Assembly (NCBI GenBank): GCA_013359125.1
Contig: JABWCR010000001.1
Coordinates: 238,183 to 272,403, forward strand
Length of the DNA: 34,221 nucleotides
DNA from: Armatimonadota bacterium
GTDB lineage: Bacteria > Armatimonadota > Fimbriimonadia > Fimbriimonadales > GBS-DC
Direction of reading: 5' to 3'
This document shows, one piece after another, positions 1 through 34,221 of this stretch (positions are counted from its first letter, which is position 1; every line of letters starts with the position of its first letter). Both the position numbers and the translations under genes were made by a program. A model generated the notes under the pieces. It did not search any database and had not been told where the DNA came from. It saw nothing but the letters and a program-made list of their open reading frames with translations.

Positions 1-1011
1 GGCGTGCTTGGCGGCGTACGATACAAGGACGGCGACACGGTTCCGGTCGGCCAGGCGATGGCCTACATCTTGGCCAGCGGCGAGGAGCCGCCCAAGGCGG
101 ATGCCGCGCCCGTTGTGGCAGCAAAGAAAGAGCCTGACCCCGTGGTAGAGGTTGCTGAAAAGCCAACGATCCGGGAAAACGATCGCATAAAGGCTTCGCC
201 CCTGGCCAAGAAACTGGCCACTGCCAGCGGTGTTAACCTAAAGGAGGTTGCCGGCAGCGGGCCTCACGGCCGCATAGTGCAAAGAGACGTCTTGGCAGCG
301 CAGAGCATCGTGCCATCGAAAGCGCCCGTATCCACGGCCGAGCCGATACCATACCTTCGCAAGCTCATCGCCCAGCGAATGACCGAAGCCAAGCAGACCA
401 TCCCGCATTTCTATCTCACAATAGAGGTCGAGATGGACGCCGCGTTGGCCCTGCGCAAGCAGCTGAACGAAGTGGAGGACGCGCCAAAAGTCAGCGTCAA
501 CGATCTGATTGTCAAGGCTTGCGCGCTCGCGTTGGAGAGGCATCCCAACATCTACGCTCAGATCAAAGACGACCAACTCGCCCATCCGCCCTCGATCGAC
601 ATCGGTAGCGCGGTGGCCGTGCCGAACGGCTTGCTAGTGGCTGTGGTTAAATCGTGCGAGAAGAAGAGTCTTCGGCAGATTGCCGCAGAAAGCCGAGCGC
701 TGGCGGAGAAGGCTCGCGACGGCAAGCTGATGCCGGATGAGATGAGCGGAAACGTCTTCACCGTCAGCAACTTGGGGATGTTCGGCATCGACGAGTTCAG
801 CGCCATCATCAATTCGCCCGCGACCGCGATTTTGGCCGTCGGCGCGACAAAAAAGACCCCTGTTGCCCTAGAGGACGATTCGATCGTTGTTCGACAAGTC
901 CTGAAAGTAACCCTGAGTTGCGACCACCGCACGATCGACGGCGCGTCGGGCGCGATTTTCTTGCAAGATGTCAAGCAGAATCTGGAGCAGGCGATTCGGT
1001 TGGTGGGGTAG
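1..1011 (+). CDS. pdhC: Pyruvate dehydrogenase E2 (dihydrolipoamide acetyltransferase), 5'-truncated
   Basis: The reading frame is open from base 1, so the start lies outside the window. The first ~25 residues (GVLGGVRYKDGDTVPVGQ...) are the tail of a biotinyl/lipoyl domain; the lipoyl lysine is missing. An Ala/Pro-rich linker follows, then an E3-binding domain at ~63-98 (ASPLAKKLA...GSGPHGRIVQRDV) and the acyltransferase domain from ~107. The catalytic motif DHRTIDG lies ~27 residues from the end (His and Asp present). The stretch SNLGMFGIDEFSAIINSP is typical of pyruvate dehydrogenase E2, not the 2-oxoglutarate or branched-chain enzymes, so acetyl transfer to CoA is the likely reaction. This is cytoplasmic core-complex material. 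E1 and E3 genes are not visible and may lie to the left. Confidence 0.93.
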   Translation, partial: GVLGGVRYKDGDTVPVGQAMAYILASGEEPPKADAAPVVAAKKEPDPVVEVAEKPTIRENDRIKASPLAKKLATASGVNLKEVAGSGPHGRIVQRDVLAAQSIVPSKAPVSTAEPIPYLRKLIAQRMTEAKQTIPHFYLTIEVEMDAALALRKQLNEVEDAPKVSVNDLIVKACALALERHPNIYAQIKDDQLAHPPSIDIGSAVAVPNGLLVAVVKSCEKKSLRQIAAESRALAEKARDGKLMPDEMSGNVFTVSNLGMFGIDEFSAIINSPATAILAVGATKKTPVALEDDSIVVRQVLKVTLSCDHRTIDGASGAIFLQDVKQNLEQAIRLVG

Positions 1012-1097
1012 AATGCCCAAATGGTCGATCGGAGGCCCTCGCAGAGCATTGCCCCGATCGTTACCGAGCCCGCCTGCGCTCTCCCGTTTGAACAAAG

Positions 1098-1958
1098 ATG
1101 ACGGCGGTTCTCGCTAGTGGCTGGCACGATGAACTGGCGCGGCTGATCCGTAGCGCTCGGCATCGACTGACCGTCGCAGCGCCGTTTATCAGTCGCGATG
1201 GAGCCGCACTGGTCGTCGATCAATTGACGCCTGCCCTAAGACGTTCGGGGCGCATCGAAGTCGTAACCGACTTGGGGCCGGCACACGTGTGCGATGGCTC
1301 GTTGGACCTGTCCGCTGTGGAGCAGCTGCTACAGGTAGCCCCCAAATCGGCGCTGTGGCACGTGCCGCGATTCCATGCCAAGGTCTATGTCGCGGATGGC
1401 GCCAGGGCGATAGTAACATCCGGCAATCTCACGGGCGGGGCTTTCTATGGAAATGTCGAGTGCGGCCTCTTGGTCGACGACCCCTTGGCTTTAGAGGCCA
1501 TAGAAGGCCTCTTTCAAGATTGCAGAGCAACAGGGGCCGCTGTGGGGCAGGTGCAATTAGCAAACTATGCGGCCGTGGCTTCCAAGGCTCGCGAGCGCTA
1601 CGCCCGGCAACTGAAGACGACCGACTCGCGTTTGCGGCGAGCCTTCCGGCGGGCGCTGCTCGTTGCCGAAGACGAACTGATTCGCCTGCGGTTGGCTGGC
1701 GGACCAATCCATGCCGTGTTCGCGCTGACCATCGAGCACCTTCTGCGAAAGCACGGGCCCCTGCCAACCGCGCGCTTGCATGAGTTTATCAGCCGTCTCC
1801 ACCCGGATCTATGCGACGACACGATCGATCGCGTCATTGACGGCAAGCGCTTCGGCAAAAAATGGAAGCACGCCGTCCGCACCGCGCAACAACACCTTAA
1901 GCGCACGGGAGTCATCAGCTATACCGACCGGCTCTGGGACCTGTCGGACGGTCCCTGA
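1098..1958 (+). CDS. Phospholipase D-like protein with C-terminal helix-turn-helix-like domain
   Basis: 286 residues, no signal peptide or membrane segment. The N-terminal ~145 residues look like one PLD-superfamily domain: an opening helix and strand (LTVAAPFIS), then the HxKxxxxD motif with H93, K95 and D100, followed by SGN at 108-110 and an acidic strand (ECGLLVDD). Only one HKD motif is present, so activity would need a homodimer, as in Nuc or BfiI-type enzymes. A basic helical linker (~160-200) leads to a ~70-residue C-terminal region (GPLPTARLHEFISRLHP... to ...LKRTGVISYTDRLWDL) that reads like a winged helix, which suggests nucleic-acid binding. The ATG lacks a clear SD. It lies 86 bases after the E2 gene, with no other neighbour in common. 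Nuclease or DNA-repair function is inference; a lipid substrate is less likely. Confidence 0.7.
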   Translation: MTAVLASGWHDELARLIRSARHRLTVAAPFISRDGAALVVDQLTPALRRSGRIEVVTDLGPAHVCDGSLDLSAVEQLLQVAPKSALWHVPRFHAKVYVADGARAIVTSGNLTGGAFYGNVECGLLVDDPLALEAIEGLFQDCRATGAAVGQVQLANYAAVASKARERYARQLKTTDSRLRRAFRRALLVAEDELIRLRLAGGPIHAVFALTIEHLLRKHGPLPTARLHEFISRLHPDLCDDTIDRVIDGKRFGKKWKHAVRTAQQHLKRTGVISYTDRLWDLSDGP

Positions 1959-1993
1959 TTGGCTATTTGCGATGGGATGTCTGCGCGCCCATC

Positions 1994-2062
1994 CGTTCAT
2001 TCTCGAGACTATAGAATTCGAATGAACGATCCGCTAAGGCGATCGGGCTCGTCGATTAGCGG
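1994..2062. repeat. Two consecutive inverted repeats in intergenic DNA
   Basis: Between the PLD gene and the PEP-CTERM gene lie two adjacent palindromes. The first has perfect 9-base arms (CGTTCATTC at 1994-2002 and GAATGAACG at 2020-2028) around a 17-base loop. The second has 7-base arms (CCGCTAA at 2031-2037 and TTAGCGG at 2056-2062) with three further inner pairs. Neither has a T-tract, so neither is a standard intrinsic terminator. They could end PLD transcription, be repressor or activator sites, or form structured RNA. Confidence 0.5.
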
Positions 2063-2136
2063 GGTTGTCTAAGTTCGACCGGCAAAACCTGTAAAATTAA
2101 CAGGGTGGATTCAATCCATAATTCTCTTTTCTGTCT

Positions 2137-2142
2137 TATAAT
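2137..2142 (+). promoter_or_regulatory. -10 box for PEP-CTERM gene 1
   Basis: A perfect TATAAT lies 40 bases before the ATG and 19 bases before the SD, giving a plausible ~28-base leader. No good -35 is seen at 17 bases; TTCAAT at 2110-2115 is 21 bases away. The -10 is therefore moderately supported only. Confidence 0.45.
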
Positions 2143-2176
2143 CTCCTCACTTGACTTTGCAAAAGGAGGAGTTTCG

Positions 2177-2881
2177 ATGAAACGCTTTATCGCTTTAGCG
2201 CTGGCTGGCGTCATGGCGCTGTCGGCAAACGCAGTGGTGATTTACGACGCATTGACCGGTACGCCTGGCCTCACCTTCACCAGCGGCACCCCGCGACACC
2301 TGATGGGCGACGGCATGGACGTGCTGGCTCCCAGCGGCACGATGGTATGGGAACTGAACCAGGTCGACTTTGTGCTGATCGCGGCGGCAGCCGTCAACTT
2401 CCAGAACGTAACCGCGCGCCTGCGCGTCTTCGACAGTTACGGACCGCTTCCGCTCGACGCCAATCCGGCCTTTGGCACGATGATCGGCGATTTCAACTAC
2501 AATCTGGGCGCTTTGAGCACCACCGGAGCCGCCGCGTTCATCGTCAGTCTGGCCGTGCCTGCCGGCGTCATGCTGGGCGCGAATCTGGACAAGGGCATTG
2601 AGATCATGCTGATGGGCGACAACGTCGTTACGCAGACCCTGACGTGCGGCGTGGTCGATATGGCGCCGCTAGTGGGCGGCCAGGGCGGCCTTGTCGACGC
2701 TTTCTATCGGGATGCCAACGCCAACGGCCTGATCGACCGGAATGACGCCCGAACTTTCAGCGGCAGATTGAACGACAACACCGCTCTGCGCTTGCACGCC
2801 ACCGAAGTGCCGGAGCCGGCTTCGATGATCGCTCTGGGCATGGGCTTGGCCGGCATCGCTCTGCGACGCCGAAACAAGTAG
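2177..2881 (+). CDS. PEP-CTERM secreted protein, function unknown
   Basis: 234 residues from the ATG at 2177, chosen because AAAGGAGG lies just upstream (2162-2169) and a signal peptide begins there (MKRFIALALAGVMALSANA). The extracellular part is mostly beta-prone with many small residues and no recognised enzymatic motif. Near residue ~187 there is an EF-hand-like loop, DANANGLIDRNDA, as in calcium-binding secreted proteins. The C-terminus is a classic exosortase sorting signal: VPEPASM, a hydrophobic helix, then RRRNK. The protein should be exported by Sec, processed by an exosortase encoded elsewhere and placed at the surface or in extracellular matrix. Two other genes here (24725 and 30222) share the anchor. 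Confidence 0.85.
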   Translation: MKRFIALALAGVMALSANAVVIYDALTGTPGLTFTSGTPRHLMGDGMDVLAPSGTMVWELNQVDFVLIAAAAVNFQNVTARLRVFDSYGPLPLDANPAFGTMIGDFNYNLGALSTTGAAAFIVSLAVPAGVMLGANLDKGIEIMLMGDNVVTQTLTCGVVDMAPLVGGQGGLVDAFYRDANANGLIDRNDARTFSGRLNDNTALRLHATEVPEPASMIALGMGLAGIALRRRNK

Positions 2882-2905
2882 TCCGTACCTAAAGGCTGTT
2901 CCTCC

Positions 2906-2933
2906 AGCGCGGCTCGAATCACCGGGCCGCGCT
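2906..2933. terminator. Hairpin between convergent genes
   Basis: Perfect 8-base arms (AGCGCGGC at 2906-2913, GCCGCGCT at 2926-2933) with a 12-base loop lie between the PEP-CTERM stop and the stop of the convergent enoyl-CoA hydratase. Position and strength suit a bidirectional terminator, but there is no U-tract. Confidence 0.55.
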
Positions 2934-3689
2934 TCACTCCTCCTGATACCTTGGCTTCCTGCGCTCCAAGAACGCCTTCATCCCGTCTTGCCCTTCATCG
3001 CCAGACCGAAGGTTCGCAATCAACCTGGCTGTTTCCTCGCGCGCTTGACCAGAATCCCATGACGGCAACTCGCTCAGCAGTTTCTTGATCGCCGCCATAG
3101 CAACGGGGCCGTTCTCTAGCAACATACGGACAACCTCGTCCGCACTATCGCCAAGCCGATTCACAAGGCCGATCCTCAGCGCGGTCTCAGCGTCAAATCG
3201 CTCGGCCGACAAGAACAAAGCCCTCGCATGGCCGATACCGATCTTCCGTACGACGTATGGCGAGATGACCGAAGGCGCCAACCCCAATCGAGCTTCCGTA
3301 AATCCAAATTGAGCGTCCAGCGCGCTCACTACATAGTCGCAGGCGGCTAACAGACCCGCCCCGCCCCCCAAGCAGGCGCCGTGAGCATAGGCGACTACGG
3401 GTTTGGGGCAAGCGGCAATCGACTCAAACGCATCGGCCAATCGAAGCGAGTCTTGATAGTTTTCTTCTTTTCCGAATGCTGCAATTTCCGCCATATAGTT
3501 CAGATCCGCGCCGGCGCAGAACGACTTGCCTTCGCCGGACAACGAGACCACCTTAACGCTCGCGTCTGTAGAGAGTTGGCGAAACGCATCCGTGATCGCT
3601 TGAATCAGCTCTGCGTTCAAGGCGTTGTGCTTGTCAGGCCGATCAAGAACGACCTTCGCGACCCGACCTTCTTTCTCAATCCGAAGCAT
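2934..3689 (-). CDS. Enoyl-CoA hydratase/isomerase family protein, LiuC-like
   Basis: 251 residues, the normal crotonase length. The oxyanion-hole segments are clear: SFCAGADLNYM at ~56-66 and GACLGGGAGLLAACD at ~104-118. Of the two catalytic glutamates of rat crotonase, the first is replaced by Gly (~112) while the second is kept in TEARLGLAP (E132). This pattern, with LAPSVISPYVV, resembles methylglutaconyl-CoA hydratases of leucine and isoprenoid catabolism (LiuC type). That substrate is inference; no other leucine-degradation genes are in the window. The ATG sits 3 bases after the gcvPA stop, so it is probably cotranscribed with gcvH-gcvPA. Confidence 0.85.
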   Translation of the reverse strand: MLRIEKEGRVAKVVLDRPDKHNALNAELIQAITDAFRQLSTDASVKVVSLSGEGKSFCAGADLNYMAEIAAFGKEENYQDSLRLADAFESIAACPKPVVAYAHGACLGGGAGLLAACDYVVSALDAQFGFTEARLGLAPSVISPYVVRKIGIGHARALFLSAERFDAETALRIGLVNRLGDSADEVVRMLLENGPVAMAAIKKLLSELPSWDSGQAREETARLIANLRSGDEGQDGMKAFLERRKPRYQEE

Positions 3690-3692
3690 GGC

Positions 3693-5009
3693 TTAAATCA
3701 AGGCGCCCAACTCGGATGCGAAACGATCGATCTCTTCCCGAGTTCGCGTCTCCGTTACCGCCACCAACAGGCAATCCCTCAGTTCTGGATAGTAGTCGCC
3801 CAAAGGCAAACCGGCCAGGACGCTCTTCTCCAACAGCCGATCTCGGGCTACCGTCGGATCGATCGGCAGTCTCAAAGCGAACTCGTTAAAGAACTTTGCA
3901 TCGGGAAAAGCCATAGAGCATCCGGGCAGGGAGGAGAGTCGTTCAGCCGCGTAATGGGCCTTCTGAGCGCACGTTTCGGCAACCGCCGTAATTCCGTGCT
4001 TGCCCAAAGAGGCCATATAGATGGTCGCTGCCAAAGCGCACAGCGCTTCGTTCGTGCAGATGTTCGACGTTGCTTTCTCTCGCCGAATGTCCTGCTCGCG
4101 AGCGCGAAGCGTCATCACAAAGCCGCGGCGTCCTTCCACATCGGTCGTCTCGCCCACAATGCGCCCCGGAATCTTGCGGATATGCTCCTGCTTGCAGGCA
4201 AAGAAGCCCAACAGAGGTCCGCCAAAGTTCATCGAGAGGCCTAGGGTCTGACCCTCGCCCACGACGATGTCGAACCCAAACTGGGACGGTGGCTTGAGTA
4301 CGCCCAGCGAGATCGGGTTGACCGAAACGACCGCCAACGCGCCAACCGAGCGCGCAGCGGCTACGATCGACGCCAGATCGTCAATGTTGCCAAAGAAGTT
4401 TGGATACTGCACCAATACGGCGGCGGTCCGATCGTCCAACACATCGATTACGTTCTCGACCTCGACATAGTCGCGCTCGGTCGTCTTTAGATAGGTTTCG
4501 GTTACCTCTCGATAGTGAGGATGCACCGACCTCGCGCAGACGATTCGGTTTCGCCCCGTAACGTTGCAGGCCATCAGACCCGCCTCTGCAAGCGCGGTCG
4601 CGGCGTCGTACATCGAGGCGTTGCAGACGTCCATGCCCGTCAAGGCGCAGATCATGCTTTGGAATTCAAAAATGCTTTGCAACAGCCCTTGGCTAACTTC
4701 CGGCTGATAGGGCGTGTAGGCGGTCAGAAACTCGCCTCGGCTAAAGAGCGCGGGCACAATGCTGGGCACGAAGTGATCGTAGATGCCTGCGCCCAAGAAG
4801 CAGACGTTCTCGACCATGTTGGCGTTCTGCGATGCCATGCGGGAGAGGTTTCGGAAGATCGCATGTTCGTCCAAGCCAGCGGGAACGCTGAGCGGGCCAT
4901 CGATGTAGAGGTCGTCCGGAATATCGCGAAAGAGTTCTCGAACCGAACGAGCGCCGATCTCCGCCAGCATTCTTCGCCGATCTTCGTCGGTATGGGGGAT
5001 GTACCGCAT
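3693..5009 (-). CDS. gcvPA: Glycine dehydrogenase (decarboxylating) subunit 1
   Basis: 438 residues from the start MRYIPHTDEDRRRMLAEIG, normal for the N-terminal half of a split P-protein. Family landmarks include SRMASQNANMVENVCFLGAGIYDHFVP, YTPYQPEVSQGLLQSIFEFQ and the late MTLRAREQDIRREKATSNICTN. With GcvPB it decarboxylates glycine and loads aminomethyl onto GcvH. The PLP-binding lysine belongs to GcvPB, which is not in this window. The start is chosen at 5009 because its ATG overlaps the gcvH stop in TAATG, implying translational coupling; a longer frame upstream only overlaps gcvH. The enoyl-CoA hydratase follows after 3 bases. Confidence 0.95.
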   Translation of the reverse strand: MRYIPHTDEDRRRMLAEIGARSVRELFRDIPDDLYIDGPLSVPAGLDEHAIFRNLSRMASQNANMVENVCFLGAGIYDHFVPSIVPALFSRGEFLTAYTPYQPEVSQGLLQSIFEFQSMICALTGMDVCNASMYDAATALAEAGLMACNVTGRNRIVCARSVHPHYREVTETYLKTTERDYVEVENVIDVLDDRTAAVLVQYPNFFGNIDDLASIVAAARSVGALAVVSVNPISLGVLKPPSQFGFDIVVGEGQTLGLSMNFGGPLLGFFACKQEHIRKIPGRIVGETTDVEGRRGFVMTLRAREQDIRREKATSNICTNEALCALAATIYMASLGKHGITAVAETCAQKAHYAAERLSSLPGCSMAFPDAKFFNEFALRLPIDPTVARDRLLEKSVLAGLPLGDYYPELRDCLLVAVTETRTREEIDRFASELGALI

Positions 5010-5392
5010 TAGTGATCCGACCGGTACGCCGCATACTCGTCCGCGCTCATCAAATCGTCCAACGGCGATAGGTCCGTTGCCCGGATTCGCACGATCCAAC
5101 CCTCGCCATAGGGGTCGGTGTTGATCAGTTCCATCGCGCTGACCAGATTTCCGTTCGCAGCGGCTACCTCGCCTTCAACGGGCGTATACAGCTCGGACGT
5201 GGTCTTGTTCGAATCGACCGCTCCAAAGGCTTGCTCTTTCTGCAGATAACGGCCCGGCTCTGGCAGTTCGACGTAGACGATGTCGCCTAACTCGCCTTGC
5301 GCGTAATCAGTGATCCCGATGACGATCTCGTCGCCTTCGACGCGAACCCACTCATCGGTCTTGGTGTACTTAAGATTGGAAGGAACGTCCAT
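5009..5392 (-). CDS. gcvH: Glycine cleavage system H protein
   Basis: 127 residues, the usual size of the lipoylated carrier of glycine cleavage, which shuttles the aminomethyl group between P, T and L proteins. K63 is the expected lipoylation site. The surrounding sequence is GAVDSNKTTSELYTPVEGEV, where most family members read ESVK; Asp and Asn here are mildly unusual. The SD (GGAGGT) is a few bases before the ATG. Downstream it overlaps gcvPA by one base. Upstream on the same strand the GH15 gene ends only 45 bases away. That gap holds an imperfect hairpin (about 5406-5433) and a possible TAGAAT -10, so gcvH may have its own promoter. Confidence 0.96.
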   Translation of the reverse strand: MDVPSNLKYTKTDEWVRVEGDEIVIGITDYAQGELGDIVYVELPEPGRYLQKEQAFGAVDSNKTTSELYTPVEGEVAAANGNLVSAMELINTDPYGEGWIVRIRATDLSPLDDLMSADEYAAYRSDH

Positions 5393-5437
5393 GCCTTGCG
5401 ACCTCCGGGTCGGATTTGCTCCGATTCTACCCGGGCG

Positions 5438-7453
5438 TCAGCGGGCAGCTTTGTCTTTGTTGGGCGTTTGGCCTCTTTGGTCTTCCTTTCTGCGCCCGCG
5501 ACCGTTCAAGCGCTCCATTTTTTGGCTGTATTGGAGCGCGGTGTGCACAAAGGCCGCATGAGACCAGGTGAGCGGCGCAACGGAGAGCGGCTCGCCCGTG
5601 TAGGGATGGATCTGTTCGGACAATGCGCCTGTCGGCAGCGCCCACCGGATGCACCATTCGAGCAGTTCGAGCGGTCGCTCCATATCGCAGGGCTCATCGG
5701 CAGCCAAGATCAGGTGCTCGGCCAGCCACAGAGTGCAGATAAACCAGGGATTGCCCGGCACGCTGTGCGACTGGCGGAAGTAGTAGTCGTTTTCGTATCG
5801 CGCCATGCCGCCTACTTCTGTATTGACCCAGAGCCGTTGCTCGATCGTGCGCGCGGACGACTCGACCTCGGGATCGTCGATGGGGAACATGCCAAAAAGC
5901 GGTATCACCAGCGAACTGGAGTCGGGCACCAAGTCTGGCGAGTAACCCCCTCGTTTGGACGGATAGAGCGTGCGCAGGAAGAAGCCTCGATCGTGATCGT
6001 AAAAGTAGGTTTTGAAGTTTTCTTTGATCTGGTTGGCGGCGGTCTTAAACTTCTTGGCGCGGGTATCGCCGATCAACTCGGCAAAGCGCGCGCCGGCCTC
6101 CAATCCTGCCCAAACGGCGACGGTCGTAAAGCAGTGCACGCCGCGCCGCTCTTCCCAAAGATCCCAACTGGGAAGAGGCAAATGCGAGTGCGGATCGCGA
6201 AAATCGACCATAAAGTCGCACATCGGCACGATCATCTTTTCGTAGAGCGGCTCGACGAACTCGATGTCTTGCAGACTTTCGTAATGCCGCCACAGCGCCC
6301 ACATCACTAGCCCTGTGCCGTCCTCTTGAAACGGAACTTCGGCCTTGCCATCGATGTACCAAGGATGCCAAGACGCTCCCATACTGCCGTCGGGCGTATA
6401 TTTGTGCATCAGCGCCGCTCGATCGGGCGGCAGCACGCGAGCGCAGAACTTAAAAAAGTTTCGAGAGACTAGCGCAAATCGAAGCTCGTCGAAAACGCTC
6501 GTGATGATCGCTCCGTCTCTCGGCCACAGGTAGCTGTAGTGCGCCTTCACGTTCTGCATGATGTCCGAATCGTTGGCGGCGGTTACTGCGCCTCGGTCGT
6601 CGATTTGCGTCCGCATGATCAGCAGGCTGCGAGCGCAAAAATCGGCTATGCGTTGAGGAAGCTTCGAGAAGTTCTCAGCGCTTTTGGAGACCCAAGCGCG
6701 CCAAAAGCTCTCCGTTTCCCGCGCCAGCGCCTCTGGCCCGCGCGCTTGAACCAATTGATGAAGGTCCGACACCTGCTGCAAGTTTCGACCGCAGGCAATC
6801 CAATACCACATCGTTTGGGCGCCTTCTGCCGGCAGAGGCAAATGAAACGCGACCGTGCTGTCGACCGAGCCTTGCTCGATCGGATTGCCCGCTAGTTGCC
6901 CATCCTCGGCGTCGCGCCATGTTCCCACCAGATGGCTGTAGCCCTTGACGCCCGTCGTGTATTGAGAGATGCCGCCATAAGCATCGTAACCAGAAATCAA
7001 GAAGTAGTTGTCGAGCTTATAGTGGACGATGGCGTTTAGATAAGGGTTGAAGAAGGCGGTGTCGCCAATGTCGCTCTCCATGATGCGCAAGTCGTGAGAA
7101 AAGAAGATTCGCGCCTCTCGGGGGCGGTTCGCCAGGTTCTTGGCTTCGATGCGCTTGATGTAGAGGTTGTGGCCGTGATGCACGACATCGACCAAGTGGA
7201 GTTCCAACTCCAATTCTTCGTTGCGGCAAAGCACGTTGCTGGCCAGGGTGCCGTCCATGTAGTCGATCGCTTTCGACCAGGAAGGGTCTTCCAACCACGC
7301 AAATCGGTCCTCGACCCATACGCCCATGCGAAGCTTGGCGCCGCTCAGGTGATTATAAAGACCAACGTACGGGAAATAGAAGTCGCGGACGTTGAGACCG
7401 CTGTCAAAGGCGAGCAGCATCTCGCCGTTTCCGATGGCTAATGGTCTGGGCAT
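5438..7453 (-). CDS. Glycoside hydrolase family 15 (glucoamylase-like)
   Basis: 671 residues from MPRPLAIGNGEML. The N-terminal ~240 residues form the beta-sandwich domain of bacterial GH15 enzymes and the rest the (alpha/alpha)6 barrel. Signature motifs are SYLWPRDGAI (307-316), DLWEERRGVHCF (431-442; E434 or E435 as general acid) and GALSEQIHPYTGEPLS (609-624; E613 as general base). There is no signal peptide, so it should act in the cytoplasm on alpha-1,4 or alpha-1,6 glucans, maltodextrins or trehalose; motifs alone do not settle the substrate. The last ~20 residues are a charged tail. The SD is weak. It reads toward gcvH with a 45-base gap, and no other glycogen genes are nearby. Confidence 0.9.
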   Translation of the reverse strand: MPRPLAIGNGEMLLAFDSGLNVRDFYFPYVGLYNHLSGAKLRMGVWVEDRFAWLEDPSWSKAIDYMDGTLASNVLCRNEELELELHLVDVVHHGHNLYIKRIEAKNLANRPREARIFFSHDLRIMESDIGDTAFFNPYLNAIVHYKLDNYFLISGYDAYGGISQYTTGVKGYSHLVGTWRDAEDGQLAGNPIEQGSVDSTVAFHLPLPAEGAQTMWYWIACGRNLQQVSDLHQLVQARGPEALARETESFWRAWVSKSAENFSKLPQRIADFCARSLLIMRTQIDDRGAVTAANDSDIMQNVKAHYSYLWPRDGAIITSVFDELRFALVSRNFFKFCARVLPPDRAALMHKYTPDGSMGASWHPWYIDGKAEVPFQEDGTGLVMWALWRHYESLQDIEFVEPLYEKMIVPMCDFMVDFRDPHSHLPLPSWDLWEERRGVHCFTTVAVWAGLEAGARFAELIGDTRAKKFKTAANQIKENFKTYFYDHDRGFFLRTLYPSKRGGYSPDLVPDSSSLVIPLFGMFPIDDPEVESSARTIEQRLWVNTEVGGMARYENDYYFRQSHSVPGNPWFICTLWLAEHLILAADEPCDMERPLELLEWCIRWALPTGALSEQIHPYTGEPLSVAPLTWSHAAFVHTALQYSQKMERLNGRGRRKEDQRGQTPNKDKAAR

Positions 7454-7565
7454 ACTCTCTCTATTTTCGGCGGCTGACCGCCTGCTCCTCGGCCAAGTTC
7501 GCCCGTAAGAGCGCCGGGAACTCTGGCCCATTTCTCGCTGTTACGTAAGAAGCCCTATGCGGGCT

Positions 7566-7595
7566 TTGGCTTCCAGCGGGAATCAAGGGTATACT
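7566..7595 (+). promoter_or_regulatory. Promoter of the subtilase gene
   Basis: TATACT at 7590-7595 with TTGGCT at 7566-7571, 18 bases apart, lies 36 bases before the ATG and 21 bases before the SD (AAAGGAGG). The -10 hexamer is the same as at two of the PEP-CTERM genes. The 178-base region also separates this gene from the divergent GH15 gene, for which I could not identify a promoter. Confidence 0.5.
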
Positions 7596-7631
7596 ATTAT
7601 GCCCGTTGGGGCGATGTAAAGGAGGTTTTGG

Positions 7632-9035
7632 ATGAAGCTTAGAATAACGTTTTTGGCTCTTGGGCTGCTCGCGGTATTTGTATCGACGGCGCAACCAGGC
7701 AAGCAAGAGAGCGTACTTCCGTTCGAGTACGTCCCCAACCGTTTGCTGCTCAAGTTTCGAGATTCAGCGCTGCCGACAGGTTGGCAGAACGGGAAGATCG
7801 TCAACGCCCATCCGTTGCTAGTGCAGCTCAATCCCAGCCGAGCGCAGGTCATGGACCTGATCGATGTCATCGTTCTCGATTTCGACCGGCCTGTCAGCGT
7901 CCCCAACCTAGTTCGATTTGTAGCCGGCCACCCGGACGTTGAGTTCGCAGAGCCGGACGGCATTGCTCGAATCGCGTGGACGCCTAACGATCCGAATTTC
8001 CTCAACAACAACCAATACGGCCCCCGCAAGATCGATGCAGAGCCCGCTTGGGACGTATGGAGAGGCGACGATAACTTCATCATCGCCATTCTGGATACGG
8101 GCGTGCAGTCGAACCACAGCGACCTTAACGGCAAGTTTGTCACAGGCTACAACTACATCGCCAATAATAGCAACGCCGAGGACGACCATGGCCACGGTAC
8201 GCACGTGGCCGGCATTGCATCGGCGAATACTAACAATGGCGTGCTGATGGCCGGCATCTGTCCAATGGGCAAGATCATGTCGGTCAAGGTGTGCAATTCG
8301 GGCGGAAGCTGCAGCTGGAACGGTATGGCCAGCGGCGTTACGTTCGCCATGGCCAACGGCGCCCACGTGATCAACATGAGCATTACCGGCTCGGGCGGAA
8401 GCGCAACCTTGGCGACGGCCCTGACTCTTGCGCACAACAATGGCGTGCTCACCATCGCGGCGGCCGGCAACAACGGCTCGTCCAGCAGCAACTTCTATCC
8501 GGCCAACTATCCCGAGGTGATCGCGGTCGCGGCCAGCAACAACACGCCCACCAATAATAAGTGGCAGTGGAGCAACTATGGCAACTGGGTGGATGTGGCC
8601 GCTCCGGGAGAGAACATATTCTCAACCTGGCGCTTCGACAGCACGAACTGGCTCAGTGGCACCTCGATGGCTTCCCCGCACGTTGCGGGCGCGGCTCTGT
8701 TGCTCTATTCGAAACTGGTCGAACTGCCCGCTCAGCGCAGCATGGCGACCGCCTTGCAGGTTCGGACGCTATTGGAGACGACGACCGATCCGGTCAACGA
8801 TACGCTCTTGGGGTCGTATGTGCGCACCGGAAAGATCAACCTGAACCGGGCGTTGCGCTCCATCTTGCTGGACGGCGACATCAACGGCGACGGTTGCGTC
8901 AACGACACCGACCTTGCGATCATTCTCGAAAGATTTGGTCAATCAGGTCCAAACCGAGCCGACCGTAACAGCGACGGTGTGGTAGACGACACGGACTTGG
9001 CGATCGTCCTGTCCCAGTTTGGCCAAGGCTGTTGA
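7632..9035 (+). CDS. Secreted subtilisin-like serine protease with dockerin-like C-terminus
   Basis: 467 residues. Order: signal peptide (1-~20), an I9-like propeptide region (~34-112, VPNRLLLKF...DVEFAEPDGIARI) and an S8 catalytic domain (~125-410). The triad is complete: D155 in AILDTGV, H188 in HGHGTHVAG, S345 in SGTSMASPHVAG; N280 is the oxyanion-hole Asn. The last 55 residues carry two calcium-loop repeats (DGDINGDGCVNDTDLAIIL and DRNSDGVVDDTDLAIVL), like dockerin type I duplications, ending SQFGQGC with a C-terminal Cys. It should be exported and self-processed. The tail may anchor it to a surface partner and differs from the PEP-CTERM anchors nearby. SD and start are strong. Confidence 0.95.
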   Translation: MKLRITFLALGLLAVFVSTAQPGKQESVLPFEYVPNRLLLKFRDSALPTGWQNGKIVNAHPLLVQLNPSRAQVMDLIDVIVLDFDRPVSVPNLVRFVAGHPDVEFAEPDGIARIAWTPNDPNFLNNNQYGPRKIDAEPAWDVWRGDDNFIIAILDTGVQSNHSDLNGKFVTGYNYIANNSNAEDDHGHGTHVAGIASANTNNGVLMAGICPMGKIMSVKVCNSGGSCSWNGMASGVTFAMANGAHVINMSITGSGGSATLATALTLAHNNGVLTIAAAGNNGSSSSNFYPANYPEVIAVAASNNTPTNNKWQWSNYGNWVDVAAPGENIFSTWRFDSTNWLSGTSMASPHVAGAALLLYSKLVELPAQRSMATALQVRTLLETTTDPVNDTLLGSYVRTGKINLNRALRSILLDGDINGDGCVNDTDLAIILERFGQSGPNRADRNSDGVVDDTDLAIVLSQFGQGC

Positions 9036-9039
9036 TCGA

Positions 9040-9068
9040 TAGCAGGCTCTCATCGCGAGAGCCTGCTA
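9040..9068. terminator. Strong hairpin terminator between convergent genes
   Basis: Perfect 12-base arms (TAGCAGGCTCTC at 9040-9051, its complement at 9057-9068) around a 5-base loop start 4 bases after the subtilase stop and include the stop codon of the facing gene. The T-tract is poor (CTTTGACTT on plus), but position and strength suit a bidirectional terminator. Confidence 0.7.
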
Positions 9069-9614
9069 CTTTGACTTCTCCAACTCCATCGAGAAAAACT
9101 TCTGAAACGGCTCGCCGGTGCGGGCGAACTCGCCGACTTCAATCCATCGTCCCTTTTCGTCTAGTTTGATCGTATATCGGACGTTGCCCGGGCCTGCTTT
9201 GAAACCCCAGACGATCGATTTGTCGCCTACTTCGATGTCGGAGTCTGCGGTCATTCCCTGCTGCGTGATCGATCGCATAATGTGCTTTTGCTTCGTCGTA
9301 TCGTACAAGATCATGCCGAGCGCATGGTGCACGACCAACTCCTCGCCGCCCTCTCCCTTGATGACGCCCTTTCCTTCCACAACCAGCGCAAGACCGTCCA
9401 GGCGCGATTCGACCACTTCAATTACGTCGGCCGTATGCTTCTCGCCTCCAGCCATCAGCATCTCGGCTTTGCCTTTCCATGTGCCGATCATAAAGGCCAG
9501 TTTCTTCATGGCCTCTTTCTGATTGCCTGCTGGGGGCTGGGCGACAGCGCTGCAATTAAGAGCAGCGAGCGCGACGAGAAGAGCGGCCTGCCATAGGGTC
9601 TTTGTCATCCTCAT
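9066..9614 (-). CDS. Secreted DUF1579-like hypothetical protein
   Basis: 182 residues with a signal peptide (MRMTKTLWQAALLVALAALNCSAVAQ). The mature part begins with MKKLAFMIGTWKGKAEMLM and continues in beta-rich repeats with conserved-looking Trp and Gly, like DUF1579-type or lipocalin-like barrels that open with an hxxGxW motif. No catalytic residues are evident. An ATG two codons downstream is an equally possible start; neither has a good SD. It is the last of four minus-strand genes, 45 bases after the preceding secreted hypothetical, and its stop lies inside the terminator hairpin. Confidence 0.65.
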   Translation of the reverse strand: MRMTKTLWQAALLVALAALNCSAVAQPPAGNQKEAMKKLAFMIGTWKGKAEMLMAGGEKHTADVIEVVESRLDGLALVVEGKGVIKGEGGEELVVHHALGMILYDTTKQKHIMRSITQQGMTADSDIEVGDKSIVWGFKAGPGNVRYTIKLDEKGRWIEVGEFARTGEPFQKFFSMELEKSK

Positions 9615-9659
9615 GGGATAACGTTCGACCTGGCAGGCCGCTTTCCTATTGGAGGTGTG

Positions 9660-10517
9660 TTAGTTTTGTGCGGCTCGTTGATTCTGCTGGAGTCGAGCGA
9701 CTGCCGAAGGGCCGGCAGGGTTGAGCAGGAGTTCGACCATTTCATCCGTAACCATCTCTTGGATTCGAGCGTTGCTCAACTGTTGCTGGGCCACGGTGAA
9801 GGTCGCGTTCTGCGCCTGTTGGGGCGTCATTCGTCGGATGTTGTTCAACTGCAGCATCGCATCGTTGCGAAGCTGCTCGACAACGCCTTGGACGCTTTGT
9901 CGGGCTTCGCGCTGCTGATCGCGGTTGCCCCCGCGGCCAGGCTGCCTCAAGTTGACGCCGGTTTGACGCTCGATCTGGCGCATCGATTGCCCCATCATTT
10001 GCCAAACGTATCGGTCGGATCGCCTTCGCCACTCCTCGTCCGAAATGCCGCGAATCTCTCGGATCATTTCGTTAGCCGACTCGCGACGCGAATCGGTGTA
10101 CCAGATGGACTGTGTCTGCTCGGGCCTGAGGATCGTCGCCAAGCGCGCAGCCTGATTGCGGATAAAGGTCTCGAACTCTTGATCGAGCGCCCTCAATCCG
10201 TTCTCAAGCGTCTGCACCTGTGCATTCAGATCGCCGGCAAGCGCGCTCCCGCGCCCGACAGAATCGTTGGCCGATCCGATCAGGCTCGCGTTCTTGTCGA
10301 TAAGGGCTTTGCGGGCCTCCTCATAGGTCGCCCGCTTCTCGACCGCGCCCTTGGTTATTCTTGCAAACTCTGCCAGCTGGCCCGAGTTGAGGTTCAGCGG
10401 CTGCATAATGCGGAGAGCGTCCAATTCGTACATCGCCAACTCGGCAGAATTGGACTGCTGTGCAACGGCGCCAATTACGGTTGCGGTTGTCAAAGCCGCC
10501 AAAGCAAATCTAATCAT
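9660..10517 (-). CDS. Exported helical Gln/Arg-rich hypothetical protein
   Basis: 285 residues from MIRFALAALTTATVIGAVAQQ, a signal peptide; GAGG lies upstream of this ATG. The mature protein is almost entirely helical and charged, with many Gln, Arg and Asn (for example RQPGRGGNRDQQREARQSVQ). The opening ALRIMQPLNLNSGQLAEFARI and the later LRPEQTQSIWY vaguely recall LTXXQ/Spy-type periplasmic chaperones, but similarity is too weak to assign function. It follows the Gfo/Idh gene by 78 bases on the same strand. Confidence 0.6.
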   Translation of the reverse strand: MIRFALAALTTATVIGAVAQQSNSAELAMYELDALRIMQPLNLNSGQLAEFARITKGAVEKRATYEEARKALIDKNASLIGSANDSVGRGSALAGDLNAQVQTLENGLRALDQEFETFIRNQAARLATILRPEQTQSIWYTDSRRESANEMIREIRGISDEEWRRRSDRYVWQMMGQSMRQIERQTGVNLRQPGRGGNRDQQREARQSVQGVVEQLRNDAMLQLNNIRRMTPQQAQNATFTVAQQQLSNARIQEMVTDEMVELLLNPAGPSAVARLQQNQRAAQN

Positions 10518-10595
10518 GAGAATGCCTCGCACAAAACTGAATTTACGTACTATCAAACGGTACGAATGAGGAGAACGAAGGTTCGGCGCTTTTGC

Positions 10596-11819
10596 CTAAA
10601 CGGTCCAATCGGAGCGAGGAATCTCAACGCGAGATCGAGCTGCCATCGCTTCGTTCGCGCGCAGCGCCGCGACGCACGCCTTAAGAGCCTCGGATGCGGG
10701 CACGAGCGGCTTCTCGCCCTGCTGGATGCAGCGGATAAACTGCGCAAGCTCCAGCCAGTAGGCGTTGCGGTTCTCGCCGTAGGCCAGCTCTTCCGGCTTG
10801 GCGTCGCTGCGCTTGGTCGGCCCGCCTTCGACCACGATCGCCTCGCGCCCGCCGACCTTCTCGCGCTGTGCGGCGTCCAGCCAGGTCAATTGCTCGGCCT
10901 TTGCCTCTCGGAACAGGTAGCCCTTTGATTCTTCGATAAAGCCGATGCTGCCTTTATCGCCAAAAACCCATTCGGAGTAAGAGTCGTGCGCGTTGCTGGT
11001 GATGGAACTGTAAAGAGCCCGCACGCCGTTGGGATACTCGAAGACGCACGAAACGTTGTCGAACGCCTCGCGACCGTCTTGCCAATAATCCACCCCGCCA
11101 AACCCGACCACGGCGGTCGGCGCAGAGCCTAAGAACCAGTTGAAGATGTCGATTTGATGGGATCCTAACTCGGCCATCAGACCGCCCGAATACTCATCAT
11201 AGAGCCGCCAGTTTAGACGCCGCTCCAGCGAGGCGTCAGGCACGGATCGCCGCCAGCTTCCGTTGCGATGCCAGACGGCTCTCAAGTGGGTAACGCGACC
11301 GACGGCGTCGGCCTTGACCCCGTTTCGGGCCTTTTGATAGATCGGGTTGTGCCTTCGCTGATGACCGATCATCAATGTTTTCCCGGTTGATGCCGCGGCA
11401 GCCGCCATCGCCTTAGCGTCTTGTACCGTTTTGGCCATCATCTTCTCGCACAGCGCGTGTTTGCCCGCCCGCAGGGCAGCGATCGTCATCTGGGCATGAA
11501 GATGAAGCGGCGTCGCGATCACGACGCCCTCGATCGAGGCATCGTCCAATACGGCTCGATAGTCGCTGACGGCCTTGGCCGCGGGCGCGATTTTTCGACC
11601 GTTCTCCAGATGCGGCGCGTAATCGTCGCAAATCATGACGATGTCTGCGCCGGGCACGGTCGTCAGTTGGCGCAATAGGTTCGTCCCTTGGGCGCCCGTG
11701 CCGACCAGCGCGATCTTGGACTTGGGCTGAGCGTTAGCCTTAGAGGTGAGAACGCCAAACGAGACGAGGGCCGCGCCAATGGCCGATTGCCGCAAAAAGT
11801 CGCGCCGAGAGAGATCCAT
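10596..11819 (-). CDS. Gfo/Idh/MocA family oxidoreductase, Tat-exported
   Basis: 407 residues from ATG 11819 (a TTG one codon earlier is possible). The N-terminus is a twin-arginine signal (SRRDFLRQS, then a hydrophobic stretch to ~AKANAQ), followed by a Rossmann nucleotide-binding motif (KIALVGTGAQGTNLL) and the family's EKP position, here EKMMAKTVQDA. The rest is the alpha/beta dimer domain with GGLMAELGSHQIDIFNWFLG. Such proteins oxidise or reduce sugars or inositols with NAD(P). Tat export of a pre-folded cofactor-containing enzyme is known for this family; the substrate is unknown. It is 39 bases downstream of the HD-GYP regulator gene and near the sugar isomerase at 13.1 kb, which suggests carbohydrate metabolism. 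Confidence 0.9.
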   Translation of the reverse strand: MDLSRRDFLRQSAIGAALVSFGVLTSKANAQPKSKIALVGTGAQGTNLLRQLTTVPGADIVMICDDYAPHLENGRKIAPAAKAVSDYRAVLDDASIEGVVIATPLHLHAQMTIAALRAGKHALCEKMMAKTVQDAKAMAAAAASTGKTLMIGHQRRHNPIYQKARNGVKADAVGRVTHLRAVWHRNGSWRRSVPDASLERRLNWRLYDEYSGGLMAELGSHQIDIFNWFLGSAPTAVVGFGGVDYWQDGREAFDNVSCVFEYPNGVRALYSSITSNAHDSYSEWVFGDKGSIGFIEESKGYLFREAKAEQLTWLDAAQREKVGGREAIVVEGGPTKRSDAKPEELAYGENRNAYWLELAQFIRCIQQGEKPLVPASEALKACVAALRANEAMAARSRVEIPRSDWTV

Positions 11820-11858
11820 CAAGTAAAGAAGTTCGCCGCAATCGGCAAGGACTCCTGC

Positions 11859-12896
11859 CTAGGCCGCTCGCTTCTCTCGACCGTCCATAATGGCCGAGCG
11901 CACCTGTTCCCACTGTTCCACGGGAATCGAGAGGAACAACTTGACCACTTCGGGATCGAACTGAGCGCCGGCGCACTTTTCGATCTCGGCCTGCGCCTCT
12001 TCGATCGACCGTCCCTGGCGATACGGCCTGTCCGATGTGATCGCGTCCACGGTGTCGGATATGGAGAAGATGCGAGCGCCTAACGGGATCTCATCGCCCG
12101 ATAGCCCATACGGATAGCCCGCTCCGTCCCAGCGCTCGTGATGATGAAGCACGATCGGCGCGGCCGGACGCAGCATATCGACCTTCATGCACATGCGATA
12201 ACCGACAACCGGATGTTGCTTCATGATCACCCATTCTGCGTCGTCTAACGGGCCGGGCTTGTAGAGGATGTTGTCCGGCACACCGATCTTGCCGATGTCG
12301 TGCAAGAGAGCGCCTCGCTCGATGGCGGTCAGTTCGTCGCCCTCGATCCCCATCTGGCGAGCCATCAGCATCGTATAGGCCGCAACCCGTTCGCTATGGC
12401 CCTCCGTCTCCGTGTCCCGCGTATTCAGGGCGGCCAGCAGCGCTTCCATCGTCGCCCGGTAAGTCTTCTGGAGCTCCTCGTGCAACAGATCTTCGCGCTT
12501 GGTCTCCAGCGTTCGTCGCGTCAGATTCCGCTCGATCATGATCGGAATCTCTTGCACGTTGTAGGGCTTGGTGATAAAATCGGCCGCGCCTTCTTTCAGA
12601 GCCCGTCGCGCCATTTCGATGTTTCCAAAACCAGTGATCAGGATGACGGGCAGCCCCGGACGCTTGCGATTGATGTTCGCCAGTAGTTCAAAGCCGTTCA
12701 TACCCGGCATAAAGATGTCGCTGAGGACGATGTCGATCGGCTGGGAATCGATAAGGGTCAGGCCTTCTGCCGCGTTCGATGCGGCAAAGACTATGTACTT
12801 AGCGTCTTCAAGCACAAAGCGCATAGTCTCCCGCGCCAAGTCGTCGTCGTCTACGATCAGCACTCTGCGCTGTTGCGATTCGCTTATTGAAGACAT
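11859..12896 (-). CDS. Response regulator with HD-GYP phosphodiesterase domain
   Basis: 345 residues from MSSISESQQRRVLIVDDDD. The receiver domain (~10-125) has the acidic pocket D16-D18, phospho-acceptor D60 (VLSDIFMPGMNG), T88 and K110. A helical linker leads to an HD-GYP domain (~150-340) with HSERVAAY, HDIGKIGVPD (H199, D200), HHHERWDGAGYP (251-262) and SISDTVDAITSDRPYR. All expected metal ligands appear present, so it probably hydrolyses cyclic di-GMP under control of an unlinked histidine kinase. A frame 11 codons longer exists (MLYRYFEENSE), but neither start has a strong SD. Output targets are not evident from context. Confidence 0.93.
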   Translation of the reverse strand: MSSISESQQRRVLIVDDDDLARETMRFVLEDAKYIVFAASNAAEGLTLIDSQPIDIVLSDIFMPGMNGFELLANINRKRPGLPVILITGFGNIEMARRALKEGAADFITKPYNVQEIPIMIERNLTRRTLETKREDLLHEELQKTYRATMEALLAALNTRDTETEGHSERVAAYTMLMARQMGIEGDELTAIERGALLHDIGKIGVPDNILYKPGPLDDAEWVIMKQHPVVGYRMCMKVDMLRPAAPIVLHHHERWDGAGYPYGLSGDEIPLGARIFSISDTVDAITSDRPYRQGRSIEEAQAEIEKCAGAQFDPEVVKLFLSIPVEQWEQVRSAIMDGREKRAA

Positions 12897-13108
12897 CTCT
12901 GAGTTCTCTTCGAAGTATCTATAAAGCATTGACCGTGCCGCCTTCCTGGCAGGGCGCCGCCAGGCGCATGGCGCGTCAAGGCTCCATCCATCTGTTTATT
13001 ATTGGCCAGCCTGGGCAGACTGACCACATAGATGAGAGAAATCCCGTATATTTGGCGTCGATCAAAGGACTTGGATGCCAATCGGAGAAGATAAGATGCG
13101 TGGCAAAA

Positions 13109-13915
13109 ATGAAGCTCGCGGTCTACACCGTGATGATCGGACCGTCCAATGTGGAGGCCGCAGCCGACATGGTGGCCAACGCAGGCTATGACGGTATCGA
13201 GTGGCGCATCCATCCCGAATGGCACATTTCGCCCGCCGACCTTCCTCGCCATGCCAAGCAGTACGCGCAATTAGCCGAAGAGCGCGGCATCGCAACCAGC
13301 GGATTCTCGACCTACATTCCCATAAGCGATCTAAAGACTCTCGACGCCGTGTTCGCAGGCGCCGCCGAGATGGAGGCAATGGAGGTTCGGGTCAACGTGC
13401 CTCGATACGACGGCAAGAAGCCCTATCCGAGGCTGCTGGACGAGGCCAAGCGCGACCTGAAGGGCGTGGCCGACTTGGCAAAGAGGCACGGCATCAAAGC
13501 GACCGTAGAGATGCACCACGGCGGGATCATTATCGATTCGGCCTATTCGATGCGCCTGGTCGAGGGCTTTGACCCGGCACAAATCGGCGTCATCTACGAC
13601 CCGGGCAACATGGTGCACGAAGGCTTCGAGCGTTGGCAAATGGGCATGGAGCTTCTGGGCGATTACTTAGCCCGAGTGCACGTCAAGAACGCAAAGTGGG
13701 TCAGCGGGCCGAAGGATTCGCAGGGAATGGGTCGTTGGAAGGCCGAGTGGGCGCCTTTGGACGACGGCGTCGTGCATTGGGGCGACGTGATCAATGCGCT
13801 TAAAGCCGTCGGATACGAAGGCTGGCTGTCGCTAGAGGACTTTCATTCCGGTATGCCGGTCGATCGAAGGCTCAAGTCGGCTCAAGAACTTTTAACCCGC
13901 TTGATAAAAGATTGA
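13109..13915 (+). CDS. Sugar phosphate isomerase/epimerase (xylose isomerase-like TIM barrel)
   Basis: 268 residues from MKLAVYTVMIG. An in-frame GTG at 13100 sits 12 bases after GGAG (13084-13087) and is a possible alternative start. The fold is the xylose isomerase-like TIM barrel, with expected metal ligands E134 (ATVEMHHGG), D164 (VIYDPGNM), H191 (RVHVKNA) and E243 (LSLEDF). The family isomerises or epimerises sugars and inositols; the exact substrate cannot be read from sequence. The region before it holds a 6-base-arm palindrome (12945-12964) and no clear promoter. Its 3' end overlaps the convergent rmlD-like gene by 24 bases. Confidence 0.88.
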   Translation: MKLAVYTVMIGPSNVEAAADMVANAGYDGIEWRIHPEWHISPADLPRHAKQYAQLAEERGIATSGFSTYIPISDLKTLDAVFAGAAEMEAMEVRVNVPRYDGKKPYPRLLDEAKRDLKGVADLAKRHGIKATVEMHHGGIIIDSAYSMRLVEGFDPAQIGVIYDPGNMVHEGFERWQMGMELLGDYLARVHVKNAKWVSGPKDSQGMGRWKAEWAPLDDGVVHWGDVINALKAVGYEGWLSLEDFHSGMPVDRRLKSAQELLTRLIKD

Positions 13916-14734
13916 CGCCCAGTCGTCCATTGCATCCTGCCAAGGCCGCATGGGCGGCAAGCCGTTCCAACCGCTTCGATACGAGACGAGCGATGTATCG
14001 GTCGGTCTTTCGGCGGGCGTCGGCCAATCCGACTTTGAGATGCCGACAACCGTGTGCGTCAGGCCCATCGATTTGAACGCTTGCTCGGCAACCTCCTTCC
14101 ATGTTGCACGGCCATCGTTAACGATATGGAAGACGCCTCTCAACCGATTCTCCGCGATCTTGGCAATTTGGTTGGCAAGATCGACCGTGTAGGTCGGACT
14201 GCCCCACTTGTCGTCTACAAACCGCATGCGCTGTCCCTCTTGCGCCATCTGGATCGCGCGAGCCGCAAAGCACGGCCCCAAGCCGAACAGCCAAGCCGTG
14301 CGCACGATCGCCGCGTCGGGAAGGATGCGCTGGATCGCTCGCTCCGCTTCTAATTTCGATCGGCCATAGACATTGATCGGGTTGACGGCGTCGAACTCGT
14401 GATACGGCGCGCCCTTCTCGCCGTCAAAAACGTAGTCCGTCGAGACGGCGATCAAATGGCATTTTGCTCCTCGGCATGCGGTTGCGAGGTTCGCCCCGCC
14501 CTCGGCATTGATTCGAAAGGCGGCCTCGGGGTTCTGCTCGCACTCGTCAACCCGCGCCATCGCCGCACAGTGGATAACGACATCGGGCACTGAGGCTCGG
14601 ACGAAATCGATCGTCTGATCGGCATTGGCAACGTCAAGATCGGCGCGGCGCGGCGCCAAAACAGTGTGAGAATAGAGCGCGGCGACCGCTTCCTTCCCCA
14701 ACAAACCCGTGCCGCCCGTGACCAAGACTCTCAT
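13892..14734 (-). CDS. RmlD-like NAD(P)-dependent sugar reductase
   Basis: 280 residues, the usual size of dTDP-4-dehydrorhamnose reductase. The extended SDR features are all seen: glycine-rich TGGTGLLG (6-13), VSTDYVFDGEKG (~98-108) and catalytic YGRSK (Y123, K127), then the family's GSPTYTVDLA segment. It would make a dTDP-deoxysugar such as dTDP-L-rhamnose for surface glycans, although no rmlA, rmlB or rmlC is visible, so another SDR role (for example a methionine adenosyltransferase regulatory-like protein) is possible. It follows uppP by 4 bases. Its tail overlaps the convergent isomerase gene by 24 bases. Confidence 0.85.
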   Translation of the reverse strand: MRVLVTGGTGLLGKEAVAALYSHTVLAPRRADLDVANADQTIDFVRASVPDVVIHCAAMARVDECEQNPEAAFRINAEGGANLATACRGAKCHLIAVSTDYVFDGEKGAPYHEFDAVNPINVYGRSKLEAERAIQRILPDAAIVRTAWLFGLGPCFAARAIQMAQEGQRMRFVDDKWGSPTYTVDLANQIAKIAENRLRGVFHIVNDGRATWKEVAEQAFKSMGLTHTVVGISKSDWPTPAERPTDTSLVSYRSGWNGLPPMRPWQDAMDDWASIFYQAG

Positions 14735-14738
14735 CTGA

Positions 14739-15548
14739 CTACCAGAACTTTACCAGAGATGCGATGCCGACGATGGCGCGGTAAACGGTGAAGGGCAGGG
14801 TCGTCTTAGTTCGAAGATAGGCCAGCAAGAAAGCGATACAGGCCATCCCCACGATCATCGACGCCAAAGCGCCCGCAATCATCGGCGCGATCATGTCGTT
14901 CGGAATGCCCGCGTCCATCGCCTTTTTGAACGAAAAAACCGCCGCGGCCAAGGTGATCGGCACAGACATCAAGAACGAAAACCGCGCCGCCGCCTCGCGC
15001 TGAAGACCGAGGAACAGCCCCATTGTCAAAGTACTGCCCGAGCGCGAGACGCCCGGCATCAGCGCAAGCGCCTGCGCGCATCCAATGAGAATGGCATCCC
15101 AAAAACCCACTTTGCCGAGCGGTCGCTCCTTCTTTCCCAAATAGTCAGCCAGATACATCAGTAACCCAAAGCCGATCAGGAACGCGGCGATAATTTTGTT
15201 CTGTCCTCGGAAGACCGCCTCGATCTGATCGCTAAAGAACAGCCCGACCAACCCGGCCGGGATGCAGCCGAGTACGATCGCATACGCCATCTTCCGATCT
15301 GTCGATCTCGCAGGAGATCGGCTCAGCCCAGCTTGAAGGTAGGTCCACAAGTCCCGCCAAAAGTAGAGAATCAGGGCGCAGACCGTGCCTATGTGCAGCG
15401 CCAAATCGAACATCAGTTCGACTTCGGGCGACCCGGCGCTGATCCCGAACCACTCTCGCCCCAAAATCAAGTGGCCCGAGCTTGAGATCGGGAGAAACTC
15501 GGTCAAACCCTGAATCACGCCTAGAAAGAGGGCCTCGAGCAGGCTCAA
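14739..15548 (-). CDS. uppP: Undecaprenyl-diphosphatase
   Basis: 269 residues, polytopic membrane protein. Both signatures are intact: GLTEFLPISSSGHL (14-27, with E17) and LMPGVSRSGSTLTMGLFLGL. It dephosphorylates undecaprenyl diphosphate to recycle the lipid carrier for peptidoglycan and O-glycans, and can give bacitracin tolerance. The start is a TTG that overlaps the previous gene's TGA (TTGA). It is supported by GAGGTGA just upstream, so translation is probably coupled. The rmlD-like gene follows by 4 bases, consistent with a cell-envelope operon. Confidence 0.95.
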   Translation of the reverse strand: MSLLEALFLGVIQGLTEFLPISSSGHLILGREWFGISAGSPEVELMFDLALHIGTVCALILYFWRDLWTYLQAGLSRSPARSTDRKMAYAIVLGCIPAGLVGLFFSDQIEAVFRGQNKIIAAFLIGFGLLMYLADYLGKKERPLGKVGFWDAILIGCAQALALMPGVSRSGSTLTMGLFLGLQREAAARFSFLMSVPITLAAAVFSFKKAMDAGIPNDMIAPMIAGALASMIVGMACIAFLLAYLRTKTTLPFTVYRAIVGIASLVKFW

Positions 15549-16684
15549 GGCGTCACCTCGACAAACTCCTTAGGCCGATAGGTTTTGTTATACCAAAGCG
15601 CGACGTTGCGCGCGATCACAGCGACCGGAACCCCGAAAAACATCCCCATCAGGCCAAAGAACTTGCCGACCACCAGCAAGATCAAGATGACCATGGCCGG
15701 ATGAAGATCGACGCTGTCGCCGATAATTTTCGGCATGATCATCTTGTGCTCGATGAAGAACAGCACGGTGATGAAAATCGCCACGCCCACGGCGGTCGGC
15801 ACATCGGTTACGACCAGCGCCATCAACGTGATCGGTACGCCCGCCAGCGCCGAGCCGATGACCGGTATCGCCCGCGCAACGCCTGCGAACAGCGCCATGG
15901 TCAGCGCATAAGGCACCCCGAACAGCGCCAGGCCGATCCCCATCGCCACCCCGGCGATCACGCAGAGAATCAGTTGCCCGACGATGAAGGCCCGCATGAT
16001 GGCGTTGGTCTCGGTCGCAATCTTGGTAGCCAGCCGAACGTGCCGGCGCGGCACCATCAGCATAATCTCCTTCCTCAAACTCCGGCGAAGCAGGCGACTG
16101 TCGTAAACCAGATAGAAGATCAAAACGGGCGCAAGCAAGAGTTCGATCAGAAAGTTAAAATAGGCGCCCGTGCGCCGTCCGATGTTCTTCGTCCATTCCC
16201 CTATATTCCCAAAGAGCGATCCAACCGCTGTGCTCATCTCCTCCCGCTGCTTCTCCGCCCACTCCTGCGTTCCCTCAGGCAGCGACTTGTACCAATCGTC
16301 GTATGCGGCAGAAATGTCCTCGATAAACGCCTCGACCTTGGCTTGGTGCTTCGAAGAGTTGTCAATGAACTTCTTCGTTTCTTGCACGAACGGCGACACA
16401 AACGCGCGAGCCCCTAGAATTATGAGAACGACCAGACCGACGACGGCCAACAACGTAACAAACCCCCGCCAAATGAGAGGCGGAATCGAGGTCGGTTTGT
16501 AGCGGCAAACGGTATCGACGACAGGGCAGAGTATATAGGCGAACGCACCCGACACAAGCATCAATCCGGCCACGTGCAACGATTGCCACGCAACGTACAG
16601 CACGACCGCGATCAGCGCCAAGCGCACCAACAGCCAAAGAAGGCTGAATGCCCAGGGCTGTGGGACGCTCTCGGTCGGCTTCAC
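15545..16684 (-). CDS. AI-2E family transporter (PerM-like)
   Basis: 379 residues with about seven to eight hydrophobic segments in the AI-2E/PerM arrangement: two helices, a long soluble region (~85-170), then a cluster of helices. Late motifs such as FGVPYALTMALFAGVARAIPVIGSALAGVPI and FFIEHKMIMPKIIGDSVDLHPAMVI are characteristic. Members export small molecules or act in Na+/H+ exchange; calling it an autoinducer transporter would overreach. The start is GTG (MKPTESVPQPW). A TATAAT lies ~12 bases ahead, which would make the transcript nearly leaderless. The stop overlaps uppP. Confidence 0.9.
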   Translation of the reverse strand: MKPTESVPQPWAFSLLWLLVRLALIAVVLYVAWQSLHVAGLMLVSGAFAYILCPVVDTVCRYKPTSIPPLIWRGFVTLLAVVGLVVLIILGARAFVSPFVQETKKFIDNSSKHQAKVEAFIEDISAAYDDWYKSLPEGTQEWAEKQREEMSTAVGSLFGNIGEWTKNIGRRTGAYFNFLIELLLAPVLIFYLVYDSRLLRRSLRKEIMLMVPRRHVRLATKIATETNAIMRAFIVGQLILCVIAGVAMGIGLALFGVPYALTMALFAGVARAIPVIGSALAGVPITLMALVVTDVPTAVGVAIFITVLFFIEHKMIMPKIIGDSVDLHPAMVILILLVVGKFFGLMGMFFGVPVAVIARNVALWYNKTYRPKEFVEVTP

Positions 16685-16695
16685 GGTCGAGCGTG

Positions 16696-16701
16696 ATTAT
16701 A
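16696..16701 (-). promoter_or_regulatory. Possible -10 box just upstream of the AI-2E transporter gene
   Basis: A perfect TATAAT on the minus strand sits 11 bases before the GTG start. Transcription from it would start ~5 bases before the start codon. No good -35 is seen (ACCAGT at 17-base spacing), so it may be chance. Confidence 0.3.
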
Positions 16702-16713
16702 CCGTCAAGCGTC

Positions 16714-17427
16714 TTACGACTGGTCGGATACAAACTCCTTCCAAAGCGCGTCGGCGCTCTTGCCGGTCAGCTTCTCAAACAGCGGCATCGGGTCTTCTCG
16801 GTGGCGCAGGGCTTTGTCCAATGCAGGCACAAGCCGCATATCGTACTTGCGAGAGCACCATGCCAGCCACTTGGCCGTCGTCCGATAAGAGTCGGTGTAA
16901 TTGCTTTTCTCAGCGTCGATCTTGGTGCGGCCAGACCCGGCATGGAGTTCCGGTTCGTAGCGCCACCATCGAATGTAGTCCGCAATCCCCTCCACCAGCC
17001 AGCCGGGTTTAGCGCGACTGGGCGGATACTGCTGGACGATGTGGGTCAGTTCGTGCACCACCATCCCTAAATCGTTCGGATTTCTCGCAATCCAATCGGC
17101 GCTGATGGTGATCGTATCGCCCGATGCATGAGCCGGCACGTTTAGCGTCTTCTTGAAAACAAGTTTGATCTGTGCCGGCGGCTTGTACGCTTCGCCTCTT
17201 GAGCCGCCTGTAACAGGGTCCCTTCCGTCGGTCGCCAGAAGCTCCGTTACTTTCGGATGCCAAGCCTCAACCAGCGCTTTGGCCGTCTCGCCCCACTCCT
17301 TCGCCTCCGGCGCGTCAGAAACATCCACTGCGACAGGCGGACAGGCAATGGCCTTCGCAAGGGGATACATGTTCTTAGAATCTGACGACAGACCGACCAA
17401 CAGGCAAAGCAGCGAGGCGAGAATCAT
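16714..17427 (-). CDS. Basic secretory protein-family metallopeptidase (putative)
   Basis: 237 residues with a short N-terminal hydrophobic segment (MILASLLCLLVGLSS), suggesting export. The core fits the plant and bacterial 'basic secretory protein' peptidase family (PF04450): ITISADWIARNPNDLGMVVHELTHIVQQY, with HELTH (H125, E126, H129), followed by GWLVEGIADYIRWW, whose acidic residue (D150) is the likely third zinc ligand. The C-terminal half has DSYRTTAKWLAW, also typical of the family. Peptidase activity is inferred. It lies 12 bases after the ferritin stop and 29 bases before the transporter gene, within the long minus-strand run. Confidence 0.8.
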   Translation of the reverse strand: MILASLLCLLVGLSSDSKNMYPLAKAIACPPVAVDVSDAPEAKEWGETAKALVEAWHPKVTELLATDGRDPVTGGSRGEAYKPPAQIKLVFKKTLNVPAHASGDTITISADWIARNPNDLGMVVHELTHIVQQYPPSRAKPGWLVEGIADYIRWWRYEPELHAGSGRTKIDAEKSNYTDSYRTTAKWLAWCSRKYDMRLVPALDKALRHREDPMPLFEKLTGKSADALWKEFVSDQS

Positions 17428-17439
17428 CTTGCCCGACCG

Positions 17440-17913
17440 CTATTCTTCGCTCAGAAATTCTTCGGCTTGGAACAGGTTGATGCCGCTCTCTATTAGGCTG
17501 ATATACTTGCCCATCAGCGCCTCTTCTTCGACCTGCTCGTCCAAGAACCATTGCAAAAATTGGAAGCCGACATAGTCGCCCTCGGACAGCGCGACCTGAG
17601 CCATGCGCTTGAATTGCGCCGTAACGGCCTGCTCGCTGGTCAAGGCCTTCTGACAAGCCTCGAGCGCCGACTCGAACCGCGTTTCGGCGGCCGATACGGC
17701 AGGGATGTTGAACGGCGTGCTGGTATCGATCAAAAACTTGACGATCTTCAGCGCATGTTCGCGCTCTTCTTCGCTTTGAGCGTAGAACGCTTTGGCCCAA
17801 CCGTCTAAGTCGTTGCTTGCAAAGTAGGCGGCTGTTGCCAAATAGTGATTGCTGGCTTTTAGTTCCCAGCCGATCTGCTCTTCGAGCATGGCGGCAAGTT
17901 GTTTGCTGATCAT
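17440..17913 (-). CDS. ftnA: Non-heme ferritin
   Basis: 157 residues. The ferroxidase ligands align by number with E. coli FtnA: E17, E50, H53, E94, Q127 and E130 are all present. It should form a 24-mer that oxidises Fe(II) and stores iron in the cytoplasm. A strong SD (GGAGGTTT) precedes the ATG. ribBA ends 25 bases upstream, and TAAACT at the ribBA stop could serve as a -10, but no Fur box was identified. The last residues (QAEEFLSEE) are acidic. Confidence 0.95.
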   Translation of the reverse strand: MISKQLAAMLEEQIGWELKASNHYLATAAYFASNDLDGWAKAFYAQSEEEREHALKIVKFLIDTSTPFNIPAVSAAETRFESALEACQKALTSEQAVTAQFKRMAQVALSEGDYVGFQFLQWFLDEQVEEEALMGKYISLIESGINLFQAEEFLSEE

Positions 17914-17938
17914 GTGTTGAAACCTCCAGACAGATAGT

Positions 17939-19183
17939 TTACTCGGCTTCTTCGCTTGCTAAGACGGACTGGTCGATCATGTGGCCCAACTTCTCGACCT
18001 TGGCCAAGAGGTAGCCGCGATTGTGCTCGGTTGGCTCGGCGACGATGGGCACATGCTCGACCACCTTCAAGCCGTAACCCTCCAGCCCGCTGATCTTGGC
18101 CGGATTGTTGGTCATCAGCCGTAGCGACCGAATGCCGAGCAAGAGCAGTATCTGCGCGCCGATGCCGTAGTCTCTTAAATCGGCCTTGAATCCCAAAGCC
18201 CGATTGGCCTCCACCGTATCCAGCCCCAAATCTTGTAGCGCATAGGCTTTGAGCTTATTGATCAGGCCAATGCCGCGACCTTCGTGCGGAATGTAGACCA
18301 GCGCCCCCCGCCCTTCGCGCGAGATCGCCTTCATCGCCAAGTGCAATTGATTGCCACAGTCGCATCGCAAGCTGCCTAACACATCGCCGGTAATGCAGCT
18401 GGAATGCATCCGAACCAAAACCGGCTCGCCCGAAGCCACATCGCCGACCGTCAGGGCGATGAACGGGTTGGAGTCCACCTCGCTCTCAAAGGCGTAAAGT
18501 TGGAACTCGCCAAACTGCGTGGGAAACTTGAGAGGCCCGGCCGCCTGCTTGACCAATCGCTCGGTGCGCCGCCGATACTCGATCAGTTCGGCGATCGTTA
18601 CGATCTTCATGCCGTGCTTCTTTGCAATTTCGATCAACTGCGGCATACGCGCCATCGAGCCGTCCTCGTTCAAGATCTCGCACAGGGCGCCCGCAGGGCT
18701 CAGCCCGGCCAAATGCGCAAGGTCTACCACAGCTTCTGTATGCCCGGCTCTCTTTAGCACGCCGCCTTCTTGCGCTCTAAGAGGGAAGACGTGCCCAGGC
18801 CGCACAAAATCGCTCGGCTGAGCGCCAGGATCGACAAACAGCCTCACCGTCCGCGCCCGATCAAAGGCAGAAATGCCGGTCGTGGTGCCCTCGCGCGCGT
18901 CGATCGCCTCCGCAAACGGCGTGCCGTGGCGAGTGGTGTTGTCCTTGGTCATCATCGGGATGCCCAATTCGTCCAGCCTCTCCCCGGTGGCCGGCAGGCA
19001 GAACAGCCCGCGCCCATGAGTCACCATGAAGTTGACCGTCTCCGGCGTGATCCAGTCGGCAGCGATCACAAAGTCGCCTTCGTTCTCCCGATCCTCATCG
19101 TCGGTTACAATCAGAATCTGGCCCTTTCGAAACAGATCGATCGCTTCGTCAGCCGATGCAAAAACGCCGTCTTTCCCTTCCAT
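17939..19183 (-). CDS. ribBA: Bifunctional RibBA: DHBP synthase / GTP cyclohydrolase II
   Basis: 414 residues from MEGKDGVFASADEAI; the longer frame upstream would overlap the CCA-enzyme gene and lacks support. The RibB half (1-~205) has DDEDRENEGDF (28-38), HGRGLFCLP and RAGHTEAVVDLA. The RibA half (~208-400) has three zinc cysteines (C263, C274, C276 in SSCITGDVLGSLRCDCG) and HEGRGIGL. It catalyses the two entry reactions of riboflavin synthesis, from ribulose 5-phosphate and GTP. Both halves look intact. No FMN riboswitch is apparent in the 46 bases before it, and no other rib genes are present. Confidence 0.96.
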   Translation of the reverse strand: MEGKDGVFASADEAIDLFRKGQILIVTDDEDRENEGDFVIAADWITPETVNFMVTHGRGLFCLPATGERLDELGIPMMTKDNTTRHGTPFAEAIDAREGTTTGISAFDRARTVRLFVDPGAQPSDFVRPGHVFPLRAQEGGVLKRAGHTEAVVDLAHLAGLSPAGALCEILNEDGSMARMPQLIEIAKKHGMKIVTIAELIEYRRRTERLVKQAAGPLKFPTQFGEFQLYAFESEVDSNPFIALTVGDVASGEPVLVRMHSSCITGDVLGSLRCDCGNQLHLAMKAISREGRGALVYIPHEGRGIGLINKLKAYALQDLGLDTVEANRALGFKADLRDYGIGAQILLLLGIRSLRLMTNNPAKISGLEGYGLKVVEHVPIVAEPTEHNRGYLLAKVEKLGHMIDQSVLASEEAE

Positions 19184-19229
19184 CGCTATGGAAAAGAATA
19201 CCCGACCTATCGGGCTCCGCGAACAAGAA

Positions 19230-20591
19230 TCAGGCAGGTTTGCGGGCAATCTCAACCAGCGCTTTCAACGCCGCCTCCTTGTCGCCCGGTGCAATCTCGC
19301 CCTCGATCACCTTCTCCGCCAGTTCGTGCTTTAACCGCCCGATCTCAGGTCCAGACGTCAGTCCTAGCGCCTCCATGATCTCCTTGCCCGACAGAGGACT
19401 GGACCAGAGCGCTGTCGGTACGGGTTGCAATGCGGCATCGGCCCGGCGCCGCAGATCGGCCATGTCGGGCCGCTTTCCCGACGGGCGCCGCGCCTTTGCG
19501 TCCGCCTCTACCAAGGTCGTTAACTCCGCAAAGTTCGATCCGGCATCCCTCATCAAACGCCTCACCGCCCCCATGCTCCAACTCGTCTTATAACTCCCCG
19601 CGCGCATGTGCAGCCGCACCAACGCCGCGACCCGATTGATGTCGCGATTGGAGAACGTCAAACGACGCATCAACCTTCTCGCCAGACCCTCGCCTTCATC
19701 CTCGTGGCCAAAGAATCGATATCGCTCGCCGTCCCAGGTTCGACATTGGGGCTTGGCCGCATCGTGCAAGAGCGCGGCCAAACGCAACCGCCATCCAGCC
19801 TCCTCAGAAAGATTGTCCATCGCGGCCAAAGAGTGATCCCAAACGTCGTACAGGTGGTATCCGCCCTGCTCGCAACCGACCATAGGCAACAACTCGGGCG
19901 CGAATTGAGCCAGAAGGCCCAAATCTAAGAGCATTCGCATCCCTCTCGAAGCCTTGGGGCTGCTCAGCGTCTTCGTCCACTCTTCGCGGATGCGCTCTGC
20001 GCTGATGACCTTTAGGCGCTGAGCGTTGCGGCGGATGCCTTGAGCGGCGCTTTCTTCTATCTCGAACTCCAACAGCACGGCAAATCGCACGGCCCTCATC
20101 ATGCGCAACGGATCGTCATGAAAGGTGATGTCTGGATCGCGAGGAGTGCGAAGGAGGCGAGCCTTGAGATCGGCCAGTCCGACGCCGGACGAATCCCAAA
20201 TCTCGCCGGTGTGCAGGTTTTGATACAGGGCATTGACGGTGAAATCTCTTCGCAATGCGTCCTCTTCGAGCGTTGCCGCCTTTACGCTCGGTTTGCGGCT
20301 GTCGATCGCATACGATTCCGATCGCGTTTGGGCAAGTTCGACCGTCCTGCGCCCGATCCTGACAGAGGCGGTCCCAAATCGCCCATAGGTTGCGGGCCAG
20401 GTCGTCGCAATGCCCTTTGTGTACAAAAACTCAGCCAATCCGACAGCATCGCCAAGCACCGCAAGATCGAGATCGCCGGTTGCTCGAACCCCGCGCAGCC
20501 GATCGCGAACCGCCCCGCCGACCAGGTAGACGCAACCCTCCCACTCGGTCCCGACGGTCGCATCGCGAATGCGCCTAAGCGCAGAGACCAT
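19230..20591 (-). CDS. cca: CCA tRNA nucleotidyltransferase / poly(A) polymerase family, with HD domain
   Basis: 453 residues. The class II head has YLVGGAVRDRL (GGAVRD 25-30) and catalytic GDLDLAV (D40, D42), followed by RRDFTVNALYQN (114-125). A C-terminal HD region has H276-D277 (LLHDAAKPQCR) and a downstream LVRLHMR. It probably adds or repairs the CCA end of tRNAs; distinction from a poly(A) polymerase or from separate CC- and A-adding enzymes needs phylogeny. SD GAGG is ~6 bases from the ATG, inside the ruvA end; the two genes are 2 bases apart. Confidence 0.92.
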   Translation of the reverse strand: MVSALRRIRDATVGTEWEGCVYLVGGAVRDRLRGVRATGDLDLAVLGDAVGLAEFLYTKGIATTWPATYGRFGTASVRIGRRTVELAQTRSESYAIDSRKPSVKAATLEEDALRRDFTVNALYQNLHTGEIWDSSGVGLADLKARLLRTPRDPDITFHDDPLRMMRAVRFAVLLEFEIEESAAQGIRRNAQRLKVISAERIREEWTKTLSSPKASRGMRMLLDLGLLAQFAPELLPMVGCEQGGYHLYDVWDHSLAAMDNLSEEAGWRLRLAALLHDAAKPQCRTWDGERYRFFGHEDEGEGLARRLMRRLTFSNRDINRVAALVRLHMRAGSYKTSWSMGAVRRLMRDAGSNFAELTTLVEADAKARRPSGKRPDMADLRRRADAALQPVPTALWSSPLSGKEIMEALGLTSGPEIGRLKHELAEKVIEGEIAPGDKEAALKALVEIARKPA

Positions 20592-20593
20592 TC

Positions 20594-21196
20594 TCAGCCT
20601 CTCGCAGCCAAACGGATTGCCGAGCGCAAGAGATCGTTCTCGTTCGCCTCAGGGTTCTCTTCCATCGCCGTTTCGACCGCCTTCCGCGCCAAAGACTTCG
20701 TATAACCCAATTTTACGAGCGATTCCACCAAGTCGTCCAACTCCGATGGGCCCGTCTGAGCCACCACGGCGGCGACTTTGCGCTCAAAGCCTAGCTCCGC
20801 CGCCTTGTCGCCCAATTCGATCACGATGCGTTGCGCCAACTTCGAGCCGACTCCAGGGCATTGCTGCACCTGCGAGGCGCTTCGGTCGGCGATAGCGGCG
20901 GCCAGTTTGCTCGGCTCCATCGCGCTCAGCATGTTGAGCGCCAGCTTGGGCCCAATGCCGCTGATCGAGACCAAAAGATCGAACAGCCTTCGGTGCCACG
21001 CCTCTGCAAAGGCATAGAGCACGATGCCCTCTTCCTCGTTAAAGATTGCGCGCGTGGTGATCTGGCGACCTTCGCCTACCATTAGCGACCCCAAGAGCCC
21101 CGACGGCGCGCGAAGCTCATAGCCGACCCCGGACACGTCTAAGATGAACCGGTCGCCATCGATCGAAACCACCTCGCCCCTTAGCAAGCCGATCAT
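20594..21196 (-). CDS. ruvA: Holliday junction branch migration protein RuvA
   Basis: 200 residues with the normal three-domain layout: OB-fold (MIGLLRGEVVSIDGDRFILDVSGVGYEL), two helix-hairpin-helix motifs (VSISGIGPKLALNML and QCPGVGSKLAQRI) and a C-terminal UBA-like domain (~150-200) that contacts RuvB. It binds Holliday junctions and works with RuvB in branch migration. ruvB and ruvC are not adjacent, so the gene is separated from its usual partners. It begins 1 base after the hisG stop and is therefore cotranscribed with it. Confidence 0.96.
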   Translation of the reverse strand: MIGLLRGEVVSIDGDRFILDVSGVGYELRAPSGLLGSLMVGEGRQITTRAIFNEEEGIVLYAFAEAWHRRLFDLLVSISGIGPKLALNMLSAMEPSKLAAAIADRSASQVQQCPGVGSKLAQRIVIELGDKAAELGFERKVAAVVAQTGPSELDDLVESLVKLGYTKSLARKAVETAMEENPEANENDLLRSAIRLAARG

Positions 21197-21197
21197 C

Positions 21198-22064
21198 TTA
21201 AGGGATCACCTTGTTGAGCGGATACTCCACAATGCCCTCGCCCCCCGCCCGCCGAAGGCTGGGGATGAGCTCCCGCGCCTGCTTCTCGTCAAGAATGACC
21301 TCCACCGCGAACCAACCCTCGTCGCTGAGCGGCGAGAGCGTCGGTCGCCTGAGCGCGGGCATCAGAGCCAGCACCGACTCCAAGCGCTCGGACGAGACGT
21401 TTAGCTTCAACCCGACCAGACCCTCCGCGGCGATCGCGCCCTGCATCATCAAAAAGATGCTCTCGATCTTCGTCCGCTTCCATTCGTCGTCCCAGGCCGT
21501 CTCGTTTGCGATTAGGCGCGTGGTCGAAACGAGCAGCTCATCGATAATCTCCAAATTGTGCGCCCGCAACGAACTGCCGGTCTCCGTATTGACGACGATG
21601 GCATCGACCAAGTTCGGGGTCTTGACCTCGCACGCGCCCCAAGAGAACTCGACCTTGGCGCGGACGCCCTTCTCAGCCAGCCATCGCTCGGTCAGGCGGA
21701 CGTACTCGGTCGCTATGCGCTTGTCCTCTAAATCCTGGACCTTTGTGAAGCCGGAATCGCGATGCGCGGCCAGCACAACGCGCACGGGATTCGTGCTGTT
21801 CTTACTGTACTGAAGTTCGCCGATCTCGGCCACTCTGGCCCCGCAATCTTGAACCCAGTCGTGCCCGGTGATCCCCGCATCGAGAATGCCGTCCTGCACA
21901 TAGAGCGGGATCTCTTGAGGTCGCAAGAGCACCGGCGAGATTTCGGAATCGTCCACCACAGGATGGTACGAGCGGCCGGAAGTGCGAAAGTTCCATCCAG
22001 CGCGGCGAAACAGGGCAAAAGTCGCCTCTTCTAAACTTCCCTTGGGCAATCCTAACTTGAGCAA
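21198..22064 (-). CDS. hisG: ATP phosphoribosyltransferase, long form
   Basis: 288 residues, matching the long HisG form with a C-terminal ACT-like regulatory domain (~215-288: SIFLMMQGAIAAEGLVGLKLNV...). First step of histidine synthesis, using ATP and PRPP; the C-terminal domain usually mediates feedback by histidine. The start is TTG (reading MLKLGLPKGSLEEA), supported by GGAGG (22072-22076) 7 bases upstream. It is divergent from hisD across a 61-base gap, so both his units may be controlled together. Downstream it runs into ruvA. Confidence 0.95.
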   Translation of the reverse strand: MLKLGLPKGSLEEATFALFRRAGWNFRTSGRSYHPVVDDSEISPVLLRPQEIPLYVQDGILDAGITGHDWVQDCGARVAEIGELQYSKNSTNPVRVVLAAHRDSGFTKVQDLEDKRIATEYVRLTERWLAEKGVRAKVEFSWGACEVKTPNLVDAIVVNTETGSSLRAHNLEIIDELLVSTTRLIANETAWDDEWKRTKIESIFLMMQGAIAAEGLVGLKLNVSSERLESVLALMPALRRPTLSPLSDEGWFAVEVILDEKQARELIPSLRRAGGEGIVEYPLNKVIP

Positions 22065-22125
22065 TCAAGAGCCTCCACTGAGAGCCGATTCTACCTGCGA
22101 GCCTGGGGTAGACTTCCGACGCCCC

Positions 22126-23382
22126 ATGCGATTCTATCGAGCAGTAGAGGTTTCCCCGCAACAGCGCCGGGCTATCCTGAGGCCGGAATCGGATCGGCCG
22201 ACTCTTGAACAGATGGTCGAGGCCTTTGCTCTGATCGAAGAGATACGGCTCCACGGCGACGATGCGCTGTTAGAAATCGCCAGGAAGTTCGATTCGCCCA
22301 ACCTCGCCCAACTGGAGGTCCACGATTGGAAAGACGCTCGGTGTCGACCCGAACTCCAAGCCGCGCTGGAACTGGCCGCCGAGCGAATTCGCGCGTTTCA
22401 CCAAACGGATGCGCCCGCCGTCGAGCCCGCGCCCGGTTCGATCCTCCAAACCGCGCGCCCAATCGATAGAGCCGGCATTTATGCGCCAGGCGGCAAGGCG
22501 CTCTATCCGAGCAGCGTCCTAATGACCGCAATACCGGCAAAGGCAGCCGGAGTGCAAGAGGTCGTCCTTTGTACGCCGGCCCAACCCGGTGGTCGGCCTG
22601 CAGACGTCGTGCTGGCTGCGGCCGCCGTGGCAGGCGTCGATCGAGTCTTCGCGATCGGCGGGCCTGCAGCGATCGCGGCAATGGCTTATGGAACCGCGAG
22701 CGTGCCAAGGGTCGATGCCATCGCCGGACCGGGCAGCCAAAGAGTGAACCTGGCGAAGCGGCTCGTTTGGGGCGATGTGGGCGTCGATCTCTTTGCCGGC
22801 GCCAGCGAATCGGCCATCATCGCCGACGGCAGCGTCGCCCCGGCCTGGACAGCCGCCGATCTGCTGACCCAACTAGAGCACGGCGACGATTCAAGATGTC
22901 TCTTGCTCTGCACCGACGAGAGCGCGCTCAGCGCGATTCTCCAAGAAGCGCAAACGCAGATCGAATCGGCGCCGCGAAAAGCCATTCTACAGAAAGCGTT
23001 TGAAAACAGCCCCTGCGTTCTGGTCAACTCGCTAGACGAGGCGGTCTTATGGGCGAACGAATTCGCTCCTGAGCATCTCAGCCTACTGATTGAATACCCG
23101 GACAAGGCTCAGCCTTACATTAAGAACGCAGGCTGTATCTTGGTCGGCGCATGGACCGCGCAAGCAATGGGAGACTATGTCGCAGGCCCCAGCCATTGCC
23201 TGCCGACAGGCGGCGCCGCGCGATTCGCATCGCCGCTCGGCGTCGACTTCTTTATCAAGCGAACCAGCCTAATCTGGCTGACCCAGCAGGAATCGACAGC
23301 GCTGATCCAATCGGTCAGCGCTCTGGCCCAAGAAGAAGGCCTGCCCCAACATGCCAAAGCGGCCGAAATTCGACTACAATAA
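22126..23382 (+). CDS. hisD: Histidinol dehydrogenase
   Basis: 418 residues from MRFYRAVEVSPQQRR; the longer frame would run back into hisG. Conserved zinc and active-site segments are present: AGPGSQRVNLAKRLV, GASESAIIADG, LEHGDDSRCLLL, FAPEHLSLL and GPSHCLPTGGAARF. It carries out the last two steps of histidine synthesis, oxidising histidinol to histidine with NAD+. The ATG has only a weak SD. No strong promoter could be picked in the 61-base divergent region. It ends 10 bases before hisB. Confidence 0.96.
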   Translation: MRFYRAVEVSPQQRRAILRPESDRPTLEQMVEAFALIEEIRLHGDDALLEIARKFDSPNLAQLEVHDWKDARCRPELQAALELAAERIRAFHQTDAPAVEPAPGSILQTARPIDRAGIYAPGGKALYPSSVLMTAIPAKAAGVQEVVLCTPAQPGGRPADVVLAAAAVAGVDRVFAIGGPAAIAAMAYGTASVPRVDAIAGPGSQRVNLAKRLVWGDVGVDLFAGASESAIIADGSVAPAWTAADLLTQLEHGDDSRCLLLCTDESALSAILQEAQTQIESAPRKAILQKAFENSPCVLVNSLDEAVLWANEFAPEHLSLLIEYPDKAQPYIKNAGCILVGAWTAQAMGDYVAGPSHCLPTGGAARFASPLGVDFFIKRTSLIWLTQQESTALIQSVSALAQEEGLPQHAKAAEIRLQ

Positions 23383-23392
23383 TAGAAGAACC

Positions 23393-24004
23393 ATGGCAAA
23401 CCCAGGCATACGATACGCAGAGATTGAGCGCGAAACCAGCGAAACGCAATTGCGCGTAGCCATCGACTTAGATGGCAGCGGCGCAGGCGAGATCGATACA
23501 GGCATCGGTTTCTTCGACCACATGCTCACCCAAATCGCCTGTCACGGCCTCATCGATCTGGTCGTAACCGGGCACGGCGACCTCTATGTCGACGAGCATC
23601 ATTTGATCGAAGACGTGGGCATTTGCCTCGGCAAAGCGGTCAACAAGGCGCTGGGCGAGCGCCGAGGCATTCAGCGATATGGATGGGCGACCGTGCCAAT
23701 GGACGAATCGCTGGCTGCCGTTGCGATCGACTTTTCTGGACGGCCTTACTTGGCATTTGACGCCGCTTTCTCTCGAGAGAGCGTCGGACTGATGCCGACC
23801 GAAATGGTCGCCGAGTTCTTCCGAGCCTTCTCAACCCATGCGGCGGCCACCTTGCACATTCGGTTGCTTTCCGGCGAAAACGACCACCACAAGATCGAGG
23901 CCATCTTCAAAGCCTTCGCATTGGCTCTAGAACAAGCCGTCGCGCTGCACCCGAGGCAGAAAGTCGCGCCATCAAGCAAGGGCATCCTAGAAACCGCCGA
24001 ATGA
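23393..24004 (+). CDS. hisB: Imidazoleglycerol-phosphate dehydratase
   Basis: 203 residues, the monofunctional size. The metal-binding motifs are present: GFFDHMLTQIACHG, DEHHLIEDVGICLG and NDHHKIEAIFKAFA. It dehydrates imidazole glycerol phosphate to imidazole acetol phosphate. There is no phosphatase domain, unlike the enterobacterial fusion. It begins 10 bases after hisD and overlaps hisH by four bases (ATGA). Confidence 0.97.
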   Translation: MANPGIRYAEIERETSETQLRVAIDLDGSGAGEIDTGIGFFDHMLTQIACHGLIDLVVTGHGDLYVDEHHLIEDVGICLGKAVNKALGERRGIQRYGWATVPMDESLAAVAIDFSGRPYLAFDAAFSRESVGLMPTEMVAEFFRAFSTHAAATLHIRLLSGENDHHKIEAIFKAFALALEQAVALHPRQKVAPSSKGILETAE

Positions 24005-24612
24005 TCGCCATAGTCGACTACGGCATGGGAAACCTGCAAAGCGTCGCCAAGGCATTGCGCTACCTGGGCGAAAACTGTGCGATAACAAGCGATCCGGAAG
24101 TCGTTGCGAAGGCGGACAGGCTCGTTTTGCCGGGCGTTGGGGCTTTTGGTCAAGCGTCGTCTCGCCTGCAAGAACTGGGCCTGGACGAGGCGATCAGGCA
24201 AAGCGTCTTAGCGGGAAAGCCCTTTCTAGGCATCTGCCTTGGCTATCAACTGCTGTTCGATTCCAGCGAAGAATCACCGAGCGCGCAGGGCCTTGGGTTT
24301 ATTCAAGGGCAGGTAAGAAAATTGAAGCCGACCGCAGACGCGCGCATTCCGCACATCGGCTGGAATACCGTTCAATCGGTCGATTGCAATGCGATACCCG
24401 GATTGATAGACAATGCTCTCTTCTACTTTGTGCACAGTTTTGTGCCCGAGCCGACGGAGCGCGAGGCAATTTCTGCCTGGAGCAAACACGGCGAGACCTT
24501 CGTATCGGGTATTATGTGGCGCAACATGATCGGAGTGCAGTTCCATCCAGAAAAGAGCGGCAAAGCCGGGATGGAACTTCTCAAGGGCTGGATATCGTCA
24601 AGAAGTTGTTAA
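24001..24612 (+). CDS. hisH: Imidazole glycerol phosphate synthase, glutaminase subunit
   Basis: 203 residues of the class I glutaminase type. The triad is visible: nucleophile C79 in LGICLGYQLLF, and H182 with E184 in GVQFHPEKSG. It releases ammonia from glutamine for HisF, which is not in the window. The ATG overlaps the hisB stop in ATGA. A weak 6-base hairpin (24612-24633) covers its stop codon but has no T-tract; the promoter of the next gene begins right after it. Confidence 0.97.
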   Translation: MIAIVDYGMGNLQSVAKALRYLGENCAITSDPEVVAKADRLVLPGVGAFGQASSRLQELGLDEAIRQSVLAGKPFLGICLGYQLLFDSSEESPSAQGLGFIQGQVRKLKPTADARIPHIGWNTVQSVDCNAIPGLIDNALFYFVHSFVPEPTEREAISAWSKHGETFVSGIMWRNMIGVQFHPEKSGKAGMELLKGWISSRSC

Positions 24613-24640
24613 ACCTGGCGAAAACTTCAGGTTGGCGCCC

Positions 24641-24669
24641 TTGCAAAATGGCACAAACCGTGCTATACT
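24641..24669 (+). promoter_or_regulatory. Extended -10 promoter of PEP-CTERM gene 2
   Basis: TTGCAA (24641-24646) and TATACT (24664-24669) are 17 bases apart, with TGC directly before the -10 (an extended TGn -10). A 6-base hairpin (24676-24692) lies at the expected 5' end of the ~48-base leader. The stretch CCGTGCTATACT is repeated exactly at the promoter of the third PEP-CTERM gene. Confidence 0.8.
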
Positions 24670-24724
24670 ATAGGGCGTCGGAGAGCCCGACGAGAAACAA
24701 AACTTCGAAAGGAGGACGTACGCA

Positions 24725-25258
24725 ATGAAGAAGCTTCTGACTTTGGCTGTAGCTGCGATGGTCGCTTCGCATTCGTTCGCGCTGATTGTCGAGAGCGAGC
24801 CTAACAACGACTCGACGACTGCCGATTCGATCGTGCGAGGCGCGGCCCCGTGGTCCGATGTTGGCGTAATGGGATTGAACGCTGGCGATGTCGACTGGTT
24901 CACTATTCACCTGAATCAGGGCGAGATCCTAACGGTTATCACCACGCCGATGGATGACACTTCCCCGTTCTTTGATCCTGACACGATGCTTGGTCTGTTT
25001 GACGCTGGTCTCGCCGAGCTCCGGTTCAACGACGATGCGGGCGGCGGATTTGGTTCGGCCGTTCGATGGGATGCTCGATACACGGGCAAGTACTACATCG
25101 CTGTAACCGGCTTTGGCGATCGCGACTTTAACGGTTCCGGCCACACCGAAGACGGCCAGTACGCTCTGACGGTCAGCATCGTTCCCGAGCCGGCCAGCAT
25201 GGTCGCTCTGGGCATGGGCCTTGCCGGCATGCTTCGCCTGCGACGACGCAGCAAGTAA
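24725..25258 (+). CDS. PEP-CTERM secreted protein with PPC-like domain
   Basis: 177 residues. Signal peptide MKKLLTLAVAAMVASHSFA, then a domain like bacterial pre-peptidase C-terminal (PPC) domains: ESEPNNDSTTAD, then DVDWFTIHL and TGKYYIAVTGFGD. PPC domains are small beta-sandwiches usually attached to secreted proteases; here the domain stands alone. The end is VPEPASM, a hydrophobic helix and RLRRRSK, the exosortase signal. The SD AAAGGAGGA (24708-24716) is very strong. With its promoter and terminator the gene forms a single-gene unit. Role unknown, probably a surface or matrix component. Confidence 0.88.
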   Translation: MKKLLTLAVAAMVASHSFALIVESEPNNDSTTADSIVRGAAPWSDVGVMGLNAGDVDWFTIHLNQGEILTVITTPMDDTSPFFDPDTMLGLFDAGLAELRFNDDAGGGFGSAVRWDARYTGKYYIAVTGFGDRDFNGSGHTEDGQYALTVSIVPEPASMVALGMGLAGMLRLRRRSK

Positions 25259-25285
25259 TCCGTTACAGCCTGTAAGCTACGTCTG

Positions 25286-25318
25286 AATGGCGAGGGGGAT
25301 CTCCTCCTCGCCATTTTT
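25286..25318 (+). terminator. Rho-independent terminator of PEP-CTERM gene 2
   Basis: Perfect 10-base arms (AATGGCGAGG at 25286-25295, CCTCGCCATT at 25306-25315) followed by a run of five T (25314-25318), 27 bases after the stop. It ends right before the stop of the convergent amidohydrolase gene, which has no matching T-tract in its own direction. Confidence 0.92.
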
Positions 25319-26869
25319 CTATGTCGACAAATCGTTGCTCGTCCCCAAGACCTTCATTCCGCCATCCCCAATCTGCTCTGGCGTTTGGCTTAACACGGCA
25401 AACCGCGCCTCCATCCCCGGCGCCAGCGAACCGATGCTCGAATCGAAAGTTGCATAGGCCCCGCCTACCGTAAACCGCTCTAACGCCTCCAACGGAGCAA
25501 GCCTCTCGGAAGCGCCAAACTCAAAGCCCGACGCGCTGCGCCTCGTAACCGCCGCTCGCCACCCCACGATCGGATCGCCCGGCACCACCGGCTGATCCGA
25601 GCTGAACGCAAACTCGATGTCCGCGTCCGCCCAAGATCGATACGGCATCAGATAATTCGCCCGCTCCCCAATGCCCTCCAGATAAGCCGGTCCAAGCCAA
25701 TGCAGAAACTCGGGCTGGGCGACCGCCATGACGCCCAACCGCCGCATTCGATCCATCGAATCGGGATGCATCATCATGCAATGCTCAATACGATGCCGGT
25801 GATCTTGCACAGGGCGAGACTCAAGCGCTCGTTCGTATCCGTCTAACACGATGTCCACCGCTCGATCGCCAATCGCGTGCACGGCAATCTGCCAGCCCGC
25901 TCTATGAGCGCGAACAATTCGTTCTATCAAATCCTCCGGTTCGTAATTCAATATCCCACGGTTGGTTCCGTCTGCGTAGGGTTCTCGTAGCGCAGCCGTC
26001 CTCAGGGTCAAAGCGCCGTCGGCGAAGAGTTTGATCGGGCCAATCCTCGCGCCAGAAAAAGCAGTCCGCATCGCCGACGGATCGTCCAGCCATCCGCGCT
26101 TTAGCACAGAGCCATAGAGCGGCATCAGCGTCATCTTCACCGGGCAACCGGCCTCGCCTGCGCGAGCGTACGCCCTCAGCTCCGTTTCCAAGTCTATCCA
26201 ACCGGTCGAAGCGTCCGAAGCCGCCAATATTCCCCTGTCTGCCAAACTCTTGCCCGCTGCCAGTATCCGTTCCACCATCTCGTCTTCGTTCGGTTTGGAC
26301 ATCAAGCGACTGACCATCGAAGAGGCCGACTCCATCAGAATGCCGGTCGGCTCTCCCTTCTCATCCCGCTCGATCTTGCCGTCCGACGGATCCTCGGTCG
26401 AGGCGCCGATCCCGGCCAACCCAAGAGCGACCGAATTGACCGCCGCCCCATGCTTGCTGACGTGATTGAGGTAAATCGGCCTCTCGGAGCTGACCGCGTC
26501 CAAATCTTTGCGCGTCAGATGCTTGCCTCCCGGCAGAAGATTCTGATCGTACGCCAAGCCCAATATCCACTCGGCAGCCGGATTGCGCGCCGACCAATCC
26601 CGCAATCGCGCCTGAATCTCTTCCACAGATCGACAGCCCCGCAGGTCGGCTTTGGCCAGATCGATCCCCAGCGAAAGAATATGGCAATGGCAATCGTTAA
26701 AAGCTGGCACGATCGAACCCTCGACGGAGACCCGCCGCGCATTGGCAAATCGAGCCCTCAATTCGCTCAATGCGCCGACAGCGGCAACCAAGCCGTTTTC
26801 TATCGCCAAGGCTTCTTGCGCGCCATTCGCCATCGTGTAAACGGTCGCGCCCTCGATAATCTCTACCAT
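25319..26869 (-). CDS. Amidohydrolase family 3 metal-dependent hydrolase (YtcJ-like)
   Basis: 516 residues, typical of the YtcJ/LAF3 group. Small beta domains flank a TIM barrel with HxH (H61, H63 in NDCHCHIL), YLNHVSKHGAAVNS, IAVHAIGDRAVDIVLDGYE, RHRIEHCMM and the late FSSDQPVVPGDP with the metal-site Asp. Members hydrolyse amide or related C-N bonds; substrates are mostly unknown. No signal peptide is evident, so it is probably cytoplasmic. It is divergent from the redoxin operon across 77 bases. The SD is weak (GGGG). Confidence 0.88.
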   Translation of the reverse strand: MVEIIEGATVYTMANGAQEALAIENGLVAAVGALSELRARFANARRVSVEGSIVPAFNDCHCHILSLGIDLAKADLRGCRSVEEIQARLRDWSARNPAAEWILGLAYDQNLLPGGKHLTRKDLDAVSSERPIYLNHVSKHGAAVNSVALGLAGIGASTEDPSDGKIERDEKGEPTGILMESASSMVSRLMSKPNEDEMVERILAAGKSLADRGILAASDASTGWIDLETELRAYARAGEAGCPVKMTLMPLYGSVLKRGWLDDPSAMRTAFSGARIGPIKLFADGALTLRTAALREPYADGTNRGILNYEPEDLIERIVRAHRAGWQIAVHAIGDRAVDIVLDGYERALESRPVQDHRHRIEHCMMMHPDSMDRMRRLGVMAVAQPEFLHWLGPAYLEGIGERANYLMPYRSWADADIEFAFSSDQPVVPGDPIVGWRAAVTRRSASGFEFGASERLAPLEALERFTVGGAYATFDSSIGSLAPGMEARFAVLSQTPEQIGDGGMKVLGTSNDLST

Positions 26870-26946
26870 GCTTAAAGATTCCCCGCGTCGAGTTCGCTTC
26901 CTATAGGGGTAAACTCTCTATCAAACCTATTAAGGAGGGAACGCTC

Positions 26947-27480
26947 GTGGCAATACCCATAGGCTCAGACGCTCACGATTTCTCGTTGCCGACCGTAGAT
27001 GGCGGCACAGTCTCCCTCTCCCAGTATCCCGAGGCGGTCGCATACTGCATCGTCTTTTGGTGCAACCATTGCCCCTATGTCGTCGGATACGAAGACCGCT
27101 TCATCGACCTAGTCAACCGCTATAAAGATCGAGGCGTGGTCTTCATTGCGATCAACGCGAACGATGCAAACCAGTATCCTCAAGACAGCTTCGAAGCCAT
27201 GAAGCGGCGGGCGCAAGAGAAGAACTACCCGTTCATTTACGCCTATGACGAAGAACAGTCGGTCGCCCGCATGTACATGGCCGAGCGAACGCCCGAGTTC
27301 TTTCTGTTCGACTCAGAGAGAGAATTGCGCTATCATGGCCGCTTCGACGACAACCACGAAGACCCAAAGGCAGCGCAACGACACTTCTTGGAAGACGCCA
27401 TCAACTCGGTCTTAGAAGGCGAGCCGCCCCACATGCCCAACACCGCCCCCATAGGATGCACGATCAAATGGAAACCATGA
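26947..27480 (+). CDS. Thioredoxin-like (redoxin family) protein with CNHC motif
   Basis: 177 residues, thioredoxin fold. The active site WCNHCPYV has C39 and C42, and a cis-Pro follows in ERTPEFFLF. The rest (AINANDANQYPQDSFEAMKRRA, RFDDNHEDP, APIGCTIKWKP at the end) matches a widespread cytoplasmic family annotated as thioredoxin-like or AhpC/TSA. It probably reduces disulfides or peroxides; the partner is unknown. Start is GTG after GGAGG (26934-26938), 8 bases away. It leads a three-gene operon with the M55 aminopeptidase and gcvT. Confidence 0.88.
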   Translation: MAIPIGSDAHDFSLPTVDGGTVSLSQYPEAVAYCIVFWCNHCPYVVGYEDRFIDLVNRYKDRGVVFIAINANDANQYPQDSFEAMKRRAQEKNYPFIYAYDEEQSVARMYMAERTPEFFLFDSERELRYHGRFDDNHEDPKAAQRHFLEDAINSVLEGEPPHMPNTAPIGCTIKWKP

Positions 27481-27490
27481 GAGGCGCTCT

Positions 27491-28312
27491 TTGAGCTTGA
27501 ACTGCGTTGCGATCTACGCCGATATGGAGGGCGTTGCGGGCATCTCCGTGTGGGACCAAGTCAACGGCGGATCGCCGCAGTACGAAGAGGGAAGAAGGCT
27601 CTACACCGGAGAGATCAATGCCGCCGTTAGAGCCTGCAAACGAGCGGGCGCCAAGCGAATCGTCGTTGTGGACGGACATGGCGCAGGGGGGCAATGGTCG
27701 TTCAAAAGCCTGATCCCTGATGCATTAGAATCGGGCGCCGAATACGTCTTCTCGCTCCGCTGGTGCCGACACATCGAGCCGTTTCAATCGGGCTGCGATG
27801 CTGTGCTTTTAGTCGGCGCTCACGCAATGGCCGGAACGCCCGACGGTGTGCTGTGCCATACCGTATCGACCGAAGGCTGGCACAACGCCTGGATCAACGG
27901 CACGCTGGTCGGCGAATCGGGTTTCATTGCCGCTCTGGCAGGGCACTGGGGCGCTCCCATTGTTTTCGTATCGGGCGACGAGGCGACCTGCAAAGAGGTA
28001 ACCGATCTTTTGGGCTCTAAGGTCGCGACCGCGCCTGTCAAGAAAGCCCTCCACCGATACGCGATCAGCACCTTGAACCATGCGGACGCATGTGAAATGA
28101 TCGAATCTCGGGCTTATGAAGCCCTGACAAAGCGCGACTTCCCGCCCGCATGGCGACTGCCCGCGCCGGTCGAGGTGAGAGTCGAAATCACTAACCCCGA
28201 CAAAGCCGCCTACTTCTTGCGCAAACCGGGAGTAACGCAAGAAGGGCGATGCGTGGTGGCCAAAGGCGAAAGCTTCTGGCAAGTTTGGGACAACTTCTGG
28301 TGGGAGACCTGA
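27491..28312 (+). CDS. D-aminopeptidase of family M55 (DppA-like)
   Basis: 273 residues. Zinc ligands of the DppA family are all present: D11 and E13 (YADMEGVAGI), H63 (VDGHG), H111 (VGAHAMAGT) and E142 (LVGESG); the nucleophile-position His is H123 (LCHTVS). These enzymes cleave D-alanine-containing di- and tripeptides, often from peptidoglycan turnover. Start is TTG, supported by GAGG at 27481-27484. It lies 10 bases after the redoxin stop, and its TGA overlaps the gcvT start by one base (TGATG). Confidence 0.93.
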   Translation: MSLNCVAIYADMEGVAGISVWDQVNGGSPQYEEGRRLYTGEINAAVRACKRAGAKRIVVVDGHGAGGQWSFKSLIPDALESGAEYVFSLRWCRHIEPFQSGCDAVLLVGAHAMAGTPDGVLCHTVSTEGWHNAWINGTLVGESGFIAALAGHWGAPIVFVSGDEATCKEVTDLLGSKVATAPVKKALHRYAISTLNHADACEMIESRAYEALTKRDFPPAWRLPAPVEVRVEITNPDKAAYFLRKPGVTQEGRCVVAKGESFWQVWDNFWWET

Positions 28313-29382
28313 TGAGCGATCTGAAAACTTCCTTGTACGAGGCGCACGTTCGGCACGGCGGAAAGATGGTGCCTTTTGCCGGTTGGGTAATGCCGATTCA
28401 GTATCAAGGCATTCTAGACGAGGCGCGCGCCGTTCGCACTGGCTGTGGCCTGTTCGACGTCAGCCACATGGCGCGAGGCTGGTTTCGGGGCGATCGCGTT
28501 CTCGACTATCTGAGCAGTCTCGTCCCGAGCGACTTGGGTCGATTGACCGATATGAGCGCGATGTACACCATTCTGACCAACCCTAACGGCGGCGTAATCG
28601 ACGACATCATCATCTATCGCTTGTCCGAACCAGAATACATGGTCGTCTTTAACGCCGCAAATCGCGAAAAGGACCTCGCCTGGTTCCGCCAGCACGGGCA
28701 GGGTATCGACATCGACGATCGCACTTTGTCCACCGCAATGATCGCGGTGCAGGGTCCAAAGGCGGTCGAAACGCTGGCAGCGCTTGGGGGAACCAATCTG
28801 CCCGACGTTCCGCGATTTGCCGCCGCCGAAACGACCATTGCAGGCGTCCGTCTGTTAGCGGGCCGAACAGGATACACGGGAGAGGACGGCTTTGAGCTGA
28901 TCTGCCCAGCCGACCAGGCCGACGCGCTATGGGAAGCGCTGACACAGGAAGGCGGCGTTCCATGCGGATTAGGCGCCAGAGACTTGCTGCGAATAGAAGC
29001 TGGACTGCATCTATACGGCCATGAGCTTTCCGACGAGATCAACCCGATCGAGGCCAACCTCGGCTGGGTCGTGCATCGCCTAGAGGGCTATTGGGGCTCA
29101 AAAATCATTGCACGAATCAAAGCAGAGGGCCCAATCCGGAAGCTCATGGGCATCGTGATGGACGACCGCGCCGTGCCCAGAGAAGGAAACGAAATCTGGT
29201 CGGACGACCAACGAATCGGCACGGTCAGCAGCGGCACATTTTCGCCCGTGCTGGGCAAGAGTATCGGAATGGCCTTCATCGCAACCGATTATGCGAAGGC
29301 TGGCAATCGTTGCGAAATGCGGGTGCGGGACAGGGCGTTTGGGGCGTCGATAACAACGAGGCGGTTTCTAAAGGACCAATAA
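28312..29382 (+). CDS. gcvT: Glycine cleavage system T protein (aminomethyltransferase)
   Basis: 356 residues from MSDLKTSLYEAHVRHGGKM. Motifs: GCGLFDVSHM, GGVIDDIIIYR (D97/D98, the catalytic acid region), TGYTGEDGFEL, LGARDLLRIEAGLHLYGHE, and GTVSSGTFSPVLGKSIGMAFI near the end. It transfers the methylene unit from GcvH to tetrahydrofolate and releases ammonia. It is 23 kb from gcvH-gcvPA in the window, instead of forming the common gcvTHP operon. The ATG overlaps the previous stop, so translation is probably coupled. A hairpin terminator follows at 29388. Confidence 0.95.
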   Translation: MSDLKTSLYEAHVRHGGKMVPFAGWVMPIQYQGILDEARAVRTGCGLFDVSHMARGWFRGDRVLDYLSSLVPSDLGRLTDMSAMYTILTNPNGGVIDDIIIYRLSEPEYMVVFNAANREKDLAWFRQHGQGIDIDDRTLSTAMIAVQGPKAVETLAALGGTNLPDVPRFAAAETTIAGVRLLAGRTGYTGEDGFELICPADQADALWEALTQEGGVPCGLGARDLLRIEAGLHLYGHELSDEINPIEANLGWVVHRLEGYWGSKIIARIKAEGPIRKLMGIVMDDRAVPREGNEIWSDDQRIGTVSSGTFSPVLGKSIGMAFIATDYAKAGNRCEMRVRDRAFGASITTRRFLKDQ

Positions 29383-29387
29383 AGAAA

Positions 29388-29411
29388 GAAGCCCCGAATG
29401 ATCGGGGCTTC
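29388..29411. terminator. Bidirectional terminator between gcvT and PEP-CTERM gene 3
   Basis: Perfect 10-base arms (29388-29397 and 29402-29411) around a 4-base loop (ATGA). On the minus strand it is followed by TTTCTTTATT, a usable T-tract, so it best terminates the PEP-CTERM transcript. On plus the tail GATGTCTTT is weaker, but the site lies only 5 bases after the gcvT stop. Confidence 0.88.
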
Positions 29412-29451
29412 GATGTCTTTCAATCAGTTACTGCTTGTCCAGACGAACCGA

Positions 29452-30222
29452 TTAGGCGCGTCGGCGTCGGGCGGCCAGCAGGCCGACCAAACCGGTGCCC
29501 AGAGCGATCATGCTGGCAGGCTCCGGAACGACTTCCACGTTCAGTCCACTGCGGGTGGCGTAGAGAGTCGTCGTAGCGTTCAGCATGCAGGTTCGGACGG
29601 TAACGCCCTCGGAGCCCACGCCGCTCAAGCGGGTCAGATCGATGACGTAGTTGCCAACCGCCGCATTGTTGGCGACCTTGATACGAACTTGGCCGACCCA
29701 GAAGCGGAACGGATCAGCAGTGCCGCCCGTCTTCAGCATCTTCAGGCTGAAGCCGTCTTCAGTGGCAATGCCGAAACTTGTGTTGGTCGGGGAGGTCGAA
29801 TTGGCGCGCACTCTGCCGCCGGCTCGACCGCTGGACGACCAATCGTTATCCGCCACGTCGCTGTGGAATCGGGCATTGTTCTGAGGGTTGGTCGCATTAT
29901 CAGCGCCAAAGAAATGAACGTCGAACTCAGAACTACCAGCCAGGTCGCCAAAAATGTTGACCGTAGTGGTGCTGGCCAGGCCACCGTCGCCAGGCGTAAA
30001 CTCCACGCCGACCGTGAGAGTGAACCAGTCGCCAGGGTTGACCTGAATCGAAGTTCGAGGGTTGCTGGAATCGCTATCCGTCTGCGTAGCCACGCTACCG
30101 GCGCTCTGGCTGATGTTGGAGCCATCCAGGAAGAACCCGGAAGCGGCCGAAGCGCTCGCAACCATCATAACAGCGACGGCGGAAGCGACCGCAAGATGCA
30201 TCAGACTCTTGTTGAAACGCAT
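29452..30222 (-). CDS. PEP-CTERM secreted protein, function unknown
   Basis: 256 residues from MRFNKSLMHLAVASAVAVMMVASASA, a signal peptide. The start at 30222 is preferred because AAAGGAGGA ends with the usual spacing before it; an ATG at 30231 directly abuts the SD. The mature part is Gly/Asn/Asp/Thr-rich and beta-prone (for example DWFTLTVGVEFTPGD, FGDLAGSSEFDVHFFGADN). It resembles the cohesin-like or beta-sandwich architecture of secreted surface proteins, but I could not name the domain. The end is VPEPASM, a hydrophobic helix and ARRRRA. Two promoters lie upstream, which suggests strong or conditional expression. Confidence 0.85.
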   Translation of the reverse strand: MRFNKSLMHLAVASAVAVMMVASASAASGFFLDGSNISQSAGSVATQTDSDSSNPRTSIQVNPGDWFTLTVGVEFTPGDGGLASTTTVNIFGDLAGSSEFDVHFFGADNATNPQNNARFHSDVADNDWSSSGRAGGRVRANSTSPTNTSFGIATEDGFSLKMLKTGGTADPFRFWVGQVRIKVANNAAVGNYVIDLTRLSGVGSEGVTVRTCMLNATTTLYATRSGLNVEVVPEPASMIALGTGLVGLLAARRRRA

Positions 30223-30330
30223 CACACACATCCTCCTTTCGAGGTTTTGGTTTAGTATCGTTGAAGCCCGACCCTCGAGCTCAACTTCGTTATTAAGTAG
30301 AATCGCGGACGATTCGAAACCGCCCACCAC

Positions 30331-30360
30331 AGTATAGCACGGTTCGTGCCAGACTGTCAA
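30331..30360 (-). promoter_or_regulatory. Proximal promoter of PEP-CTERM gene 3
   Basis: On the minus strand TTGACA (30355-30360, perfect) and TATACT (30331-30336) are 18 bases apart, with TGC before the -10. The leader of ~100 bases has a 6-base hairpin (30300-30315). It ends in a stretch shared with PEP-CTERM gene 2, including TCGAAAGGAGGA before the start. Confidence 0.82.
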
Positions 30361-30448
30361 GGGAGAATTTAAAATCCGGACAAGAGCCCCGATTGGCCGT
30401 TCATCCCTTCTGTGGGCCGTGTCGACCCCGCTTATTACGACCGAGAAT

Positions 30449-30477
30449 AGTATAGCACAGGTTTCGCCGATTCGCAA
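30449..30477 (-). promoter_or_regulatory. Distal promoter of PEP-CTERM gene 3
   Basis: A second minus-strand promoter-like element: TTGCGA (30472-30477) and TATACT (30449-30454), 17 bases apart, again with the extended TGTGC before the -10. It is 118 bases upstream of the first. The 309-base gap 30223-30531 holds these two promoters and the leader; I saw no further gene in it. Confidence 0.65.
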
Positions 30478-30531
30478 CAGATTCCGTTAAACTTCCGTTA
30501 ATCGCCGCCCTTCGGGTAATATCGCCCAGAC

Positions 30532-31407
30532 ATGTTCCCCAGGCGAGGACAAATCGCCCTCTCCCTTCTGCCCGGCGTCGGCGCCAAATCGTTGCGTCGA
30601 GCCCTGGAGCGACAAGCCGCTATACCCCGGTCTTGGGACGAACTGGTCTCTCTGCCCGCTCCCCAAATCGCCGAAGAATACAGCCTGCCCGAACAATCCG
30701 TAACCGAGCTCCAATCCAAGGCCTCCCAATACGACGCCCAAGCCGCAGAAATCGAATCGCTCCTCGCCCGCGCCGGCGCCTACTGGATGACGATCGCCGA
30801 TTCGGCCTATCCCAACCGCCTGCTCGCGCTAGACGAGCCGCCGCCCATCCTCTACGGCTACGGCGACTGGGAACTGCTCTCCAAGCCCAAAGCCGCCCTC
30901 ATGCTCTCTCGCAAGTTTAGCGACGCCGCCGGACAAGAGACCGAAGAACTCGCGCGCCTCTTTGGAGAGCAGGGCTTTACAATCGTAACCAGCCTCCACC
31001 CAGAAGGCTATCGCCGGTCGGTCATGGCCTGCCTCAGACACAACTTGCCCTACTGCTTGGCGCTCGATAGAGGCCTGCTAGACGCATTTGGCGACGACCT
31101 AAGAAAGGAGCCGCTGGCTGCAGCCCGCATCTGGCGAGCCGAGTTCGATCCCTACCGTGCATTGGCAATCAGCGCCTTTCGACCCCGAGACCCCTGGAGA
31201 GCGCCCTCCGGTTTGTTGCGAGACGAACTGGTTATAGCCCTCTCCGATACCGTGATCGCGGTCGAGATCAGCCAGGGCGGACAGATCGACCGATTGCTCA
31301 AAGACGCCGTCCGCAGAGGCCAGGACGTTCGAGCGATAGCGACCGAAGACCGACCGGGCAACCAAGAGCTGATCGAAGCGGGCGCAACGCCCTTTGGCGC
31401 CCCATGA
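30532..31407 (+). CDS. Divergent DprA/Smf-like protein
   Basis: 291 residues. A helix-hairpin-helix-like start (SLLPGVGAKSLRRALE) is followed by the DprA hallmark YPNRLLALDEPPPILYGYGD (93-112). A Rossmann-like region then aligns in order with DprA but is altered. The GSR position reads ALMLSRKF, the SGLA...GID nucleotide-binding segment is replaced by VTSLHPEGYRRSVMA, and the RNRII segment reads LLRDELVIALSD. VIAVEISQGGQID and the closing IEAGATPF still follow the family. It probably derives from DprA, which loads RecA on incoming DNA, but may have lost that activity. No SD is visible; TAATAT at 30517-30522 would give a nearly leaderless message. It overlaps the next gene by ATGA. Confidence 0.65.
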   Translation: MFPRRGQIALSLLPGVGAKSLRRALERQAAIPRSWDELVSLPAPQIAEEYSLPEQSVTELQSKASQYDAQAAEIESLLARAGAYWMTIADSAYPNRLLALDEPPPILYGYGDWELLSKPKAALMLSRKFSDAAGQETEELARLFGEQGFTIVTSLHPEGYRRSVMACLRHNLPYCLALDRGLLDAFGDDLRKEPLAAARIWRAEFDPYRALAISAFRPRDPWRAPSGLLRDELVIALSDTVIAVEISQGGQIDRLLKDAVRRGQDVRAIATEDRPGNQELIEAGATPFGAP

Positions 31408-32246
31408 AACTCTCGATCTGCATCGTAACCTGGAACTGCCGCGACCTTCTGCGCGCCTGCCTAGAATCTATCCCCCGGCGCGACGACTTTGAGACCATCG
31501 TGGTGGACAACGCCTCTAACGACGGCACGGCACAAATGGTCGAACAGGAGTTCCCCTGGGTTCGCCTCATCGCCAACGATCAGAACCAACTGTATGCCAA
31601 AGGCAACAATCAAGCCTTCGAAACTGCAATGGGAGAATTCGTCCTCATGCTCAACCCCGATACCGAACTCGAACCCGACGCGCTGGACAACGCCTTGGCC
31701 GTTCTCGATGAGCATCCCGATGTCGGCGCGGTCGGCGGCCTCCAGAGATTCCCAGACGGCACAATCCAGCCCTCAGTGCGCGGCTTTCCGACGCCCTCCG
31801 CGCTCTTTTACGAAACGATCGGCCTGGCCCGGATCTTCCCACGCTCAAAAAAACTAAACGTCTATCGGATGCGATGGTTCAAATACGACCAAGAAATCGA
31901 AGTCGATCAACCAATGGCGACCTTCCTCATGACGCGGCGAATCGTCATAGAGCAAGTCGGCGGTATGGACGAGCGCTTTCCCCTCTTCTTCAACGACGTC
32001 GATTGGTGCTATCGGGTCAGGCAGGCCGGCTGGAAAATCCTCTTCAGCCCCAACGTCCGCCTCGTCCACCACGGCGGCGCCAGCACTAGCCAAGCGCGCA
32101 AGTGGGCGATCCGAGAATCCCACCGCTCCCTAGAAGAGTTCTATCGAAAACATTACCAAACTCGCCTCTGGCCCTCGCTCTACTGGACGATTGTCGGACT
32201 GATACGAATAACTGGCTTCTTACGCCCGCTCAAAGCCAAGAACTGA
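31404..32246 (+). CDS. Family 2 glycosyltransferase (rhamnosyltransferase-like)
   Basis: 280 residues. GT-A features are seen in order: SICIVTWN at the start, VVDNASNDGT, LMLNPDTELEP (DxD-type metal site) and GGMDERFPLFFNDVDWCYRVRQAGW, which contains the catalytic-base ED/DVD region. A hydrophobic helix near the C-terminus (WPSLYWTIVGLIRITGFL) may tether it to the membrane. It resembles WbbL-type rhamnosyltransferases that build cell-surface polysaccharide, but donor and acceptor are unproven. It overlaps the DprA-like gene in ATGA. A rmlD-like gene elsewhere in the window could supply a deoxysugar. Confidence 0.9.
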   Translation: MKLSICIVTWNCRDLLRACLESIPRRDDFETIVVDNASNDGTAQMVEQEFPWVRLIANDQNQLYAKGNNQAFETAMGEFVLMLNPDTELEPDALDNALAVLDEHPDVGAVGGLQRFPDGTIQPSVRGFPTPSALFYETIGLARIFPRSKKLNVYRMRWFKYDQEIEVDQPMATFLMTRRIVIEQVGGMDERFPLFFNDVDWCYRVRQAGWKILFSPNVRLVHHGGASTSQARKWAIRESHRSLEEFYRKHYQTRLWPSLYWTIVGLIRITGFLRPLKAKN

Positions 32247-32263
32247 AACCTCAGACCAAAGTC

Positions 32264-32289
32264 CCTGGGCGCGATCAACCGCGCCCAGG
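32264..32289 (+). terminator. Hairpin after the glycosyltransferase gene
   Basis: Perfect 10-base GC-rich arms (CCTGGGCGCG and its complement) with a 6-base loop, 17 bases after the glycosyltransferase stop and 16 bases before the lipase-like start. The tail TATTCTC is not a strong T-tract, so it may attenuate transcription or shape the lipase leader. Confidence 0.6.
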
Positions 32290-32305
32290 TATTCTCACGA
32301 GTACT

Positions 32306-34030
32306 ATGAGCGTGCTACCCATCATCTTAGTCCGCGGTTTCGATCTGTTGGGCGGAAGCGCCGCCGACCCTTTCCACGGCTGGAACGAAGGAACCGTCAA
32401 CCCGCACAAACTGGGCGACAACTACATCTACGAAGGCATGGTGGTTCGATTCCTCAAAACCGAACTCAAACTGCCGCAAGATCAAGGCTCCACCACCTAC
32501 CTCGATGCGACCAACGCCCTCAACTACGCCGCCAGCACGCGCCAACAGACCGGAATCGACCCCAACCGCCTGGCTAGGCTCAAGACAGACTTCGGACACC
32601 TGCCCGAATCCACCCTGACCGAATGGCTGACAGGACGCATCTGGGTGGACGAAACCATCGCCAAACAGTACAAGGGCAAGCATAACACCTTCTGGGTCTT
32701 TCGATACTACGACTTTGCCGGGGCGGCGGCCAAACGCAGCCTGGAAGTGGAGGCCGACGGCCTGGCCGAGACCATCGAGCGCGTCCTGGCCATCACCGGC
32801 GCGCCGTCCGTCTATCTCATCTGCCACTCCATGGGCGGCGTCATCGCCCGATGCATGATGCAGCGAACCTACCTGCTAAAGCAGAAATCGGCCGGCCTGA
32901 ACATGACCGACGACCAATTCGTCCTCACCGCGCCCCCGGCAGCCCGCACCGCCGCCAAAAAACTCGCCCTTAGCCGCGTGGCCAAATGGATCACTATGGG
33001 CACGCCCCATCGCGGAGTGCCCTTCCAAGTGGTCCCGACCGACTTCTACGCCGAGACCGAGTACTTTAACGCAGAGTTTTTTGCCCGCAAAATGGGCAAG
33101 AAGAGCGATGACAAACGGACGCCAGACCAGTTCTTGGGCGACACGAAGGCCTTCTTCGATCCCGAGCGCGTCCTCTGTGTCGTAGGCACTAATCACCGCG
33201 CTTATGGCGGCGTCATGGGCAGCGTAACCCGCTCCGCAAACCAGGTCGTGTCGTGGCTGCAGGGCAAAGAAGCCAACCACAGCGACGGTTTGATCAAGCA
33301 ATCTTCCGCCGCCCTGGCCGGAGCCTACAAAGCCTTCGTGCACAAGCCCCATACCGGGCGCGACAGCCTCATCTCGTGCCGAGAAAGCTTCGAACTCGCC
33401 GTGCGCTTCCTGTTCGGCGACGTTCGAGTCAGACTGCGACTGGAAAGCCTGACGATCCGAAGAAGCAAGAAGATCATGTCGCGATTAGGACAAATGCTGG
33501 ACGGCAAGCCCGAATACTTCATCGGCTTCTCCGTCAAACCGCGCCGAGTGGACTTCTTCCTCAATCAGATGACCAAAGATTCGGAAAACTGCTTCGGCCC
33601 CTTCAGCACAGAAGCGATCAAAACGGACCAGATCAAGTGGGACAAAGAGGACAAATCGAAGGACGGTGTCGTGTTCGAAGGCGTCTTCAACTCCGCGCTG
33701 GCCAACTTCAACCCAAAAACCGATGAGTTCAAAGACCTGGCCTATCGAGTCGACATCTACATCGGCGAGCGCGATTCCTACCTCCTGGGCTTTTCCGACA
33801 CCAAGATAGTCGACGATACCTTCTACATGCTCTTGGTCAACGAGGGCGGAGCGCTAAAGGCCGTGCTGGTGCCCAACGACAGAGGCACGAACGCAGGCAT
33901 GATCGCCCAACCCCTGGTCAACAATCGATGCCGGTTCGTCGTCCCCAGCGGCCTCGTCCACGAAAACGTCGCCATGACGCTCTCGTTAGAAATCGACCCC
34001 AGCCAAAGCGCCCTTATGCCGACTGGATAG
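32306..34030 (+). CDS. Lipase-like alpha/beta hydrolase with unassigned C-terminal domain
   Basis: 574 residues from MSVLPIILVRGFDLLGG. Residues ~1-375 look like an alpha/beta hydrolase: strand plus RGF oxyanion region, nucleophile S175 in LICHSMGGVIAR (Cys at the first Gly position of GxSxG), and MGTPHRGVPF (231-240). The likely catalytic His is H349 in KPHTGRDSLISCRESF. The last ~200 residues (YFIGFSVKPRRVDFFL...RVDIYIGERDSYLLGF...ENVAMTLSLEIDP) are beta-rich and not recognised. No signal peptide, so cytoplasmic or unconventionally secreted. Substrate unknown; lipid ester or thioester cleavage is a guess. No strong SD; the hairpin at 32264 lies in the leader region. No immunity or secretion genes are adjacent. 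Confidence 0.75.
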   Translation: MSVLPIILVRGFDLLGGSAADPFHGWNEGTVNPHKLGDNYIYEGMVVRFLKTELKLPQDQGSTTYLDATNALNYAASTRQQTGIDPNRLARLKTDFGHLPESTLTEWLTGRIWVDETIAKQYKGKHNTFWVFRYYDFAGAAAKRSLEVEADGLAETIERVLAITGAPSVYLICHSMGGVIARCMMQRTYLLKQKSAGLNMTDDQFVLTAPPAARTAAKKLALSRVAKWITMGTPHRGVPFQVVPTDFYAETEYFNAEFFARKMGKKSDDKRTPDQFLGDTKAFFDPERVLCVVGTNHRAYGGVMGSVTRSANQVVSWLQGKEANHSDGLIKQSSAALAGAYKAFVHKPHTGRDSLISCRESFELAVRFLFGDVRVRLRLESLTIRRSKKIMSRLGQMLDGKPEYFIGFSVKPRRVDFFLNQMTKDSENCFGPFSTEAIKTDQIKWDKEDKSKDGVVFEGVFNSALANFNPKTDEFKDLAYRVDIYIGERDSYLLGFSDTKIVDDTFYMLLVNEGGALKAVLVPNDRGTNAGMIAQPLVNNRCRFVVPSGLVHENVAMTLSLEIDPSQSALMPTG

Positions 34031-34086
34031 CGCGACCTCTATGGAACCCGCTTAAGAATCGCGCCGCGAGGTCGAGCGTTCGGAAC

Positions 34087-34104
34087 GCCAGGCTTCTGCC
34101 TGGC
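34087..34104. terminator. Hairpin after the lipase-like gene
   Basis: Perfect 7-base arms (GCCAGGC and GCCTGGC) with a TTCT loop, 57 bases after the stop. No T-tract follows; it precedes the tandem repeat and may belong to the repeat family instead of being a true terminator. Confidence 0.45.
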
Positions 34105-34123
34105 AGACGAAACGGGGCCGCCC

Positions 34124-34221
34124 GGGAGGGCGAGCGTCCCCGCGAGCCCAAAACGGACCCGTCGGGAGGGCGAGCGTCCCCGCGAGCCCAAAACGGACCC
34201 GTCGGGAGGGCGAGCGTCCCC
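34124..34221. repeat. 40-bp tandem repeat, running off the right edge
   Basis: A 40-base unit beginning GGGAGGGCGAGCGTCCCC is present as two full copies (34124-34163, 34164-34203) and a partial third cut by the window end. The two full copies are identical. A degraded version of the end of the unit precedes the first copy (34110-34123). Each unit has a small dyad (GGGA...TCCC). GC-rich, with no gene evident. Confidence 0.9.

Follow-up and report, generated by a model that had tools for sequence, protein, structure and literature searches.

DprA is among the most widespread proteins of bacterial DNA uptake, and the roles of its relatives beyond competence are largely open. Nucleoside 5'-monophosphate phosphoribohydrolases of the LOG type carry the catalytic motif PGGxGTxxE. 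According to the available extracts of the respective reports, mutation of R115 in S. pneumoniae DprA (SpDprA) lowers the affinity for ssDNA (PMC4066776), and DprA-like proteins act as antitoxins or defence partners in systems such as shosTA, syrTA, and rqlHI (PMC9122126, PMC4670107). The DNA analysed herein (the window) is a stretch of 34,221 nucleotides located terminally on contig C1 in a 2.82-Mb Armatimonadota genome of the order Fimbriimonadales, and it encodes a divergent DprA paralogue, hereafter referred to as P1. A search of the openly accessible literature, outside which most subscription papers lie, turned up no report of a second DprA from this phylum.

As summarized in Table 1, P1 is followed on the same strand by a glycosyltransferase gene, and both the ATGA overlap of the two open reading frames (ORFs) and the identity of the downstream product as a glycosyltransferase were as described in a first-pass annotation of this DNA. 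The P1 frame was open over its full length and matched the Pfam family PF02481 with an E-value of 1.3e-12 (47.8 bits versus the gathering cut-off of 29.6), and its score of 41 bits against the DprA equivalog TIGR00732 fell 150 bits short of the curated cut-off of 191. Upstream of P1, a PEP-CTERM gene (PF07589; 29452-30477, minus strand) is divergently arranged, and its real start is probably located further in than the listed TTG. An alpha/beta-hydrolase gene (PGAP1-like, 1.2e-6; 32102-34030) lies downstream, and since its listed GTG start overlaps the glycosyltransferase gene, the true start is probably an ATG near 32307. The contig terminates in a perfect tandem repeat of 40 bases in 2.5 copies (window 34123-34221), which is the likely reason for the assembly break.

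Table 1. Features of the P1 gene and the overlapping glycosyltransferase gene, in window positions.
Feature	Position	Strand	Remark
P1 gene, divergent DprA paralogue	30532..31407	+	291 aa, ATG start
N-terminal helical (SAM/HhH-like) domain, approximately residues 1-80	30532..30771	+	Model helices H4-11 to H64-81; the 3uqz match spans model 1-291
Ser126-Arg127, counterpart of the DprA GS/TR motif	30907..30912	+	Arg127 at the SpDprA R115 place
Tyr160, counterpart of the aspartate in GID (SpDprA D147)	31009..31011	+	Tyr in 65/65 P1; Asp in 20/20 canonical
P1 signature AR-[IL]-W-...-F-D, residues 199-206	31126..31149	+	Alignment conservation
Arg230-Asp231, at RN of RNRII	31219..31224	+	R and D in 65/65 P1; R and N in 20/20 canonical
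Gly250, at the first Ser of SGSLIT	31279..31281	+	Gly in 65/65 P1; Ser in 20/20 canonical
ATGA, overlap of P1 stop and GT2 start	31404..31407	+	Sequence; 4 bases in locus L068 too
GT2 glycosyltransferase gene, 280 aa	31404..32246	+	PF00535, 3.2e-23; neighbour without conserved pairing

Structure prediction and comparison with DprA, the check proposed along with the first-pass annotation, yielded a confident model of the window P1 (mean pLDDT 94.8, pTM 0.91) with the whole DprA fold. The best structural match was S. pneumoniae DprA (3uqz; Z 25.8 over 261 residues, 2.7 Å, 20% identity), in which model residues 1-291 were matched to residues 2-278, followed by ShosA (8zva, Z 24.2) and the DprA proteins of H. 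pylori and R. palustris (Z 24.1), and the nucleotide-binding SLOG relatives ranked after these DprA-type structures (Moco carrier protein, Z 13.8; LOG with AMP, Z 10.8). The predicted fold consists of a helical N-terminal (SAM-like) domain and an extended Rossmann domain, and the model has no C-terminal winged helix.

The motifs YP and PPPILYGYG and the DprA-like ending, which had been noted as retained, were all found in the window P1. The accompanying claim that the GSR, SGLA-GID, and RNRII motifs had been lost held for the most part but went too far: SGLA-GID has given way to TSLHPEGY, whereas GSR reads LSR, in which the Gly is lost but Ser126 and Arg127 are retained, and RNRII reads RDELV, in which Asn has become Asp and the second Arg has become Glu but the first Arg remains.

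A set of 65 P1 proteins and, from the order, 20 canonical DprA proteins were mapped onto the SpDprA numbering. At the S114 place, all 65 P1 proteins carry Ser and all 20 canonical proteins carry Thr, and the R115 place, Arg in every canonical protein, is occupied in P1 by Arg in 46 proteins, the window included, by His in seven, Asn in seven, Ala in four, and Lys in one. The R208 counterpart is Arg throughout both sets. At the places of D147, N209, and S228, three residues invariant in the canonical set were exchanged for three others invariant in P1 (Table 1), and such a swap of invariants over ten-odd families argues against random loss. The S230 place is Met in 56 of the 65 P1 proteins (Ala in 18 and Ser in two of the canonical ones). 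At N177, 64 of the 65 P1 proteins have Arg, although this mapping is less sure, since P1 carries an insertion there that makes the alignment uncertain at approximately residues 185-215. Within the P1 signature, R199, W201, F205, and D206 were invariant among 47 proteins (alignment A2, described below), and in the relatives outside the order (alignment A4) R199 was nearly invariant and the other three varied. As for the RecA-interacting patch, the E265 place is acidic in 18 of the 20 canonical proteins and none of the six commonest P1 entries there, one of which is a gap, is acidic; E235 does not rank among the top four residues even in the canonical DprAs of the order, so that the evidence from this patch is weak. 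The median pI was 7.1 and 8.4 in two P1 sets, as against 5.6 for canonical DprA. The lower acidity of the P1 group would favour the binding of nucleic acids, but the window protein, with a pI of 5.2, is itself acidic.

These residues bear on whether P1 could still be a DprA-like ssDNA-binding recombination mediator, acting in chromosomal repair or on another source of DNA, with the exchanged residues merely tuning its activity. The complete fold, the invariant Ser of the GS/TR motif, the Arg next to it in the window protein and most of its relatives, the invariant R208 counterpart, and the neutral to basic pI of the group all fit such a role. The exchange of the GID Asp, RN Asn, and SGS Ser in every P1 protein, the replacement of the R115 counterpart in 19 of 65, the wide miss of the TIGR00732 cut-off, and the acidity of the window protein speak against it, and we regard this explanation as possible but doubtful. 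P1 probably does another job than DprA. Its crevice would still hold a phosphate-bearing ligand, be it a nucleotide or the end of a nucleic acid, but would differ from DprA in specificity, and the contacts may be provided by Ser126, Arg127 (in most members), Arg230, Tyr160, Asp231, and perhaps Arg199.

The genome of the window contains two PF02481 genes, and many genomes of the order contain three. The second gene is a canonical dprA (G000:C3; 245.9 bits; 389 aa from the first start codon of the ORF), and a ComEC gene (173 bits) was identified as well, so that competence can use another copy, just as the annotation had surmised. P1 would hence not be the RecA loader of competence, because canonical DprA and ComEC are present and the GID, RN, and SGS residues are exchanged; it would probably fulfil a stand-alone, chromosomal function in the handling of nucleotides or ssDNA. 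Our favoured reading, to which we assign a probability of roughly 0.6, is that P1 is an old neofunctionalised DprA paralogue with a pocket remodelled for a nucleotide or ssDNA and a role outside classical competence. The earlier suggestion of a neofunctionalised protein agrees with a separate family whose pocket residues are invariant and its own. The order-wide retention, beside the normal copy, of a second DprA in which pocket residues are exchanged amounts to a natural experiment in which one fold carries a different fixed residue set.

The distribution of P1 was assessed by two kinds of search. At E ≤ 0.001, the single-protein search found 97 of the order's 101 genomes to have a match (own genome included), and as two of them (G011 and G017) matched solely via another DprA-like gene, the P1 count is 95 of 101. 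Among the genomes with a completeness of 90% or more and a contamination of 5% or less, P1 was present in 86 of 87, again including its own; the exception, G042, which lacked P1 in both searches, is 98% complete, which means that the gene can be lost. MAGs labelled Fimbriimonas ginsengisoli (L088 and L089) carry P1. In the profile search, 104 of 113 genomes of the order had a best E-value ≤ 1e-42 (our own count from the results table), and eight of the nine others are less than 90% complete. Outside the order, 48 of 178 genomes of the phylum, from ten families, matched at E ≤ 1e-42 by the same count, and the remaining 130 had no match at this level, the next best genomes standing at 1e-25 or weaker; P1 proteins were read from nine of these ten families (f28 was left out). 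In the fetched loci, the P1 profile gave P1 proteins 171 bits or more, a short form termed P2 117-130 bits, and canonical DprA no more than 53 bits, a gap blurred by DprA-like proteins that are neither P1 nor canonical (P3), which reached 92 bits. Among the best P1 matches listed, six (G033, G052, G057, G075, G089, and G091) were flagged with one in-frame stop, which was the last codon of the match in both cases read (L027 and L028).

In genome_contigs, a single-sequence scan found no relative, and the relatives obtained from this collection, 65 among 79 stretches, came from one peptide pattern fitted to the order and have no bearing on the spread beyond Armatimonadota. In phages and plasmids, the window protein gave weak DprA-type matches only, in 5 and 13 records, respectively. 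Two records carry labels at odds with their content: JADZEW010000001.1 (L093), titled Methanoregulaceae archaeon, bears a P1 of the Fimbriimonadaceae type, and its title looks like a label error; CAKLQH020000035.1 (L199), named Acinetobacter phage MD-2021a, shows the consecutive genes def, one for a LysM protein, smf/dprA, and yrdC and looks like host chromosome.

Two alignments of P1 proteins were used. Alignment A2 comprised the window protein and 46 of 55 full-length references (L071, L072, L080, L086, L093, L102, L108, L109, and L111, mostly near-copies or truncated, were omitted), and A4 comprised 18 of the 20 fetched proteins from outside the order (the near-copy L143 and the long fused ORF L153 were excluded). 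For the tree, 74 proteins were taken, namely every third A2 row (16), all 18 A4 rows, six P2 rows (A5), 10 canonical rows (every second canonical protein), 20 P3 rows, and four references. A branch with 100/100 support separated P1 and P2 together from canonical DprA, ShosA, PsyrA, and P3, with the bootstrap unsettled at a correlation of 0.972. The six outside-order families with at least two rows (f12, f13, f16, f19, f32, and f34) each came together with support, as expected under vertical descent. Eighteen columns were invariant among the 47 proteins of A2. Of the 35 pairs more than 72% identical, which share sequences with one another, 23 gave finite dN/dS values of 0.016-0.33 (0.16-0.33 in pairs from the window's own family); the window gene itself stands outside this comparison, since its nearest relative is only 44-45% identical (45% at most). 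The relatives of the window P1 are under purifying selection, and P1 is a real, conserved, and separate branch of the DprA superfamily; these evolutionary and structural statements are well supported.

A decaying or dispensable dprA copy, the alternative nearest to the label "degenerate" in the annotation, would be in keeping with the loss of the GSR Gly and the GID and RNR motifs and with the lack of P1 in the near-complete G042. With the gene retained in all but one of the good genomes, low dN/dS, 18 invariant columns, and a confident model, however, we find decay hardly credible, and the label had to be abandoned for an open frame whose relatives are evidently maintained.

The gene neighbourhood was compared over 76 loci including the window, with the partial loci L079, L117, and L118 omitted and some loci ending soon after P1. 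A GT2 homologue directly followed P1 in one of the 75 other loci, namely L068, a member of the window's family with 63% identity in the glycosyltransferase and the same 4-base overlap, which is also the only such case among the eight other loci of that family; homologues were located approximately 1.2 kb downstream in L091 and L093 and further off in L151. In the other families of the order (L069-L115), the place directly upstream on the same strand is taken in 45 of 47 loci by a PNP-superfamily gene (PF01048; identified by a Pfam scan of one locus), which occurs there in none of the eight other loci of the window's family. From its sequence, this gene appears to be MTA-phosphorylase-like, and the proximity of a nucleoside phosphorylase to a nucleotide-binding fold is no more than suggestive. 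In family f16, a ParB-like gene precedes P1 in both loci (confirmed by Pfam for L155). The partners of P1 change between families, as would be expected for a stand-alone gene.

Joint action of P1 and the coupled glycosyltransferase in polysaccharide or surface biosynthesis could be argued from the overlap shared by the window and L068, but the rarity of the adjacency even within the family, together with the PNP-superfamily and ParB-like genes that fill the neighbouring places elsewhere, makes it highly improbable; the overlap is a chance product of the local gene arrangement, and the coupling loses its value as a functional clue. The annotation had named an unconserved pairing as an observation that would tell against it, and this applies to the glycosyltransferase pairing but not to the neofunctionalisation.

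The short form P2 (L120, L122-L126, and L177-L196) comprises proteins that measure 174-230 aa from the earliest possible start in the loci read and match only the P1 core: the P1-specific segment is kept, and the N-terminal domain and the last strands are missing. Pfam searches of four P2 proteins gave nothing above the cut-off, and the structure model, built on six sequences, was poor (pLDDT 46). In the tree, P2 nests inside the P1 of Fimbriimonadaceae. P2 was found at 46 places in 30 of the 101 genomes (fragments counted, second pieces merged; our own selection from the results table), and an ArdC-N gene is found at a distance of up to 2 kb from 17 and up to 10 kb from 27 of these places, against 0.11 and 0.57 expected from genome size and random placement; 23 of the 27 are on the opposite strand. 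P2 occurs in 30 and ArdC in 37 of the 101 genomes, both together in 23 (Fisher p 1.4e-7); as the expectation presupposes random placement and the Fisher test takes no account of relatedness, these figures demonstrate shared islands and not a direct partnership. Pfam identified neighbouring ArdC at two P2 loci, HsdM at one, and HsdR at one, and P2 sits in restriction/defence islands. Neither P2 nor ArdC was found in the genome of the window, and searches of viral_contigs and plasmids found no P2.

A further proposal is compatible with the data but speculative and rather unlikely: P1, encoded in the chromosome, would sense or handle foreign DNA, or else a nucleotide made upon its arrival, and mobile elements and defence islands would have captured the truncated P2 as a mimic or decoy beside ArdC that blocks or redirects P1. 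With the truncated form beside ArdC, a link to the way in which incoming DNA is handled can be put to the test.

The known defence-associated relatives offer one more alternative, in which P1 would be an antitoxin of the PsyrA/ShosA kind, the partner of a RecQ helicase or a phosphoribosyltransferase toxin. The PADLOC models for PsyrA (1.1e-19, 69 bits) and ShosA (1.6e-13) did match the window P1, and the ShosA structure was the second-best structural match. On the PsyrA model, however, the PsyrA of an E. coli plasmid, annotated next to a RecQ helicase, scored 577 bits, as against 32-85 for five P1 proteins and 95 for a canonical DprA. In the tree, PsyrA grouped at 100/98 (bootstrap unsettled) with L160, L162, and L163 of the order, on the other side of the 100/100 branch from P1 and P2, and each of these PsyrA-like genes adjoins an ORF of 687-698 aa that is RecQ-like by eye. 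The two genes adjoining the window P1, GT2 and PEP-CTERM, include neither RecQ nor a phosphoribosyltransferase, and no RecQ-like gene was seen by eye among the adjoining same-strand ORFs of the 76 loci. Membership of PsyrA or ShosA was rejected on this tree, in which P1 clusters apart from both, and on the model scores, and we judge the antitoxin explanation very unlikely.

Further DprA relatives of the order came to light. L203, L204, and L205 (in G066, G090, and G081) are PsyrA-like and likewise stand beside an ORF that is RecQ-like by eye, and such pairs are probably PsyrTA-type systems in Fimbriimonadales. The P3 proteins (L157-L176) constitute further DprA-like groups, many of which have a GGTWxGA-like motif near the SGSLIT place.

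Compared with the known systems, P1 shares a Rossmann core with the SLOG nucleotide-binding proteins (LOG, Moco carrier protein, and ThsA; Z 8.9-13.8) but differs from them in its DprA-type N-terminal domain and in the lack of PGGxGTxxE, which was not seen by eye in the P1 alignments, where the proteins outside the order mostly read RPGGxME and the window protein reads SQGGQID. With PsyrA and RqlI, the antitoxin of a RecQ-like helicase, it has the DprA-like core in common and differs in its tree position, its far lower model score, and the absence of an adjoining RecQ from the window locus. ShosA (8zva) possesses the same fold, but groups with canonical DprA in the tree, and the window gene is without an adjoining phosphoribosyltransferase. 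The closest counterpart is DprA/Smf itself (PF02481; 3uqz and 4ljk), with which P1 shares the helical N-terminal domain, the extended Rossmann domain, the PPxLYxxG strand, and the overall fold, whereas the GID Asp, RN Asn, and SGS Ser are replaced by invariants of its own, its TIGR00732 score lies below the cut-off, and a canonical copy coexists in the same genome.
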